This document shows positions 1 through 64,000 of a stretch of 64,000 nucleotides of DNA, piece by piece; positions within the stretch are counted from its first letter, which is position 1, and every line of letters begins with the position of its first letter. Source of the DNA: an uncultured Flavobacteriaceae bacterium (GTDB lineage: Bacteria > Bacteroidota > Bacteroidia > Flavobacteriales > Flavobacteriaceae); the NCBI GenBank assembly GCA_947502635.1, contig CANNAN010000015.1, forward strand, positions 1 through 64,000. The letters are read 5' to 3'. The position numbers and the translations under genes are program-made. Below the pieces are notes generated by a model that had not been told where the DNA came from, did not search any database, and saw nothing but the letters and a program-made list of their open reading frames with translations.

Positions 1-750
1 GGTGCTATAGAAGGCGCCGAGAGAGGCAAAAATGCATCCGATTTAGTAGGGTGTTATAGCTTATCAAACCCTATTGAAGTTATTAGAACTGATAAAGTAG
101 AACCAGTATGTGATGTTAATGGTGGCTATATCAAATCAGGTGGATTATACTTGTTTTGTGAAGGTGATGGTAATGATGATTTCGCAACGGGGATACAATT
201 ACATAACAATAAAGGATATAAATCGCAATGGGTTGTTACCGATGTAGAAGGCCATATTCTTGGTCTGCCACCGACACCAGATGCTGTTAATTTTGATGGA
301 GCTGGACCTGGGGTTTGTTTAATTTGGCATTTGAGTTTCAATACCATTTATGGGGCAGAAAAAGGTAATAATGCGTTTACTGACTTATCTGGTTGCTATG
401 ATTTATCGAATCCAATACCCGTATTCAGATTTCCATCGGATAGTGCTGTTTGTGATTTGATTAATTATACTAATCAGCATGAAAGTAAATCTGTTAAAAT
501 TTCTATGCATCCTAATCCAGCTAGAAATAACTTAAAGATTGATTTGTCTGGGGTTGAAGATGGAGATGTTACGGTGAAAATTTATAATTTCTCTAGTCAG
601 GAAGTTATTAATAAGTCTGTTAATTTGAAATCTAAGCATGATAAAACTATTAATGTGAATGTTAGTTCATTATCTCAGGGGCTTTATCTGGTTAGTATTA
701 CGAATAAAGATAATTCTATAAAAACAGTAAAAAGGTTACTTGTAGAATAA
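1..750 (+). CDS. C-terminal part of a T9SS-exported repeat protein
   Basis: The frame is open from the first base, so the gene starts left of the window and only about 249 residues are visible. A module containing GAE(R/K)G, then a GCY-LSNPI block and a CD Cys, occurs twice with a period of about 113 residues (near residues 5 and 118). Between the copies lies a CEGDGNDD stretch followed by SQWVVTDVEGHILGLPP and GVCLIWHLSF. The last ~80 residues (from HPNPARNNLKI to the end, with LSQGLYLV) form a type A T9SS sorting domain. The protein is therefore expected to cross the outer membrane through T9SS and be released or anchored at the surface. The repeat module's function is unknown to me; conserved Cys pairs suggest a disulfide-stabilised extracellular fold. 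Confidence 0.85.
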   Translation, partial: GAIEGAERGKNASDLVGCYSLSNPIEVIRTDKVEPVCDVNGGYIKSGGLYLFCEGDGNDDFATGIQLHNNKGYKSQWVVTDVEGHILGLPPTPDAVNFDGAGPGVCLIWHLSFNTIYGAEKGNNAFTDLSGCYDLSNPIPVFRFPSDSAVCDLINYTNQHESKSVKISMHPNPARNNLKIDLSGVEDGDVTVKIYNFSSQEVINKSVNLKSKHDKTINVNVSSLSQGLYLVSITNKDNSIKTVKRLLVE

Positions 751-777
751 ATAAAGACGTAAGTTGTGTTGATTCTT

Positions 778-821
778 ACAAAAGAAGTTGACTTAAAAAT
801 GGTTAGCTTCTTTTGTTTTTT
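778..821. terminator. hairpin terminator between convergent genes
   Basis: The arms ACAAAAGAAGTTGAC and its near complement ending CTTCTTTTGT pair over at least 10 bp, and a run of T follows on the + strand. It lies between the T9SS protein gene and the oppositely oriented glycosyltransferase, and overlaps the latter's stop codon. It probably ends the + transcript and may act on both. Confidence 0.6.
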
Positions 822-1690
822 AATAGTAAAGAACTTCTTATGCCTTTCCAACGCAAACCACGAATGAATATGCCTTCCTGTTCTGATACTAAATATGAAA
901 TCTTCCTTTTTTTAGCCTTAAAATAACCAGTTATATAATTTTTAAATAAAGTAAAACTTCGCTTTTTATAAGCTAATTTCATTGCAGAAATTAAGGTGAT
1001 AATCAATCCATAACGCATTTTATACATGGCTTCTCCTTGTAAGTATTTTGAAGCTTTATTATAGCTAATTCCTGTAGGTTTTAGATGTTTTACTTTTAAT
1101 GATGCATCTGTTAAAATGTCCCAATTATAAAATTTAGCCAATAACTCGTCAACAGTATCCCAACCCATGGATGGTTTGAGTTTTCCAATTTGAAGAAAGC
1201 ATGCTTTTTTATAGGCTTTTAATGCACCACGAATATGGTCTTTTCGTGTTAAGTTTTCTAATACCCAATCATGGTTTTTTTCTATATAACAAAAACCTGA
1301 AACCATACCTAATTTTTCATTGTTCTTATAATGATTGGATAGTTGTTCTAAATAATTATTAGGAAAAATTAAATCGGCATCGAATTTGCAAATTACATCA
1401 TAGTTTTCATCTAAAGTTTCATAACCCTTGTAAAAGGCATTAACGATTTTTGAACCAGGTAAATGTTCATTGGAGGATTTAGAATTCACTAAAGAAATCC
1501 AAGAATATTTTTCAGCATAAGCTTCAACAATATCTTGAGTTTTGTCTGTAGAATTATCATTTACAACCACCAAACGTTTGGGAAGTAACGTCTGTTTAGC
1601 CAACGAATCTATAGTAAGTCCTATAGAACTTTGTTCGTTGTGTGCGGGAATAATGATATAGAAATTCAAAATTGAGGTTTGTTTATTCAA
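803..1690 (-). CDS. family 2 glycosyltransferase
   Basis: This 295-residue protein has a GT-A fold start: FYIIIPAHNE near residue 10, VVVNDNSTDKT near residue 41, and the metal-binding FDADLIFP near residue 105. A basic C-terminal region may sit on the membrane face. It likely moves a sugar from a nucleotide donor during surface glycan or glycolipid assembly. No ATG is available in frame; the best start is TTG at 1690, two bases after the stop of a methyltransferase gene remnant (1693-1737), an arrangement typical of coupled operon genes. It therefore appears to be the last gene of a minus-strand operon whose upstream partner has been lost. Acceptor and sugar cannot be read from sequence. Confidence 0.8.
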   Translation of the reverse strand: MNKQTSILNFYIIIPAHNEQSSIGLTIDSLAKQTLLPKRLVVVNDNSTDKTQDIVEAYAEKYSWISLVNSKSSNEHLPGSKIVNAFYKGYETLDENYDVICKFDADLIFPNNYLEQLSNHYKNNEKLGMVSGFCYIEKNHDWVLENLTRKDHIRGALKAYKKACFLQIGKLKPSMGWDTVDELLAKFYNWDILTDASLKVKHLKPTGISYNKASKYLQGEAMYKMRYGLIITLISAMKLAYKKRSFTLFKNYITGYFKAKKRKISYLVSEQEGIFIRGLRWKGIRSSLLLKNKRS

Positions 1691-1692
1691 AG

Positions 1693-1737
1693 TTAAACTC
1701 TTTCTGCATAAATAATATAATATTGGAGTATAAATTC
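1693..1737 (-). pseudogene. 3' remnant of a SAM methyltransferase gene
   Basis: On the minus strand the 14 codons before a TAA read EFILQYYIIYAERV. The intact methyltransferase at 5780-6301 ends WFTPRYYIVYAERV, so the last nine residues differ by one conservative change, and several codons differ silently. Upstream of this the frame meets a TAG at once and no similarity continues. It looks like the tail of a paralogous or displaced methyltransferase gene that once preceded the glycosyltransferase. It is short, so chance similarity is possible but unlikely given its position two bases before the GT2 start. Confidence 0.6.
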
Positions 1738-2035
1738 ATGCTATCGTGAAAAAGCACAAGGATCGTGTTTCGTTGTTGAATCCGTATTGCGTATAGAAAA
1801 TCTATTACAGATTGAAATTACTACAAAACCTATTGTTTTAATGTGTTTTTTAATTTAATTATAGTCCTTCGACTATGCTCTGGATAAACGTAACAATACT
1901 GAAATTAATAAAATACAAGGTTTTATTGCATTTTCAACCTTCATTTCGAAGTTCTAATGCATAAAGTGGATTAAAAAAGAAATAACTTTGCTTCAAGTCA
2001 TTAATTATTAAAATTAGAGTTTTAATTTAACCATT
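1738..2035. other. non-coding gap with a degenerate REP-like piece
   Basis: With the remnant, this makes 345 bases without an intact gene between divergent genes. Around 1861-1890 a degenerate copy of a repeat (CCTTCGACTATGCTCTGG) is visible. It resembles the GAGCGCAGTCGA-type repeats found elsewhere in this window. The rest is AT-rich with no recognisable gene or RNA. It must hold the promoter of the deacetylase gene, but I cannot identify a clear -7 element. Confidence 0.4.
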
Positions 2036-3031
2036 ATGGGAATTGTAAAAGATATTTTATACAAAGTCTCCAGCAAAGTTTTTTTACCAGCATTTAAAAA
2101 TCAAAGTATATTTCCATATTATCATATAGTAAGGGATAGTCAAGTAGATCATATTGAAAATTTATATGCGTTTAAAAACACTAAGCAATTTTTAAATGAT
2201 ATTGCTGTTTTAACTCATAATTACAAATCTATAAATCCAAAGAGCTTATTAGAAAATAAAATTCAAAAAAATAATTTATTACTTTCTTTTGATGATGGCC
2301 TGCAAGAAGTATATACTGAGATTTATCCTATTTTAAAGGAGAAAAATATAAAGGCTATATTTTTTATAAACCCAGCTTTTGTAGATAATAAAGAAGGTTT
2401 ATATAAACACTATATAAGCATTATTATCTCGAACTTGAAAAGAGCAAATTTTAAAAAATCTAGTTTAGATAAAATAAGTGATCTGTTTTCTTTTTCTTAT
2501 CACAATATTGAAGAATTTAAACAAAAATTCACCAGTATTAAATATGCCGACAAAGAAAAAGTTAATGATGTTTTAAAATTTTTAAATATAAATATAGAAG
2601 ATTATTTAGAAAATTATAAACCATACATTACAAAAGAACAAATTCAAGAAATGATAAACGATGGGTTTTATTTTGGAGGGCATACCATGACACACCCTCC
2701 GCTTATTCAATTATCATACGAAGAACAAAAGGCAGAAATAATTAATTCTATAGATTGGTTAAAACATAATTTCGATATTAATTATTCCTTTTTTTCATTC
2801 CCTTTTTCAGACAAATCTATTTCTAAAAAATTAATGGAAGCGTTGATAGACTACGATAATAATATAAAGATTTTTGGTAATTCTGGTTTAAAGAAAGATA
2901 TGGATGATCGGATAATTCAACGATTTTCCCTTGAAAACCCAACTAAAAAAACAGAAAAAAGGATTGTTGAAGAGAATCTTTATAAATATTTTAATAAAGT
3001 AATAGGCAAATATCATATTAAAAGAAAATAA
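2036..3031 (+). CDS. polysaccharide deacetylase (NodB-like, CE4)
   Basis: The protein has 331 residues. NodB motif 1 appears as LLLSFDDG near residue 83, with the catalytic and metal Asp pair, and motif 2 as GGHTMTHP near residue 214, carrying the two metal His. IKAIFFINPAFV between them matches the second strand of the barrel. A SFPFSDKS segment takes the place of motif 3. It probably removes acetyl groups from an N- or O-acetylated sugar in a surface polymer or lipid-linked precursor. There is no signal peptide, so action on a cytoplasmic or membrane-associated intermediate is likely. It starts a plus-strand trio with the FkbH and TylF-like genes, which is very AT-rich. Confidence 0.82.
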   Translation: MGIVKDILYKVSSKVFLPAFKNQSIFPYYHIVRDSQVDHIENLYAFKNTKQFLNDIAVLTHNYKSINPKSLLENKIQKNNLLLSFDDGLQEVYTEIYPILKEKNIKAIFFINPAFVDNKEGLYKHYISIIISNLKRANFKKSSLDKISDLFSFSYHNIEEFKQKFTSIKYADKEKVNDVLKFLNINIEDYLENYKPYITKEQIQEMINDGFYFGGHTMTHPPLIQLSYEEQKAEIINSIDWLKHNFDINYSFFSFPFSDKSISKKLMEALIDYDNNIKIFGNSGLKKDMDDRIIQRFSLENPTKKTEKRIVEENLYKYFNKVIGKYHIKRK

Positions 3032-3243
3032 TACTTCTTTGATCTGTTATAAGGAGGAGTAGATTAAATTTCTTGCTTAGAATAATTACAAATGGCCATT
3101 AAAAATGTTATTAAAAATAAGTATCAATAAAAAGACTTCGTTTATATTTACAGTATAAATACATCCAAAGCGATTTATAAAAAAAGGTGTAAATAATCAT
3201 TCTGAATGAGACACTTGTTTTAATTCTGGACGCTTGAAATAAC

Positions 3244-5037
3244 ATGTACGAATCAGAAGTATACATTAAAACTATTCAAGAGAATTTACCTCAGGAAATT
3301 TGGGAGAAGTTTTCAGATACATATAGAGGTATTAAGCATAGAAGTATGCTTCATTGGACGGAGCATTGTACAGAATGCGCTATGCCTTCATGTTTTAAAA
3401 CCTGTGATTTGTATTCGCCTAGGATAGATGGCAAATGTCAACGATTTGTTGAGGGTATCGAAAGAGTCATTCAGCCTAACGAGATAAACAAAGCGTCTCA
3501 AATTTTGAAAATTCAGTTTAAAAAATGGGGGGTATTGGCAACTCAGGGAAATAATGAGCTGTATGACTGTGACGAAATTGAAGAGCAAGAAAGAAACGAG
3601 TTGAAACTAGCAAAACTTATACATCTTGTTCCACCAAAATTTATTAGAAAAAAGTTAATTCAAAAAAGATACAGTCAGAAAAAGAAAAAAATAATAAGCG
3701 AGCAAAATAGTAGCACAAAAACTCCAGATGGTTTCTTATTGGAAATTTACAATCCTTCTAAAACCATGATCCCTTTAGGGTTAGTAATTAGAAATGATGA
3801 CCTTAGGTATAGTAAGATTCCTTTTCAATACCGAATTGAGTTGAAACCAGGGTATAATAAAGAAATAATCCCATTTGATGAGATCGCAAAAAGGGTAAAA
3901 ATAGGCATGTCTTATCGCATTAATCTCATTCCTGAAGATATTAATAGTGAAACCCCTCTTTATTTTGGAACAACCGAATTTGTGCAATTCAAGGATAATA
4001 AACAACTTAGTCAAGCCGCTAAAAAAATTAAATGTATTGTTTGGGATTTAGATAATACCATGTGGGAAGGTACGCTAGTTGAGGATGGTATTGAAAAACT
4101 TAAGCTTAAAGAGGGCATTAAAGAGATTTTAAAGCATGTAGAGCAAATAGGTATTATAAATTCTATTGCGAGTAAAAATAATTATGATACGGCAATGGCG
4201 GCATTAAAGCATTTTGAGATCGATGAATTTTTTCTTTATCCTAAGATTTCATGGCTTCCTAAGAGTAAAAGTTTAAAGGAAATAGCGTTAGAACTCAATA
4301 TTAATATAAATACTTTTTTATTCATTGACGATTCTGAATTTGAAAGAAAAGAAATAGAAATGACGCTCCCTCAAGTGAGATTAATGGATGCTATTCATTA
4401 CCAAACAATCCCAAAATTGGAAGCACTTCAAATTCCAGTTACTAATGAAAGCGCGAAGCGAAAAACATTTTATGCTAACGAAGCTAAAAGAAGAAAGCTC
4501 TCTTATGACTATGAGGGTGAATATTTAGACTTCCTTCATACCTGTAATATTGAATTAGAAATTGAATCCCTAAAAAAAGAACATTTTGAAAGAGTCTATG
4601 AGCTTACTCAAAGAACCAATCAAATGAATTTTTCGGGCAATCGATATACTAAGGATGGGATTTTTAATATATATAATGATCCAGATCTTTCTGCTTACGT
4701 ATTAAGGTGTAAAGACCGATTTGGTGATTATGGAATCATAGGTTTTGGTATTATTAAAAAATCTAAAAATCTACTAATTGATTTGATGTTTAGTTGTCGT
4801 ATTCAGAGTAAGAGAGTAGAACATGCTTTTATAACGCATGTTTTAGAACGTTATCTTAAATTAGGCGATTTTTGGGTTCAGTATAATCACACAGAAAAAA
4901 ATAAATTCTCTGCACAGGTTTTTAACGATTTTGGATTTGAAATCATACAAAAAGAAGGTGCTTTCCGAGAGCTTAAATTTGGTCAAAACAGAGACATACA
5001 CAACGATAAAATAATAACGGTAACCGAAAGTAAATAA
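3244..5037 (+). CDS. FkbH-type HAD protein with N-terminal Cys cluster
   Basis: The 597 residues split in three. (1) The N-terminal ~75 residues carry HCTECAMPSC-FKTC, i.e. Cys42, 45, 50, 54 and then Cys65: CX2CX4CX3C, resembling an iron-sulfur or zinc site. (2) A HAD domain starts with CIVWDLDNTMWEG (Asp268/Asp270) and includes LFIDDSEFE near residue 360. (3) A GNAT-like C-terminal part holds RTNQMNFSGNRYT and an acyl-transferase-like core. FkbH proteins load a glyceryl unit from 1,3-bisphosphoglycerate onto a carrier protein in polyketide pathways; Bacteroidota versions also occur in glycan loci. No carrier protein gene is nearby, so the acceptor is unknown. The next gene starts one base after the stop, indicating cotranscription. 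Confidence 0.8.
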   Translation: MYESEVYIKTIQENLPQEIWEKFSDTYRGIKHRSMLHWTEHCTECAMPSCFKTCDLYSPRIDGKCQRFVEGIERVIQPNEINKASQILKIQFKKWGVLATQGNNELYDCDEIEEQERNELKLAKLIHLVPPKFIRKKLIQKRYSQKKKKIISEQNSSTKTPDGFLLEIYNPSKTMIPLGLVIRNDDLRYSKIPFQYRIELKPGYNKEIIPFDEIAKRVKIGMSYRINLIPEDINSETPLYFGTTEFVQFKDNKQLSQAAKKIKCIVWDLDNTMWEGTLVEDGIEKLKLKEGIKEILKHVEQIGIINSIASKNNYDTAMAALKHFEIDEFFLYPKISWLPKSKSLKEIALELNININTFLFIDDSEFERKEIEMTLPQVRLMDAIHYQTIPKLEALQIPVTNESAKRKTFYANEAKRRKLSYDYEGEYLDFLHTCNIELEIESLKKEHFERVYELTQRTNQMNFSGNRYTKDGIFNIYNDPDLSAYVLRCKDRFGDYGIIGFGIIKKSKNLLIDLMFSCRIQSKRVEHAFITHVLERYLKLGDFWVQYNHTEKNKFSAQVFNDFGFEIIQKEGAFRELKFGQNRDIHNDKIITVTESK

Positions 5038-5038
5038 T

Positions 5039-5743
5039 ATGCCATTCCACCCTTTTTTGTCAAAAACGAAACTATATAAATTTTTAAAAAGCCTATGCAA
5101 GCCTTTTTATATAGTTTATAAATACATGGAATTTGTTGCCTTTATGAGTGAAAATAAAGATAAAGGTAAAATCAATGATTATTATAATAAATCTGCAACA
5201 TATAAAAATAGATTTCAACTCCATGATAAACTTTTGTCGGAGTTAAAAAACAAGCCTATATATTATTACGAGTTTGGTGTAGCTGGGGGAGATATGATTA
5301 AGAAATGGTCTTTAACTAACAAAGTAGAGACATCCCGGTTTGTTGGTTTTGATTCATTTGAAGGACTGCCTGAAAGTTGGGAAGATAAAAACGAAGGGCA
5401 TTTTGATCAGAAAGGGAATTTTCCCGATATCAATGATAGCAGAGTCAGTTTTGTGAAAGGATGGTTCCAAGATTCTGTTTATGAAACACTATTAAATAGT
5501 GACTTTAATGAGCAGTGTGTATACCATTTAGATGCAGATTTATTTTCATCGACACTTTATGTATTATTCCAAATATTTCCTAAACTTAAAACAAATGATA
5601 TACTCATATTTGATGAGTTTTCAAGCCATGATCATGAGTTTGAGGCTTTTGAAATATTTAAAAAATGTACTAATAATAAGTGGCAATTTGAATTTATAGG
5701 AGCCGTTAATAATTATAGACAGGTTGCGTTTATGTTGAAATAA
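5039..5743 (+). CDS. TylF/macrocin-type O-methyltransferase
   Basis: This 234-residue protein contains EFGVAGGD (residues 78-85, SAM-binding glycine-rich motif), FVGFDSFEGLPESW and a YHLDADLFSST segment near residue 163. These are characteristic of the metal-dependent TylF/MycE-like O-methyltransferases that modify sugar hydroxyls. It follows FkbH with a one-base gap and probably methylates a sugar or glyceryl product of the same pathway. The N-terminal ~40 residues are basic and hydrophobic (KLYKFLKSLCKPFYIVYKYMEFVAF) and could associate with the membrane; alternatively translation starts further in. Confidence 0.8.
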   Translation: MPFHPFLSKTKLYKFLKSLCKPFYIVYKYMEFVAFMSENKDKGKINDYYNKSATYKNRFQLHDKLLSELKNKPIYYYEFGVAGGDMIKKWSLTNKVETSRFVGFDSFEGLPESWEDKNEGHFDQKGNFPDINDSRVSFVKGWFQDSVYETLLNSDFNEQCVYHLDADLFSSTLYVLFQIFPKLKTNDILIFDEFSSHDHEFEAFEIFKKCTNNKWQFEFIGAVNNYRQVAFMLK

Positions 5744-5746
5744 AAA

Positions 5747-5767
5747 GGTGCCAATTATATTGGTGCC
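5747..5767. terminator. small hairpin between convergent methyltransferase genes
   Basis: GGTGCCAAT, a three-base loop and ATTGGTGCC can pair over nine positions in the + transcript if two G-U pairs are allowed; on the minus strand a T run follows the stem. It lies just after the TylF-like stop and just beyond the end of the opposing methyltransferase gene. Function as a terminator is inferred from position only. Confidence 0.35.
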
Positions 5768-5779
5768 ATTAACACACAA

Positions 5780-6301
5780 TCAAACCCTTTCTGCATATAC
5801 GATATAGTATCTGGGTGTAAACCAGCGTAAAATAGGTCTAATCCCTATTTTTTTTACTGGGTGTGTCCATTTTTTACTGTCTATAATTTTCCAACCAGCT
5901 TTTTCTAATAACCAGTCGAATTGCCAGTCTTCAAATTCATGGTAGTGTCTGTCTAACATATCAGTTTTACTTCTATACGCTGAAGAAAACCATAATTTAA
6001 GAGGCACGCTTGCTACTAATTTGTCTGCTTTTATAGACTGTAAAACAGTAAATGGAGATAATAGATGTTCAAATATTTCGAAAGCAGTTACAACATCCGA
6101 ATTAGAATTTTTAATGGTAGAAGTGTCTAAATCGATATCTTCACCAAGTGTGTTTTCAACGGAATAACCACTTTCATGCATGATTTTTGTAAACGGATTT
6201 ACAACACCCAAATCTAAAATAGTTTCAGAATTTGAAATGTGTTTTTTTAAAAACTGAAGGGTAAGTTTAAAACGTTTGTTCGGATAGTTTTTCTCGTACA
6301 T
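5780..6301 (-). CDS. class I SAM-dependent methyltransferase
   Basis: The 173-residue protein shows ETILDLGVVNPFT near residue 29 (SAM motif I, unusual in lacking the common GxGxG spacing), LGEDIDLDTS as the second acidic strand, and DVVTAFEIFEHLLSP as motif II with the EHL signature of UbiE/UbiG-type enzymes. It is short and probably cytoplasmic. It begins two bases after the ketoacyl synthase gene ends, so the two are coupled. Its last nine codons have a near copy beside the glycosyltransferase gene (1693-1737). The substrate is unknown; a small lipid or sugar intermediate is likely from context. Confidence 0.78.
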   Translation of the reverse strand: MYEKNYPNKRFKLTLQFLKKHISNSETILDLGVVNPFTKIMHESGYSVENTLGEDIDLDTSTIKNSNSDVVTAFEIFEHLLSPFTVLQSIKADKLVASVPLKLWFSSAYRSKTDMLDRHYHEFEDWQFDWLLEKAGWKIIDSKKWTHPVKKIGIRPILRWFTPRYYIVYAERV

Positions 6302-6303
6302 TA

Positions 6304-7362
6304 TTAATGTTTATAGACAATAGCATTTATATTCATACCAGCCCCAACACTTGCAAAAATAACCACATCGCCTTCATTTATTTTCTGATTTTGCATGTCA
6401 CCTTTTAATATCATATCATATAAAGTAGGAATGGTTGCAACGCTTGAATTTCCTAGTTTTCCAATAGTCATTGGCATGATGCCGTTTGGCATTTCTAAGT
6501 TAAATAATTTATAAAAACGTTTTACGATAGCTTCATCCATTTTTTCATTGGCTTGATGAATGAGTACTTTTTTTACATCTTTTATATCAATACCACTTTT
6601 ATCCAGACACGATTTCATAGCTAAAGGCACATTACTTAATGCAAACTCATAAATTTTTCTACCATACATTTTTATATACCGACGTTTATCATCGATTTCT
6701 TGATTATAGGTTTCTCCAAAATGAATAAAATGAGCTTCATCTATAGTGTGAGTAGCAGTTTCATGGGTAATAATACCTCCTGTTTCAAGAGTACTTTCAA
6801 CGACAACAGCACCAGCGCCATCACTATAAATCATAGAATCTCTATCGTGTTTATCGATAGTTCTAGATAAAGTTTCGGCTCCAATAACTAAGCATTTTTT
6901 TGCAATACCAGATTTTATAAAGGCATTTGCTTGAATAACGCCTTCTATCCATCCTGGACAACCAAATAAAACATCATACCCAACACATTTTGTGTTTTCA
7001 ATTTTTAAAAGATGCTTTACTCTGGAAGCTATGCTAGGCACAGTGTCACTTTGTTGTGTCGTGTGCTTTACATCACCATAATTATGAGCAACAATTATAT
7101 AATCTAAATCTTCTTTATTGATTTTTGCATTTTCAATAGCTTTTTCAGCAGCAAAAAAGGCAATGTCTGAGGTGTTTAAATTAGGGCTTACATAACGCCT
7201 TTCATTAATACCAGTAATAGCTTCAAATTTATCAATAATAATTTCATTTGGAGCATTAATTGCAGAGCCATCAGTATTTAAAAATTTATGTTCATAAAAT
7301 GCTTCATTTTTTTTAATGGTACTTGGAATATAGCTCCCTGTACCGGTAATTTTAATATTCAT
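6304..7362 (-). CDS. 3-oxoacyl-ACP synthase III family (FabH-like)
   Basis: The 352 residues align with KAS III. Active-site Cys135 lies in FGCPGW, His269 in LIHQAN and Asn305 in LGNSSV, the canonical Cys-His-Asn triad in FabH order and spacing. The family condenses an acyl-CoA with malonyl-ACP or, in FabH-like relatives, performs acyl transfer or head-to-head condensation. It sits upstream of a methyltransferase rather than plsX or fabD, so it is probably not the housekeeping FabH but a pathway-specific enzyme. It is about 25 residues longer than typical FabH, mainly from an N-terminal insertion around residues 20-45. Confidence 0.82.
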   Translation of the reverse strand: MNIKITGTGSYIPSTIKKNEAFYEHKFLNTDGSAINAPNEIIIDKFEAITGINERRYVSPNLNTSDIAFFAAEKAIENAKINKEDLDYIIVAHNYGDVKHTTQQSDTVPSIASRVKHLLKIENTKCVGYDVLFGCPGWIEGVIQANAFIKSGIAKKCLVIGAETLSRTIDKHDRDSMIYSDGAGAVVVESTLETGGIITHETATHTIDEAHFIHFGETYNQEIDDKRRYIKMYGRKIYEFALSNVPLAMKSCLDKSGIDIKDVKKVLIHQANEKMDEAIVKRFYKLFNLEMPNGIMPMTIGKLGNSSVATIPTLYDMILKGDMQNQKINEGDVVIFASVGAGMNINAIVYKH

Positions 7363-7466
7363 ATATTGAAGATTTGCCTTTAATTATTTGCTAGAGCAAC
7401 CAAGGTACTTGTTTTTAACTAAAGACAAATTTGGTTTCGTTTTAATTTACGATGTTCAAAAGCTAT

Positions 7467-10316
7467 TTATGCTTCTACATAAGCTTCTATGGGGATACAA
7501 GAACAGATTAGGTTTCTGTCTCCATAAGCATCATCAACTCGCCTTACACTAGGCCAAAATTTGTTGTCTCTAACATATTCTAATGGGAATGCAGCAGCTT
7601 CCCGAGAGTATGGGTAATACCATTCATTAGATGTTATCATGTCTAATGTGTGTGGCGCATTTTTTAAAACATTATTAGTGTCATCTTTAGACGTGTTATC
7701 AATTTCCTTTTTAATGGAAATCATAGCATCACAAAATCTGTCAATTTCTGCTTTACTTTCACTTTCCGTAGGTTCAATCATTAATGTGCCAGCTACGGGA
7801 AAAGATACAGTTGGTGCATGAAAACCGTAATCCATTAAACGTTTTGCAATATCTGTTACCTCAATACCATTTGCTTTAAATGGTCGACAATCTACAATCA
7901 TTTCATGTGCAGCACGTCCACGTTCGCCAGAATATAAGGTGTTAAAACTACCTTCTAAACGATGTTTGATGTAGTTTGCATTCAGAATAGCAATTTTAGT
8001 AGACTCTGTTAAGCCTTCCGCTCCTAACATTTTAATATAGCCATAAGATATTAAGCAGGCTAAAGCAGATCCGAATGGCGCTGCCGAAATAGCTGTGATT
8101 GCTTCTTCTCCTCCAGTTTTAATAATTGGATTTCCTGGTAAAAAAGGCACGAGTTGTTTTGCAACACAAATAGGGCCAACTCCGGGACCACCACCACCAT
8201 GTGGAATGGCAAAAGTTTTATGTAAATTTAAATGACATACATCGGCTCCAATGTTTCCTGGGTTTGTTAGTCCAACTTGAGCATTCATGTTGGCACCGTC
8301 CATATAAACTTGTCCGCCATTGTCATGAATAATTTGAGTAATTTCTTTAATAGCAGACTCATAAACACCATGAGTAGAAGGGTATGTTACCATTAAAGCA
8401 GATAAATTCTCTTTATGTAATTCTGCTTTTTCGCGTAAATCATCCACATCAATATTGCCTTCTGTAGTCGATTTTGTTACAACGACTTTCATGCCAGCCA
8501 TAACGGCACTGGCAGGATTTGTACCATGTGCAGATGATGGAATTAAACAAATATTTCTATGATGATCACCACGAGATTCATGATATGCTTTAATAACCAT
8601 AAGCCCAGCAAATTCACCTTGAGCACCAGAGTTTGGTTGCAAAGAGGTGGCTGCAAAGCCTGTTATTTCTGTTAATTGATCTTCTAATTCTTTTAAGACT
8701 GTTAAATAACCTTTGGCTTGTTTTAATGGAGCGAATGGATGAATATTCCCCCATTTAAACCAGCTTAATGGTAACATTTCTGAAGCAGCATTCAATTTCA
8801 TAGTACAAGATCCTAAGGAAATCATAGAATGATTTAATGCTAGATCTTTACGTTCAAGAAATTTTATGTAGCGCATTAACTCAGTTTCAGAATGGTATTT
8901 ATTGAAAACATCTAATGTTAAAAAGTTAGAGGTTCTTTGTATAGACTCCGAAATATTATTAGCTCTGGTTATAGTCGAAATGGTAATGGTTTCTTTTTTA
9001 GCAGCCTCGGCAAAAATAGCAATCAAGTAATTAATATCTCTAATAGCTGTTGTTTCGTTAATGGCTATAACGACAGTTTCTTTATCTGGATAAGATAAAT
9101 TTACTTTTTTCTCTTTAGCAATTGCTTTTATTTTTTTTGCCTTTGTTTTTATTTGTAGCGTATCAAAGTAGGATGTATTGATTTGTTCGTACCCTAATTT
9201 ATCTAAAGCATTTGCTAATTCAGAGGTTTTATTGTGAACTTTATCTGCAATAAATTGTAAGCCTTTAGGGCCATGATATACCGCATACATACTTGCCATA
9301 ACCGCCAATAAAACTTGAGCAGTACAAATATTTGAGGTGGCTTTATCCCTTTTTATATGTTGTTCACGTGTTTGTAAAGCCATGCGTAAGGCTCTGTTGC
9401 CGTTTGCATCTTTAGTAACTCCAATAATTCTACCAGGTAAATCACGTTTGTAGGCTTTTTTAGTCGCAAAAAATGCCGCATGAGGCCCACCATAACCCAT
9501 AGGAATACCAAAACGTTGTGTCGTACCAACAACAACATCTGCTCCAAATTTCCCAGGAGCTTCTAATTTTATTAAGCTAAGTATATCGGCAGCAACAGCT
9601 ACTTTAATTCGAGCATCATTCGCTTTGTTTATAAACGTTTTAATATCTGTTATTTGGCCATCTTTTCCAGGGTATTGTAAAATGGCTCCGAAGAATTCTG
9701 AAGAGAATTCAAAAGTTTCCTCATGACCAACGATTAATTGAATGCCTATTGGAGTGGCTCTTGTTTGTAATAAAGAGAGGGTTTGAGGTAAAATGTTTTC
9801 AGAAACAAAAAATTTATTGATACCTGCTTTTTTCTGATCACGTTCGCGAACAGCAAATAATAGGCTCATAGCTTCAGCAGCAGCAGTACTTTCATCAAGA
9901 AGCGATGCGTTTGCAATTTCCATACCTGTTAAATCTATAACCATAGTTTGGAAATTTAAAAGCGCTTCTAATCTACCTTGTGCAATTTCTGCTTGATATG
10001 GCGTATAAGCAGTGTACCAACCAGGGTTTTCAAGAATATTTCTTTGAATGACGGCTGGTAAAATAGTTGGGTGATACCCTAAGCCAATATATGTTTTATA
10101 TGCTTTATTTTTTTTAGATAACTCATGAATATGAAGTAGGTATTCATGCTCAGTCATTGGGGATTCCAAATTTAACCCCTTTTTTAAGCGAATATCATCT
10201 GGAATTGTTTCATAAATCAGTTGGTCTAAAGAATCAACACCAAGAGTTTTTAACATGAAATTTTGGTCATCTTCTTTAGGACCAATATGACGCAATGCAA
10301 AAGCGTTTGTATTCAT
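7467..10316 (-). CDS. gcvP: glycine dehydrogenase (P protein of glycine cleavage)
   Basis: This is a full-length, fused two-half P protein of 949 residues. It decarboxylates glycine using pyridoxal phosphate and passes the aminomethyl group to lipoyl-GcvH. The PLP lysine lies in HLNLHKTF followed by [12 protein letters not shown] near residue 697. The N-terminal FALRHIGP and the SCTMKLN and [15 protein letters not shown] blocks are conserved. A TAnnTTTG element sits 27 bases before the ATG. No gcvT or gcvH is adjacent, which is usual in this family of bacteria. Confidence 0.97.
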
Positions 10317-10343
10317 TAAAAGTGAAATTAATTATATAATTCG

Positions 10344-10351
10344 CAAAAATA
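10344..10351 (-). promoter_or_regulatory. -7 promoter element of gcvP
   Basis: On the minus strand the sequence is TATTTTTG, a match to the Bacteroidota -7 consensus TAnnTTTG, 27 bases before the gcvP start codon. No clean -33 TTTG is visible at the expected distance. Confidence 0.5.
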
Positions 10352-10437
10352 CATAATATTTAATGTGTTTTATTGCATAAAATGGAAAGTTTTTAACCTT
10401 TTTAAGGCGTTATCAACACTTTGATTATTTTTACATT

Positions 10438-11271
10438 ATGAAGTTTATAAAACAACTTTTTAATTTCTATCTAAACAGTAGTATACATGTCGCTATATCT
10501 GTGTTTTCATTGACATGGATTACGCTTATAGAGTTTAACATTTCCTATGATGCAAATATCCTCTATTTTGTGTTTTATGCCTCTATAACTGGATATAATT
10601 TTGTTAAGTATTTTGGGATTGCGAAATTTCATCATAGAAGTTTGGCAAATTGGTTAAAATTGATCCAAATATTTTCTTTTTTTAGCTTTCTTTTAATGGG
10701 GTACTATGCTTTCAAATTAAGTTCTACAACTTTAATTTGCGTCATTGGTTTTGCCATCATTACATTTTTATATGCCATTCCTTTTTTACCAAAGCGGCTT
10801 TTTCTAGATAAACAACATAATCTAAGAAGTATAGGTGGTCTGAAAATTTATTTGATAGCTTTGATTTGGGCTGGTGTTACCGTATTACTTCCTTTAATAA
10901 ATAATGATTATCATATAAATAATGATGTTATAATAACAGCGATTCAAAGGTGTCTTTTTATAATAGTTTTAATGTTGCCTTTCGAAATAAGAGACTTAAG
11001 GTATGATAGCTTAAAATTATCTACAATTCCTCAGAAAATAGGAGTGAAACAAACAAAAATAATTGGGAGTACGTTGTTGGTGTTCTTCTTCTTTTTAGGT
11101 TTTATGAAAGAAGGAATAGATCTAATACATATAATTATTTTAATGATAATTACAGGTATCACTTTATTATTTCTGATATTCTCTAAAACAGAACAAGGAA
11201 AAAGCTATAGTGCTTTTTGGGTGGAAGGCGTGCCAATTATTTGGCTTGTATTATTACTTTTATTCTATTGA
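10438..11271 (+). CDS. UbiA-like integral membrane protein
   Basis: The 277 residues form about eight hydrophobic segments. LPFEIRDLRYDSLKLSTIPQKIGVKQTK near residue 180 resembles the second Asp-rich loop of UbiA prenyltransferases (DxxxD then T-P-x-x-x-G). The first Asp-rich motif is weak: GYNFVKYFG near residue 51 carries Asn but not the usual NDxxDxxxD. It may be a divergent prenyltransferase or a catalytically inactive relative. Its stop overlaps the end of the opposing zinc-finger protein gene by seven bases. Substrate and product are unknown. Confidence 0.55.
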   Translation: MKFIKQLFNFYLNSSIHVAISVFSLTWITLIEFNISYDANILYFVFYASITGYNFVKYFGIAKFHHRSLANWLKLIQIFSFFSFLLMGYYAFKLSSTTLICVIGFAIITFLYAIPFLPKRLFLDKQHNLRSIGGLKIYLIALIWAGVTVLLPLINNDYHINNDVIITAIQRCLFIIVLMLPFEIRDLRYDSLKLSTIPQKIGVKQTKIIGSTLLVFFFFLGFMKEGIDLIHIIILMIITGITLLFLIFSKTEQGKSYSAFWVEGVPIIWLVLLLLFY

Positions 11272-11528
11272 CTAGAATGTTCTTTTAAAACTTTTTCGAA
11301 ATTTAGTTTCATAGTTTCTTTACACTTTTTATCTAAACATTCTACTTCAGATTTTGTTATAGCTTTAGTAAGTTTTGTATTGTTTTTTGTGTATTTTCTA
11401 CAGGCTCTGCAATATATTAAATGTATATTGAGCTTTATCTTCTCCCATAGGGTAGCCTCTTTATATTGTGTTTTATCACATACATGATTTGCATCATTGC
11501 AAGGAATAAAAATCTTAACTTTACTCAT
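11265..11528 (-). CDS. small Cys/His protein, putative ZAS-type anti-sigma factor
   Basis: ATG at 11528 gives 87 residues and begins two bases after the sigma factor stop. Cys17, then His36-X3-Cys40-X2-Cys43 (HLIYCRAC), match the zinc-binding anti-sigma (ZAS) signature. Further Cys residues (10, and near 71 and 76) could be redox-sensitive. No membrane segment is present, so it would be a soluble anti-sigma that releases its partner on oxidation or metal change. Small proteins like this are sometimes labelled glycine dehydrogenase because they lie near gcvP; nothing in the sequence supports that. Longer in-frame readings would start inside the sigma gene and are less likely. Confidence 0.6.
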   Translation of the reverse strand: MSKVKIFIPCNDANHVCDKTQYKEATLWEKIKLNIHLIYCRACRKYTKNNTKLTKAITKSEVECLDKKCKETMKLNFEKVLKEHSSQ

Positions 11529-11530
11529 AA

Positions 11531-12085
11531 TCAAAACCAATTTTCTTTTAAGCAATCTGCCATAGCTGTACGTGCCCTGTGAATGATTACCCAAAGGTTA
11601 GACGCAGTAATATTTAATTCATTACAAATGGCTTCAGTTTCAAAGCCTTGAATTGTTTTCATTTTAAAAACGTCTGCTTGTTTCTCTGGCAATTTCCCTA
11701 AGCATTTATAAATAGCATCACTTAGCTCACTGTTTTGCATGGTGTCTTCTGCCGTTTTATCAAACGGATCAGCAACACGTTCTTCTAGCCAATCGCCTTC
11801 TGTCTCAGAATCATCATTATAGCTAATACGTACTTCCGCTTTACCTTTGTTTGAATTTATTTTGCGATAGTGGTCTATAATTTTTCGCTTTAAAATAGAG
11901 ATAAGCCAAGTACGCTCACTGGCTTCTCCTTTAAAATTTTTCATAGATTTTAAACCAGCTAAAAAAGTATCTTGTACCAAATCTTGTGCAATCTCTCTAT
12001 CACTAACACGTGTAATCGTGTAGTTGTATAGGTAATCGGAATATAAATCGATCCATTGGTTAGGATTAATTTGATGATTGGGCAT
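11531..12085 (-). CDS. ECF-type RNA polymerase sigma factor
   Basis: This 184-residue protein has region 2 (LYSDYLYNYTITRVSDREIAQDLVQDTFLAGLKSMKNFKGEASERTWLISILKRKIIDHYRK) and region 4 (LPEKQADVFKMKTIQGFETEAICNELNITASNLWVIIHRARTAMADCL), with no regions 1 or 3. A small Cys/His protein follows immediately and is the probable anti-sigma partner. The gene carries a TAnnTTTG element within a 23-bp palindrome in its upstream region. The target regulon cannot be read here. Confidence 0.9.
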   Translation of the reverse strand: MPNHQINPNQWIDLYSDYLYNYTITRVSDREIAQDLVQDTFLAGLKSMKNFKGEASERTWLISILKRKIIDHYRKINSNKGKAEVRISYNDDSETEGDWLEERVADPFDKTAEDTMQNSELSDAIYKCLGKLPEKQADVFKMKTIQGFETEAICNELNITASNLWVIIHRARTAMADCLKENWF

Positions 12086-12096
12086 GTTCTATGCAA

Positions 12097-12119
12097 TTAT
12101 TTTTGAATTTCAAAAATAA
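12097..12119. promoter_or_regulatory. 23-bp palindrome with -7 elements upstream of the ECF sigma gene
   Basis: TTATTTTTGAA, one central base and TTCAAAAATAA form a perfect inverted repeat starting 12 bases before the sigma factor ATG. Each arm contains TATTTTTG, so a -7 element points in both directions. On the minus strand it would serve the sigma gene. It could also be an operator. Confidence 0.45.
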
Positions 12120-12230
12120 GATAAAAAAATGAATAATTTTAATACATAGTAAGATGAGGGTGTGTTATTTCGAAATTCCTAGTATAGAATGTATTATTAA
12201 ATTATTTGTAAAATATAATCTCTAAATATT

Positions 12231-12635
12231 TTAAAATGATAGTGTTAAAAATATAGCACTAAAATATATCCACAATATTGAAAATAAAATATGTATTAAT
12301 GTTTCAATTTTTTTCCCTCTCCAAAGATCTGATGAATAAACAAAAAACTGAACAAATAATCTAACAACCCAGAATATGCCCAAGCCAAGTAATATTTTTT
12401 TACCAAGATGAGTTTCGATTAATTCAGTTGAAGAAGTCAAACAAAGTAAACCCATTAGAAATACGGTAAAGGCTATAAAAAATGTGTGGACAGTCATTAT
12501 TTGTTTATTTATTAAACTCAAAGACTTTAACTCTTTTTTCCAGTTAAAATATTTTGGAAAGACAATATGAATTAAAGCCAAAGCAATTAAAAGAACACCA
12601 ATTATTTTAAGATGAATATACATTTTATAAGACAA
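12231..12635 (-). CDS. small four-helix membrane protein of unknown function
   Basis: The 134 residues contain four hydrophobic segments (near 8-26, 46-66, 80-98 and 113-132) with HIVFPKYFNWKKELKSLSLINKQIMTVHTFFI between the first two. The pattern is conserved-looking but I do not recognise a named family. It is the last gene of a minus-strand operon with the membrane methyltransferase, DUF2071 and DoxX-like genes, 15 bases after the preceding stop. A role with membrane-bound intermediates is inferred from neighbours only. Confidence 0.55.
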   Translation of the reverse strand: MSYKMYIHLKIIGVLLIALALIHIVFPKYFNWKKELKSLSLINKQIMTVHTFFIAFTVFLMGLLCLTSSTELIETHLGKKILLGLGIFWVVRLFVQFFVYSSDLWRGKKIETLIHILFSILWIYFSAIFLTLSF

Positions 12636-12650
12636 TTTAGAATTAAAAAA

Positions 12651-13403
12651 TTAAGGACGAATATTGAATATAGACATAAATGGCGTGAATTTAGTTTCTG
12701 AAAATGAAGAAAAACCAGCACTTTTAAACGCCTTTTTCCAAACTTTCTTTGAGAAAAAATGTGTAAAACCAACAGAAAAAGCTAAAAAGTTTGGGAAATC
12801 ACGCAGATGTTCTACCATAATTAATTTTCCATCTGGTTTGCATATTCTCAAACATTCCTTTAAAAAAAGCACCTTTTCTTCGTGTAATCTTATTTCATGT
12901 ACTGCTGAGAGAAGAAAAATAATGTCTATTGATTTATCTTTTAAAGGGATTAAATTTGATTTTATTTGTTTTGTGTTAGGGTATACTAAACTTACTTTTC
13001 TCGCTCTTATTATTGCCTGTTCTGTATGCTTCTTAGCATTATAAAAATCAAATACTTTTAATTCGGATTTTGGAAATTTGTTTTTAATAATAAAGCTTGT
13101 TTCATCAAAACCTGCATTAATATTAATGATTTTTTTTGTATTTAAATTATTTGTTTTACAGTGTTTTAACCAATGAAAATTATAATATCCAGAAAAGTCA
13201 TATATGTAAGCCGATACTATTAGAGGCATTATAAGACCATAAAGAAAGGCTATTATAATTAGCCAATACAAGATGTTTGACCATTCTAACACTATATGAC
13301 TTACTATTATTATTAATATAAAGCATATACCAAATACATAAAAGTGTCTATTAAAACTTAAAATATTTAAGACACCTTGAAATTTTTTTCTTCTTATTTC
13401 CAT
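12651..13403 (-). CDS. membrane-anchored SAM methyltransferase
   Basis: The 250 residues start with two hydrophobic helices (residues 22-40 and 46-68). A class I methyltransferase domain follows: KKIININAGFDETSFIIKNKFP as a degenerate motif I, LKVFDFYNAKKHTEQAI as strand two, IIFLLSAVHEIR at motif II, and ECLRICKPDGKLIMVEHLRD. The canonical GxG is replaced by NAGFDE, typical of small membrane-lipid methyltransferase relatives. The start overlaps the end of the DUF2071 gene by ten bases, so translation is coupled. It likely acts at the inner membrane face on a lipophilic substrate. Confidence 0.65.
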   Translation of the reverse strand: MEIRRKKFQGVLNILSFNRHFYVFGICFILIIIVSHIVLEWSNILYWLIIIAFLYGLIMPLIVSAYIYDFSGYYNFHWLKHCKTNNLNTKKIININAGFDETSFIIKNKFPKSELKVFDFYNAKKHTEQAIIRARKVSLVYPNTKQIKSNLIPLKDKSIDIIFLLSAVHEIRLHEEKVLFLKECLRICKPDGKLIMVEHLRDFPNFLAFSVGFTHFFSKKVWKKAFKSAGFSSFSETKFTPFMSIFNIRP

Positions 13404-14131
13404 TGTTCAATCTTAGCTTTTTTCCAATAGTATGGAACATTATTTATTATGAAAGCATTTGCTAAAACTTGGTTTTCAAGTTTGAGAGTGTTTAAAAACT
13501 CAAAATTATAATTGATAACATTTATAGGTGTGGGTTTCCAATTTTGCCTCACGCCTTCAATAATTAAGACTTCTTTGGTTTCTTTGTTATATGTGAAAGT
13601 GAAAGGAAGTGGACCTGCAAATCTTCTTGCTTGTTTCCAATTAAGAAAAGGGGATTGTTTGGGTAAAGAGATTTCTTTATCTATTTTGTCTATTAAGATT
13701 TTAAATTTTGAGTTAATCGAGGTTATTTCATTTGTGGTTTTTTGCTTTATCTCATTAATATCAGTAGTTGTATAATTATAGTGTGTGAAAATGTTGCCCA
13801 TAAATGTCATTTTCTTTTTGTCTGTCTCAGATTTTAAAATGTATAAACCACGTAAATTTTTCCCTGTATTGGTTTTGTAACGAACAAAAACACGATAACC
13901 AATTAAGAAAAAGTTGTTTCCCATAAATTGAGGAAAACCTTTAGGCCTCAAATCTTTTGTCTTCACCATAGCAACTGCAATAAAAGCCCATTTATCTTGA
14001 AAAGTATCTAACTGTAAACATTCTGGAATAAGATTTTGTAATTGTTCTTTTTCTACCGCTAACGTTAAGACCAGAGAGCTTTTAAAAAAGGCTTCAACAG
14101 CAAATGGATGTTTTTTTAGAAATGAAAACAT
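13394..14131 (-). CDS. DUF2071 family protein
   Basis: This 245-residue protein begins PFAVEAFFKSSLVLTLAVEKEQLQNLIPECLQLDTFQDKWAFIAVAMVKTKDLRPKGFP, the usual N-terminal pattern of DUF2071 (YqjF-like, acetoacetate decarboxylase-like fold). FFLIGYRVFVRYKTNTGKNLRGLYIL follows. Family function is not established. It lies nine bases after the DoxX-like gene and overlaps the methyltransferase, as the second gene of the operon behind the GbsR/MarR operator. Confidence 0.7.
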   Translation of the reverse strand: MFSFLKKHPFAVEAFFKSSLVLTLAVEKEQLQNLIPECLQLDTFQDKWAFIAVAMVKTKDLRPKGFPQFMGNNFFLIGYRVFVRYKTNTGKNLRGLYILKSETDKKKMTFMGNIFTHYNYTTTDINEIKQKTTNEITSINSKFKILIDKIDKEISLPKQSPFLNWKQARRFAGPLPFTFTYNKETKEVLIIEGVRQNWKPTPINVINYNFEFLNTLKLENQVLANAFIINNVPYYWKKAKIEQWK

Positions 14132-14140
14132 AATGTTTTA

Positions 14141-14521
14141 TTAAGTTATTTTTTTATTAAGATTATACTCATTATAGTAAATTATTAAAATAAGCATAAA
14201 AGCAAATAATGAATTGAATTTACCCCAAAGTAATAAGTCAGGTGCAAGAATAAATTCTAGAATATTCATTGTCCCAATAACAATAATTTGAATTATGGTA
14301 TTTAATTTTGTCTTATATTCAAGTATAATCCAAATAGCCATAATGATTTCTGATATTCCTATTATTATAGTTAAAGGTCTTGAATTGTAATTTTCTAAAA
14401 TCCTTGAAACAATTTGTTCATGTCGAGGAACAAGACTCAGGATCTTACAAAACAGCCCGTTTATAATCCATATTGTAGCTATAGAATAGGTTAATATTTT
14501 ATGAATTTTTCTTTTTGTCAT
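14141..14521 (-). CDS. DoxX-like membrane protein
   Basis: The 126 residues form four hydrophobic helices with WIINGLFCKILSLVPRHEQIV in the first loop and LTIIIGISEIIMAIWIILEYK in the second, as in DoxX-like (DoxX_3) proteins. It is the first gene of the four-gene operon; a predicted operator lies 20 bases before its ATG. Biochemical function of this subgroup is unknown. Confidence 0.65.
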   Translation of the reverse strand: MTKRKIHKILTYSIATIWIINGLFCKILSLVPRHEQIVSRILENYNSRPLTIIIGISEIIMAIWIILEYKTKLNTIIQIIVIGTMNILEFILAPDLLLWGKFNSLFAFMLILIIYYNEYNLNKKIT

Positions 14522-14540
14522 TAATTAGTTTTATATTATT

Positions 14541-14566
14541 AAACTTTCAGAAATTATTGAAATATT
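14541..14566 (-). promoter_or_regulatory. predicted GbsR/MarR operator, operon copy
   Basis: The 26 bases begin AAACTTTCA and match the perfect operator at 15114-15139 at 23 of 26 positions. The right arm is degenerate (TGAAATATT instead of TGAAAGTTT). It sits 20 bases before the DoxX-like gene, in its promoter region. Binding is inferred from the shared sequence and from flanking the regulator gene. Confidence 0.6.
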
Positions 14567-14579
14567 ATTTTAAATTTTT

Positions 14580-15089
14580 TTATTTAATGAGTTTAAGTAA
14601 AGATTTAGTGATCCAGTTTTGTTCTTGGTTAACAATTTTGTTCATCATAGCATCTGCTGTTTCAGCCAAATCATGTAACGCTTTGGTTTGTTTAATAAGC
14701 TCTTTTGTTTTTTCTGTGCCATCATCTTTAATGGAACTAACATCCTTTAATATTTTTATCACAGGTTTAATTTCTCTTCTACTTCGCTCTTTAGCAATAT
14801 GCCTTGCCAATTCTTGTACATCTTTTTCAGTAGTAAAAAACTCTTTACGTTCGCCTGGAATAAGTTCTTTTGTAACGATCCCCCAATCCATAAGCTGACG
14901 TAAATTCATGCTGGTATTACCACGAGAAATTTTTAATTCCTTCATGATTTCTTCCATTGACAAGGGTTTCGTGGAAATAAAAAGAAGTGATTGGATTTGA
15001 GCCATGGCTTTATTTATACCCCACAAGGTGCCTAAACTCCCCCAAGTGCTTATAAATTTATCTTTTGCTTCTTGATATTCCATTTCCAT
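14580..15089 (-). CDS. GbsR/MarR-family transcriptional regulator
   Basis: The 169 residues contain a winged helix: GTLWGINKAMAQIQSLLFISTKPLSMEEIMKELKISRGNTSMNLRQLMDWGIVTKELIPGERKEFFTTEKDV. This is the pattern of GbsR-type regulators, which normally repress. A C-terminal helical region (residues 95-165) would dimerise. Its promoter -7 box ends four bases before the ATG, so either the message is nearly leaderless or the Met at 15083 is used. A perfect palindrome overlaps the -33 region and recurs in front of the downstream operon, suggesting autorepression plus control of the four genes behind it. The ligand is unknown. Confidence 0.82.
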   Translation of the reverse strand: MEMEYQEAKDKFISTWGSLGTLWGINKAMAQIQSLLFISTKPLSMEEIMKELKISRGNTSMNLRQLMDWGIVTKELIPGERKEFFTTEKDVQELARHIAKERSRREIKPVIKILKDVSSIKDDGTEKTKELIKQTKALHDLAETADAMMNKIVNQEQNWITKSLLKLIK

Positions 15090-15093
15090 GAGA

Positions 15094-15101
15094 CAAAGAT
15101 A
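15094..15101 (-). promoter_or_regulatory. -7 element of the GbsR/MarR regulator gene
   Basis: On the minus strand TATCTTTG matches TAnnTTTG and lies four bases before the first ATG. The adjoining operator at 15114-15139 covers the -33 position, as expected for repression. Confidence 0.6.
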
Positions 15102-15113
15102 TAAATAATTTCT

Positions 15114-15139
15114 AAACTTTCAGTAATTATTGAAAGTTT
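15114..15139 (-). promoter_or_regulatory. predicted GbsR/MarR operator, autoregulatory copy
   Basis: AAACTTTCA and TGAAAGTTT form perfect nine-base arms around an eight-base AT-rich, nearly symmetric centre. The site overlaps the -33 region of the regulator's own promoter. Confidence 0.65.
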
Positions 15140-15174
15140 GTTTGGTGAATTAAATTTTATTCCATTTTTTTAAA

Positions 15175-16170
15175 TTAAAAACTAACTAACTCCCTATTAT
15201 ATTTATTTTTATATGCTACTGGTGTTAAACCTGTAAACCTTTTAAATAAGGTTCTAAATGCTTTAGTGTCTGAATACCCCACAGAAAACATAACTTCGTT
15301 TACTGTATTTTGTGTAGATTCCAAAGCATTTTTAGCTGCTTCAACTTTTACTCTTTGTATATATTCTAATGGTGTATTGGCAGTTGCTTTTTTAAACCGC
15401 CTTATAAAGTTGCGTTGACTCACCGCTAGCATGTCCGATAGGTGTTCTACTGAAACTTTTTCGGTAACATTATTTTCTATAAATAATTGTGCTTTTTGGA
15501 TAAGAGTATCTGTATGCTCTTTTTGACCTCTAAAAATGGCAAATTGATTTTGGTTGTCCCTGCTAATATCTATTTCGAAAAGCTTGGATACATAAACAGC
15601 AGCTTCCTGTCCGCAATATTTGTATACTAAATGCAGAATAAGGTTTAGAAATGAGTAAGCACCACCACTGGAATAAATACCTTCTTGATCTGTGACTATT
15701 TTTTCTGGTACTACGTTAATTTTAGGATACATCTGTCTGAACAAATCGATGCCAGCCCAATGCGTTGTGCATTGTTTGTGGTCTAATAACCCTGTTTCTG
15801 CTAGTAGAAAAGCTCCGAGGCATAAACTGGCTACTTCGGCATGATGTTGAGTGTGCTGTTGTTTAATCCATGGAATGAAGGCAATATTAGCTTCTATGCC
15901 TTCCGCAATCCATTCTGGTTTGACAGCCGAAATTATAATAAGGTCGGTTTTAGAAATATCGTATATGGTAGCATCGCAATGTATGGAAAACGCGCCATCG
16001 TATAGAACAGTATCTTTATCAATACCAACAAGATTTATATCAAAGAATGGTTGTTGACTTTTCCCTGTTTGTATAATGAAGTCATTGACACTTTTAAAAA
16101 TTTTATAAGGTCCAACAACACTACTTAGGATCGTGTTAGATTTTGGAACCAATATACTCACATGTTTCAT
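15175..16170 (-). CDS. GlxA-type AraC regulator with DJ-1/PfpI domain
   Basis: The 331-residue protein has an N-terminal DJ-1/PfpI-like domain (VSILVPKSNTILSSVVGPYKIF; ASLCLGAFLLAETGLLDHKQCTTHWAG, where Cys sits at the nucleophile elbow). A C-terminal AraC double HTH follows (VSVEHLSDMLAVSQRNFIRRFKKATANTPLEYIQRVKVEAAKNALESTQNTVNEVMFSVGYSDTKAFRTLFKRFTGLTPVAYKNKY). Such proteins sense small metabolites and usually activate neighbouring genes. The divergent genes at 16308 onward are possible targets. It is unrelated in sequence to the adjacent GbsR-type regulator. Confidence 0.88.
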   Translation of the reverse strand: MKHVSILVPKSNTILSSVVGPYKIFKSVNDFIIQTGKSQQPFFDINLVGIDKDTVLYDGAFSIHCDATIYDISKTDLIIISAVKPEWIAEGIEANIAFIPWIKQQHTQHHAEVASLCLGAFLLAETGLLDHKQCTTHWAGIDLFRQMYPKINVVPEKIVTDQEGIYSSGGAYSFLNLILHLVYKYCGQEAAVYVSKLFEIDISRDNQNQFAIFRGQKEHTDTLIQKAQLFIENNVTEKVSVEHLSDMLAVSQRNFIRRFKKATANTPLEYIQRVKVEAAKNALESTQNTVNEVMFSVGYSDTKAFRTLFKRFTGLTPVAYKNKYNRELVSF

Positions 16171-16278
16171 TAGTTATAGGTCTTAAATAGTTGTGATTTT
16201 AAAAGTAATATTAAATTTTGTCATAATCAACACCTAAAAGTGTCGTATTTGACCTCTTAGAAACATGTATTCTTTTTA

Positions 16279-16286
16279 TAATTTTG
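16279..16286 (+). promoter_or_regulatory. -7 element of the 16308 gene
   Basis: TAATTTTG matches TAnnTTTG. A TTG codon in frame at 16284 lies inside this box, so the translation start must be downstream, at ATG 16308. Confidence 0.55.
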
Positions 16287-16307
16287 AAAACACCCTTAAA
16301 TAGCCTA

Positions 16308-16628
16308 ATGGAGCCTAAAGAGTATTTCGAAATTATAAGAGTTCAGTTTTGTTCTAATAACAAACATGTAACTGAAGGCAAAATGATGCGTTCTGAAGCT
16401 ATACACTATAAAGGAAAAGTATTTGCATTTTTTTCTACCAGAGAGAAAATGGTGTTTAAACTTGGAAAGAGTTTTAATATTCATACGATTGATGCTCCTT
16501 TAGAAGTATTTAGTCCATTCAAAAATAAAAAACCTATGTCAGGATGGTATCAATTGGGAGCCGAATATAGCGACTTCTGGGAACCTTTAACAAGACAGGC
16601 ATTAGATATAATACATGAAGACAAATGA
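16308..16628 (+). CDS. small TfoX/YjbR-like protein
   Basis: ATG at 16308 is preferred because the in-frame upstream TTG lies in the promoter box; the product has 106 residues. The block KMMRSEAIHYKGKVFAFFSTREKMVFKLGK followed by a MSGWYQLGAEYSDFWEPLTRQALDII tail resembles TfoX N-terminal or YjbR-like folds, but the match is judged by eye. No signal peptide or membrane segment is seen. Its stop overlaps the start of the DUF2461 gene by four bases (ATGA), so the two are translationally coupled. Confidence 0.5.
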   Translation: MEPKEYFEIIRVQFCSNNKHVTEGKMMRSEAIHYKGKVFAFFSTREKMVFKLGKSFNIHTIDAPLEVFSPFKNKKPMSGWYQLGAEYSDFWEPLTRQALDIIHEDK

Positions 16629-17281
16629 TAACAAAAACGTACACCGATTTTTTTAAAGAGCTGAAAGGAAATAATAATAAAGAATGGTTTCATGCTAATA
16701 AGAAACGTTATGAAAATGATGTTAAAGGCCCTTTTTTAGAGTTACTTTCAGAATTACTTCCGATACTCCATGAATGGGATAATCGAATTCTAACAGATGG
16801 AAAGAAAGCTTTGTTCAGAATAAATAGAGACGTAAGGTTTTCAAAAGATAAAACGCCTTATCATACCATCTTAAAAGCAGGGTTTTCTCCTAATGGTAAA
16901 AAATCGATGCTGCCAGGATATTATTTAGGTATTAGTGCAGATACAGTTCATGTTGGAGGTGGTTTATTTACTGTTAAACCACCTGAATTAAAAGCGGTAA
17001 GAAATTATATTGCCAATAATGTTGATGATTTTTTAGCGATAACAAATGCAAAAGAATTCAGTAACTGTTTAGGAGTGTTGAAAGGTGACGTTTCTAAACG
17101 TCTTGATAAAACACATGAAGTTGTAGCAAATAAAACACAATTAATATATAATAAACAGTTTTATGCGATGTCCGATCTTTCGTTGGCAAATTATTATAGT
17201 TCACCAAACCTAAAAGATGACATAATGAAGCATTTTAATGCTATAAGGCCTTTAAACGAATTTTTAGATGCCGCATTTTAA
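16625..17281 (+). CDS. DUF2461 family protein
   Basis: This 218-residue protein contains FFKELKGNNNKEWFHANKKRYENDVKGPFLELL and ALFRINRDVRFSKDKTPYHTILKAGFSPNGKKS, followed by PGYYLGISADTVHVGGGLF. These are hallmarks of DUF2461 (TIGR02453). The family is widespread but has no established biochemical role. Cytoplasmic by composition. Coupled to the upstream small gene by an ATGA overlap. Confidence 0.85.
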   Translation: MITKTYTDFFKELKGNNNKEWFHANKKRYENDVKGPFLELLSELLPILHEWDNRILTDGKKALFRINRDVRFSKDKTPYHTILKAGFSPNGKKSMLPGYYLGISADTVHVGGGLFTVKPPELKAVRNYIANNVDDFLAITNAKEFSNCLGVLKGDVSKRLDKTHEVVANKTQLIYNKQFYAMSDLSLANYYSSPNLKDDIMKHFNAIRPLNEFLDAAF

Positions 17282-17341
17282 AATATTTTATCCAAATTAG
17301 AGATTATTTAAAGCATATTAATTATAAATTCAATTAAAATT

Positions 17342-17713
17342 ATGACAACACAACAAGTTGCAGAACAGTTAGTAAATTATTGCAGACAGGGAAATTTTGC
17401 TGAGGCTACTCAAGCATTATATGGACAGAATATTGTTAGCATAGAACCAGATGGTGCGCCTGTTAAAGAAACGAAAGGTTTAGAAGCTGTTATAGCTAAA
17501 GGGCAACAGTTTAATGATATGGTAGAGGAGGTTCATGGTATGGAGATATCTGACCCTATTGTTGCAGATAAATTCTTTTCATGTACTATGAAAATGGATG
17601 TCACGTTTAAAGGAGCGCCTCGAACTAATATGGATGAGATTTGTCTTTATACCGTCGAAAATGGTAAAATAGTGAGAGAAGAGTTCTTTTTTACACCTAT
17701 GCAGCAAGGGTAA
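17342..17713 (+). CDS. SnoaL-like / NTF2-fold protein
   Basis: The 123 residues begin QVAEQLVNYCRQGNFAEATQALYGQNIVSIEPDG and end with FFFTPMQQG, the common layout of SnoaL-like polyketide-cyclase-fold proteins of the NTF2 superfamily. Such proteins are ligand-binding or isomerase-like; no catalytic pair is obvious here. Cytoplasmic. It stands alone with its own upstream gap of 60 bases. A long REP-like hairpin follows and may end the transcript. Confidence 0.75.
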   Translation: MTTQQVAEQLVNYCRQGNFAEATQALYGQNIVSIEPDGAPVKETKGLEAVIAKGQQFNDMVEEVHGMEISDPIVADKFFSCTMKMDVTFKGAPRTNMDEICLYTVENGKIVREEFFFTPMQQG

Positions 17714-17722
17714 AATAAAAAG

Positions 17723-17810
17723 TGTCATTCAGAACGAGAAACGACTGAAGAATCTAAGGATATTTCTGTTTTCCTTGATATAAGATTCTTCGCTTTGCTC
17801 TGAATGACAT
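17723..17810. repeat. REP-like inverted repeat, possible terminator
   Basis: The left arm (TGTCATTCAGAACGAG to GAAGAATCT, 17723-17755) pairs with the right arm (AGATTCTTCG to CTGAATGACA, 17783-17810) over most of 28 bases, with a 27-base loop. A T run follows. It lies between convergent genes and could terminate both. The sequence type is a common intergenic repeat in Flavobacteriaceae. Confidence 0.65.
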
Positions 17811-17834
17811 TTTTTTATACTTTAGTTAAACCTA

Positions 17835-19874
17835 CTATTTCAATAACCCTGCCCGTTTTAATAATGCTTCAGGCTTAGGTTCTTGTCCTCTAAAGCGTTT
17901 GTAAAGAGTCATCGGGTTTTCAGTTCCACCTTGAGACAAGACATGATCTTTAAATTTATTGGCGACATCTTTATTAAAAATACCTGCTTCTTTAAAATAT
18001 TCGAAGGCATCAGCATCTAAAACCTCTGCCCATTTATAACTATAATAGCCAGATGAATAACCACCTTGAAAGATATGAGAAAAAGAAGTACTCATACAGT
18101 TCTCTATAACTTCTGGATAAAGGGTTGTATTTTTAAACGCTTCAGTTTCGTGTGTTTTAACAGATGTTATGGTTTCTGGAGACTCACTAGCATGCCAACT
18201 CATATCTAATAAACCAAAACTTATTTGTCTAAGTGTTTGCATGCCTTCATGAAATGTTGCAGATTCTTTTATTTTTTCAACCAGATCCATCGGGATCACT
18301 TCTCCAGTTTCATAATGAGTAGCAAACAATTCTAAAGCTTCTTTTTCGTAGCACCAGTTTTCCAAAACCTGACTTGGCAGCTCAACAAAATCCCAAAATA
18401 CGCTGGTTCCAGATAAACTAGGGTAAGTTGTGTTTGCTAACATGCCATGCAACGCATGACCAAACTCATGAAATAAGGTTGTAACCTCGTTGAAGGTTAA
18501 AAGAGACGGCTTGCTCTTTGTCGGTTTTGTAAAGTTGCATACAATAGATATATGCGGTCTGTCATTGATGCTGTTTTTTATAGACTGTGGTTTGTACGAT
18601 GTCATCCACGCACCATTTCGTTTTCCTGCTCTTGGGAAAAAATCTGCATAAAAAATAGAAATTAAATCACCACTATTATTAGTTACCTTATAAGTTAAAA
18701 CATCTTCATGATACGTATCTATGGTATCTATTTTTTCAAAATTTAGATCGAATAATTTATTGGCAACAGTAAAAGCACCATGAATGACGTTTTCTAATTT
18801 GAAATAAGGTTTTAACTTCTCATCATCAAGACTAAATAATTTCTGTTTTAATTTTTCAGAATAATACGATCCGTCCCATTTTTCAAGTTGGTCAATACCA
18901 TCTAATTCTTTAGCAAAACTTTCGAGATTTTTAAATTCACGTTCTGCGGCTGGTTTTGCTTTTTCAAGCAATTCATTTAAAAAGTTTTCAACAGTTTCGG
19001 GTGTTTTTGCCATGCGCTCTTCTAGAACAAAATGAGCATGCGTTTTATAGCCCAAAAGGTTAGCGCGTTGAAACCTTAGTTTTACTATTTGTAATACATT
19101 TTCTTGATTATCCAGTGCGTCACCTTTAAATGCTTTTGCTCCTGCAGCAAGCGCCAGCTTTTTTCTTAATTCCCGATTATCAGCATAAGTCATAAAAGGA
19201 ATATAACTAGGATAATCTAATGTAAATAACCAACCTTCTTTTTCTTTAGATTCTGCCAGTTGCTTAGCAGTTTCTTTGGCGCCATCTGGCAAACCAGATA
19301 AATCATTTTCGTTAGTAATATGCATTTCAAAAGCATTGGTCTCTGCCAATACATTTTCTCCAAACTTAAGTGTTAACTGACTTAATTGTTTGTCAATATC
19401 TCGAAGTTCTTGTTTTTTATGCTTAGCTAAATTAGCTCCATTTCGTGAAAAACTTTTATATCTTTTATCAAGCAATGTTTGCTGCTCTACAGTCAAATCT
19501 AATGAATCTTTAATATCATAAACGGCTTTTATGCGTTTAAATAAATCTTCGTTTAAAGTAATATCATTACTAAACTCAGATAATAATGGTGATACTTCTT
19601 GTGCTATTTTTTGAATAGCATCATTTGTTTCAGCTGAATTCAAATTAAAAAAGATACTGGAAATTCTATCTAATTGTTCTCCTGAAAAATCTAAAGCTTC
19701 AATCGTATTTTTAAAAGTTGGGAAGTCATTATTGCAAACTATAACATCAATTTCAGATTTAGCACTGGTAATAGCTTGTTTAAAAGCAGGTAGGAAATCC
19801 TCATTGGTGATTTTTGAAAAAGGAGCTGAATTATATGCAGTTTCAAAAGGTTTTACTAATATGTTTTTTGTCAT
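17835..19874 (-). CDS. M3 family metallopeptidase (oligopeptidase/dipeptidyl carboxypeptidase type)
   Basis: This 679-residue protein carries the M3 zinc motif FHEFGHALHGML near residue 467, with the downstream Glu in the SGTSVFWDFVELPSQVLENW segment as third ligand. The C-terminal FSHIFQGGYSSGYYSYKWAEVLDADAFEYF block supplies the substrate-binding Tyr/His of this family. No signal peptide is present, so it should degrade cytosolic oligopeptides. Whether it acts as Dcp-like dipeptidase or OpdA/PrlC-like endopeptidase cannot be decided from sequence. A short palindrome (19903-19920) lies about 30 bases upstream of its ATG. Confidence 0.93.
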   Translation of the reverse strand: MTKNILVKPFETAYNSAPFSKITNEDFLPAFKQAITSAKSEIDVIVCNNDFPTFKNTIEALDFSGEQLDRISSIFFNLNSAETNDAIQKIAQEVSPLLSEFSNDITLNEDLFKRIKAVYDIKDSLDLTVEQQTLLDKRYKSFSRNGANLAKHKKQELRDIDKQLSQLTLKFGENVLAETNAFEMHITNENDLSGLPDGAKETAKQLAESKEKEGWLFTLDYPSYIPFMTYADNRELRKKLALAAGAKAFKGDALDNQENVLQIVKLRFQRANLLGYKTHAHFVLEERMAKTPETVENFLNELLEKAKPAAEREFKNLESFAKELDGIDQLEKWDGSYYSEKLKQKLFSLDDEKLKPYFKLENVIHGAFTVANKLFDLNFEKIDTIDTYHEDVLTYKVTNNSGDLISIFYADFFPRAGKRNGAWMTSYKPQSIKNSINDRPHISIVCNFTKPTKSKPSLLTFNEVTTLFHEFGHALHGMLANTTYPSLSGTSVFWDFVELPSQVLENWCYEKEALELFATHYETGEVIPMDLVEKIKESATFHEGMQTLRQISFGLLDMSWHASESPETITSVKTHETEAFKNTTLYPEVIENCMSTSFSHIFQGGYSSGYYSYKWAEVLDADAFEYFKEAGIFNKDVANKFKDHVLSQGGTENPMTLYKRFRGQEPKPEALLKRAGLLK

Positions 19875-19985
19875 TTTTAAGAAATATGTTAAAATATCAT
19901 TTTATTATGTGCGCATAATATTTTTTTGTACTTTTGTAGCTAACGATATACAGAGTGACTAACTCATTAGAATTATACACTAATA

Positions 19986-20021
19986 GCAAAAAAGTCTCAA
20001 ATTTAATTTGAGGCTTTTTTA
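19986..20021. terminator. rho-independent terminator after purE
   Basis: A stem formed by AGTCTCAAATT and AATTTGAGGCT has A and T runs on both sides, so it can work on either strand. On the minus strand it begins at the purE stop codon. It separates purE from the M3 peptidase gene. On the plus strand it could end a short transcript starting near 19942. Confidence 0.8.
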
Positions 20022-20501
20022 TTTTAAATCTTTAGCCGATTCGTTTACTTTTTGTTTCAAGTCCTCTTTATAAACTAAAATTTTATCTAAAACGCTGTTG
20101 TCGCTTGAACCTATAATTTGCGCAGCCAGTATTCCTGCATTTTTTGCACCATTAAGAGCAACTGTAGCAACAGGAACACCTCCTGGCATTTGAAGAATAG
20201 ATAAAACAGAATCCCAACCGTCTATAGAATTGCTGCTTTTTACTGGAACACCAATAACTGGAAGTGGAGATAAAGATGCAATCATTCCTGGTAAATGTGC
20301 AGCTCCGCCTGCACCAGCAATAATTACTGCAAATCCTCTGGTATGTGCGTGTTTTCCATAATCAAATAATTTTTCTGGGGTTCTGTGAGCCGAAACGATA
20401 TCAACTTCAACTTCAATATCAAAACCTTTTAGAATATCAATAGCGTCTTGCATTACTGGAAGATCACTTTTGCTTCCCATGATTACTCCTACTTTTTTCA
20501 T
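20019..20501 (-). CDS. purE: N5-carboxyaminoimidazole ribonucleotide mutase
   Basis: PurE converts N5-CAIR to CAIR in purine synthesis. The 160 residues show VGVIMGSKSDLPVMQDAIDIL at the start, VSAHRTPEKLFDYG with the catalytic His, and IIAGAGGAAHLPGMIASLSPLPVIGVPVKS. The length is normal for class I PurE. It lies downstream of purK in the same direction, with a REP-like element in the 94-base gap. Confidence 0.96.
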   Translation of the reverse strand: MKKVGVIMGSKSDLPVMQDAIDILKGFDIEVEVDIVSAHRTPEKLFDYGKHAHTRGFAVIIAGAGGAAHLPGMIASLSPLPVIGVPVKSSNSIDGWDSVLSILQMPGGVPVATVALNGAKNAGILAAQIIGSSDNSVLDKILVYKEDLKQKVNESAKDLK

Positions 20502-20515
20502 AAATTTTTATTCTA

Positions 20516-20595
20516 TGTCAGGTCGAGCGCAGTCGAGACCTTAATATCAAAACTTAAAATATTTAAAAGACCCCTCGACTGCGCTCGTGGAGACA
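20516..20595. repeat. REP-like inverted repeat between purK and purE
   Basis: The left arm TGTCAGGTCGAGCGCAGTCG and the right arm CTCGACTGCGCTCGTGGAGA face each other across about 30 AT-rich bases. The core GAGCGCAGTCGA recurs singly at 25919-25943 and in degenerate form near 1861. Position inside a purine operon suggests it may affect processing or stability of the message. Confidence 0.7.
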
Positions 20596-21750
20596 TTATT
20601 TACTTATAACTTTAATTGATTTTTTAACTGCTTCGGCTATTCTACGTGCCTCGTTCAAATCTTCATTTACAATCGTTACGTGTCCCATTTTTCTAAACGG
20701 CCGTGTTTGTTTTTTACCATAAATATGTGGTGTTACACCATCCATTTTCATAATGGCTTCAATGTTTTTATAAACGACATTGCCTATATAACCTTCTGCA
20801 CCAACCAAATTTACCATAACACCACCAACTTTATTATCGGTTCTTCCCAAAGGTAAATCTAAAATGGCTCTTAAATGTTGTTCAAATTGTGATGTATAAC
20901 TGGCTTCAATAGTTTGATGACCAGAATTATGTGGTCTGGGAGCCACTTCATTTATTAAAATGTCATCGTTTTGGGTTTGAAACATTTCAACAGCTAGCAA
21001 TCCAACATGGTTAAAAGCTTCAGATGTTTTTAAAGCAATTTCTGTAGCTTTTTTTGCAATTTCGTCTGGAATTCTAGCAGGACAAATAACATATTCTACC
21101 TGATTTGCTTCTGGATGAAATTCCATTTCTACAACAGGAAATGTTTTTGTATCTCCTGAAGGGTTTCTAACTACAATAACCGCTAATTCGTTTTTAAAAG
21201 GGACTAGTGTTTCGGCAATACACTCCACGTTTGGTAATCCTTCTAAATCTTGAAGTGTTTTCACAATTTTCACTCCAGTACCATCATATCCAAATTGCGC
21301 GCACTTCCAAACAAAAGGCATTGTTAAACCTCCATGGCTTATAGTTTCTTTAATTTCTGATGTATAAGCAAAACGAGAAAAAGGAGCTGTTGGTAAATTA
21401 TTGTCAACATAAAATAATTTCTGAGTTGCTTTGTTTTGAATAGTTCGTAATGTTTTAGATGCGGGGTATACTTTTACACCTTCTTTTTCAAGTGCTTCCA
21501 GAGCATCTACATTAACATTTTCAATTTCAATAGTTAGCACGTCAACTTGTTTTCCAAAATTATAAACGGCATCATAATTCATTAAATCGCCCAAATGAAA
21601 TTCATTACTCGCGATTTTACAAGGCGCTTCGTTACTGGCATCTAAAACACAAGTGTAAATGTCAAATTTTCTGGTATCGTTAAGCAGCATTTTACCTAAT
21701 TGACCACCACCAAGAATACCAAGTTTAAAATTTGAAGAAAAGTAGTTCAT
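20596..21750 (-). CDS. purK: 5-(carboxyamino)imidazole ribonucleotide synthase
   Basis: PurK uses ATP and bicarbonate to make N5-CAIR from AIR, the substrate of the adjacent PurE. The 384-residue ATP-grasp protein begins NFKLGILGGGQLGKMLL and has FVWKCAQFGYDGTGVKIV, then LAVEMFQTQNDDILINEVAPRPHNSGHQTIEA for ATP/Mg binding. The order purK-purE, co-oriented, is typical. A TAnnTTTG element lies 36 bases upstream. Confidence 0.96.
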   Translation of the reverse strand: MNYFSSNFKLGILGGGQLGKMLLNDTRKFDIYTCVLDASNEAPCKIASNEFHLGDLMNYDAVYNFGKQVDVLTIEIENVNVDALEALEKEGVKVYPASKTLRTIQNKATQKLFYVDNNLPTAPFSRFAYTSEIKETISHGGLTMPFVWKCAQFGYDGTGVKIVKTLQDLEGLPNVECIAETLVPFKNELAVIVVRNPSGDTKTFPVVEMEFHPEANQVEYVICPARIPDEIAKKATEIALKTSEAFNHVGLLAVEMFQTQNDDILINEVAPRPHNSGHQTIEASYTSQFEQHLRAILDLPLGRTDNKVGGVMVNLVGAEGYIGNVVYKNIEAIMKMDGVTPHIYGKKQTRPFRKMGHVTIVNEDLNEARRIAEAVKKSIKVISK

Positions 21751-21785
21751 TGATTTCTTTTTTACTGAAATTGAATAAGGATATG

Positions 21786-21793
21786 CAAAAATA
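21786..21793 (-). promoter_or_regulatory. -7 element of purK-purE
   Basis: On the minus strand TATTTTTG matches TAnnTTTG, 36 bases before the purK ATG. The region is shared with the divergent hpt-adk promoter. Confidence 0.5.
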
Positions 21794-21856
21794 CACTTAA
21801 ATATTAATTAGTACCTAAATCGTAAATCAAAAAAACGTTATTTGTAATCTAATGAT

Positions 21857-21864
21857 TATCTTTG
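21857..21864 (+). promoter_or_regulatory. -7 element of the hpt-adk gene
   Basis: TATCTTTG matches TAnnTTTG. An in-frame TTG at 21862 falls inside this box, which argues against it as the start codon and for GTG at 21886. Confidence 0.6.
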
Positions 21865-21885
21865 CTCCTCCAAAAATTGATAACC

Positions 21886-22995
21886 GTGATAAAGCTACAC
21901 GACAAATATTTTAAACCATTTATTTCTGCTAAGGAAATTGATGATGTTATACAACGTTTAGCCATAGAAATAGCTGAAGATGTGGGTGATGAAATCCCAG
22001 TATTTGTTGGTATTTTAAATGGGTCGTTTATGGTAGTAAGCGATTTTGTAAAAAAGTATCCGAAACCATGTGAAGTCACTTTTATAAAGTTGGCATCTTA
22101 TGAAGGTGTTAAATCTACCGAAGATATTCAAAGGCTTATAGGTTTAACTCAAGATTTAACAGGGCGTACTGTTATTATTTTGGAAGATATTATTGATACA
22201 GGAAATACTCTGACTGAGGTTCATAGGATTTTTAAAAATGAAGAGGTTAAATCGTTAAAAATAGCAACGCTTTTTTACAAACCTGAGGCTTATAAGAAAG
22301 ATTATAAACTACATTATGTTGGTATTGAGATTCCAAATAAATTTATAGTGGGCTTTGGCTTAGACTATGATGGTTTGGGAAGGAATTTACCAGAAATATA
22401 TCAAATAAAAGAAACACAACATATGACAAACTTAGTGCTATTTGGCCCTCCAGGTGCTGGAAAAGGAACGCAAGCAGATTTTTTAAAAGAGAAATATAAC
22501 TTGATACATATTTCTACTGGCGATGTTTTTAGATACAATATTAAAAACGAAACAGCTTTAGGCATGCTAGCGAAGTCTTATATGGATAAAGGAGAATTGG
22601 TTCCAGATCAAGTAACTATTGATATGCTAAATGCTGAGGTTGAAAAGAATGCAGATGCTAATGGTTTTATTTTTGATGGTTTTCCACGTACCAATGCACA
22701 AGCGGAGTCTTTAAATGAGTTAATGGATAGCAAAGATTCTCAAATAAATGCAATGATTGCTTTAGAAGTTGATGATGAGATTTTAGTTGAGCGTTTGCTA
22801 TCTCGTGGTAAAACTAGTGGAAGAGCTGATGATGCAGACGAATCTATTATTAGAAATAGAATTGCTGAATATTATAATAAAACAGCCATTTTAAAAGACT
22901 TCTATTCGGCACAAAACAAATATTTTGGTGTTGATGGTGTTGGAAGTATTGATGATATTACAGTGCGTTTAAGTACTGTTATTGATGAATTATAA
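21886..22995 (+). CDS. hypoxanthine phosphoribosyltransferase-adenylate kinase fusion
   Basis: The frame is uninterrupted through two purine enzymes, about 369 residues from GTG 21886 (reads IKLHDKYFKPFISAKEID, the usual Hpt start). Residues 1-180 are Hpt: the PRPP loop VIILEDIIDTGNTL lies near residue 100 and GFGLDYDGLGRNLPEIYQ ends the domain. From LVLFGPPGAGKGTQ (P-loop near residue 187) the rest is a short-type adenylate kinase with DGFPRTNAQAE and a minimal LID. An ATG at 22423 begins the kinase part, so internal initiation is possible. As a fusion it would link base salvage to AMP phosphorylation. A REP-like element and obg follow on the same strand. Confidence 0.9.
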   Translation: MIKLHDKYFKPFISAKEIDDVIQRLAIEIAEDVGDEIPVFVGILNGSFMVVSDFVKKYPKPCEVTFIKLASYEGVKSTEDIQRLIGLTQDLTGRTVIILEDIIDTGNTLTEVHRIFKNEEVKSLKIATLFYKPEAYKKDYKLHYVGIEIPNKFIVGFGLDYDGLGRNLPEIYQIKETQHMTNLVLFGPPGAGKGTQADFLKEKYNLIHISTGDVFRYNIKNETALGMLAKSYMDKGELVPDQVTIDMLNAEVEKNADANGFIFDGFPRTNAQAESLNELMDSKDSQINAMIALEVDDEILVERLLSRGKTSGRADDADESIIRNRIAEYYNKTAILKDFYSAQNKYFGVDGVGSIDDITVRLSTVIDEL

Positions 22996-22998
22996 TGA

Positions 22999-23070
22999 TC
23001 ATTTCTGCAAAAGCAGGAATTCACATATTTAGTATCGATTTAATAAGATTCCCTTCTATAAGGGAATGAC
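22999..23070. repeat. REP-like pair of small hairpins between adk and obg
   Basis: The first piece (ATTTCTGCAAAAGCAGGAAT) and the second (GATTCCCTTCTATAAGGGAA followed by TGAC) are each small imperfect hairpins and together resemble a common Flavobacteriaceae intergenic repeat with TGTCATTC ends. Confidence 0.55.
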
Positions 23071-23082
23071 AAAACAGGGCAC

Positions 23083-24081
23083 ATGACTGAAGGGAATTTT
23101 GTTGATTATGTAAAAATGTATGTTGCTTCTGGTAACGGAGGTAAAGGTTCTGTACATCTACATCGCGAAAAATATATTACAAAAGGTGGACCAGATGGTG
23201 GTGACGGTGGTCGTGGCGGTCATGTTATTCTTCGAGGGAATTCTAATTTATGGACGCTTCTTCATTTAAAATTTAAAAAGCATACGCGCGCTGGTCATGG
23301 TGGACATGGAAGTAAGGGGAGGAGTTCTGGTGCAGATGGCGAAGACGCCTATTTAGATGTGCCGTTAGGAACTGTAGTTAGAGATACTGAAACAGACGAG
23401 ATTCTTTTAGAGATTACAGAAGAAGGCGAAGAAAGAGTTGTTGCAGAAGGAGGAAAAGGAGGTTTAGGGAATTGGCATTTTAAGACCTCGACTAATCAAA
23501 CCCCAAGATATGCGCAACCAGGACTTCCATTGGAAGAAAGGTATATTACATTAGAATTAAAAGTACTTGCAGATGTTGGTTTGGTAGGATTTCCAAATGC
23601 AGGAAAATCGACTTTATTATCTGTAGTAACATCTGCAAAACCTAAAATTGCCGATTATGAGTTTACAACACTGAAACCTAATTTAGGGATTGTAGAGTAT
23701 CGTGATTTTCAAACCTTCGTCATGGCAGATATACCTGGGATTATTGAAGGTGCTGCAGAAGGAAAAGGTTTAGGACATTACTTTTTACGTCATATAGAAC
23801 GTAATTCTATCTTGCTATTTTTAATACCTGCAGATGCAGATGATATTAGAAAGCAATATGATGTCTTGTTAGATGAGCTTCGTCGTTACAATCCTGAAAT
23901 GCTTGATAAAGAACGTATCATAGCTATATCGAAATGTGATATGCTGGATAATGAATTAAAAGCAGAACTTAAAAAAGAGTTAGATAACGAGCTTCCAATT
24001 CCATATTTATTTATTTCATCAGTAGCACAACAAGGTATTACCGAATTAAAAGATGTTTTGTGGAAAATGTTGAATAATTAG
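23083..24081 (+). CDS. obg: GTPase Obg/CgtA
   Basis: The 332 residues have the glycine-rich Obg fold at the N-terminus ([41 protein letters not shown]) and a GTPase domain with GFPNAGKST near residue 170, a DIPGIIEGA switch, and SKCDM as the NKxD equivalent. It is a ribosome-associated GTPase needed for growth. The C-terminal extension of some Obg proteins is absent, as is usual in this group. It ends two bases before the opposing hydrolase gene. Confidence 0.97.
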
Positions 24082-24083
24082 TG

Positions 24084-25187
24084 TTATTTAAATCGCTCTA
24101 AAATCCAATTTTTTATAATTTCTAAGGCAATAGGAGAAAAGGTTTCTTCAATTTTGCTATATTCCTGCATGCTTCCTGTTTCGGCAGTTTGAAACAAATG
24201 ATTCAATCCTTCTAATTCCTTAATGGTTACATCTTTGTTTCTTGCAATTTCTAATCCATTTTTAATACCTTCTAAATTAATTTTTGGTAATACTTGAAAA
24301 TCTTTACTTCCGTTTAATGCTAGTACTGGGCATGTCGTCTTTTCTAAATATTTTTTTGGTTCTATTCTAATAAAAGTCAGTAACCATTTAGATTCTAAAA
24401 TACTTAATTGTTGTTTAATTAAAGTTGGAGTAATAGCGGGAGCAAGTATAGATTTTGGGTTTTCGGTTTTAAAATCATTTAGCCCTTTTGTTATTTTGCC
24501 TTTAATAATTTCTACATCAGAGTTGGTTCTTATAATATCTAAAATAATCGTTGTTAATTTTTGGTTTTCATCCAAAACTGTACTATCGATACCAGCTAAT
24601 TCGGCAGCTCTCCTAGATTGAGTTTCTAAAACTTTTGCGCCGTTTACACCCGTTCCTGCAAGTAATACGGTAAAGGCTACATCTTTATTTCTTGAAGCAA
24701 CCATTGGAGCTATAAGTCCACCTTCACTATGACCAATTAAACCTATTTTTGATGTGTCTATATCACCTCTTGTTTTTAAATAAGTAATAGCTGCTTCTAC
24801 ATCTGTAGCAAAATCAAAAGATGATGCATTTTTAAAATTCCCTTCAGATTCAGCTGTTCCTCTATCATCATATCGTAAAACAGCAATTCCGTTGTTTGTT
24901 AGGTAATCTGCCAAAACCAAAAAAGGTTTATGACCTGCTAATTCTTGATTTCTGTTTTGAGGGCCAGACCCACTTATTAAAATAGTGACTACTGGTTTTT
25001 TTATGCCTTTGGGTAAAGAAAGGGTGCCAGCTAGTTTTATACTGTCTGCTTTAAAATTGGTAAAGAGAATAGCTTTTGAAGTATAATTAAACGGTTCTTT
25101 TGGCTCTTGTGGGCGATTAGCTTGTGAAAAAAGAGTGGTAGTAAAAAGAAAACAAATAAAAAAGATATTTTTGAAGTAGAATATCAT
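24084..25187 (-). CDS. exported alpha/beta hydrolase
   Basis: A signal peptide (residues 1-22, hydrophobic, ending LFSQ) precedes an alpha/beta-hydrolase domain of 367 residues in total. The nucleophile elbow is IGHSEGG with Ser154; NGSKDFQVLP holds the probable Asp and GLNHLFQTAETG the His. ISGSGPQNRNQE is the oxyanion strand. Proteins of this layout are esterases or peptidases acting in the periplasm; the substrate is unknown. Confidence 0.85.
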   Translation of the reverse strand: MIFYFKNIFFICFLFTTTLFSQANRPQEPKEPFNYTSKAILFTNFKADSIKLAGTLSLPKGIKKPVVTILISGSGPQNRNQELAGHKPFLVLADYLTNNGIAVLRYDDRGTAESEGNFKNASSFDFATDVEAAITYLKTRGDIDTSKIGLIGHSEGGLIAPMVASRNKDVAFTVLLAGTGVNGAKVLETQSRRAAELAGIDSTVLDENQKLTTIILDIIRTNSDVEIIKGKITKGLNDFKTENPKSILAPAITPTLIKQQLSILESKWLLTFIRIEPKKYLEKTTCPVLALNGSKDFQVLPKINLEGIKNGLEIARNKDVTIKELEGLNHLFQTAETGSMQEYSKIEETFSPIALEIIKNWILERFK

Positions 25188-25332
25188 TGGGGAATTTTAT
25201 AAATCAAATATCGGAATAATAGTGCTGTTTTACAATTATTTCAAAATAATAGTGGTGTAAAATCAAGTTCAAAATCCTCAATTTTAATCCATGGAATAAT
25301 TTTTGATTAACTTTAATCCTAAAAATATAACT

Positions 25333-25854
25333 ATGAAACCTTTAAAAATCATTTTACTTGCTTTGTTGGTTATAGGGTGTGCACCTATTAGAGTTAGTTA
25401 CGATTTTGATAAAACGACTCAATTTAATAATTATAAAACCTATAATTATTACAGCGATATGAATACGGGTTTAAGTGAATTAGACACTAAGCGTTTGTTA
25501 AATGCTATAGATAAAAAAATGACAGCCAAAGGATTTAATCTATCCGACACTCCAGATTTTTTTATTGATATTAAAAGTAAAGAATATCAAGAAGCACAAC
25601 GTAGTACTGTTGGTGTCGGTTTAGGTGGTGGCGGACGAAATGTTGGTGGTGGTATTTCAATAGGATTACCTGTTGGGCAATCAAAAATGAATCGCCAAAT
25701 AATAATTGATTTTGTAGATGAAAGTAAAAAGCAATTGTTTTGGCAAGCTGTAAGTGAATCAAATTATAGCCCAAATGCTATACCAGGAGAGCGAGAGGCA
25801 CGATTAAATGCTATAGTAGAAAAAGTGCTTACAGAATACCCTCCTAAAGAATAA
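25333..25854 (+). CDS. DUF4136 lipoprotein
   Basis: ATG at 25333 gives a lipoprotein signal ending LVIG-Cys (KPLKIILLALLVIGCAP), 173 residues in total. RVSYDFDKTTQFNNYKTYNYY then matches DUF4136, and a glycine-rich stretch (VGVGLGGGGRNVGGGISIG) interrupts the domain as is common in this family. It should be anchored in the outer or inner membrane facing the periplasm. Function unknown. An upstream in-frame TTG is unlikely because it would add a charged leader before the signal. Confidence 0.82.
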   Translation: MKPLKIILLALLVIGCAPIRVSYDFDKTTQFNNYKTYNYYSDMNTGLSELDTKRLLNAIDKKMTAKGFNLSDTPDFFIDIKSKEYQEAQRSTVGVGLGGGGRNVGGGISIGLPVGQSKMNRQIIIDFVDESKKQLFWQAVSESNYSPNAIPGEREARLNAIVEKVLTEYPPKE

Positions 25855-25918
25855 TGTATTGAGTTTGATTAATACCAGAGTAGTGTGATTTGTTAATACT
25901 GTAAATTTAGATAGAGTG

Positions 25919-25943
25919 TGTCAGGTTGAGCGCAGTCGAAACG
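25919..25943. repeat. single REP-like arm
   Basis: TGTCAGGTTGAGCGCAGTCG continuing AAACG matches the arm of the purK-purE repeat at all but a few positions; no partner arm follows, so this is a half element. Confidence 0.6.
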
Positions 25944-25976
25944 TATTTAGATTATTTTTTATAGAACTTACTAACT

Positions 25977-27392
25977 TTATTGCTTCACCAATTTTTCACT
26001 AGCAACTAATACATTATTTGCATAGAAATTAGCCATATAAATACCCTGGCTTAAGTTACTAATATCAACTTCATGTGTTTCATAATTAGAGACAGACACT
26101 GTTTTTATTTTTTTACCATCTAAACTAATAAGATCAATTTTTAAATTGATGTCTTTTTCACTTTCAATTTTAAAGTTTACAATCGTGTTTGTTGGATTTG
26201 GATATATGGCGATACTTAAATTATTGGAGTCACTTTCAATAGCCTTAATTCCTAAAGAAGTATTATCAATAGTCCAAGTCACAGTATACAAATGAATGGT
26301 TTCATGATTAGTTACCTTTAAAAGCGGCGTATTATCTGTAATAACTACAGTTAAATCATTCAGACCAGCATTTAAATCGGTTTCTAAGATACTAACATCA
26401 TCAACATTTGTAGCAAAACTTACAGCATTTAGCGACCATGAACTTTCAAGTGTATTAGGGATTGGTTTAATTAGATTTAAGTTAAAATCAATAGGGAAAT
26501 TTGAGTTTGAAACGGTATTCGAAATGGGTGTATAAGAGTCAAGCGGCGATACCAAAGCATGAATTTTTTCTATAATCCCTTCTTTACATACTGAACAAAA
26601 AGGTACTCCCAGATAGCGCATTTTACAAGTTTGATGAGGTCTATGCCAAGTAGCAGGTACTCCAGATGTTCCGTAAGGATAAATTCCAATACTATTAACA
26701 CCAATCCAGTTTTTCCACTTTATTAAGCTAGGGTTAGTTTCTTGAGTCATGTTAGTGGCTTCAGAGGCAAGTGCATCACCAGGATAATATTCATCTTTTA
26801 AATCGAATAAAGAATGTCCTAATTCGTGTATGGCAATTTCGTTTGCACTGGTACCTGTAGAAGCCATTGGGAATTCACCACCAGTACCTCCGTATATTGA
26901 TGAATTAACTAGAATTAGAGTCTGATCGTAGGTCGGGAAGTTATCGGTTAAAACGGAACGTATTTTTGTTTCCGCAGGTATGGCATCGGTATAATCTATA
27001 CCATAAAACAGGAATCTATGAATGTTAAATGCATCAAAAGTAGCATTGAAATAGGTGTCAACAAAAATAGGTGTAATACCTGTTTCATTAATGTCAGTAG
27101 CGGTTCCAGGGTGATCTGCTCCGCTCTCGTTGGAAGGCACTTTTATAGCGTACACATTAAAATATTCTGCATATTCTAAAAAAGGTGATTGGTTAAATAA
27201 TGTGTTTGAAAAGTTAGTAGCATCTGTAATAAATTGTGGTAATTCTAGTGTTTGATAACCATCGCCTAAAATGACCAAATTTATTCTTTTGTCACTGGCT
27301 CCTGAAAATTTAATGGTATCTACATCGAAAATTTGTGCAGAAATAGATCCTACGTTAAAAGAGCATATGATGTAAATGATAAAATACTTCAT
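25977..27392 (-). CDS. M64-type metallopeptidase with T9SS sorting domain
   Basis: After a signal peptide (to about residue 20, SISAQ), the 471-residue protein opens with RINLVILGDGYQTLELPQFITDATNFSNTLF, the M64 (IgA peptidase M64) N-terminal signature. The zinc motif HELGH is at residues 189-193, followed by DLKDEY. The catalytic part runs to about residue 280, a beta-rich spacer follows, and the last 78 residues (AIYPNPTNTIVNFKI to the end, LSQGIYMANF) are a type A T9SS domain. It is therefore probably secreted and may act on environmental or host proteins. It is preceded by a lipoprotein gene two bases upstream. Confidence 0.85.
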   Translation of the reverse strand: MKYFIIYIICSFNVGSISAQIFDVDTIKFSGASDKRINLVILGDGYQTLELPQFITDATNFSNTLFNQSPFLEYAEYFNVYAIKVPSNESGADHPGTATDINETGITPIFVDTYFNATFDAFNIHRFLFYGIDYTDAIPAETKIRSVLTDNFPTYDQTLILVNSSIYGGTGGEFPMASTGTSANEIAIHELGHSLFDLKDEYYPGDALASEATNMTQETNPSLIKWKNWIGVNSIGIYPYGTSGVPATWHRPHQTCKMRYLGVPFCSVCKEGIIEKIHALVSPLDSYTPISNTVSNSNFPIDFNLNLIKPIPNTLESSWSLNAVSFATNVDDVSILETDLNAGLNDLTVVITDNTPLLKVTNHETIHLYTVTWTIDNTSLGIKAIESDSNNLSIAIYPNPTNTIVNFKIESEKDINLKIDLISLDGKKIKTVSVSNYETHEVDISNLSQGIYMANFYANNVLVASEKLVKQ

Positions 27393-27394
27393 AG

Positions 27395-27919
27395 TCAGTT
27401 AAGCTTGGTTTTTATAAGGGGAGTAGTTGTGTGGCTTTTAGAATCACTTATATTATATATACTAATGTATTTTGTATTAGGTTTTAATTGCAATCTTAGA
27501 GAAAATTGGGCACTATCCAAATCAATTCTTTTTCTTTGAAATAATTTGGACTCATCGACATACTCAATAGTTTTAGTAAGCGGGTTTTTTATAATAATAT
27601 TTTGTAAACGGTTTGACTTTTCATCGAGCTGAAATAGCATAAGATCTCCTGTAACACTAGTTTTTGGAGATTTATTATTATGGTTTTTTAGTTTTCCTTC
27701 GGTAATTTTTTTATTTATAAAACGAATGGTTCTATTTCCATCCGAAGTTTTTTTAATAGCGTAGTTTAGAAAAATAATATTAGGAGGTATTTCAATCTTA
27801 TCCGCATTTGTAGACAGGCTTTGTTTAGAGGCACAGCCTAAAAGCATGATCGCAAGAAAGAAAAATGCTATAGTAGTTTTGGGGATATTTAATTTTTGCT
27901 TATTCAAAGGCTTAATCAA
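27395..27919 (-). CDS. lipoprotein coupled to the M64 peptidase
   Basis: The 174 residues start with a long leader and a lipobox (FFFLAIMLLGCASK). The rest is polar with no recognised domain; NIIFLNYAIKKTSDGNRTIRFINKKITEGKLK and LQLKPNTKYISIYNI are its most structured-looking parts. It stops two bases before the M64 gene, so they are cotranscribed. It could assist or inhibit the peptidase during export, but that is inference from context. Confidence 0.6.
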   Translation of the reverse strand: MIKPLNKQKLNIPKTTIAFFFLAIMLLGCASKQSLSTNADKIEIPPNIIFLNYAIKKTSDGNRTIRFINKKITEGKLKNHNNKSPKTSVTGDLMLFQLDEKSNRLQNIIIKNPLTKTIEYVDESKLFQRKRIDLDSAQFSLRLQLKPNTKYISIYNISDSKSHTTTPLIKTKLN

Positions 27920-27955
27920 ATAATAAAATTTGAGTAAAGTTAAGAAAATAAAGAA

Positions 27956-28077
27956 GCAGTCTAAAAAGTATTTAAAATTCGATTTATCAGGTTGAATTTG
28001 CAGAAACCGATATTGGCTATTAGATCAAAAATATTTTGATAAGCTCAATATGACATTGTACTCACTTTTTAGACTGC
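27956..28077. repeat. 122-bp intergenic inverted-repeat element
   Basis: Perfect 14-base ends, GCAGTCTAAAAAGT (27956-27969) and ACTTTTTAGACTGC (28064-28077), enclose about 94 bases. These contain degenerate REP-type motifs (TCAGGTTGAATTTGC; AAGCTCAATATGACA). No coding capacity. It lies just downstream of the DoxX gene and may terminate it. The layout is that of a nested REP or a small MITE-like element. Confidence 0.55.
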
Positions 28078-28092
28078 CTTATAAGAATTGTA

Positions 28093-28464
28093 TCAATTCA
28101 GTAAATCTTTATACTTGCTTTTATAGCCGTAAAGCACAATAATATTTAAAACTAGTAAAATTAATGCGCCCGCAATACTTTCTGGTTCTAAAGTAGCATG
28201 AAACAATACTGCATTTACAGAAATACTCATTAAAATAAGTGCTAATAATGCCCCGAATTTGTTGAGTATTAATGCTAATCCTGCAACAATTTCTACAACA
28301 GCTACTAGTGTTATTACTTTAGCAGAAGATAATGCCCCGAAATAGGCTCCAGCCTCGGCAGACATCTCTCCCATTTCCATAAAATGAAAGAACTTGTTAA
28401 GTCCAAAAAACAAAACGAAAAGTCCGAGAAGTATTCTCATGACCATAAAAACTTTTGAATTCAT
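28093..28464 (-). CDS. DoxX family membrane protein
   Basis: ATG at 28464 gives 123 residues; an earlier in-frame codon would lie in the promoter region. Four hydrophobic helices with VMRILLGLFVLFFGLNKFFHFMEMGEMSAEAGAYFGAL in the first loop and VAVVEIVAGLALILNKFGALLALILM match DoxX. Members act in membrane redox or sulfur stress in some bacteria. A 28-bp palindrome with a -7-like sequence lies upstream. Confidence 0.8.
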   Translation of the reverse strand: MNSKVFMVMRILLGLFVLFFGLNKFFHFMEMGEMSAEAGAYFGALSSAKVITLVAVVEIVAGLALILNKFGALLALILMSISVNAVLFHATLEPESIAGALILLVLNIIVLYGYKSKYKDLLN

Positions 28465-28495
28465 AATGATGTATTTATTAGTTATTAGACTGAAA

Positions 28496-28523
28496 GATAG
28501 CAAATTAAAATTAATTTGCTATC
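28496..28523 (-). promoter_or_regulatory. palindrome upstream of DoxX
   Basis: GATAGCAAATTAA and TTAATTTGCTATC form perfect 13-base arms with a two-base centre. On the minus strand TATCTTTC, close to TAnnTTTG, follows at once, so this could be an operator over the DoxX promoter or the terminator of the alpha-2-macroglobulin gene. Confidence 0.45.
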
Positions 28524-28541
28524 GCATTTATCGAAACAGAT

Positions 28542-31500
28542 CTACTTAACTAACAAACGAATCCCTTCGCTGTGGCTACTAAACTCAGGCGCATACATGC
28601 TCTGTATGGTTGTAATACCATTACTCATATCACCACTATTATTCACTCTTAAATCATATTCAAAAACATAAATTCCTTTTGGTAAATAATCGAAAAAGAA
28701 ATTAGTTGAAGCATCTTTTGTGCTTTCGTAATAACCTAAGCCATCTTGCCATTTGTATTGAGATAATACATTAACAGGTTCTAACCCCGAGGCGCGCATA
28801 TCTTTCATATGAATGAATTCCATGTTTCGATCGCTACGTAATTCTATACGAACTCTAACCAGGTCTCCAACTTTTAACGAGGTGTCTTTTGTGATTTCAG
28901 AAATTTCCTCTCCTTTATCTGTATTCGTTTTTAAGAATAGCTTTTTCTTTAATTTAAGAGGTGTTTCTGCCGATGTAATCTTATCTAAATCCTCAAAGTA
29001 TTGCCAGTATAAACTTCCCCAAGCAATACCGTTTCCTTTTTTAGTAAGTTTTACTTCTGCCATTTCTGACTTAATTTCTGAACTATTCCAGGACGTTTTA
29101 TAATATCCTGTACCAGCTTCTATTTTTACATTTTCTAATTTGGAAGGTGCTATTTTTTGACCGCCTAAAACAACATCTACCATGTCTGTTACCGATAGCC
29201 AATCACTTCCTTGAAGTAATAAAGCATATACAGCATCGGTAGTTGCTTTGGTGGTTTTCCATCTATTCGTTTGTTTGTTTTTAAGCAACCAAATTTTTAA
29301 ATTATCTATAGTTTCTGTATCATTTTCGATTTCTGAGAAAACTTCAATTAAAAGCGCATGTGTTTCAATAGGTGCTTGATACCAGTGCCATGAGTTTGTG
29401 TTTGTTTTCCAATAGGTGCCTAATTCTTCTGAAGTCACACTCGTTTCTTTTAATGATTTTAAAATCTTATTAGCAGTTTTAGAATCATTATTTCTATGAG
29501 ATATTAAGGCGATTAAACCTTTAGCATATAAAGAGCGACTTAACCAGTACTTTTGTATTTGAGTTTGGTAGTACTGTATGATTTTATCAACTTCTTTCGA
29601 TTTTTTAATGTCTGTAAAGAAGCTTCGCATGTATAAATAATGTAATTGCGTATAGCTTAAATGATCTTTATTTAAATCTACTTTGGCATCGTATTTTCTA
29701 ATGTCTTTATATTCTTTTACGAATTGTGTATCGAGGTATTTGATAGCTTTAGAAATCATTTGAGACGTTTCGACTGCACCCGACGAGACAGATAAATGTT
29801 TTAGGTGACCAAAACCAGTAATGATATGCTGTGTGATGTATCTGTTTTCGCGTCCGCCATCAAACCATGCCCAGGCACCAGAATTCATTTGATTATTCTC
29901 TAATTTTCTGATAGCAGATTGCAACTCATTATTCATTTTATTTAAATCAAAAAGTAGCGCGATGCGTTTTTTCTGTTCTGTTTCACTTTGCGCATCCCTT
30001 AGCCATGGTGTTTCTTGAATGAGAATAGATTTTAATGCTTCATTCTTTTCTAAGTTAGAAATAAGTGCATCCTGTGATTTCCATTGATTGAAAACATCTT
30101 GAATTCGTGGATTAGAATTTGCAATGTGGCTTGCTAAAGCATTAGCATAATAACGGCTAAAGGTTTGTTCGTTACATGCATGTGGATACTCCATTAAGTA
30201 AGGGAGTGATTGTACTGCATACCAAGCAGGATTGGATGTCATTTCTAAGGTTAGCTTATGGTTTTTAAGTGTTGTTGATGTATTGCTTTTTAGTTTGTCT
30301 AACGTAAATGTTTTTGTTTGATTACTACGAATCCACATAGGAAGTGTTTCGGTAACTAACATCCTATTGGACAAGACAGGTAAAGCGTTTTGTTCACCAT
30401 CGCTAAAGGTTTCCGACTTAGCAATCACTTTATATTGAACTGCTTGCACAGCATCTGGAATTGATAAACGCCATGATACTTGTGTATTGCCTTTCGCATC
30501 TACCGTGAATGTTTTATTATTCTCTGAATTACCGAGTGATGTGTCGATAGTATTCCCAGAAATGGCATCGGTTAACAGTAAAATAGCTTGCCCTGATAAT
30601 TGCTTTTCGGTAAGGTTTGCAATTTTGGTGCTAATCGTAATATGATCGCCTTCTCGTAAAAAACGTGGCGCATTTGGTGTTACCATTAATTCTTTTTGAG
30701 TAACTGTTGTTAAGGTTCTAGTAGCACTTTCTAAGCTTTTTGTATATGCTAATAGTTGTAGATTCCATTGCGTTAAAGCTTCTGGAGTTGTGAAATTAAA
30801 GCTAACATTTCCTTCTGAATCTGTTTTTAACTGTGGAAAGAAAAAAGCGGTTTCTTGAAGATTTTTACGAATTTTAACATTGTCGAAGTTTGGTTTTTCT
30901 GATTTTTCCTCAGCAGACGCCTCTTTTTGTTTTATGATTGTATCACTTTCTTTTGATTTGGTAACTACAACTTCTTCCAGATTAGCATCATCACCATCGT
31001 TAAATTCCATTAAAAGAGCCGATTCTTCTACTTCCATTTCATCTGAAGCCATTGGAGCATTCGCTACACGGCTACTAAGCATATTTTTACTTTTAACTCT
31101 TATTGAATTATTTCCAAAATAAAACCCAAACCAGTTAAGTTTATCATAATGTTGAGATGAATAAGTTATTCCTCTATGTCGTTTTAGATAAGCTTTAAAA
31201 TGGCTTGTGCCAAAACTTTGATATCCATTACTTTGGTTATATGAATAATAAATAGGTTTATTTATAGGATTGAAACTCCAGTAGTGTGGCTTAAATTGAT
31301 CTAGAGAGGCATCATACATACTCGCTAATAATTCTGCACTAACTTTATCACCCTTTGAGCCTTTTATTTTAAAACTCCATGTTTCATCGGTTCCAGGTTG
31401 TAATTTGTTTCTAAAGGTTGTTGTTTCTATATCTAATTCCGTATTAGGGTAAGGAACAGAAATATTTAAACTCCCTGATTGAAAACTATTAAAAGCTGCA

Positions 31501-34500
31501 AAACTATATTTAATCACAAAACCACCTAAATCTTGATCATCTACAGGAACAGAAATGGTTTTTTTGCTATTATTTAGTTGTATGATATGTGTTTTTATAA
31601 TCTTGTGATCTTTTTCAATTTGAACTGTAACGTTTACATCATTGGCGGCAGAACCGAATGTTATTAAAGCATTTTCTCCTGTTTTATAACTCGATTTGTT
31701 TGTTGTTATGCTAAATAATTGTTTGTCTGCTATGGTTTTATCTTTATCACTATATAAAGTGGTTTTTACTTCATCTTTAACCAATTGTCCGAACTTATCT
31801 TTGCTTTCTAAAATGATAATATACGCCCCAGATTCCCATTTTTTAATTTTTCCCAGATTGAGTTTTTTTGTGGTTTCTGTATTAAAAGAAGACATAAAAA
31901 CAAGTGCTCCTTTTTTCCAATTGTTAGGATTGTGTTCGTTATTATAAGCATCATTTGGAAATAATTTATGGAAGGCTTCTTGCGAAAATTCCTGATAATC
32001 TGGTGCAGACCAGAGTCTAGTCCTTAAAACCCTTTCTGGAGCATTCAACTTATAAATTTTAACCGTTCCTTTTGCTGGTACAAATTCACCATTTAAATTT
32101 CTGGTATCTATTCCAATGGCATTATTTTTTTTGGTTTTATCTATGAGATTAGCAATAGACATATTTGCGGTTAATGCATGGTATCCAACATGAACTGTGG
32201 TAGTTGCACTTCTGGTTTCACCGTTTAAATCGGTAACATCGGCAGTGACTTCATATTTAAAAACAGGGAGGTTCGTTTTATCTGCGCTTTGGTCTGGAAT
32301 GGCTTTAAAAGTGATTTCAAATTCACCTTTATCATTAGTGACGCTTTCTCCATGGGTAATTTCTTGAGATTCGCTATTAAACGATGGATTGTACCAAAAA
32401 CACCAACGCGGATACGCTACTTTTCTATGAACTCGATACACTACTTTTGCATCCGTTATATTACTTCCTGCATATGCTAAGGCATTTCCTTTTATGGTTA
32501 CAGAATCGTTAACCTTATAGGTTTTTGTTATTGGACTAAATTTTGTTTCGAATTTTGGGCGTTTGTATTCTTCAACCGAGAAGCTTGAATAACCTTCAAT
32601 ATCATAAAAAGACTCTGTATCAAATTCGATATGGTATTGGCCGTTTAATCCATTGTTGGGTAAAATAAATTCACCAGAGACAGAACCAAATTCATTCGTT
32701 TTAAACTTTAATTGTTTTACTTCTTCACCATTTGTATTATATAAAATAGCGTAAACTTTTTCATCTGCTAAAACTTCAGATTTGCCTTTTGTTGTTTTAA
32801 TTGCTATGGCTTTAAAATAGACGGTTTGCCCTGGTCTGTAGATGCTTCTATCTGTGAATAAAAAGGAGCTATAGGCAACTTTTTCTTGTTGCTGTTTATA
32901 ATACCTGTTTATATAATAATTACCAAAATATGCTTTTTCTTTATTGTTTATTACTTCTATATTTAAATCATTATAATTTGTTTTCAATTTAGGAATTGAA
33001 ATTTGCCCAAATTGATTTGAAGTCTTAGTTTCTGTTATTTCCTTATCGTTATAGTTTTTGTGATATGATAATTTAACGGTTGCATTTTCAATAGGTTTTC
33101 CGTTATTTCTATTAATAATTTGAAAGAGTTTATGATCAGGACTCTCTGTTTGAACTAAGGCTATATTGGTAACTTGCACGGTATTAAAAGCAAAAGTCTC
33201 ATCATCATCTTTAGGTGAAGCAAAAATTAAATACGTGCCATTACTTAGTTTGGGTATTAAAACTTCGGTTGTATGTGTTTGATAATCGTTCTCATTTCGT
33301 AATATGTTATCCCAATTTTTATAAGAATCTAACTTTTTTATAAATGCTAATTGCTCATCTTGCCTGTATGTTTCATTAATTTTTTTTAATTGACTCCTTG
33401 TAAGTTTAAAAATTTTAAATTGTAGTTGATTTAAGTTTTTATAACGTATTAATAAGCGTGTATTTTGTTGTATAGGAAGGAAGTTTTCTGTCGTAATTTG
33501 CAATGTTGGCTGCTTTATTAGTTGTTTTAAAACAGCACATTTTTTAGCACCTTCACTATTTGGGAATTTTAAAATGGCTTGATTGCAAATAGCAATGGCG
33601 TCCTTAATCTTCCAGCGACTATCTTTATTAGTTTCAGGTTGATAACTGGCACCTTGTTGGTTGTAAATGGTGGCTATTTCATAATCATATAAAGTAGAAA
33701 CGTCAAGCGTTTTAAATTGATCTTTTTCTGTTTTAAAAGTGTTTAATAGAATAGATTCTTTATCATTAAATGTAGCGTGTTGATTTACAAATTTTAAACG
33801 ATTAATATTTACATCGGCTAAAGCCAGAGTGCTTTTACCTTTTAAATGAAAGTTAATAAGGTCTTTATAAATTTTTAAAGCATTTAATTGTAATGATGTA
33901 GTGTCTTTTGAATTTATTTTTAATTTGGAAAATGTTTTGGCATCACCTAAAAATTTGGGATTATCTATCTCAAATTTATAAGCAGGTTTGGTAATATGGG
34001 TTTCATCTGTTTTATAAAATAGTAAAGCATTGTGACTTAAAAAATCGAATAAGGTAGCTCTATATGTTTTAGATTTTTTTTGCAGATTTAGGATGTCATC
34101 ATAATTACTTAATGGTTCTAATTGTAACATTAATCCGCTTTGTAACGAATTTTGATAATGTATATGGATTTCATTAAAAAGTGTTTGTAAATCCCATGTT
34201 CTAAAATCTTCAGCATCTACTTTTTCAGAAGTTTTTGTTCTGTTATAAAATTTCCATCTATTTTGATTAAAGTATTGCCAATATATATTAGCAAGGATGC
34301 TTTCTAAAACATTTTTTGTAGGAAACGCGCTTTTTTCAATAGCATCTTTAAAGTTATTTATGATGTTAAGTTGGGCGTCTTCCTCTAAAACTAAAGCAAA
34401 TTTGCTTTTAAAAAGCATACTCTTAATGAGTTGAGGGGCGTTTTTGTCTTTTTCAGCCAATTTAGTAATGTCTTCAACAATTTTTAAAGCAGATTTAGGT

Positions 34501-34619
34501 AAACCTTCAGCTTCACGTTTTTCGACTTTAGCCCATAAACCTTCATATTTATTGTTTTGGGCACTACCAGGGAATGCAGCAAAGAGTGTAATCATTAATA
34601 AGAATATAGTGTTTTTCAT
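28542..34619 (-). CDS. large bacterial alpha-2-macroglobulin
   Basis: The 2025-residue protein has a signal peptide (MKNTIFLLMITLFAAFPGSAQ), a helical N-terminal region to about 350, and then repeated MG-type beta domains including an MG2-like SSFLFTDRSIYRPGQTVYFKAIAIKTTKGKSE block near residue 595. The thioester motif CNEQ is in YPHACNEQTF near residue 1482, followed by the helical alpha-alpha barrel. It should trap attacking proteases in the periplasm or at the surface. Between MG domains near residue 1211 there is LEEVVVTKSKE, which resembles the SusC linker motif. It is longer than E. coli A2M proteins but normal for Bacteroidota. Downstream is DoxX, upstream a divergent TPR gene. Confidence 0.92.
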   Translation of the reverse strand: MKNTIFLLMITLFAAFPGSAQNNKYEGLWAKVEKREAEGLPKSALKIVEDITKLAEKDKNAPQLIKSMLFKSKFALVLEEDAQLNIINNFKDAIEKSAFPTKNVLESILANIYWQYFNQNRWKFYNRTKTSEKVDAEDFRTWDLQTLFNEIHIHYQNSLQSGLMLQLEPLSNYDDILNLQKKSKTYRATLFDFLSHNALLFYKTDETHITKPAYKFEIDNPKFLGDAKTFSKLKINSKDTTSLQLNALKIYKDLINFHLKGKSTLALADVNINRLKFVNQHATFNDKESILLNTFKTEKDQFKTLDVSTLYDYEIATIYNQQGASYQPETNKDSRWKIKDAIAICNQAILKFPNSEGAKKCAVLKQLIKQPTLQITTENFLPIQQNTRLLIRYKNLNQLQFKIFKLTRSQLKKINETYRQDEQLAFIKKLDSYKNWDNILRNENDYQTHTTEVLIPKLSNGTYLIFASPKDDDETFAFNTVQVTNIALVQTESPDHKLFQIINRNNGKPIENATVKLSYHKNYNDKEITETKTSNQFGQISIPKLKTNYNDLNIEVINNKEKAYFGNYYINRYYKQQQEKVAYSSFLFTDRSIYRPGQTVYFKAIAIKTTKGKSEVLADEKVYAILYNTNGEEVKQLKFKTNEFGSVSGEFILPNNGLNGQYHIEFDTESFYDIEGYSSFSVEEYKRPKFETKFSPITKTYKVNDSVTIKGNALAYAGSNITDAKVVYRVHRKVAYPRWCFWYNPSFNSESQEITHGESVTNDKGEFEITFKAIPDQSADKTNLPVFKYEVTADVTDLNGETRSATTTVHVGYHALTANMSIANLIDKTKKNNAIGIDTRNLNGEFVPAKGTVKIYKLNAPERVLRTRLWSAPDYQEFSQEAFHKLFPNDAYNNEHNPNNWKKGALVFMSSFNTETTKKLNLGKIKKWESGAYIIILESKDKFGQLVKDEVKTTLYSDKDKTIADKQLFSITTNKSSYKTGENALITFGSAANDVNVTVQIEKDHKIIKTHIIQLNNSKKTISVPVDDQDLGGFVIKYSFAAFNSFQSGSLNISVPYPNTELDIETTTFRNKLQPGTDETWSFKIKGSKGDKVSAELLASMYDASLDQFKPHYWSFNPINKPIYYSYNQSNGYQSFGTSHFKAYLKRHRGITYSSQHYDKLNWFGFYFGNNSIRVKSKNMLSSRVANAPMASDEMEVEESALLMEFNDGDDANLEEVVVTKSKESDTIIKQKEASAEEKSEKPNFDNVKIRKNLQETAFFFPQLKTDSEGNVSFNFTTPEALTQWNLQLLAYTKSLESATRTLTTVTQKELMVTPNAPRFLREGDHITISTKIANLTEKQLSGQAILLLTDAISGNTIDTSLGNSENNKTFTVDAKGNTQVSWRLSIPDAVQAVQYKVIAKSETFSDGEQNALPVLSNRMLVTETLPMWIRSNQTKTFTLDKLKSNTSTTLKNHKLTLEMTSNPAWYAVQSLPYLMEYPHACNEQTFSRYYANALASHIANSNPRIQDVFNQWKSQDALISNLEKNEALKSILIQETPWLRDAQSETEQKKRIALLFDLNKMNNELQSAIRKLENNQMNSGAWAWFDGGRENRYITQHIITGFGHLKHLSVSSGAVETSQMISKAIKYLDTQFVKEYKDIRKYDAKVDLNKDHLSYTQLHYLYMRSFFTDIKKSKEVDKIIQYYQTQIQKYWLSRSLYAKGLIALISHRNNDSKTANKILKSLKETSVTSEELGTYWKTNTNSWHWYQAPIETHALLIEVFSEIENDTETIDNLKIWLLKNKQTNRWKTTKATTDAVYALLLQGSDWLSVTDMVDVVLGGQKIAPSKLENVKIEAGTGYYKTSWNSSEIKSEMAEVKLTKKGNGIAWGSLYWQYFEDLDKITSAETPLKLKKKLFLKTNTDKGEEISEITKDTSLKVGDLVRVRIELRSDRNMEFIHMKDMRASGLEPVNVLSQYKWQDGLGYYESTKDASTNFFFDYLPKGIYVFEYDLRVNNSGDMSNGITTIQSMYAPEFSSHSEGIRLLVK

Positions 34620-34674
34620 TTGTTTTAATTTTGTATCTAAAATATATTCAAAAGCTATACCAAAAAATAAGGAA

Positions 34675-34723
34675 TGAGTGAACAGATCGTTTGGTTGAGT
34701 GAAATTAGTTTTTTATGAGTGAA
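34675..34723. promoter_or_regulatory. three TGAGTGAA direct repeats
   Basis: TGAGTGAA occurs at 34675-34682, 34696-34703 and 34716-34723, start-to-start distances 21 and 20 bases (about two helical turns). They lie between the divergent alpha-2-macroglobulin and TPR genes. The regular phase suggests a binding site for a regulator that binds direct repeats, such as a LytTR-type response regulator; this is inference. Confidence 0.5.
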
Positions 34724-34761
34724 ATAGAAAGTTTATTTTTACGTTTTCGACTATATGTGTT

Positions 34762-35715
34762 ATGAAAAAGTTTTTGTCCCTTTTATTATTTCCTATTCTG
34801 GCCTTTGGCCAATCAAACCTTGATGATATAGAAGGACTCTTTCAAAAAAAACAGTTTAAAAAAGCAGAACAGTTTGTTTCTAATTATTTGGAAAAGTCCC
34901 CAAATAACCTACAAGCTATTGAATTATTAGGGGATGCTTACGGACATCAAAAGAAATGGGATGCTGCTATTTTACAATACGAAAAGCTAGTAAATAGTAA
35001 AGGCGATCATGCTAATTACCACTATAAATATGGGGGAGCTTTGGGTATGAAAGCTTTGTCAATTAGTAAATTAAAAGCCCTGGGTATTATAGGCGATGTA
35101 AAAAAGGCTTTTTTAAAGGCGGCCGAGTTAGATAAAAACCATATTGCCGCGCGTTGGGCCTTAGTAGAATTGTATATGCAATTACCAGGTATTATAGGCG
35201 GTAGTAAAAGTAAATCGTTGCATTATGCGGAGGAGTTACAAGCCCTTTCAAAGGTAGATGGTTATTTGGCAAAAGGTTATATTTATGAGTATGATGATGC
35301 TCCCGAACTTGCTGAAAAGTATTATAAAATGGCTATAAAAGAAGGGGGGTCAGTAACTTGTTATAATAAATTAACTACTTTGTATGAAAACGAAGAAGAA
35401 CCAGAAAAAGCAATAGAAAATATAGAGGCTGCCCATAAAAAACACCAACGGAATGCCATGCATTATCAAATAGGTAAAGTAGCTGCGGAGTATAATATCG
35501 AATTACAAAAAGGAGAACGCTGTTTGCAAACTTATATAGATAATTACTCTGCGGAAGATGGGGTTCCTAAGGCCTGGGCGCATTATCGTTTGGCACAAAT
35601 TCATATGCACAAGGAAAACAAACAAGAAGCTCTAAAATATATTGAGTTAGCTATTATTGAACTTCCTAAAATAAAGCCGTTTAAAGAACAAAAAGAGAAA
35701 ATTCTTAATCTGTAG
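34762..35715 (+). CDS. exported TPR protein
   Basis: After a signal peptide (KKFLSLLLFPILAFGQS), the 317 residues form about seven tetratricopeptide-like helical pairs (KKQFKKAEQFVSNYLEKSPNNLQAIELLGDAYGHQKKWDAAILQYEKLV; IAARWALVELYMQLPGIIGG; LAEKYYKMAIKEGG; PEKAIENIEAAHKKH; EALKYIELAIIEL). TPRs build protein-binding scaffolds; the partner is unknown. Possibly functions in the periplasm with the divergent alpha-2-macroglobulin, with which it shares a repeat-bearing intergenic region. Confidence 0.85.
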   Translation: MKKFLSLLLFPILAFGQSNLDDIEGLFQKKQFKKAEQFVSNYLEKSPNNLQAIELLGDAYGHQKKWDAAILQYEKLVNSKGDHANYHYKYGGALGMKALSISKLKALGIIGDVKKAFLKAAELDKNHIAARWALVELYMQLPGIIGGSKSKSLHYAEELQALSKVDGYLAKGYIYEYDDAPELAEKYYKMAIKEGGSVTCYNKLTTLYENEEEPEKAIENIEAAHKKHQRNAMHYQIGKVAAEYNIELQKGERCLQTYIDNYSAEDGVPKAWAHYRLAQIHMHKENKQEALKYIELAIIELPKIKPFKEQKEKILNL

Positions 35716-35719
35716 CTTT

Positions 35720-35779
35720 AGACCATAGACCATAGACCATAGACCATAGACCATAGACCATAGACCATAGACCATAGAC
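35720..35779. repeat. heptamer tandem repeat, AGACCAT x 8
   Basis: Eight exact copies of AGACCAT and a partial ninth follow the TPR stop by five bases. The array is non-coding. Short heptamer arrays of this kind vary in copy number by slippage. Confidence 0.95.
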
Positions 35780-35923
35780 TTTAGGGTTTGTGTATTGATT
35801 ATTACTAAAGATAAGATCGAGCGGTTGTCTGTTTTTTTAGTTCAATTTAAAGGAGTGTCCTGTCTTTCTTTTCTTGTAATTAATATTCTGTATGCAATTT
35901 CTACTGAACTTCTCTTGTAATAA

Positions 35924-35955
35924 TTTGGAATTTGGTATTTGGAGTTTGATATTTG
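35924..35955. repeat. degenerate TTTGGWA heptamer array before mpl
   Basis: Four units (TTTGGAA, TTTGGTA, TTTGGAG, TTTGATA) and a partial TTTG run up to five bases before the mpl ATG. As the second seven-base array within 250 bases it may reflect a slippage-prone intergenic family. Confidence 0.75.
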
Positions 35956-35959
35956 TTTT

Positions 35960-37315
35960 ATGAACGTACATTTTATAGCTATTGGAGGTGCTGCTATGCA
36001 CAATTTAGCCTTAGCATTGCATAATAAGGGTTATCAGGTAACAGGAAGTGATGATACTATTTTCGAACCTTCAAAATCAAGATTGGATGCTAAAGGATTA
36101 TTACCTGAAACTTTTGGGTGGTATCCAGAAAAAATCACTCCAGACTTAGATGCTATTGTATTAGGAATGCATGCTAAAGCAGATAATCCAGAATTATTAA
36201 AAGCCCAGGAATTGGGTTTGAAAATTTATAGTTATCCTGAGTTTTTGTACGAACAATCTAAGCACAAAACCCGTGTGGTTATTGGTGGTAGCCATGGAAA
36301 AACAACTATAACTTCCATGATTTTACACGTTATGCATTACCACGATAGAGACGTCGATTATATGGTTGGCGCACAGTTAGAAGGTTTTGATGTGATGGTG
36401 AAGCTTACCGAAGAAAATGATTTTATTGTGTTAGAAGGTGATGAGTATTTAAGTTCCCCTATTGACAGACGTCCTAAATTTCATTTGTATAAGCCCAATA
36501 TTGCGCTAATAAGTGGGATTGCCTGGGATCATATTAATGTGTTTCCAACTTATGATAATTATGTAGAGCAGTTTAGCCTTTTTGTAGATTCTATTGTTAG
36601 TGGTGGTAGTATTAACTATAACGAAGAGGATTCTGAAGTAAAACGTGTTGTAGAAGCTTCGGCCAATACCATTCGTAAGTTGGCTTACCAAACACCAGTT
36701 TATGCTGTAGAAAATGGGCAAACCTTACTAGAAACTCCAGAGGGTGATTTGCCTATTGAAGTATTTGGAAAACATAATTTAAATAACCTTGCTGGCGCTA
36801 AATGGATTTCTCAGCATATGGGGATTGATGAGGACGATTTTTACGAAGCTATTTCGACTTTTAAGGGAGCAAGCAAGCGATTAGAAAAAATTGCAGAAAG
36901 TAAAAATAGTGTTGCTTATAAAGATTTTGCACATTCGCCTAGTAAGGTAGAAGCGACTACCAATGCTGTTAAAGAGCAATATGAAAATAGAACTTTAGTA
37001 GCTTGTTTGGAATTACATACCTATAGTAGTTTAAATGCCGACTTTTTAAAGGAATACAAAGGAACATTAGATGCCGCCGATGTTGCTGTAGTATTTTATT
37101 CGCCGCATGCGGTTGAAATTAAAAAACTAGAAGAAGTAACACAGGAACAAATAGCCCATGCTTTTCAGCGTGATGATTTAATTATCTATACGAACCCAGA
37201 GGATTTTAAAAACTTCTTATTCTCGCAAAACTTTGATAATAAAGCTTTGTTGCTTATGAGCTCTGGGAATTATGGTGGTTTAGATTTTGATGCGGTTAAA
37301 GGGGTGATTGAGTAG
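35960..37315 (+). CDS. mpl: UDP-MurNAc tripeptide ligase (murein peptide recycling)
   Basis: ATG at 35960 is chosen over an upstream TTG that lies within the heptamer array. The ~451-residue Mur ligase starts VHFIAIGGAAMHNLALALHNKGYQVTGSDD (Rossmann domain), has the P-loop GGSHGKTT near residue 112, EGDEYLSSPID, and a C-terminal AHSPSKVEATTNAVKEQYENR domain. The IGGAAMHNLA start and EGDEY separate it from MurC. Mpl attaches recycled L-Ala-D-Glu-mDAP tripeptide to UDP-MurNAc in the cytosol. Confidence 0.9.
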   Translation: MNVHFIAIGGAAMHNLALALHNKGYQVTGSDDTIFEPSKSRLDAKGLLPETFGWYPEKITPDLDAIVLGMHAKADNPELLKAQELGLKIYSYPEFLYEQSKHKTRVVIGGSHGKTTITSMILHVMHYHDRDVDYMVGAQLEGFDVMVKLTEENDFIVLEGDEYLSSPIDRRPKFHLYKPNIALISGIAWDHINVFPTYDNYVEQFSLFVDSIVSGGSINYNEEDSEVKRVVEASANTIRKLAYQTPVYAVENGQTLLETPEGDLPIEVFGKHNLNNLAGAKWISQHMGIDEDDFYEAISTFKGASKRLEKIAESKNSVAYKDFAHSPSKVEATTNAVKEQYENRTLVACLELHTYSSLNADFLKEYKGTLDAADVAVVFYSPHAVEIKKLEEVTQEQIAHAFQRDDLIIYTNPEDFKNFLFSQNFDNKALLLMSSGNYGGLDFDAVKGVIE

Positions 37316-37404
37316 TTTTGTTATCATTATTAGAGTAGATTGTCTTTATATAAATTGTAACGTTTTGCTAATTATGAATACTTATAATTTATATACGGTT
37401 ATAC

Positions 37405-38790
37405 ATGAGACTCAAAAGACGCTTTTATGATTCTTCAATAAGTTTAAAAAACATTTCTAAAGAATATCTTGTTTTAAGTGTTGTAACAGGTTTGGCTAGC
37501 GCATTTACTATTTACGGATTCTTTTATGTGATAAGGGAATCGTTTAGAATAATGTCTTTTGGCTTTGATCATTTGCCAAATATTATAAGTGAATACAATA
37601 GGAATTTATACAATATATTTTTTGCTGGTTTATCAGTGATTTTTGCTAACTCAATAATAATCAGTCTACTTTTGAGTAAGCAACAAAGGGTAATGTCCCG
37701 TCTTAACCCTAAAAGAAAAAGGATACTCAACGATCAGATTTTTTTGAACTTCAATTTCTCATATTGGTTTGCTAAAATTAGTCTAGTTTTTGGAATGTTT
37801 TCTATGGGATTTATGGATTTTGATTTTTTGTCATATATATGGATATCTTACCTTTTACTTTTTGTATTATTTTTAGAGTCTTGGAAAGGATTGAGTGTGA
37901 TATTTACTAAAAATCGCTTTAAAATTCAATTTATTCATTTGATTATTTTGGTTTTATTGACTCTTGGCTTGAGTAGGTTAGATTTTATTAATTATAAACA
38001 GATTGATGAATTATCAATAAAATCTAATCCAATTTATGGCCTACCACATTCTAATTTTTATAATGATAGTAATAATAGATTTTATAGTAAACTTAGTTTC
38101 AAAATTGATTTAGATGATAATAATCAATTAAAGTTTTTTGTTTATGGTAAATGGGCTTTTTTAAAAGATGTTCAAAGTATCATCAATGAAGAGAGAGCTT
38201 CCATGAGACAGGAATTAGCTTCTTTTTTAAAAGTAAGGATAATTGCAAATAAAGACATTGAATTAAAATATATTAAAATTTTGGAAGCAGAATTGTATTC
38301 AATAAGTCAACAAAGAATTATTTATGATGTCTATAATGATGATTTATTAACTACGAGGTTTGAAAATAGAGGAATAGAACATAAGATTTCTCCTTTTGTT
38401 TTAGATTTTAAACAAGACACCTATACTTCTTCAATTCCATTACCACCATTACCGTTTTCTGAAGAAAAAAAAATTTTTGAAAATGTTTTAAAAATTGAAA
38501 TTGGAGAAACTGTAAAAGTTGATGGGATTACTGTTCCAAAGAATATGCTCATTAGAAAATTTAAAAATTATATTAATGAAAATACAGCTTTTAAATATTT
38601 ATATAATGAAGATTCAAATTATCAAAACTATATAACGGTTTTATCTTCTCATTATGATGCTGTATATAAGTTACGAAAACAGAATCAGACTATCTTCAAA
38701 GACTATTCTTATGAAAATGAGCAATATAAAAAAGAACAGAGGTCTCTTAAAGAGCAATTTCCAATCAATATAATTGAACAGGGAAATTAA
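37405..38790 (+). CDS. membrane protein with large soluble C-terminal part, unknown
   Basis: The 461 residues have about five hydrophobic segments in the first 190 residues (near 28-48, 66-88, 112-130, 138-155 and 173-190) and then a long polar region without a signature I recognise (KLSFKIDLDDNNQLKFFVYGKWAFLKDVQSIINEE; PLPFSEEKKIFENVLKIEIGETVKVDGITVP). Composition is AT-rich and Asn/Lys/Ile-rich compared with neighbours such as mpl. The C-terminal part is probably outside the cytoplasm. No operon partners; the next gene is on the other strand. Confidence 0.55.
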   Translation: MRLKRRFYDSSISLKNISKEYLVLSVVTGLASAFTIYGFFYVIRESFRIMSFGFDHLPNIISEYNRNLYNIFFAGLSVIFANSIIISLLLSKQQRVMSRLNPKRKRILNDQIFLNFNFSYWFAKISLVFGMFSMGFMDFDFLSYIWISYLLLFVLFLESWKGLSVIFTKNRFKIQFIHLIILVLLTLGLSRLDFINYKQIDELSIKSNPIYGLPHSNFYNDSNNRFYSKLSFKIDLDDNNQLKFFVYGKWAFLKDVQSIINEERASMRQELASFLKVRIIANKDIELKYIKILEAELYSISQQRIIYDVYNDDLLTTRFENRGIEHKISPFVLDFKQDTYTSSIPLPPLPFSEEKKIFENVLKIEIGETVKVDGITVPKNMLIRKFKNYINENTAFKYLYNEDSNYQNYITVLSSHYDAVYKLRKQNQTIFKDYSYENEQYKKEQRSLKEQFPINIIEQGN

Positions 38791-39022
38791 AACTTTTCTA
38801 AGATAGATTGCAATTGCAGCCTAAGCTTATAAATTCTATAAAACTATAGATTTAAAAGAACTATTAGTTAAAGGATAATTCATAGCATTATTTGTAAGAA
38901 TTGGATTTGTATTACATCTCGGATTACGAGTAGGGAGTCTTCTTTATAATTAATGATATTCTTCCACATACTTAGATTGAAATATACCATCCAAGTTTAC
39001 TAAATATTTACTGATTTCGAGA

Positions 39023-39532
39023 TTAGGCTATGATTTCGTTTTTTAGATTGAATATAACCCTATCTTCTTTTTTTACTTGTTTTGAGTAACTTTCAAAAAA
39101 GAAAGGAATATTATCATCTTCATTTCCGTTTTCAATGCGTTGTTTTACTTTTTCGAAGGCTATCAATGTAACTTCATTATCTGATTGACCAGTAACTAAA
39201 ATAGGTTGATTTAATTCGTCATACCAATAGTACTTTCCTCCATAATTTCGTCTGGCAACCTCAAAAATGTATGAACCAGCTTGTGCAATAATATCTTCTT
39301 TCATAGCACAACTCATATTATCTTTATTTTCTGCAAATAAACTCAATATTTCTTTGTCTAAAATAGCCAAACTTGATTCACTATAATCTAATCCATAACC
39401 TGATTGTTCATTAAAACTTGAAATTAGTCTTTCTGCAGTGTTAATAGATTTTTCAATAAATCCTCTTTGTGCTTTGTCAATTGGACTCTTGAACTGGCTA
39501 AGTTTCTCTTTAAAGATATTAAATATTCCCAT
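39023..39532 (-). CDS. cytosolic protein of unknown function
   Basis: The 169 residues begin GIFNIFKEKLSQFKSPIDKAQRGFIEKSINTAERLISSFNEQSGYGLDYSESSLAILDKEILSLFAENKDNMSCAMKEDIIAQAGSYIFEVARRNYGGKYYWYDELNQPILVTGQ. There is no signal peptide or membrane helix. The YGGKYYWYDELNQPILV strand pattern suggests a DUF-type single domain that I cannot name. It stands alone, with more than 500 bases to the next gene. Confidence 0.5.
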   Translation of the reverse strand: MGIFNIFKEKLSQFKSPIDKAQRGFIEKSINTAERLISSFNEQSGYGLDYSESSLAILDKEILSLFAENKDNMSCAMKEDIIAQAGSYIFEVARRNYGGKYYWYDELNQPILVTGQSDNEVTLIAFEKVKQRIENGNEDDNIPFFFESYSKQVKKEDRVIFNLKNEIIA

Positions 39533-40040
39533 AACTATCTTTTTCTAATTGGTTTTTAAATGAGGCAAAACTTTCCTGATATATCAAAATCATTTAATAT
39601 AGAATCAGATTTGTTGTAAGTCGTTCATAAACAACTCTAAACGAAAATAGTTAAATTTTCTTACAAATGCAAGTTTATGATTTTTACATTATTAGAAATA
39701 TATTCCTACTTGTAAGCTTTTTAAAGTAGATAACTATTTATGAATACTTTTTTGTTATGATAATTTAATCTTAGGTATGAATCAATACCGTATCATATTA
39801 TTATGAAGTTGAATGTTTTGTAGAATGAGGCTAGTTAATTAGTAAGAAAAATTTAAAGTTGCTTCTAAAAAAGATAAATTCTATATCTAAATATGTTTAA
39901 GAGGAAGTATTCTAGTAATCAATTGTTAAATATGTGTTTAAAATTTAATATGAACCATATGAACAATAAAAAAAGATTTTAAAGTTCCTTATAAATTTAA
40001 TATTTTTCTAAGTTTACATTGTTATTTAAACACAATTATA
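39533..40040. other. 508-bp AT-rich gap, no gene seen
   Basis: No frame longer than about 20 codons with a credible start, no tRNA-like fold and no clear repeat was found. Near its right end TAAGTTTA (40009-40016) resembles the -7 element of the GH16 gene. The length leaves room for an activator site or a small RNA, but I see no direct sign of one. Confidence 0.4.
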
Positions 40041-41213
40041 ATGATAAAAAACAAATTAACTTATAGCGCAGTATTTTTAGTTTTAACATTACTTTTTTGT
40101 TGTAGCAGTAGCGACGACCCAAAAGACACGACTTCTCCATCTATAAGCTGTATAGATAATATTAATGTAAATATTGATGCTACGGCAAGTGAAGCTGTAG
40201 TAACATACGATACACCCGTAGGTACTGATAACATTAGTGCTGTTACAAAACAAACTGAAGGGTTAGTTTCTGGCTCAGCTTTTCCTATTGGAACGACTAC
40301 GAATACGTTCCGTGCTACTGATGAAGCTGGTAATAGCACTTCATGTAGTTTTGATGTTATAGTAATTAGAAATGCCCCTACGTCGAGTAGTCCTTACTTT
40401 ATAGGTGAGGCACCTACACCAAATGGAAAAAAATGGTCAAAACTTGAAAACTTAACAGACGAGTTTGAACAAACCGATGGTATTGATAGAAATAAATGGC
40501 ACACGGCTCCCAAAATTACAGAGGCAGGTTGGTTTTGGGAAGGAAGACCACCAGGATTGTTTATAGAAGAATCGATTACTGTAAATGATGGTAAATTAAA
40601 AATTGAAGCCAATAAATTGCCTGCTACGGTGATACAAAATGGAAACAGTTATGATTATACAGGAGGCATAGTCAGGTCAAAAGAACAATGTAAAGTTGGC
40701 TATTATTATGAGTGCAAAATGAAAGCTAATAAAACATTTATGTCTTCAACGTTTTGGATGATGACGGAAGAAAATGCTTGCCCAAAAAGAACAGAGTTAG
40801 ATATTCAAGAATGTATTGGAGAAATAAACCCTGATGCACCAGCTTGGGTGTCTACAGGGAAATGGGATGAAATTTTCCACTCGAATGCCTTCCATAGAAC
40901 AAGTTGTGCTAATGCTACTGCTACTAGAAAGCAAGATGCTATTGGTACTGCTAAGAATTGGAGTGATTTCTTTGTATATGGCTTTTGGTGGAAATCTGAA
41001 ACCGAATTATGGTTCTATTTTAATGGTGAACTTGCATATAAAATAGATAACCCTACTACAGATTTCGACATTCCAATGTATTATAATTTGGCTGTTGAAA
41101 CTTATGATTGGAATCCACCACAGGCAGATGGCAATGATATGGAAGGGCTTACCCAAGAAGAACGTTCAACTCAATACGAATGGATTAGAACTTGGGAGTT
41201 GAAAGATGAGTAA
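40041..41213 (+). CDS. GH16 glycoside hydrolase lipoprotein with HYR-like domain
   Basis: The signal ends in LLFCCSSSDDPKD: a lipid Cys (20 or 21) followed by Ser/Asp residues, as in Bacteroidota surface-export signals. Residues 34-110 form an HYR-like domain (DTTSPSISCIDNINVNI, YDTPVGTDNIS, FPIGTTTNTFRATDEAGNSTSCSFDVIV). The catalytic part has TELDIQE: Glu252 nucleophile, Asp254 and Glu257 acid/base of GH16, plus WEGRPPG, SSTFWMM and FVYGFWW aromatic subsites. The motif is close to that of agarase- or porphyranase-type GH16 enzymes of marine Flavobacteriaceae. It stands alone, outside the SusCD region; the polysaccharide is not known. Confidence 0.85.
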   Translation: MIKNKLTYSAVFLVLTLLFCCSSSDDPKDTTSPSISCIDNINVNIDATASEAVVTYDTPVGTDNISAVTKQTEGLVSGSAFPIGTTTNTFRATDEAGNSTSCSFDVIVIRNAPTSSSPYFIGEAPTPNGKKWSKLENLTDEFEQTDGIDRNKWHTAPKITEAGWFWEGRPPGLFIEESITVNDGKLKIEANKLPATVIQNGNSYDYTGGIVRSKEQCKVGYYYECKMKANKTFMSSTFWMMTEENACPKRTELDIQECIGEINPDAPAWVSTGKWDEIFHSNAFHRTSCANATATRKQDAIGTAKNWSDFFVYGFWWKSETELWFYFNGELAYKIDNPTTDFDIPMYYNLAVETYDWNPPQADGNDMEGLTQEERSTQYEWIRTWELKDE

Positions 41214-41382
41214 AGCTTAAGGTAAATTTATAAGAAGTCAGATTTTTGAAGGAAATTAATTTTTCATAAAGATCGTATACCTTAATATACCGCTTTAAAT
41301 CGACCAATAATTTGTCAAGGGGTTTTGTACTTTAACTGAATTTTGTTGTCAACATTTGTTTTATAAACTAATGCATACATTA

Positions 41383-41688
41383 TTATTTTAAATGTTTTAA
41401 TATTTTGTCATCAATGTAAAAAGTTCCAAAGGGGATAAAACAAGCGGCGATAACTATCCAGGTGATTTCTTTAAAAGGCCATTTTTGTTCAATGCCAATA
41501 CGTAGTACATTGAAAATAAAAAGTAAAAACAAGGCTCCATGAGCAGGACCAATACTTTTTACCCATTCGGGGTTATTAAACATGTATTTTAGAGGAACAG
41601 CAATAAAGATTAATACTAGTAAGGACATCCCTTCTAAAAAGCCATAAAGTCGTAAACGTCCAATTGAAGTTGTAAAATATTTTTTCAT
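41383..41688 (-). CDS. DUF3817 membrane protein
   Basis: ATG at 41688 gives 101 residues and starts two bases after the preceding stop; a longer reading uses TTG. It has three hydrophobic helices with RLRLYGFLEGMSLLVLIFIAVPLKYMFNNPEWVKSIGPAHGALFLLFIFNVL, the DUF3817 signature. Family function is unknown. Cotranscribed with the membrane protein before it, behind the TetR operator. Confidence 0.78.
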   Translation of the reverse strand: MKKYFTTSIGRLRLYGFLEGMSLLVLIFIAVPLKYMFNNPEWVKSIGPAHGALFLLFIFNVLRIGIEQKWPFKEITWIVIAACFIPFGTFYIDDKILKHLK

Positions 41689-41690
41689 GT

Positions 41691-42155
41691 TCAAATAGGT
41701 CTTAAATAAGTTCTAGCAGATAAAGGTGAAAAAGGCCATGGAATTGCAATAAATATTACGATTAAGGCTATAGTAAACCAAATTAGCATGGTTTTAAATT
41801 TTTCCAGATTTGTTGGTTTTCGTTTTGCTAATGCCGAACCAATTGTTAGTAAAACTATTGCTGTAAGCATTAAAACAAAATGGATGATTCCATAAAATGT
41901 TAATTCTAAATTTTGTAATCCCGTTTTGGTATTAGACCAAAAGTGTTTGACAATTGGGCTTTGTGTATAAAGTATTATTCCAACCATTAATTGGATATGG
42001 GCCATGGTCGCTGTCCAATGTCGGAAAGCATCATCAGTTTTAGAGAACTTCTTGTTTTTTACTACTCCAATGAGTGCCCTATATATAGAATATATAATGA
42101 AAATTAGTACAAGCCAACGAGTAATAGAATGTGCAGTAAGCAGGTATGAATACAT
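41691..42155 (-). CDS. small membrane protein, sometimes labelled cytochrome b
   Basis: The 154 residues have four to five hydrophobic helices and a conserved-looking start (YLLTAHSITRWLVLIFIIYSIYRALIGVVKNKKFSKTDDAFRHWTATMAHIQLMVGIILY). Several His residues lie near helix ends, which could bind haem, but the number and spacing do not let me confirm that. It is the first gene of a two-gene operon with DUF3817 under the palindromic operator. Confidence 0.55.
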   Translation of the reverse strand: MYSYLLTAHSITRWLVLIFIIYSIYRALIGVVKNKKFSKTDDAFRHWTATMAHIQLMVGIILYTQSPIVKHFWSNTKTGLQNLELTFYGIIHFVLMLTAIVLLTIGSALAKRKPTNLEKFKTMLIWFTIALIVIFIAIPWPFSPLSARTYLRPI

Positions 42156-42184
42156 CTTGTATTGATTTTTTTTCTTTCTACATA

Positions 42185-42192
42185 CAAATTTA
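42185..42192 (-). promoter_or_regulatory. -7 element of the TetR-controlled operon
   Basis: On the minus strand TAAATTTG matches TAnnTTTG; the perfect palindrome (42197-42222) begins four bases further upstream and covers the -33 position. Confidence 0.6.
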
Positions 42193-42196
42193 AAAT

Positions 42197-42222
42197 AAAA
42201 ACATACTAATTAGTATGTTTTT
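42197..42222 (-). promoter_or_regulatory. 26-bp perfect palindrome, TetR operator
   Basis: AAAAACATACTAA and TTAGTATGTTTTT form a perfect inverted repeat. It sits between the tetR gene and the two-gene operon, over the latter's promoter. A degenerate copy lies in front of tetR. Confidence 0.75.
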
Positions 42223-42233
42223 GGTAAAAAAAA

Positions 42234-42824
42234 TTATTTTAATGTATTTAAATAGTTTTTAAGTTCTTTTAAATAGGGTAGATATGCTTTTTTACTGTTT
42301 TCTAATTTTCCGAAATTTCGTATGCCCCAATAGCCAGACATTACAAACATCGAAGTTTGCCTTGCATTTACATCATTGCGAACAAATTCCCTTTTTTTTC
42401 CTTCTTCAATGCTATAGGTCATTGTTTCTATCCACTCTTTGGTTAGCTCGTTTAATACTTTACTAAAGTGTACATTCCAAGGTGTCATTTCTTGTGTAAA
42501 ATTAGCAGCAGGACAACCAAACTCAACTTTTAAAAACTCATTTTCCATTAGTAAGTTGTACATCAGATTGTAAATAGCATCTAACGGGTTTTTCTCATTT
42601 TGTAAGGGTTTCACAAAACTATTTACAAATATTGGTTTTAAAATTTCGTTAACAATGGCAAGTCCCATGTTGTCTTTGTTTTTGAAATGGTAATAGAAAG
42701 CCCCCTTTGTTACCTGAGTTGTTGCAATAATGTCATCAATACTGGTTGTTTGATAACCTTTAACATAAATTAATTCAAATGCTTTATGTAGAATGTTCAG
42801 TCTGGTTGCTTCAGCTTTTTTCAT
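42234..42824 (-). CDS. TetR/AcrR-family regulator
   Basis: The 196-residue protein has the TetR HTH: ATRLNILHKAFELIYVKGYQTTSIDDIIATTQVTKGAFYYHFKNKDNMGLAIVNEI. The C-terminal ligand domain is less conserved and contains a Cys (EFGCPAANFTQEM) that could respond to reactive molecules. It likely represses the two membrane-protein genes following it through the perfect palindrome, and itself through the copy ahead of its start. The inducer is unknown. Confidence 0.9.
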   Translation of the reverse strand: MKKAEATRLNILHKAFELIYVKGYQTTSIDDIIATTQVTKGAFYYHFKNKDNMGLAIVNEILKPIFVNSFVKPLQNEKNPLDAIYNLMYNLLMENEFLKVEFGCPAANFTQEMTPWNVHFSKVLNELTKEWIETMTYSIEEGKKREFVRNDVNARQTSMFVMSGYWGIRNFGKLENSKKAYLPYLKELKNYLNTLK

Positions 42825-42825
42825 A

Positions 42826-42847
42826 AAAGATACCGCTTAGTATTTTT
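42826..42847 (-). promoter_or_regulatory. degenerate TetR operator copy
   Basis: Matches the core of the perfect operator at 17 of 22 positions (ATAC and TTAGTAT are kept). It lies two bases before the tetR ATG and next to a TATCTTTT -7-like sequence, so autorepression is plausible. Confidence 0.5.
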
Positions 42848-42937
42848 GTAAAGGAACGAAAATGTCTACTTTTCTACAAGTCTAGTTTCGTTATCTGCAA
42901 GATTATTTCTAACTTTAAGAGAATCAAGGTCTATTAA

Positions 42938-43357
42938 TTATCTTCTTAAAAATTGCATGACTCCAGCATTTAATTGAAAATCTAAATCTGAAATAAAATA
43001 ATCGATCTCATTATTTGGAAAACAGCTATTAATGTTACTAATAGTGTGGCAAATATCTTTATAGTAATTTAAAAGTTTAAGATTGTCTGGGTTTAGCCCT
43101 TCTTGTTTGCACCATACTAAAAAGTCTTTAGACTCATTAATCGCTACAAGGGCTCTAAAAACAATAATAAAATTTAATATAGGGTTATAATAGCTAAGAT
43201 CCTCATACTCATCAGATACATGAATGGTATAAATACAATTCCCAATTCTTAATACTACAGGAATTAAATTTTGCTCAATATGAGGTCCTTTGTTTAAACA
43301 AATAGTGATTCCTTTATTAGCAATAAAGTTTTGAATGTCTATAATCTCAGGATACAT
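42938..43357 (-). CDS. cytosolic protein of unknown function
   Basis: The 139 residues (begins YPEIIDIQNFIANKGITICLNKGPHIEQNLIPVVLRIGNCIYTIHVSDEYEDLSYYNPILNFIIVFRALVAINESKDFLVWCKQEGLNP) have a mixed alpha/beta look with no membrane segment or signal. I do not recognise a family. It is a single gene between tetR and the amidase. Confidence 0.5.
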   Translation of the reverse strand: MYPEIIDIQNFIANKGITICLNKGPHIEQNLIPVVLRIGNCIYTIHVSDEYEDLSYYNPILNFIIVFRALVAINESKDFLVWCKQEGLNPDNLKLLNYYKDICHTISNINSCFPNNEIDYFISDLDFQLNAGVMQFLRR

Positions 43358-43426
43358 GAATTATGAAATGTATAAATTAAAAACTTTTATTCAAAATTGT
43401 TGAAATGCTTTCTTTGCAAAGTTGAA

Positions 43427-44509
43427 TTAATTTAGTTTTTTACTCTCTTTATAATCGACCAAAAGCCCGTTAAAAATCCATTTTGCTAATGCCTTTCTAT
43501 TTTGATAATTAAGAATTCGCTTTTGGTCTTTTTTGTTTTTTATATTTCCTAATTCAATATATACCATAGGAGGGAAGGTTTTCCTTATTAAATAGAGCCC
43601 TCTTGAGCTTACCGTACCCGAATATATTCTATTAGGCTGGTATTTTGCATATTTTTCTTTGAATGACTTGTGAATGTTTTCGGCTAAACGTTTGCCACTC
43701 TTGCTATTATGGTGATGGTAAAAAAATACATCAATATTTTTTCCTTTACTTCTGCTGTCAATATGTGTAACAATTAATCTTTGGTAAGCTCCTTTATGTT
43801 TTAAGTATAAGGTGTTTACAGTTTTTGTGCGCTGTCTTAATCGCAATTTTTGACTTCTTTGAATAGGTTCATCTGGAAAATTTACCTCGTCATAATCCAC
43901 TTCAAGAATCTTTTTGTCTCTAATGCCATCATTTTTATCTTGAATAATTATATAAACTTTTGCGCCATTGGAAATGAGTATTCGTGCTAATCGCAACGTC
44001 ACATCATAGGCGTATTCATCTTCAGAAATTAATTTGTTGTTATAGGTTTCTATAGCACCTGGATCGGGACCACCATGGCCAGAAATTAAATAATAGATGG
44101 AACCATTTAAGGTGTTATTTTTCAGAAGAACATCATCATAGCCTTTGCCAAAAATCGGATTATTAACTTGCTTTATAGGCACTATGGTATCTATAGGTCT
44201 TTTTATAGTTTTTGGCTCAACTTTATTAGTAACAGAAACTGTTTCACTATTAGTAATAGTGTCTTTTGTTATAGTTGGAAGTAGGTATGTTCGGTTTTTT
44301 AGTAAACCGTTATTTTCTGTTAGGTTTTTCTTATTAAGTTTAATAAAAGCTCGGTAGTATTTTGTTGGCTCAAGGCCATTTTTTCGAAGTAAGGAATAAA
44401 CACCGTCACCACCTGTAGCGACCACTTTTCTTTGAGTATTTTGAGCAAATACAAGACTAGGTATTGTTAGATATAAAAAGATAAATAAAAGGGTTTTTAA
44501 TATTTTCAA
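43427..44509 (-). CDS. N-acetylmuramoyl-L-alanine amidase (Amidase_3)
   Basis: After a signal peptide (ILKTLLFIFLYLTIPSLVFAQ) comes a LysM-like segment (GDGVYSLLRKNGLEPTKYYRAFIKLNKKNLTENNGLLKNRTYLLP). The 360-residue protein then has an Amidase_3 domain: ISGHGGPDPGA (zinc His), EDEYAYDVTLRLARIL (zinc Glu), and VTHIDSR and FFYHHHNSKSGKRLA for the further ligand. It cleaves MurNAc-L-Ala bonds in the periplasm. PPMVYIELGNIKNKKDQ near the C-terminus carries the catalytic Glu. Confidence 0.88.
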   Translation of the reverse strand: MKILKTLLFIFLYLTIPSLVFAQNTQRKVVATGGDGVYSLLRKNGLEPTKYYRAFIKLNKKNLTENNGLLKNRTYLLPTITKDTITNSETVSVTNKVEPKTIKRPIDTIVPIKQVNNPIFGKGYDDVLLKNNTLNGSIYYLISGHGGPDPGAIETYNNKLISEDEYAYDVTLRLARILISNGAKVYIIIQDKNDGIRDKKILEVDYDEVNFPDEPIQRSQKLRLRQRTKTVNTLYLKHKGAYQRLIVTHIDSRSKGKNIDVFFYHHHNSKSGKRLAENIHKSFKEKYAKYQPNRIYSGTVSSRGLYLIRKTFPPMVYIELGNIKNKKDQKRILNYQNRKALAKWIFNGLLVDYKESKKLN

Positions 44510-44593
44510 TACCGATTAATTTTTGTGGATTACAATTTCAAAACATAGAAAAATTGTTAAATCATTTTACTAAACAACGTTATTTCTTCATTT

Positions 44594-45211
44594 TTATTTA
44601 TTGAGTGAGTCTTGACTTAAAAATACTTTCCCTAAAAATTGTTCAATACTTTCTTGATTTGCTCGAATAAGTTCAGCTCTGGCGTTTTCAATGTCATGTG
44701 GTTTTTTGTCTTGAGAGAGTTTAAATTTACCTTCCCAGTTTGTAATAGTTATTTCAAACATTTTAATATAATCCAAATAGCCTTTCATACTAGGGTTATC
44801 AGGTTCTAAAATATATTTATGTTCTGGTGCTTCCAAAAAAGCAGTCATATCTATTAACGATGTTTTTAAAGATTCCTTACTTTCAATAGCATTAACTGTG
44901 GCTTTTAAGTGAACGATTATGTAATTCCAGGTTGGTAATTGTGTAGTTGTATAAATACTTGGTGAAATATAACATTGAGGACCAGAAAATATAATAGTTA
45001 CTTCCTTACCGTCTTTTAATAACTCTGCTTGCGGATTAAACTTATCTATATGCCCAATAAGTTTTCCTTCATCATTATAAATTAAAGGTAAATGTGTAAT
45101 TAGTGGTTGATTATCTTTTACAGAAATTAATGTAGCTAAAGGGTAGGTTTTTATCACTTCAATCATGTGATTGATGTCATTATCTTGATGGTATTTTGGA
45201 GGATATTTCAA
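44594..45211 (-). CDS. FMN-binding PaiB-like protein
   Basis: The 205 residues begin MKYPPKYHQDNDINHMIEVIKTYPLATLISVKDNQPLITHLPLIY, the PaiB/FMN-binding split-barrel signature, followed by GHIDKFNPQAELLKDGKEVTIIFSGPQCYISPSIYTTTQLPTWNYIIVHLKATV. Labelled a transcriptional regulator from the B. subtilis PaiB case; it may act as a flavin enzyme instead. Single gene. Confidence 0.9.
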   Translation of the reverse strand: MKYPPKYHQDNDINHMIEVIKTYPLATLISVKDNQPLITHLPLIYNDEGKLIGHIDKFNPQAELLKDGKEVTIIFSGPQCYISPSIYTTTQLPTWNYIIVHLKATVNAIESKESLKTSLIDMTAFLEAPEHKYILEPDNPSMKGYLDYIKMFEITITNWEGKFKLSQDKKPHDIENARAELIRANQESIEQFLGKVFLSQDSLNK

Positions 45212-45369
45212 ACGAATTTTGAGTTTAGATTAAAGATTGTTAATCCATAAAATTACAATATTTATTTTCTTTTAATTTGTTCATAATAAACAAGAAAGAA
45301 ATAACTTACTTTATTAATTTTTGCTTTTCTTTATGAACGTTTAACCAAAAAAATTAAAACATTTAGTCA

Positions 45370-46068
45370 ATGCAAGAAAAACTAGCCTCATTTTCAATAA
45401 AAAACTGGTCGCAAGACGATCAGCCTCGTGAAAAATTACAGTATAAAGGTAAAGAAACATTAAGCGATGCAGAGTTGGTGGCTATTTTAATAGGTTCGGG
45501 AAATAAAGATGAAAGTGCGGTGGCTTTATGTAAACGGATTTTAGCAAGTGTAGATAATAATTTAAGTGAATTAGGTAAATTATCTATCATGGAACTTATG
45601 GTTTTTAAAGGTGTTGGTGAAGCTAAAGCGATTTCTATTGCAGCAGCTTTAGAATTAGGAAGGCGGAGAAGAGGTGAGGAGGCCTTAGAAAAAAGTAAAA
45701 TAACCTCCAGTAGATCGGTTTTTGAGCTCATGCAGCCTAGAATAGGTGAGTTGAAACATGAAGAGTTTTGGATTGTTTATTTAAATAATTCTAATAAAGT
45801 GATTCAAAAAAATCAGTTAAGTAAAGGTGGTATCACAGGTACATTGGTGGATGTACGTTTGGTATTAAAAAATGCTTTAGAGGTTGGTGCTACGGGATTA
45901 ATTCTAGCTCATAACCATCCGTCAGGAGCTTTAAAACCTAGTATGGCAGATAGACAAATTACCAATAAATTAAAAAAAGCGGCCCAAAGTATAGATATAA
46001 AGGTGCTAGATCATCTAATTATAACAGAAAAAGCATATTTTAGTTTTGCAGATGAATCACTACTGTGA
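45370..46068 (+). CDS. radC: RadC family protein (JAB domain)
   Basis: The 232 residues have an N-terminal HhH-like region (LIGSGNKDESAVALCKRIL, LMVFKGVGEAKAISIAAALELGRR) and a C-terminal JAB/MPN domain with the zinc motif HNHPSG near residue 181 and the downstream Asp. The name RadC is historical; a repair role is not well supported. A 42-codon frame overlapping its stop is discussed separately. Confidence 0.92.
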   Translation: MQEKLASFSIKNWSQDDQPREKLQYKGKETLSDAELVAILIGSGNKDESAVALCKRILASVDNNLSELGKLSIMELMVFKGVGEAKAISIAAALELGRRRRGEEALEKSKITSSRSVFELMQPRIGELKHEEFWIVYLNNSNKVIQKNQLSKGGITGTLVDVRLVLKNALEVGATGLILAHNHPSGALKPSMADRQITNKLKKAAQSIDIKVLDHLIITEKAYFSFADESLL

Positions 46069-46216
46069 AACCATCAAAAAACAAATTTTAAATTCCAAGG
46101 CTAAAATTAATGTATTGCGTTTAGAATTTGATATTTTAGAATTTATAAAAATTAATGAATCTTATAAAATTACATTTTAGACAATTTACCGTTATTGGAA
46201 ACTGTATACTAAGAAT

Positions 46217-47527
46217 ATGCTTTTAGTTTATACTCATAAAATATCACCCAGATTAAAGTATGTTTTCAAACATATTTGTACCAGAATTCTAGGTGTAAAA
46301 GTGGAATTTACTACTACAATAGAAGTCTTTATTGCTCATGATAGTTTAAAGATGTCTTATACAAAACAACAACTCGGAAATGAGTTTTTTGTTAAAAGCC
46401 ATGATATTTTATTTGAGCAGGGACTAAGTGATCTGGAAATTCATATTCATGATTGGGATCATACAAAGTGTTTCTTTTATAATGGAGATAAGAGTGCTAT
46501 GCCTTTCGATATTTTTGCAGCTTCTTTTTATTTGTTATCCCGTTATGAAGAATATTTACCACATGTAAAAGATGAATTTGGTCGTTTTACTGCGGTTGAA
46601 AGTTTAGCCTATAAACATGGATTTTTACTTCAACCAGTTGTAGATATTTGGGCATATAAATTTAAAGATGCTTTACAAGCACAATTTCCAGAATTTAAGT
46701 TTCTCGAAAGACATTATACTGTTAAACCTATTATTGATGTTCCCAGTGCTTATAATTTTAGATTAAAAGGGATTATACGAACTCTTGGAGGTATGGTGAA
46801 AGATCTATTTAGATTTAGATTTAAGAGTTTGTATACTAGGGTTATGGTTATTCTTGGCTTTAAGCATGATCCGTTTGATACTTTTAAATATATAATTAAT
46901 AGGCAAAAACATACCAAGTTTAAATTCTTATTCTTATTTCTAATAGGTGATTATTCTACGTACGACAAAGGTATTAACCCTAATAAAAAGAAATTTGTAT
47001 CGCTTATAAAGCATATTGCAGATTATTGTATTGTAGGCTTAAAAGCATCGTATTTTGCTATAGATGATATATTAATTTTGAAGAAAGAAAAATTACGGAT
47101 GGAAGCTATTTTGAATACTGTGTTAAGAGCCTCCAGGCACTCTTTTTCAAGACTTAATTTACCAGAATCGTATAGAAATCTTATAGAATTAGAAATTCAG
47201 GAAGATTATACCATGGGGTATATAAATCATATAGGTTTTAGAGCAGGATCTTGCACACCTTTCTTGTTTTACGATTTAGATTATGAAGTGCAAACACCAT
47301 TAAAAATATACCCATATCATCTTATGGATCATGCGTTATTAAAAACATACTCTTTGTTGGATAAAAAGAAAGTTTTAAACGAGGTTATTCATCAGGTAAA
47401 ACAAGTAAATGGTGAATTTATTCCAATATTTCATAATTATACTTTTAGTGCTGAAAAACAATGGGATGGATTTAAAGAATTATTTAACATTATTTTAGAA
47501 TCTGCAAATGAAACAAATGAGAATTGA
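46217..47527 (+). CDS. polysaccharide deacetylase-like protein
   Basis: The 436 residues start LVYTHKISPRLKYVFKHICTRILGVKVEFTTTIEVFIAHDSLKMSYTKQQLG. IHIHDWDHTKCFF and LLSRYEEYLP follow. This is the layout of a Flavobacteriaceae family assigned to the NodB fold, but the metal motifs are degenerate: only HIGFRAGSCTPFLFYDL near residue 337 resembles NodB motif 3. It may be inactive or act on an unusual substrate. It overlaps the phosphatase gene by up to 20 bases. Confidence 0.6.
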   Translation: MLLVYTHKISPRLKYVFKHICTRILGVKVEFTTTIEVFIAHDSLKMSYTKQQLGNEFFVKSHDILFEQGLSDLEIHIHDWDHTKCFFYNGDKSAMPFDIFAASFYLLSRYEEYLPHVKDEFGRFTAVESLAYKHGFLLQPVVDIWAYKFKDALQAQFPEFKFLERHYTVKPIIDVPSAYNFRLKGIIRTLGGMVKDLFRFRFKSLYTRVMVILGFKHDPFDTFKYIINRQKHTKFKFLFLFLIGDYSTYDKGINPNKKKFVSLIKHIADYCIVGLKASYFAIDDILILKKEKLRMEAILNTVLRASRHSFSRLNLPESYRNLIELEIQEDYTMGYINHIGFRAGSCTPFLFYDLDYEVQTPLKIYPYHLMDHALLKTYSLLDKKKVLNEVIHQVKQVNGEFIPIFHNYTFSAEKQWDGFKELFNIILESANETNEN

Positions 47528-48206
47528 AGGTATTACAGATGTGTTTTTCGATTTAGATCATACATTATGGGATTTTGATAAAAACTCCGCATTAGCATTT
47601 GATCGGATATTAAAACTAAATAAGATCGCTGTTGATGTAAACGATTTCTTATATCATTATGTGCCTATAAACTTAAAGTATTGGAAGCTATATCGAGAAG
47701 AGAAAATAGAAAAACAAGCCTTACGTTTAGGAAGATTAAATGAAGCTTTTTCTGCAATTGGTTATCAGATTGAAGAATCTATGGTTGATAAGTTATCAGA
47801 TGATTATATCACACATTTAACAGCATTTAATTATCTGTTCGAAAATACATTTGAGATTCTGGATTATTTAAATATCAATTATAATTTGCATATCATTACT
47901 AATGGATTCGATGAAGTACAACATAAAAAACTAATTCAATCTAATATTAATAAATACTTTAAAACGGTCACTAATTCAGAAATGGTCGGAGTAAAAAAAC
48001 CCAATCCGAAAATTTTCAATTTCGCTTTAAATCTAGCGAATTCCAGCAGCAGTCAAAGTGTTATGATAGGCGATAGTTATGAAGCTGATATACTTGGAGC
48101 AAAAAACATTGGTATGGAGGTTATCTTTTTTGATATTAATGATACAATAATTGACAATGATATTAAGAGAATTAACAATTTGATTCAGTTAAAGAAATAT
48201 TTATGA
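47508..48206 (+). CDS. YjjG-type HAD nucleotidase
   Basis: The 232 residues have the HAD nucleophile DLDHTLWDF near residue 17, HIITNGFDEVQHKKL (motif II) near 125, and VKKPNPKIF and MIGDSYEADILGAK as motifs III/IV. YjjG-like enzymes dephosphorylate non-canonical pyrimidine nucleotides. A second Met at 47517 would shorten the overlap with the preceding gene. Likely cotranscribed with it. Confidence 0.85.
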   Translation: MKQMRIEGITDVFFDLDHTLWDFDKNSALAFDRILKLNKIAVDVNDFLYHYVPINLKYWKLYREEKIEKQALRLGRLNEAFSAIGYQIEESMVDKLSDDYITHLTAFNYLFENTFEILDYLNINYNLHIITNGFDEVQHKKLIQSNINKYFKTVTNSEMVGVKKPNPKIFNFALNLANSSSSQSVMIGDSYEADILGAKNIGMEVIFFDINDTIIDNDIKRINNLIQLKKYL

Positions 48207-48251
48207 TGCACTAATTTTTTTATTTTCACGTTTTGTCCCTATACCTACTTT

Positions 48252-48815
48252 ATGCAAAAACATATAATAAAATATTCGTTTTTAATCATTATAGCATGTC
48301 TAAGTCTTTTTTCCTGTGTAAAGGAAGTTGATTTTGATCAAGCTGATGATATTGAAATTTCCCCTGTTATGGAATCTAGCCTCATTTTTTTTGAAGGACA
48401 GGCTAATAACTTTTTATTAAACGGTACCGAAATAATCTCTATTAAAGATTCTTTGTCTATTAATTTTTTTAACAGTGAATTTATAGTTGATAACCTTATA
48501 AAAGCAGATTTTGAATTTGAAGCTATAAATTCAATAAACAAAGAGTTTCAAATACATGTTGATCTTATTGATGATGCAGAACAACTATTGTATACATTTA
48601 TGGTGCCAGCTTTGCCATCAACAGATGGTAGTGATTTTATATCAACTCCTAAAGAAGAATTTGAAGGCGATAAATTAGAAGCTTTAAAAAAGACTTCGAA
48701 AATAGTATTTACCCTAAGTTTACTGCCTGGTGAAATTATTAATGAAACGACGCTAGGTAGAATACAATTAAAATCTAAGGCTGTTTTTTATTTCAATATA
48801 GGTGATAAGGGATGA
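48252..48815 (+). CDS. lipoprotein, first gene of an envelope triad
   Basis: The 187 residues begin with a lipoprotein signal (KYSFLIIIACLSLFSCVKEVDFDQADD), with acidic residues a few positions after the Cys as in surface-export signals. The rest is a beta-rich domain with no name I recognise (SLIFFEGQANNFLLNGTEIISIKDSLSINFFNSEFIVDNLIKADFEFEAINSI). Its stop overlaps the next gene by four bases (ATGA). Confidence 0.7.
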   Translation: MQKHIIKYSFLIIIACLSLFSCVKEVDFDQADDIEISPVMESSLIFFEGQANNFLLNGTEIISIKDSLSINFFNSEFIVDNLIKADFEFEAINSINKEFQIHVDLIDDAEQLLYTFMVPALPSTDGSDFISTPKEEFEGDKLEALKKTSKIVFTLSLLPGEIINETTLGRIQLKSKAVFYFNIGDKG

Positions 48816-50227
48816 AGTTTTTAATTTTGTTTTTAACAGTTGCTTCATACTGTTCGTCATTTTCACAGAATAAGCAAGTACTTTATGGGTTTTCAGATAT
48901 ACCGCAGTCTTTATTACTTAACCCTGGTGGCAAGATAAAGAACGATTGGTATTTTGGAATTCCCTTATTATCACATATTCATGTTAACGTCGGGATAACA
49001 GGAAGTACTGTTTATGATATTTTTGCTAATGATGGTATTGATTTTAACACCAAGCTTCAAAATGCTGTTTATGGGATGAGTTCTAATGATTTTTTTAGTG
49101 TGAATCAGCAATTAGAAATTTTTTCTGGTGGATTCTCTTTTGGAAGTTCTTACGAAAAAAATGAATATCTAAGTTTTGGTTTATATCAGGAATTAGATTT
49201 TATAGCTTATTTTCCAAAAGATTTTGCGGTTTTAGCCCTGGAAGGTAACCAAAATAATATCAACAGACCTTTTAGAGCAAATCAAATTAGTGTAGCGGCT
49301 GAGGCGATTTCTGTATTACATCTTGGATATAATAAAAGCGTAAATGACAATTTTACTTTTGGAGTTAGAGGAAAAATATATTCAAGTATTGCAAATGTAA
49401 ATTCTACAAAAAATGAAGGTCGTTTTATAACGGTACCTGGCCGAAATAATTTTTATGATCATATCTTTAATTTAGATTTAGAAGCAAGGACTTCTGGAAT
49501 AGCTAGTTTGACAGATGATGGATCTGATTCTAAATCTGTAGTTAGAGATTTAAAAAAACGTATTTTATTTGGTGGAAATCTAGGGTTGGGATTTGATATA
49601 GGTTTCACGCAGCAACTAAATAAACAGTGGAGCCTTGATGCAAGTTTATTGGATGTTGGTTTTATTAGGCATACAAAAGATATTGAAAATTACAAGATAG
49701 AAGGTGATTTTGTGTTTGAAGGTGTAAACCCTATTTTTCCAGATTTAGAAAATGGCCAGACAGCAGACGACTATTGGAACGAAATTGAAGATGATTTTGA
49801 AGATATATTTGAGTTGGATACTACTGCAACGAAGTATACAACCTGGCGTCCTATAAAACTTAATACATCATTAAATTACGCTTTTGGAAAGAAAAAAATT
49901 GAAGCATGTAATTGTACGGGAGAAGAAGATGGTTACTTAAATAGTACAGGTTTACAATTATTTGCTATGAGTAGACCTAAGCGCCCTTTATTAGCATTGA
50001 CAGCATATTATTACAGGCGGTTATTTAATGGGTTACAAGTTAAAACGACATATACTATAGACTCTTATTCTCCTTATAATATAGGTTTAGGCATGTCTGC
50101 TAACTTAGGAAATTTAAACTTTTATGTTATGGCAGACAATTTTTTAGAATTTAAAAACATATATAATGCACAAAGTGTATCTTTACAATTAGGATTTAAC
50201 TATATATTTAATAAAAATGAAGATTAA
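48812..50227 (+). CDS. DUF5723 outer-membrane protein
   Basis: A signal peptide (FLILFLTVASYCSSFSQ) is followed by alternating-hydrophobicity strands typical of a beta-barrel (WYFGIPLLSHIHVNVGITGSTVYDIF, FGSSYEKNEYLSFGLYQELDFIAYF, LKLNTSLNYAFGK, LNFYVMADNFLEFKN) with a C-terminal FNYIF strand. DUF5723 is found in many Bacteroidota outer membranes; function not established. It is coupled to the lipoprotein ahead (ATGA overlap) and to the next gene (11-base overlap). Confidence 0.8.
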   Translation: MKFLILFLTVASYCSSFSQNKQVLYGFSDIPQSLLLNPGGKIKNDWYFGIPLLSHIHVNVGITGSTVYDIFANDGIDFNTKLQNAVYGMSSNDFFSVNQQLEIFSGGFSFGSSYEKNEYLSFGLYQELDFIAYFPKDFAVLALEGNQNNINRPFRANQISVAAEAISVLHLGYNKSVNDNFTFGVRGKIYSSIANVNSTKNEGRFITVPGRNNFYDHIFNLDLEARTSGIASLTDDGSDSKSVVRDLKKRILFGGNLGLGFDIGFTQQLNKQWSLDASLLDVGFIRHTKDIENYKIEGDFVFEGVNPIFPDLENGQTADDYWNEIEDDFEDIFELDTTATKYTTWRPIKLNTSLNYAFGKKKIEACNCTGEEDGYLNSTGLQLFAMSRPKRPLLALTAYYYRRLFNGLQVKTTYTIDSYSPYNIGLGMSANLGNLNFYVMADNFLEFKNIYNAQSVSLQLGFNYIFNKNED

Positions 50228-51077
50228 GATTTTTTCTGCTATTATAGCCTGTTTTATTGTTACGACTGTTTTTTCACAATCTAATTTAAGCGATTATAAA
50301 TATGTTATCGTTCCTAATAAGTTTGATTTTTTAAAGGAGAAAGATCAATATCAATTAAATTCTTTAGCACAATTTTTATTTAATAAATATGGGTTTGAGG
50401 CTTTGATGGAGGGAGGCGATTATCCTGAAGATTTAATTAGAAATAGATGTTTAGCATTAAGGTCTGATGTAATGAAGGGAGCAGGAATGTTTAAAACTAA
50501 GTTAACAGTAGAACTTAAAGATTGTAATGATCGGTTAGTATATACCTCTGAACTAGGAGAAAGTAGAGAGAAAGATTACGCTAAGGCTTATGTAGAAGCC
50601 CTAAGAGCTTCTTTTAAATCTATAGAAGCCCTAAATTATAAATATAAACCTAACGAAAATATAACGGCTTTACAAACTACTAAAAATTCAGAAGAAAAGA
50701 ATGAAGTAGCACAAGAAATTCAGGAATTGAAACAAGAGATTCAAAATCTTAAAAAAGAAAAAGAGGCAGAAATAGCAACTGAAAAACCAACAGGGGCAAT
50801 AGTAGCCGTAGTACCAACAATTAAAAAAGAAACTAGAATAGAAACAGGAGTGAAAGAAGTACTTTCTAAAGTATTATATGCTCAGGAAATTGAAAATGGG
50901 TTTCAATTGGTGGATAGTTCTCCTAGAGTAGTTTATAGAATCAAACAAACGAAGCTTGATAATGTTTTTTTAGTAGAAAATAAGAGTGCTATTATTTATA
51001 ACAAAGGCGATGAATGGGTTTTGGAATATTATGCTAATAATGTTTTAAAACAAGATGTGTTGAATATTAAATTTTAG
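50217..51077 (+). CDS. exported protein with central coiled coil
   Basis: The signal peptide (KIFSAIIACFIVTTVFSQ) precedes a first domain (residues 20-145: YKYVIVPNKFDFLKEKDQYQLNSLAQFLFNKYGFEALMEGGDYPEDLIRNRCLALRSDV). A charged helix near 163-190 (VAQEIQELKQEIQNLKKEKEAE) is likely a coiled coil. A C-terminal beta-domain ends NVLKQDVLNIKF. Unknown family. Overlaps the DUF5723 gene by 11 bases, so the three form one translational unit. Confidence 0.7.
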   Translation: MKIKIFSAIIACFIVTTVFSQSNLSDYKYVIVPNKFDFLKEKDQYQLNSLAQFLFNKYGFEALMEGGDYPEDLIRNRCLALRSDVMKGAGMFKTKLTVELKDCNDRLVYTSELGESREKDYAKAYVEALRASFKSIEALNYKYKPNENITALQTTKNSEEKNEVAQEIQELKQEIQNLKKEKEAEIATEKPTGAIVAVVPTIKKETRIETGVKEVLSKVLYAQEIENGFQLVDSSPRVVYRIKQTKLDNVFLVENKSAIIYNKGDEWVLEYYANNVLKQDVLNIKF

Positions 51078-51121
51078 CTGTTTAATATGGTTCTAGCTAA
51101 TACTAGTAGAAAGAGGCTGGT

Positions 51122-52399
51122 TTAGTACCCATATTTATCTTTCCAACGTTGTTTTAAAAATTCTTTATGAGCATTCTCACGTGCATTATTTCCTGGTTCG
51201 TAAAATGTCGTATTTTTAATTTCATCTGGTAAAAATTCTTGATTAGCAAAGTTGAGGTCATAATTATGTGCATATTTATAATTATCACCATATCCCAATT
51301 CTTTCATCAATTTGGTTGGCGCATTTCTGATTTCTAAAGGGACAGACAAGTTTCCAGTTTCTTTAACCAATTGTTGAGCTTTGCCAATAGCTTTATAAGC
51401 CGCATTACTTTTAGGCGAACATGCTAAATAAGTAGCACACTGACTTAATATAATTCTGGATTCAGGGTAGCCAATGGTAGAAACTGCTTGAAATGTGTTA
51501 TTTGCTATCACTAAGGCGGTTGGATTTGCATTACCTATGTCTTCACTGGCTGAAATAAGTAGCCTTCGTGCTATAAATTTTACGTCCTCACCACCTTCTA
51601 CCATACGTGCTAACCAATATACGGCAGCATTTGGATCACTTCCACGGATCGATTTTATAAATGCCGAAATAATATCATAATGTTGTTCGCCTGTTTTATC
51701 GTAATGAACTGTATTGTTTTGAATTCTTTCCAAAACGGATGCATCAGTAATCGTTATTTTATTAGAGTCATAAGAATTCACAATAAGTTCAAAGATATTA
51801 AGTAGTTTTCTGCCATCACCACCAGAAAGCCTTATAAGAGCATTAGTTTCTTTTAACTTAATTGTTTTTTTTGATATATATTCATCTTGATCTATTGCGC
51901 GTTTTAAAAGGGTTTCTAAATCGGTTTTATTAAATGCATTTAAAATATAAACCTGACAACGAGACAAAAGTGCAGAAATGACCTCAAAACTAGGGTTTTC
52001 AGTTGTGGCACCAATTAATGTAATCCAGCCTTTTTCTACAGCTTGTAAAAGAGAATCTTGTTGCGACTTACTAAACCTATGAATTTCGTCAATAAACAAA
52101 ATAGGGTTTTTTGTAGTAAACAACCCACCGCTCTGTTTAGCTTTATCAATAACATCCCGAATGTCTTTAACACCCGAATTTATGGCACTAAGCGTATAGA
52201 AGGGTCTGCCTGATTCTGCGGCAATAATATTAGCGAGCGTTGTTTTTCCTGTTCCTGGAGGTCCCCAAAAAATCATTGAAGGAATTAAGCCTTGTTTTAT
52301 ATGCTGAGTTAAGCTTCCTTGTTTACCAACTAAGTGATTCTGACTCACATAGTCATTTAGGGTTTTTGGTCTTAAACGTTCAGCTAAAGGTTCATTCAT
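51122..52399 (-). CDS. rarA: replication-associated recombination ATPase RarA/MgsA
   Basis: The 425 residues carry Walker [12 protein letters not shown] (46-54), Walker [19 protein letters not shown] near residue 101 and the sensor TTENPSFEV. The C-terminal tetramer-like part contains [28 protein letters not shown]. RarA acts at stalled forks with SSB. Confidence 0.95.
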
Positions 52400-52646
52400 A
52401 ATGTAAAATTAAAGTATTTTTTTAAGATTTTTTATGTGTCTCATAATTTACTTTAGAATCTTACTTTCTAGATGTTGTCTTTTTATGTTGAATAAATTTT
52501 GTAATCAAAAAGAACATTCCAGTAAATAAAGGATAGGTTTGGTGTAAAGAGAGTTTTGGAAAGTAGATTTAATCACATATGCATGCTTTATCTGACATTT
52601 TAGCATTAAAATAGAACTTGGTTAACTATTTGCTATCTTTATTAAT

Positions 52647-53375
52647 ATGCAACAGAGAGATCATTTTAAATTCTCAACAGGGGTTATAATATACCCTGTA
52701 TTTTTTGTGCTAACCATTTGGTTGGTCTTTTGGTTTGAAGTACGCTTTGGTTTTAATTTTAGCAAGTATGGAGTTTATCCTCAAACTTTAAAAGGATTAA
52801 GAGGTGTTGTATTAAGCCCTTTTCTTCATGGAGATATAAAGCATATTTACCATAATACGATTCCGTTATTTGTGCTTTCTATGGCTTTGTTTTATTTCTA
52901 TAAGCCTATTGCCTGGAAAGTTATACTATTCGGAATTTTATTTTCAGGATTTTTTACCTGGTGTATTGGAAGGCCATCCTATCATATTGGAGCAAGTGGA
53001 CTTATTTATGTTTTAGTAAGTTTCACCTTTTTTAAAGGTGTGTTTGCTAAACACTATAGACTTATAGCACTATCGTTATTGATAATTTTCCTTTATGGAA
53101 GTATGATATGGTATGCGATACCTGTAAAAGAAGGCATATCATGGGAAGGACATTTGTCTGGTTTAGTTACAGGTTTATTATTTGCACTTTTTTTTAGGAA
53201 AGAGATTGCAAAACCCAAAAAGTATGCTTGGGAACAAGAAAATTATAATGAAGATGAAGATCCGTTTTTAAAACATTTTGATAAAGATGGAAACTTTATT
53301 GAATATATTGAGCCAGAGCAGGAGGAAACAAAGATTAATTATATTTATAAAGAAGAATCAAAAGATCTCAATTAG
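52647..53375 (+). CDS. rhomboid intramembrane serine protease
   Basis: The 242-residue protein has six hydrophobic helices. The catalytic Ser117 is in HIGASGLIY and His169 in WEGHLSG, the rhomboid dyad; HGDIKHIYHNTIPLF near 61-75 is the conserved first loop region. A charged C-terminal tail (from about 190) lies in the cytoplasm. It cuts transmembrane substrates; none can be named. Possible -7 element TATCTTTA at 52634-52641. Confidence 0.9.
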   Translation: MQQRDHFKFSTGVIIYPVFFVLTIWLVFWFEVRFGFNFSKYGVYPQTLKGLRGVVLSPFLHGDIKHIYHNTIPLFVLSMALFYFYKPIAWKVILFGILFSGFFTWCIGRPSYHIGASGLIYVLVSFTFFKGVFAKHYRLIALSLLIIFLYGSMIWYAIPVKEGISWEGHLSGLVTGLLFALFFRKEIAKPKKYAWEQENYNEDEDPFLKHFDKDGNFIEYIEPEQEETKINYIYKEESKDLN

Positions 53376-53399
53376 ACATTGAAATAAACTCTAGATTAG

Positions 53400-54140
53400 T
53401 TAATCGTTAATTCTTTGTCTTACCGCTTCATATAAAAAAGCACCACAAGCAACAGAAACATTTAAAGATTCAATTTCACCTAGTATAGGAAGTTTGGCTT
53501 TAGCATCAACAACTTTTAATGTAGATGGGTTAATGCCTCTACCTTCAGATCCCATTATAATAGCGCATGGTTCTTTAAAAGAAACATCATATAAAAGATG
53601 ATCTGTTTTCTCGGTAGCAGCTATAACATTTATACCAGATGCCTGCATGTAAAATACGGCGTCTTTAATATGATCAACCTTGCAAATAGGAACTTTAAAA
53701 ACAGCTCCAGCGCTTGTTTTGATTGTATCTCCATTTACAGGAGCACCACCTTTTTTTTGAATAATAATACCATCAACACCTGTGCATTCTGCGGTACGTA
53801 TTATAGCTCCAAAATTACGAACATCACTCAATTGATCTAATAATAGGAATAAAGGTGTTTTTCCAGATTCTATAACACTTAAAACTAAAGTTTCTATGTC
53901 ATGGAATTCAATTGGAGAAATCTGAGCAACAGCACCTTGATGATTTTTTTTAGTAAGCCTGTTTAGCTTTTCAATGGGTACATATGAGGAGTTTATTGAA
54001 TTTTTCCTTAACATAGTCTCCAATTCACTAAAAAGCTCTCCTTTTAATCCTTTTTGAAGAAACACTTTATCAATTGTTTCACCAGCATTTATAGCTTCAA
54101 TAATAGCTCTAATACCAAAAATTTGTGTTTGTTCTTGCAT
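53400..54140 (-). CDS. rlmB: 23S rRNA 2'-O-methyltransferase of the SpoU family (RlmB)
   Basis: ATG at 54140 gives 246 residues; a longer reading would run into the hairpin terminator. SpoU motifs: LSDVRNFGAIIRTAECTGVDGIII, IMGSEGRGINPSTL, LPILGEIESLNVSVACGAFLYEAVRQR. An N-terminal L30e-like substrate-binding part (FGIRAIIEAINAGETIDKVFLQKGLKG) supports RlmB (Gm2251) over TrmL. Confidence 0.93.
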   Translation of the reverse strand: MQEQTQIFGIRAIIEAINAGETIDKVFLQKGLKGELFSELETMLRKNSINSSYVPIEKLNRLTKKNHQGAVAQISPIEFHDIETLVLSVIESGKTPLFLLLDQLSDVRNFGAIIRTAECTGVDGIIIQKKGGAPVNGDTIKTSAGAVFKVPICKVDHIKDAVFYMQASGINVIAATEKTDHLLYDVSFKEPCAIIMGSEGRGINPSTLKVVDAKAKLPILGEIESLNVSVACGAFLYEAVRQRIND

Positions 54141-54153
54141 GGGGTAAAGGTAT

Positions 54154-54187
54154 AAAAAAACCACCTCTATGAGGTGGTTTTTTTATT
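54154..54187. terminator. strong rho-independent terminator
   Basis: ACCACCTC and GAGGTGGT pair around a three-base loop, with seven A before and seven T after, so it works on both strands. On the minus strand it ends the SusCD operon; rlmB starts just beyond, with a -7-like TACCTTTA (minus strand) overlapping its edge. Confidence 0.9.
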
Positions 54188-54203
54188 GTTTCAAAATGCT
54201 TTA

Positions 54204-54713
54204 TTAAAAGTGAGGATTTTCATCTTCTAAAAAACCAGTTCTCCAGTGTCCGTTATATTCATAAACTATTCCTGGATCCCAACTAAATTCACAATCAAAA
54301 GATATTTGATCTACTTCAGTATTACTAGTTGTTGTGAAACCACCTCTGGTAATTACACCATTTGTTATAGTAACAGTAGCAGGACCATAAAGCTCTTCTG
54401 TATTAGGTTCACTCTGAAAAGTTAAACCATCTGCATTAAGAGTTACTTTTGCTTTAAGTTCCATCCAATTTCCATGATCGTCTACCCAAAAAGTATTATC
54501 ATTAGCAGAAGTGTTATAAGTACTAAATTGTACAAAGTCTCCACCATAAGCTGTTGCAGCCCCTCCAGGTTCAAGTGCTACTGCCCACCAATCTCCTGCT
54601 ATATCCTTAACGCTAGTCCCTCCTGGATCTGGATCACCACCTTCATCACAAGAGATAAATAAACTTACCGTAAATAAAAGTAAAACGGCTTTATATATAT
54701 TTATGTTTTTCAT
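54204..54713 (-). CDS. lipid-binding-type lipoprotein of the SusCD operon
   Basis: The lipoprotein signal ends FISCDEGGDPDPGG, an acidic surface-export signal. The 169-residue protein continues VKDIAGDWWAVALEPGG, an opening typical of Lipid_bd (putative lipid-binding) proteins that accompany SusCD pairs, followed by beta-rich strands and EYNGHWRTGFLE. It is the last gene of the operon and likely surface-exposed. The ligand is not known. Confidence 0.65.
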   Translation of the reverse strand: MKNINIYKAVLLLFTVSLFISCDEGGDPDPGGTSVKDIAGDWWAVALEPGGAATAYGGDFVQFSTYNTSANDNTFWVDDHGNWMELKAKVTLNADGLTFQSEPNTEELYGPATVTITNGVITRGGFTTTSNTEVDQISFDCEFSWDPGIVYEYNGHWRTGFLEDENPHF

Positions 54714-54737
54714 AATTCTTTAAATTTTTATTTTAAT

Positions 54738-55376
54738 TTATTGTCTTGAAAATGTTCTAGTAAATGTTCCGTAGAATCCACTAGCAGATAAGCTCCATTC
54801 CCAATTATCATTATCTACAATTTTGCCAGGTTGGAAGCTTTTTACAGATAATCCACTATCTGAAGCATTTTCTTGAAAAGGTATGTAAATCTGATCATCG
54901 TTAACATTAATGAAATTGATAGTAAGTTGGTTGGCACCAGTTACACCACCTGCATTATCATAACTGTAATATCTGTCTCCAGAAACAAGTGTACAAGTAC
55001 CAGGACTACCATTAGACCTTGCCCAACTACCAGCCAAAGTATATATACTAGGTGCAGTAGAAACTACCACTACCGTTCTTGTTGCTGAAGCTGAAAAACC
55101 TAAATCGTTTACAGCTGAATAAGTGATGTAATATACGCCAGGAACATTAGGATCTACAACTGTACTTGTTTCAAAAGGAAATGGAGCACCAGCAAGTGTA
55201 ACATTAGCACTAGGATCGGTCCAGGCATCTCCTTGGTTTATAATGACTTCGTCACTTCCGTTCATATCTATGACAGCATAATCTGTAGTGTCACTTACAT
55301 TTGCTGTGGTCTCTGTATCACAAGAACTTAAAAAAAGTACCATAATACAGGCTATACTCTTTATTATATTTTTCAT
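54738..55376 (-). CDS. surface lipoprotein with DUF5011-like domain
   Basis: Lipoprotein signal ends LFLSSCDTETTANVSDTTD. Residues 35-105 resemble the DUF5011 Ig-like fold (INQGDAWTDPSANVTLAG; VDPNVPGVYYITYSAVNDLGFSASATRTVVVV). The remaining ~100 residues (SIYTLAGSWARSNGSPGTCTLVSGDRYYSYDNAGGV) look like a second, unnamed beta-domain. 212 residues in all. It lies between SusD and the lipid-binding-type protein and may help bind the substrate of the transporter. Confidence 0.75.
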   Translation of the reverse strand: MKNIIKSIACIMVLFLSSCDTETTANVSDTTDYAVIDMNGSDEVIINQGDAWTDPSANVTLAGAPFPFETSTVVDPNVPGVYYITYSAVNDLGFSASATRTVVVVSTAPSIYTLAGSWARSNGSPGTCTLVSGDRYYSYDNAGGVTGANQLTINFINVNDDQIYIPFQENASDSGLSVKSFQPGKIVDNDNWEWSLSASGFYGTFTRTFSRQ

Positions 55377-55396
55377 AATCTATATCTTTTTTTAAA

Positions 55397-56878
55397 TTAT
55401 TGATTCCACCAAATTGACGTTGTGATAGGTACTATCGCAGGAGCATTTAGGTTTGTAGATGTTTCTCCAGCAGGATATAATAAACGTTGTGGGAAACCTG
55501 AACCTAATACACCATTTACAGAAACTGCAAATTCTCCAGGAACGTAACCAGAATCTGTTTGCGGAACCGTAGAAGTTGCAGGGATACCTGTTCTATGCCA
55601 TTCGAAGAAAGATTCAGCTCCGTTACCAGGATAACTGGCTACCCATTTTTGAGTAATAATAGCTGTTAGTTTTTCGTCAAAAGTACCAGTAGCAGGATAT
55701 TCATAAGCACCGCTAGCAGCAACAAAAGGAGCACCATCAAGTGTTGGTAATGCAGGAGAGTTTTCTCTAGTATTTACAACCTCCCATTTTCTGAAGTTTT
55801 CCTGAACAGCTGCATCATAAAGCACTTTGGCACCTGTACCACTATTATAACGTTCCATAGCTTCAGCCTGCATTAATAAGCTTTCTTCATGACTTATAAA
55901 ATATAAATCAGTTTCTGGATATAAAATTGATACAGCAAATGTATTTGGTCCAGCAGGATTGTTATAATCACCTTGATCTACAGGATTACCAGTCGTATAA
56001 AATAATGCTAATCTAGGATCTAAATTATCAGTTAAATAAGAATGCATGGTTGTACTAGCTCTTAAATTAAGTGCTGTATTTAATTGTCTCTTATCAGATT
56101 CGAATAAAGGGTTACTTACATTGGGAGCGTCAGTAAAGCCAGTTAGAGATGCATCCGTATCTAAAAAGGCAGTATTGGCATTTATCATAGCAGTAATTCC
56201 TGCTTGAGCTACAGATGCTCTAGCTTCGGTTTGGCGTAAGAATATTTTTAGTTTGAGTGTATTCGCAAACTTAACCCAGTTGCTCATGTCACCTCCAAAA
56301 ACTAAATCATCACCACCAGGTGTATCACCAACAGAAGCTCCTAAATTACGACCTAATGCATCATCAAGATCAACAATCATAGCATCATATACTTGTTCTC
56401 CAGTATCAAAGTTAGGTTGAAAGATTAGAGGATCGTTCGCTTCACTATAAGGAATATCACCATACCAATCAGTAAGCATATGCGATAAATATGTTTCTAA
56501 TGTAGTTGCAATTAAATAGTAATTCCAATTTTCGGCAGCTAAAGCTTTTTTCTTAATATTTCTAATATCTAGAAGACCATCATAAGTATTTCTCCAGCCA
56601 CTTTCTGCAATGGCATCTGTGGTTCCTAAAGTATAGTTATCTACTACGCGGTATTGACTCGAGCCTGGACTTTGCGACCACATCTGTGACCAAATACCAC
56701 CAATTAATGCCCAATTAGATCCTTGTACACCAGCTACAGCTGTGATACTCGCTGGCAATTCAACTGCAAAAGTTAAATCATCAGGAGTTAAGTTATCTGG
56801 ATCTCTGTTTATATCTAAAACTGAATCACAGGATATTAATATCCCAAATCCTATTAATAATAATATTATTTTTTTCAT
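55397..56878 (-). CDS. SusD/RagB-family lipoprotein (first pair)
   Basis: Lipoprotein signal ends GILISCDSVLDINRDPDN. The 493 residues match the SusD-like_2 type: LTFAVELPASITAVAGVQGSNWALIGGIWSQMWSQSPGSSQYRVVDNYTL, WNYYLIATTLETYLSHMLTDWYGDIPYSEAND, MSNWVKFANTLKLKIFLRQTEAR, SHEESLLMQAEAMERY. SusD proteins bind ligand on the surface and lid the SusC channel. It follows the SusC gene by 19 bases. Confidence 0.92.
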   Translation of the reverse strand: MKKIILLLIGFGILISCDSVLDINRDPDNLTPDDLTFAVELPASITAVAGVQGSNWALIGGIWSQMWSQSPGSSQYRVVDNYTLGTTDAIAESGWRNTYDGLLDIRNIKKKALAAENWNYYLIATTLETYLSHMLTDWYGDIPYSEANDPLIFQPNFDTGEQVYDAMIVDLDDALGRNLGASVGDTPGGDDLVFGGDMSNWVKFANTLKLKIFLRQTEARASVAQAGITAMINANTAFLDTDASLTGFTDAPNVSNPLFESDKRQLNTALNLRASTTMHSYLTDNLDPRLALFYTTGNPVDQGDYNNPAGPNTFAVSILYPETDLYFISHEESLLMQAEAMERYNSGTGAKVLYDAAVQENFRKWEVVNTRENSPALPTLDGAPFVAASGAYEYPATGTFDEKLTAIITQKWVASYPGNGAESFFEWHRTGIPATSTVPQTDSGYVPGEFAVSVNGVLGSGFPQRLLYPAGETSTNLNAPAIVPITTSIWWNQ

Positions 56879-56897
56879 TGTATATTTTTTTAATTAT

Positions 56898-59800
56898 TTA
56901 GAATGACATTCTTAATGCAACTCCGTATGTTCTTTGAGCAGGATTTCCTGCAAACTCACCAAATTCAGTTTCTATATCATTACCACCAAATGAAGTAACC
57001 TCAGGATCTACATAGGGATTTTCATCTGGAGTCCATAGCATTAAATTTCTGCCGTATAAGCTTAAAGATAAGGAGCTTAATCCTGATTTTCCAATAATAC
57101 TCTGTGGGAAGTTATAAGATAAAGATAAATCACGTAATCTTATAAATGTTTTATCAATAACATGATTCGTTGCTTCTGTACTAGGGTTATTACTTGCGCT
57201 ATAAAAACCAGTAACAGCATCAAAAGTTATAGGGGTTGTGTTTTCAGGATATGTTGGGGCTGTAACAACAGAACCATCAGGATTGTAAACACCATCATCA
57301 ATAACAGAGTTTGGTACTATAAATGTATTTCTATCATTATATGTCGTTGCAATAGAGTTTCCAGTAAACCCTAAAAGTCTGGATGTGTATGAGTACATTT
57401 CACCACCTTCTTTCCAATCAAATCCAAATGATAATCTGAAATTTTTGTACTTAATCGTGTTTTGAAGACCCATTACGAAATCTCTTTGCGAATTACCTAT
57501 GGTTTGTTCTTCAGTAGATTGTAAAGGAATCCCTGTATTAGGGTCTACAATAACCTGACCAGCAGCATTTGTTTGTGGAATACGTGCTTGAAACACACCT
57601 AAAGGTTGTCCTTCAATAGCATAATAGTTTACACCAAAAGCACTGTTAACTAATAATTTATCTAAACCATCGGGAAGATCTGTAATTTCATTCTCATTTT
57701 TTGTAAAGGTGTAATCAATATTCCAGCTAAAATCATCTGTTCTAATTGGTACAAACCCAAGAGCAACTTCAATACCTTTATTCTCAATATCTAAAAAGTT
57801 ACCGAAAATTTCTCTGTATCCAGTAGAGTTAGGAAGTTGTTGTTGTATAATAGCACCATCTGTTGTCTTTTTGTAATAGGCAACATCTGCTGTAATTCTA
57901 TTATTAAAGAATCGACCTTCAAGGCCTATTTCATATTCATCAGTAAATTCAGGTTCAATTCCAATATTTCCTAAAGTTCTACCAATTTCAAATGAGTTTA
58001 AGCCAGCAAAAGGAAAGTTAATAGACCCAAAATAAGCAACAGCTACACCTTGTGTCGCAGAACTTTCTGTTAAGTATAAACCAGCACCATTGGCAAGCGA
58101 AGCGTAACCACCACGAGCTTTTAAGAAATGTTGACCATCATCTAAAACAATGGCACTTAAATTAGCTGAAGGATAGAAAAAAGAATTATTACCTATAGCT
58201 AAAGTAGATGTCCATTCATTTCTTGCTGTTAAGTTTAAATAAATACGCTCTTTATATGATAAGGTAGCCGAACTAAAAACAGAATAGTTTTTTGATTGAG
58301 CATTTTGTTGCGCAGTGATAGGAAGCACTGCAGAGTTAGAAATTTCATAGAAATTAGGAATGTCTAAGTTTGTTACTCTAACTTGTAAAGAACTTGTCGT
58401 AGAATTATTAATAGATCCTCCAATGGATGCATCCAATGCAAAGTTTTCATTTAAGACAGTATTATAATCAAATGTCATGAAAGATTCATAGCGTCTAGCT
58501 TGGTTAGTTCTTTCTGTAACTCCACCAACAACAGTACTTGCTCCTAATAAGGCATTTGGAGATCCAGGAGTATAGTTAATAACGGCTCCGTGACTATGGC
58601 GTGTACCATTATTAATATCTGCACCAATTTGAATGGTACCTATTAAGTTAGGTGTAATGTCATAAGAAAAATTAATGTTCCCATAAAAACGCTCACGATT
58701 TAACACAGTTGCATTTTCATTAAGGAGCCACCATGGGTTTCTTGAATATGGTGTATAGAAATTATCGTTGTTATTAAAAGGATTATTAGTATAATCTTTC
58801 AAATCTAATACACTAATACCTCTAGGAATTTGAATTAACTCTTGCATAAAAGTTTCTCCTTCACCTGCACCATCACCTTGTCCTGTATTTACAGCGTTTT
58901 GTCTTGTTTGGGCATAATTACCGTTAACTCGAAGTCTGAATTTTTCGCCAGATATACCAGTGTTTAAACTTAATGTATTTCTAGTTAAAGCATCAGAATC
59001 TGTGGGAATGATACCATCGGTGTCTACTCTTGAAAAGATAATAGAAAAATCAGTATTTTCACCACCACCACTTAAACGAACTGAATTACTATATGTATTA
59101 CCAATATCGTAGAAATCTTTGATGTTGTCTTCAAGGTTTTCGTAAGGCTTTATTTGTTGCGCATTATCTACAATTTGTCCCCAAACACGAAGTCCGCCTG
59201 TAAATGCAGGTCCCCAAGATCCATTTTCGTTAGTGGCACCTGTACCACCAGAAGGAAGACCAGAATAATCTACGCCATTCCAACCTTGACCAAATTTTTG
59301 CTGTAAATGTGGGATTCTTGCAACTTCTAAAAAGTCAACAGAACTGGTTATTTCTACTTTTACCTTTTGTCCAGCTTGCCCTTTTTTAGTCGTAATAATA
59401 ATAGCTCCACTTTGTGCTCTAGAACCATATAATGCAGTTGCAGCTCCTCCTTTAAGTATATTAATACTTGCAATAGAATTAGCATCTAAATCATTAATAT
59501 TAGTACCGCCATCAAAGGATCTATTAACATCAGTGTCTAGTCCACTAAGGCTACTGGTATTTGAGGCCGAAGATATAGGTGTACCATCAATAACATATAA
59601 AGGACCGTTACCGCTAAGGGAACTGAATCCTCTAAAAATTATTTTTGTAGAGGCTCCTGGTTGATTAGGAGCAGTTACATCTAAACCAGCTACTTTTCCA
59701 GATAAACTTTCAAAAGGGTTAAGTGTCGCTACTTCTGTTAATTTTTCTCCAGAAACAGATGTTGCAGCATAACCAAGTGATCTTTTTTGTTTGGTTTTAC

Positions 59801-60131
59801 CAAAAGCAGTTACTACAACCTCTTCTAAAGATTCAGCATCTTCCTGCAATGTAACATTAATTGTGTTGGAAGCACCAACAGCAATTTCTTGAGTGGTATA
59901 CCCAACAAAGCTAAATACAAGAGTTGCTCCTTGACTTGCTCTAATTGAATACTTACCATCGAAATCTGAAGATGTACCAGAAGTAGTACCTTTTACTAAG
60001 ACAGTTGCTCCAGGTAATGGTAAGCCAGAATCATCTGAAACTGTACCCGAAATTGTCTTTTCTTGTGCAAACGTAAGTTGCACTGCCAACGCTAGTAATA
60101 GCGTTAGAATTCCACTAAACTTTGTTTTCAT
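56898..60131 (-). CDS. SusC/RagA TonB-dependent transporter (first pair)
   Basis: ATG at 60131 (KTKFSGILTLLLALAVQLTFAQ) gives 1077 residues; an earlier reading would add an unlikely leader. A carboxypeptidase-regulatory-like domain (KTISGTVSDDSGLPLPGATVLVKGTTSGTSSDFDGKYSI) is followed by the LEEVVVTAFGKTKQKRSLGYA linker, the plug (VAGLDVTAPNQPGASTKIIFRGFSSLSGNGPLYVIDGTPI) and the barrel ending in NPAQRTYGVALRMSF. It imports an oligosaccharide or peptide with its SusD. The ligand cannot be read. Confidence 0.95.
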   Translation of the reverse strand: MKTKFSGILTLLLALAVQLTFAQEKTISGTVSDDSGLPLPGATVLVKGTTSGTSSDFDGKYSIRASQGATLVFSFVGYTTQEIAVGASNTINVTLQEDAESLEEVVVTAFGKTKQKRSLGYAATSVSGEKLTEVATLNPFESLSGKVAGLDVTAPNQPGASTKIIFRGFSSLSGNGPLYVIDGTPISSASNTSSLSGLDTDVNRSFDGGTNINDLDANSIASINILKGGAATALYGSRAQSGAIIITTKKGQAGQKVKVEITSSVDFLEVARIPHLQQKFGQGWNGVDYSGLPSGGTGATNENGSWGPAFTGGLRVWGQIVDNAQQIKPYENLEDNIKDFYDIGNTYSNSVRLSGGGENTDFSIIFSRVDTDGIIPTDSDALTRNTLSLNTGISGEKFRLRVNGNYAQTRQNAVNTGQGDGAGEGETFMQELIQIPRGISVLDLKDYTNNPFNNNDNFYTPYSRNPWWLLNENATVLNRERFYGNINFSYDITPNLIGTIQIGADINNGTRHSHGAVINYTPGSPNALLGASTVVGGVTERTNQARRYESFMTFDYNTVLNENFALDASIGGSINNSTTSSLQVRVTNLDIPNFYEISNSAVLPITAQQNAQSKNYSVFSSATLSYKERIYLNLTARNEWTSTLAIGNNSFFYPSANLSAIVLDDGQHFLKARGGYASLANGAGLYLTESSATQGVAVAYFGSINFPFAGLNSFEIGRTLGNIGIEPEFTDEYEIGLEGRFFNNRITADVAYYKKTTDGAIIQQQLPNSTGYREIFGNFLDIENKGIEVALGFVPIRTDDFSWNIDYTFTKNENEITDLPDGLDKLLVNSAFGVNYYAIEGQPLGVFQARIPQTNAAGQVIVDPNTGIPLQSTEEQTIGNSQRDFVMGLQNTIKYKNFRLSFGFDWKEGGEMYSYTSRLLGFTGNSIATTYNDRNTFIVPNSVIDDGVYNPDGSVVTAPTYPENTTPITFDAVTGFYSASNNPSTEATNHVIDKTFIRLRDLSLSYNFPQSIIGKSGLSSLSLSLYGRNLMLWTPDENPYVDPEVTSFGGNDIETEFGEFAGNPAQRTYGVALRMSF

Positions 60132-60430
60132 TTTATAATTATTTGAATTAGTCAATGTCAAAAATCATAATAAAAAGTTAATAAAACAATAAATAATGGT
60201 TAAAATTTACCTTTTAACGAGAATTTTTAAGAAAAAGACAAAAAGATAGTCAGTATAAAATGAAGTTTTTGATTCACTTTTTTAAGTGAATAAGAATACT
60301 TTTAATGACACATGATATTATATTTTTAATATTCCATAGAGTTGATTTAAATATTTATTTATGTTGAGATAACTAGACTTGTAAAAAATCACTACTGTTT
60401 TTTTACAAGTCTAGATTTATGCTTGATGTC
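60132..60430. other. 299-bp gap between SusCD pairs
   Basis: It holds the first pair's promoter region, with no clean TAnnTTTG found. An inverted repeat ATTCACTT-TTTT-AAGTGAAT lies at 60272-60291, and a 16-bp perfect stem (CTAGACTTGTAAAAAA with its complement) spans 60373-60414. No gene seen. Confidence 0.5.
60373..60414. terminator. 16-bp perfect hairpin after the second SusD
   Basis: CTAGACTTGTAAAAAA (60373-60388) and TTTTTTACAAGTCTAG (60399-60414) flank a ten-base loop, 17 bases after the SusD stop. The A/T runs are inside the stem instead of after it, so it is not a textbook terminator; it may act as one or protect the message end. Confidence 0.45.
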
Positions 60431-61864
60431 TTAAAATTTATCCCAGAATAATTTTGTTTCTGCTAAATCGCCTCCAATTGCAGAAGATGCTGTTGCATAA
60501 TTCGTAGCATTGATGGTTTGCTCTACAATAGGATATGTATATCTATTAGGGAATCCAGATACGGCTTCAGTTGGTGTCGCTAACAAAGGGTAGTCCATAG
60601 TCCTAATAGTTGTCCAGGCTTCTGGACCTCTATTGAATAAAGAAATCCATCTTTGTGTACCAATAACTTGTCTCCATGTTTGAGTTGCAATCAACATAGT
60701 GTAGTCAACAGTTGGTTGAGCTAAATAAGTGCTAGCATCTGTAGGACTTCCTCCCCATTCGTCTATTGAGGCTCTAATGGCGTTGGTATAGTGGTTAGCT
60801 GCTGTGTCTCCTGTAGAATATCCTCTTGCTGCTCCTTCAGCTAGTAAAAACTGAACTTCGGAATACGATAAGATGACACCATGAGCATTTGCTGCTACAA
60901 CTTGAGCAGAGAGTGGTGAGTGGTTCGAGTAGGCAGAAGGACTTCCAATCTCTCCTCCAATGTAATTTCCACTAATGGTTTCAAACCATAACGGTCTTCT
61001 TGGGTCGTTAAGTGTGTTCATCATATCAATTAAAGTAGCGCCAGCAACAAAATCATTTCGTCCGCTAAGTACAACATTAGTGTGTACGGGGTGGGTGTTT
61101 GGAGCTGAAGATAAGTAATGCATATGCGCATTTTCATCACTATTAGTAATGACACCACTTAATATAGCAGACTCTACTGTGGTTTGAGCAAATGTATTGT
61201 CTGCATCTGCTAACAGTATTCCCATTCTTAGTTTTAAGGAATTTGCAAACTTTTTCCAACTTGCAACATTTCCATTAAAGATATTATCACCAATAACAAA
61301 ACTGTTTTGATTTGTATCTAAGCCATTAATTGCTGTGGTTAGCCTTGTAATTAGATCTTTATATATGGTCATACCATCATCATATATAGGTGTTAAAATT
61401 TCGATGTTTAAAGATTCTGTGTAAGGGATGTTTCCAAAAGTTTCTACTAAATGACTGAATGCGTAAACTTTCATGATTTCAATAATAAATAATTTATTAT
61501 TAGTATACTGGTCTTCTGGACTAACATATGTTGTTTCGGTAATTATTTTACCAGCTTCGTCTAAATCTTTTAAGGCATCTTTATAAATAGCACTCCAAAG
61601 GTTTTCTGGAATGGTTCTGGTTACCTGGTCATAGTTGCTTTCATCCGTATATGTAGTTTCCTGTAAAAATTGAGCCCAGAGTTTGGTGTTGTTTTCGTTC
61701 ACATTTATTTGGACAACTTGATCAACTAAAGCTTTTTGAGCTCCAGTAAATAAGGATTCTCCTGATACAGAATCAGGATCCTTAGTATTTTTGTTCAAAT
61801 CTTCTAAGTTGCTTGAACATGATGCAATTATAAGTGCTATTGCAATGATAAATATTTTTTTCAT
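60431..61864 (-). CDS. SusD/RagB-family lipoprotein (second pair)
   Basis: Signal ends ALIIASCSSNLEDLNKNTKDPDS. The 477 residues belong to the same SusD-like_2 type: LFTGAQKALVDQVVQINVNENNTKLWAQFLQETTYTDESNYDQV, YAFSHLVETFGNIPYTESLN, VASWKKFANSLKLRMGILLADAD, LSYSEVQFLLAEGAARGY. It follows the second SusC gene by 11 bases. It differs enough from the first SusD to suggest a different ligand. Confidence 0.92.
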   Translation of the reverse strand: MKKIFIIAIALIIASCSSNLEDLNKNTKDPDSVSGESLFTGAQKALVDQVVQINVNENNTKLWAQFLQETTYTDESNYDQVTRTIPENLWSAIYKDALKDLDEAGKIITETTYVSPEDQYTNNKLFIIEIMKVYAFSHLVETFGNIPYTESLNIEILTPIYDDGMTIYKDLITRLTTAINGLDTNQNSFVIGDNIFNGNVASWKKFANSLKLRMGILLADADNTFAQTTVESAILSGVITNSDENAHMHYLSSAPNTHPVHTNVVLSGRNDFVAGATLIDMMNTLNDPRRPLWFETISGNYIGGEIGSPSAYSNHSPLSAQVVAANAHGVILSYSEVQFLLAEGAARGYSTGDTAANHYTNAIRASIDEWGGSPTDASTYLAQPTVDYTMLIATQTWRQVIGTQRWISLFNRGPEAWTTIRTMDYPLLATPTEAVSGFPNRYTYPIVEQTINATNYATASSAIGGDLAETKLFWDKF

Positions 61865-61875
61865 GATTTGAATTT

Positions 61876-64000
61876 TTAGAATTGTAATTTAATATTGAAC
61901 CCAATATCTCTCGTAGTAGGAAGTGAACCTGTTGTGTATCCTTGTAAATTCCCTGCTCCTAATCCAGATTCTGGATCTGCATGAGGAAGGTTTTTATCTA
62001 TGATCCATAGATTGGAACCAACTAAGCTAAATGAGGCGCCAGTAATAAACCAATCTTTAATAAGGTTTTCTGGTAGATTATAAGTAAAGGCCACTTCTCT
62101 TAGTTTTACATAACCTGCATCATATGAAAAGGCCTTATCTGGGAGTCCTCTTCTGTATCCAAGTGCTCCAAATCGACTCGCTATAATACGAGTTTGATTT
62201 GCAGAACCGTTAGGATTTACACCTTGATTAATGAATCCTCCACTATCTGATCCATAACTTCCTAGAGTCCCAGTAATTGGGTTTCTAACAGGGTTTCCTA
62301 AATCGTTAAGAAAAGAGGTTTCTGCTGATAAGCCAGTTGCAAGTCCATAGTATTGATCTAAAGACCAGATACTACCACCTTTTTGAATATCAATTAAGAA
62401 GCTTAATGATAGGTTTTTATAAGTAAAGTTATTGCTAATACCCATTTGCCAATCTGGATTAGAATCTCCAATAACATTATCAGATGTAGAAGTTTTTAAA
62501 TATTGTCCACTTGCGGGATCAATCAGCCTTTCACTAGCTACAGGCTTATCTGGGTTTAAGTATGTGTAGTCAGAACCATAAATAACCCCATATGGTTTGC
62601 CAACTTCGGCGTTAATTGTTATACCTCCCTGAAAACTGCCTAATTGTAAAGTTTGTAATCCTTCAGGAAGCGATAAGACTTTATTTCTATTTCTTGTCCA
62701 GTTTACATTTACATTCCAAGCAAAATGGTCATTTTTAATAGGAGTTCCAGATAAAGTAATCTCAACCCCTTTGTTTTCTATTTCACCAGCATTGATTCTT
62801 TTAAATAAATAACCTGTTGCTTCTGAAACTCTTACTCCAACAATTTGATCAATAGAGTTTGAGTGATAATAAGCAAGATCTAATCCTAAACGATTTTTTA
62901 AGAAATCTAATTCAAGACCAAATTCATAACTATTTGTTCGTTCTGGCTTTAAGTTCTGATTGTTTTTAGTATTACCTACCGAAGTGCTTGCTGATCCAAT
63001 AGGTGTGTTTACATCGTAAAAATCTTGTAATTGATTTGCTCCTGAAGCACCATTACCAACTTCGGCATAGTTAGCACTAAGTTTACCAAAAGATAGCCAG
63101 TTTGCATCTACTAGTTTGCTAAAGATGAAACTTCCAGACACTCCAGGATAGTAAAAGGAGCTATTGTCTTTTGGTAGAGTTGATACATGGTCTCTTCTAA
63201 GAGTGGCATCTAAATAGAATGTGTCATTATATCCTAAAGATATACTACCATATATGCCATCGGTACCATTTTTCCATACAGTCTCTACAGGTAGAGCTAA
63301 TGGATCTTTACTATTTTTTAAAGCGTAAAGGCCTGGTACACTTATGCCTCCTTGTGTGGCGGAAGTTAATCTGTTAAATTCTCTTCTATTAATATTAACA
63401 CCTAATATCGCTTTTAAATTAAGAGCGTCACTTAAGTTTTTATCAACATTAAACATTAAGTCGTAATTGGTTTCGGTTGCAGTAATGTCTCTTCTTAAGT
63501 AACCTGAATCTACTGTGTTTCTATCGATACTTCCATCAGACCCAAGTCCAATACCAAAACCAGTGGGTACGCTACCTACTTGTCGTCTTTCTTCTTGCAA
63601 TTCATTGTAAGTGTCGGTGGCAACTCTACCGGTTACAGTTAACCAATCTTTTAAATCGTAAGTCAAAGAAGCGTTGCCTATAAACCTATTTCTCTCGTCG
63701 GTTTGGTAATTTTCATACCTAGTCCAATAAGGATTGTCCCAATAAATAGGGGTTAAGTTGTCGAAATTGCTTGGATTCCATGTTACGTTCCTTTTTGTGG
63801 CGAAGTAAATGTCTTTTTGTTGTTGAATATCAACATTTGTTTGCCACCATTGTCTGAAACCACCAATAATATTATCGTTGTATCCTGTAGAATTTCGACC
63901 AAGCCCATTAACTTTAATATAGTTTGCATATCCTGTTGCATGTAGTTTCTCATTAAAATTATGACTTCCACTCATAGAAAAATTGTGCTTTTTAATTGTG
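61876..64000 (-). CDS. SusC/RagA TonB-dependent transporter (second pair), N-terminus beyond the window
   Basis: The frame stays open to the right edge: ahead of a Met at 63975 it continues as TIKKHNFS, so that Met is internal. Visible are about 708 residues of barrel: FNEKLHATGYANYIKVNG, LTYDLKDWLTVTGRVATDTYNE, SFYYPGVSGSFIFSKLVDANWLSFGKLSANYAEVGNG, NLKPERTNSYEFGLELDFLKNRLGLDLAYYHSNS, ending LPTTRDIGFNIKLQF. The plug and TonB-interacting part lie outside. It forms a pair with the SusD that follows. Confidence 0.93.
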   Translation of the reverse strand, partial: TIKKHNFSMSGSHNFNEKLHATGYANYIKVNGLGRNSTGYNDNIIGGFRQWWQTNVDIQQQKDIYFATKRNVTWNPSNFDNLTPIYWDNPYWTRYENYQTDERNRFIGNASLTYDLKDWLTVTGRVATDTYNELQEERRQVGSVPTGFGIGLGSDGSIDRNTVDSGYLRRDITATETNYDLMFNVDKNLSDALNLKAILGVNINRREFNRLTSATQGGISVPGLYALKNSKDPLALPVETVWKNGTDGIYGSISLGYNDTFYLDATLRRDHVSTLPKDNSSFYYPGVSGSFIFSKLVDANWLSFGKLSANYAEVGNGASGANQLQDFYDVNTPIGSASTSVGNTKNNQNLKPERTNSYEFGLELDFLKNRLGLDLAYYHSNSIDQIVGVRVSEATGYLFKRINAGEIENKGVEITLSGTPIKNDHFAWNVNVNWTRNRNKVLSLPEGLQTLQLGSFQGGITINAEVGKPYGVIYGSDYTYLNPDKPVASERLIDPASGQYLKTSTSDNVIGDSNPDWQMGISNNFTYKNLSLSFLIDIQKGGSIWSLDQYYGLATGLSAETSFLNDLGNPVRNPITGTLGSYGSDSGGFINQGVNPNGSANQTRIIASRFGALGYRRGLPDKAFSYDAGYVKLREVAFTYNLPENLIKDWFITGASFSLVGSNLWIIDKNLPHADPESGLGAGNLQGYTTGSLPTTRDIGFNIKLQF

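Follow-up and report, generated by a model that had tools for sequence, protein, structure and literature searches.

A MarR-type regulator and its paired putative operators head a variable set of membrane-linked genes in Bacteroidia

When a regulator gene and the operon behind it carry the same palindrome, does the palindrome mark one dedicated pathway, or a switch that heads other genes in other species? The question is posed by a locus in the window, by which we mean the whole stretch of 64,000 nucleotides analysed here, from an uncultured Flavobacteriaceae bacterium. A sequence-only reading of this DNA had described a GbsR/MarR-type regulator and a four-gene operon sharing one operator, and had taken them for a self-contained membrane-associated pathway with its own switch. 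The observation holds; it is strongly conserved and reaches further than that reading supposed. The notion of a dedicated pathway is weakened, and the finding is that the genes behind the switch, its cargo, are swappable.

A regulator between two copies of one palindrome

The regulator gene (14580..15089, minus strand) encodes 169 residues; its relatives mostly begin at the second ATG (15083). Pfam matches the protein to HTH_5 and MarR_2, and NCBIfam to CudC at 52 bits, under the equivalog cut-off of 218. By profile its best relative is MJ223 (E 2.8e-25), and its predicted model (mean pLDDT 89.6) retrieves 1ku9, the structure of MJ223, as the first Foldseek match in the PDB. The proposed GbsR/MarR type is thereby supported: by similarity, the protein is a GbsR member, a MarR-type winged helix protein in the range of 150–180 residues akin to MJ223 and GbsR. 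The osmotic subgroup is marked by aromatic residues that form a cage around choline or betaine close to the linker. In the regulator, aligned without any GbsR sequence, W16, W23, W69 and F85 are invariant and positions 88–110 hold no conserved aromatic cluster. Neither osmolyte synthesis or transport nor cydAB appears beside the regulator in the Pfam and NCBIfam assignments for the five genes of this locus and for the cargo representatives.

The upstream operator O1 (15114..15139, AAACTTTCAGTAATTATTGAAAGTTT) has nine-base arms without mismatch around a spacer of 8, and a pattern check bore out both its position and its perfect arms. The downstream operator O2 (14541..14566, AAACTTTCAGAAATTATTGAAATATT) has 2 mismatches between its arms, repeats O1 at 23 of 26 positions, as had been described, and ends 19 bases short of the DoxX start codon. 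When up to 3 mismatches are allowed, O1 and O2 are the sole matches in the window; shuffled windows gave a mean of 0.39 matches and reached two in 6 of 100, which makes the count only mildly surprising. The whole genome holds 18 sites at the same tolerance, compared with 22 for the reversed control. A 1-mismatch site at G000:C1:388562 sits within a long coding frame and is therefore probably a chance match. Such counts are insufficient alone, and the weight of the claim rests on position and conservation.

As to position, a probable -7 promoter box of the regulator, TATCTTTG (15094..15101, minus strand), begins 12 bp past O1 and matches TANNTTTG, which we take to be the -7 promoter consensus. 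In 136 of 148 loci, TANNTTTG begins 11–13 bp after the upstream site. The -33 triplet, CTG here and TTG in most relatives, falls within the right arm of O1; both features agree with the earlier placement of O1 over the -33 region. A -7-type box at constant distance past O1 is what autorepression leads one to expect, and binding at O1 should block the regulator's own promoter. With one palindrome over the regulator promoter and another before the putatively regulated genes, the locus has the layout of an autorepressed MarR-type switch.

As to conservation, we scored exact matches to the core TTTCA-N8-TGAAA on each side of the regulator gene. The core was defined after the first 29 loci had been seen; the class-wide and named sets were scored afterwards, the class-wide set having already been inspected. 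The family search covered 149 genomes, 40 of which had a match, and the 29 close orthologues (E below 1e-35) were retained; among the weaker matches left out, L045 alone was scanned and carries no site. The class-wide set comprises 40 of 128 matched genomes, hand-picked and mostly one per genus, with orthologues mostly 40–57% identical to the window regulator, and the named set consists of the best 80 of 568 relatives, which are therefore close orthologues. Both sides carried the exact core in 28 of the 29 family loci, in 27 of the 40 class-wide loci, in all 5 loci added through the methyltransferase and in all 80 named loci (the best 80 of 568). Taken singly and in the same order, the upstream core was exact in 28/29, 35/40, 5/5 and 80/80 loci and the downstream core in 29/29, 27/40, 5/5 and 80/80, the last figure of each series again standing for the best 80 of 568 relatives. 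The sole upstream miss in the family set (L095) lies on a contig that begins inside the gene. In 3060 shuffles, the core arose by chance in 0.16% upstream and 0.26% downstream. Thirteen of the 40 class-wide loci miss at least one core site, which counts against the reading that we prefer. Beside orthologous regulators the core is nevertheless kept on both sides in most loci and, together with the positions of O1 and O2, this conservation supports one operator common to regulator and operon.

With up to 2 mismatches allowed, the 75 sites in 29 genomes divide into 50 at the locus and 25 outside it; the reversed pattern has 43. Since sites outside the locus are in no excess over this control, the regulator is predicted to have one local target region, and the switch to act at one locus.

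We consider it probable that the locus is an autorepressed, local one-component switch of the GbsR/MJ223 type controlling exchangeable membrane-active genes. In such a switch, a MarR dimer would occupy the 26-bp palindrome twice, at O1 over its own promoter and at O2 before the first cargo gene, and would at rest repress regulator and cargo alike. A small ligand, perhaps set free when the membrane is damaged or its lipids change, would relieve repression at both sites, and the cargo then expressed would act on the membrane, possibly on its lipids. The conserved head (regulator, O1 and O2) stays at a mostly fixed place, and behind it species carry different, presumably horizontally exchanged, selections from about 15 families. 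Most of these are small membrane proteins, methyltransferases, desaturases, the TIGR01777 reductase, DCC1-like proteins and SRPBCC proteins.

O2 and the predicted control of the cargo

A local switch of this kind could drive its cargo from a separate promoter at O2, or a single transcript could run from O1 through regulator and cargo, with O2 serving as a roadblock or loop anchor. The latter layout is conceivable but unlikely. It would suit the short distance of O2 from the regulator stop codon (at most 20 bp in 103 of 141 loci) and the absence of a canonical -7 box after O2 in 136 of 141 loci, an absence that also counts against our preferred reading. A separate cargo promoter is favoured by a fixed T-tract 6–8 bp upstream of O2, which O1 lacks, and by terminator-like hairpins between regulator and O2, seen in 11 of 141 loci. 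Single transcription from O1 also fits poorly with further O2-like sites that precede single cargo genes. Ten such operators were found in 860 kb downstream, and 8 of them precede a cargo gene at a distance of -1 to 16 bp, compared with 1 in 626 kb of upstream control. Operator copies are thus present inside the cargo, and the genes behind them look like modules with an operator of their own. In 106 of 141 loci, O2 itself lies 12–16 bp ahead of the first ATG.

DNA looping between the two sites was rejected, as the O1–O2 distances (556–665) show no helical phasing. An RNA hairpin at O2 was likewise rejected: the outer arm positions vary, mostly uncompensated, a pattern that fits protein binding better.

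The four-gene block and the variety of cargo

The cargo in the window is a block of four genes, all on the minus strand. It begins with a DoxX-like small membrane protein (14141..14521, 126 aa; PF13781, DoxX_3, 59.5 bits, cut-off 25) and continues with a DUF2071 protein (13394..14131, 245 aa; PF09844, 56.8 bits, cut-off 27), for which a sequence search found no relative in the PDB. The third gene encodes a class I SAM methyltransferase with an N-terminal helical pair (12651..13403, 250 aa; PF08241, Methyltransf_11, 30.6 bits, cut-off 21.2). Its invariant residues lie around NxxAGFDETS, an unusual motif in a class I methyltransferase domain, and around DFY, HEIR and EHLRD. The model of this enzyme (pLDDT 87.3) matches methyltransferase folds best, the nearest solved ones being O-methyltransferases and Coq5-like enzymes at TM ~0.5, a likeness too general to name the substrate. 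The small four-helix membrane protein encoded by the fourth gene (12231..12635) occurs in every one of the 27 complete blocks and probably starts, in its conserved form, at the ATG at 12623. The first three identities, as originally assigned, are confirmed by Pfam; the four-helix protein has no match in Pfam or NCBIfam.

That these genes form a unit is supported across the family. The methyltransferase occurs in 28 of 349 genomes, and in 27 of the 28 the complete block is found in the same order, the exception (L208) being a lone distant homologue without the block. This integrity, and a shared site that would control the block here, are what speak for the original proposal, in which regulator and block evolved together and the regulator's signal is the product or substrate of the block. 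We now regard that proposal as improbable. Regulator and block do not define one another: the block lies behind the regulator in 13 of the 28 methyltransferase matches, all 13 with both operator cores, but elsewhere in 14, in varied surroundings with neither regulator nor operator (the best sites before DoxX have 6–8 mismatches). Conversely, the regulator heads this block in just 15 of 154 loci and otherwise precedes other membrane-linked cargo, and the methyltransferase is missing from G019 and G634, two further genomes in the genus of the window. Block identity also hardly tracks that of the regulator. Across the 15 regulator-side blocks, mean methyltransferase identity is 0.67 where regulators are at least 0.8 identical and 0.65 where they fall below 0.65. 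Correlations with regulator identity are 0.29 for the methyltransferase, 0.03 for DoxX, 0.57 for DUF2071, 0.43 for the four-helix protein and 0.32 for the flanking sigma factor. Such weak tracking would fit exchange of the block between loci. What survives of the self-contained pathway is the block, not its exclusive tie to the switch; a membrane association agrees with the protein families, and the chemistry stays a conjecture.

Near five of the regulator-less blocks (L193–L196 and L199) we noted attC-like half sites, several of them in L194, and in L196 the block adjoins a 321-aa gene that reads by eye as an IS110-type transposase. At regulator loci, no attC with both halves was found. The integron integrase model TIGR02249 was matched below its cut-off in 7 of 7 genomes and 14 of 14 controls, and above it in none.

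To describe the cargo more widely, we built HMMs from protein clusters of 69 loci and applied them at E up to 1e-5, with cargo ends set by hand for seven loci. Across 154 loci this gave 15 recurring families, a number from which further families are missed, given the 69 source loci. TIGR01777 is the most frequent (77 loci), followed by twin small membrane proteins (57), a CMAS-like methyltransferase (54), the small membrane protein smTM8 (46), SRPBCC-like proteins (41), DUF2071 (39), a second four-helix family (34) and DCC1-like proteins (27). DoxX is found in 16 loci, the membrane methyltransferase and its four-helix partner in 15 each, membrane-SRPBCC-like proteins in 10, two desaturase families in 6 and 4, and SDR-like proteins in 3. 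The SRPBCC and SDR labels were partly given by eye, Pfam Polyketide_cyc2 falling just under its cut-off for one and the others yielding nothing firm.

These families combine into 86 ordered arrangements among 143 loci, a count in which some arrangements may be under- or over-split. Even where two regulators are at least 95% identical, the ordered cargo agrees in only 13 of 63 pairs, and 9 of 63 have no family in common. Within genera, we counted 9 arrangements in 13 loci of Winogradskyella, 8 in 13 of Aquimarina and 14 in 19 of Flavobacterium. The order of cargo genes is largely kept: smTM8 precedes TIGR01777 by 35:0, the twin membrane proteins precede TIGR01777 by 38:3, and TIGR01777 precedes SRPBCC by 29:1, the position of DUF2071 being freer than that of the other families. 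A small membrane protein is the first recognised gene in 106 of 143 loci.

Cargo and operators occur together. An operator core is present at least once in 148 of the 153 loci that offer enough sequence for a judgement; 143 of these have recognised cargo and 5, which speak against our reading, do not. None of the 5 loci lacking a core has recognised cargo. The link is partly circular, as the family models come from the first 69 loci. The twin small membrane proteins, present in 8 of 149 family genomes, lie at the switch locus in 8 of 8; the CMAS-like methyltransferase, present in 12 of 149, lies there in 11, the twelfth being elsewhere and 31% identical. At one locus (L073, in G051), the genes for the CMAS-like methyltransferase and TIGR01777 behind the switch are interrupted by stops, indicating that cargo can decay while regulator and operators persist.

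The surroundings of the switch are steadier than its content. Outside it lie an ECF sigma factor gene on the downstream flank (11531..12085, minus strand; identified by Pfam and NCBIfam) and, as the upstream flank in relatives, a gene for a 679-aa protein (17835..19874, minus strand), presumably M3-peptidase-like. Among 73 loci with regulators at least 70% identical to this one, the same sigma factor lies downstream in 66, and the 679-aa homologue is in the fetched upstream stretch in 61, yet these loci show 45 cargo arrangements; the content therefore changes at a mostly fixed place. An ECF sigma factor gene directly follows the cargo in 78 of the 154 regulator loci. In the window, genes of AraC/DJ-1-type regulator, TfoX-like, DUF2461 and SnoaL-like type occupy 15175–17713, upstream of the regulator; the first three positions recur in L074 of the same genus, and in many relatives the 679-aa gene is directly upstream. 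In Aestuariibaculum sediminum (L276), the regulator is 57% identical to that of the window and the flanking sigma factor 83%; here the whole locus, regulator included, has perhaps been replaced.

Relation to known systems and meaning of the locus

Small MarR-type winged-helix repressors adjoining the genes that they control are known from GbsR-gbsAB, OpuAR-opuA, CydE and MJ223. The present locus differs from these in that the genes it would control are not those for making or importing osmolytes or for a cytochrome bd oxidase, and in that its cargo varies between close relatives. GbsR itself was modelled on MJ223, and 80 of 179 GbsR-type proteins fall in a heterogeneous group without an assigned osmotic or oxidase role (PMC6207618).

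Cargo with CMAS-like methyltransferases and desaturases that could protect the membrane brings to mind a Bacteroidota counterpart of the LitR-type modules against light or photo-oxidative stress. The light-inducible class II LitR clusters of Pseudomonas combine a local regulator and a short-chain dehydrogenase with UfaM, a CMAS-type furan fatty acid synthase, and with a number of proteins that are membrane-bound or unknown (PMC9758184). A light module is very unlikely here, as the same text gives these clusters a MerR-type LitR with a LOV protein and photolyase and cryptochrome genes, none of which we saw, and its cluster description, as far as available, is without TIGR01777, DoxX and DUF2071 (PMC9758184). 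Our regulator is of the MarR type instead of the B12/LOV-linked MerR type, and no photolyase or photoreceptor occurs among the named representatives, which cover a subset of the neighbours. On the available portions of the LitR papers, the link to light was set aside as a loose analogy.

Selection by phages or toxins for altered membrane targets could also drive the exchange of cargo. This would suit its fast turnover at a fixed site but is highly doubtful: no link to phages was found, and PADLOC, run on 10 proteins, returned weak matches (best mad2, 5.1e-9, 33.5 bits, then Csa3, 25.7 bits) attributable to shared methyltransferase and HTH domains, and a defence system was rejected for want of a convincing match.

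Capsule and O-antigen loci also hold variable content between fixed flanks. The local switch proposed here resembles them in its fixed flanking genes and exchangeable content, and differs in that a conserved regulator and operators head the variable part, the genes mostly keep their order and an operator of its own precedes some of them. In the literature searched, which left most subscription journals outside, nothing joined TIGR01777 or DUF2071 with DoxX, or GbsR with Flavobacterium, and neither a GbsR/MarR operator in flavobacteria nor a hypervariable MarR operon in Bacteroidetes was found; of six family names, just SRPBCC and DoxX were mentioned jointly, in unrelated settings.

Local MarR-type switches are ordinary; one so conserved, with targets rewritten between sister species, is not. 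The locus frames the questions of which signal a large bacterial class senses through it, what joint role DoxX-like, DUF2071, TIGR01777 and DCC1-like proteins play, and how an operator already in place gains new genes. For the last of these, nature has set up an experiment in how regulation is acquired: 13 copies of the block are headed by the operator and 14 are free of it. More tentatively, the locus may be a standing socket in Bacteroidia, in which the operator of a conserved sensor-repressor heads exchangeable modules, so that incoming membrane-modifying genes would share its signal at once. If this is true, the sensed stress would be constant, and the response to it would be under fast, perhaps arms-race, selection.
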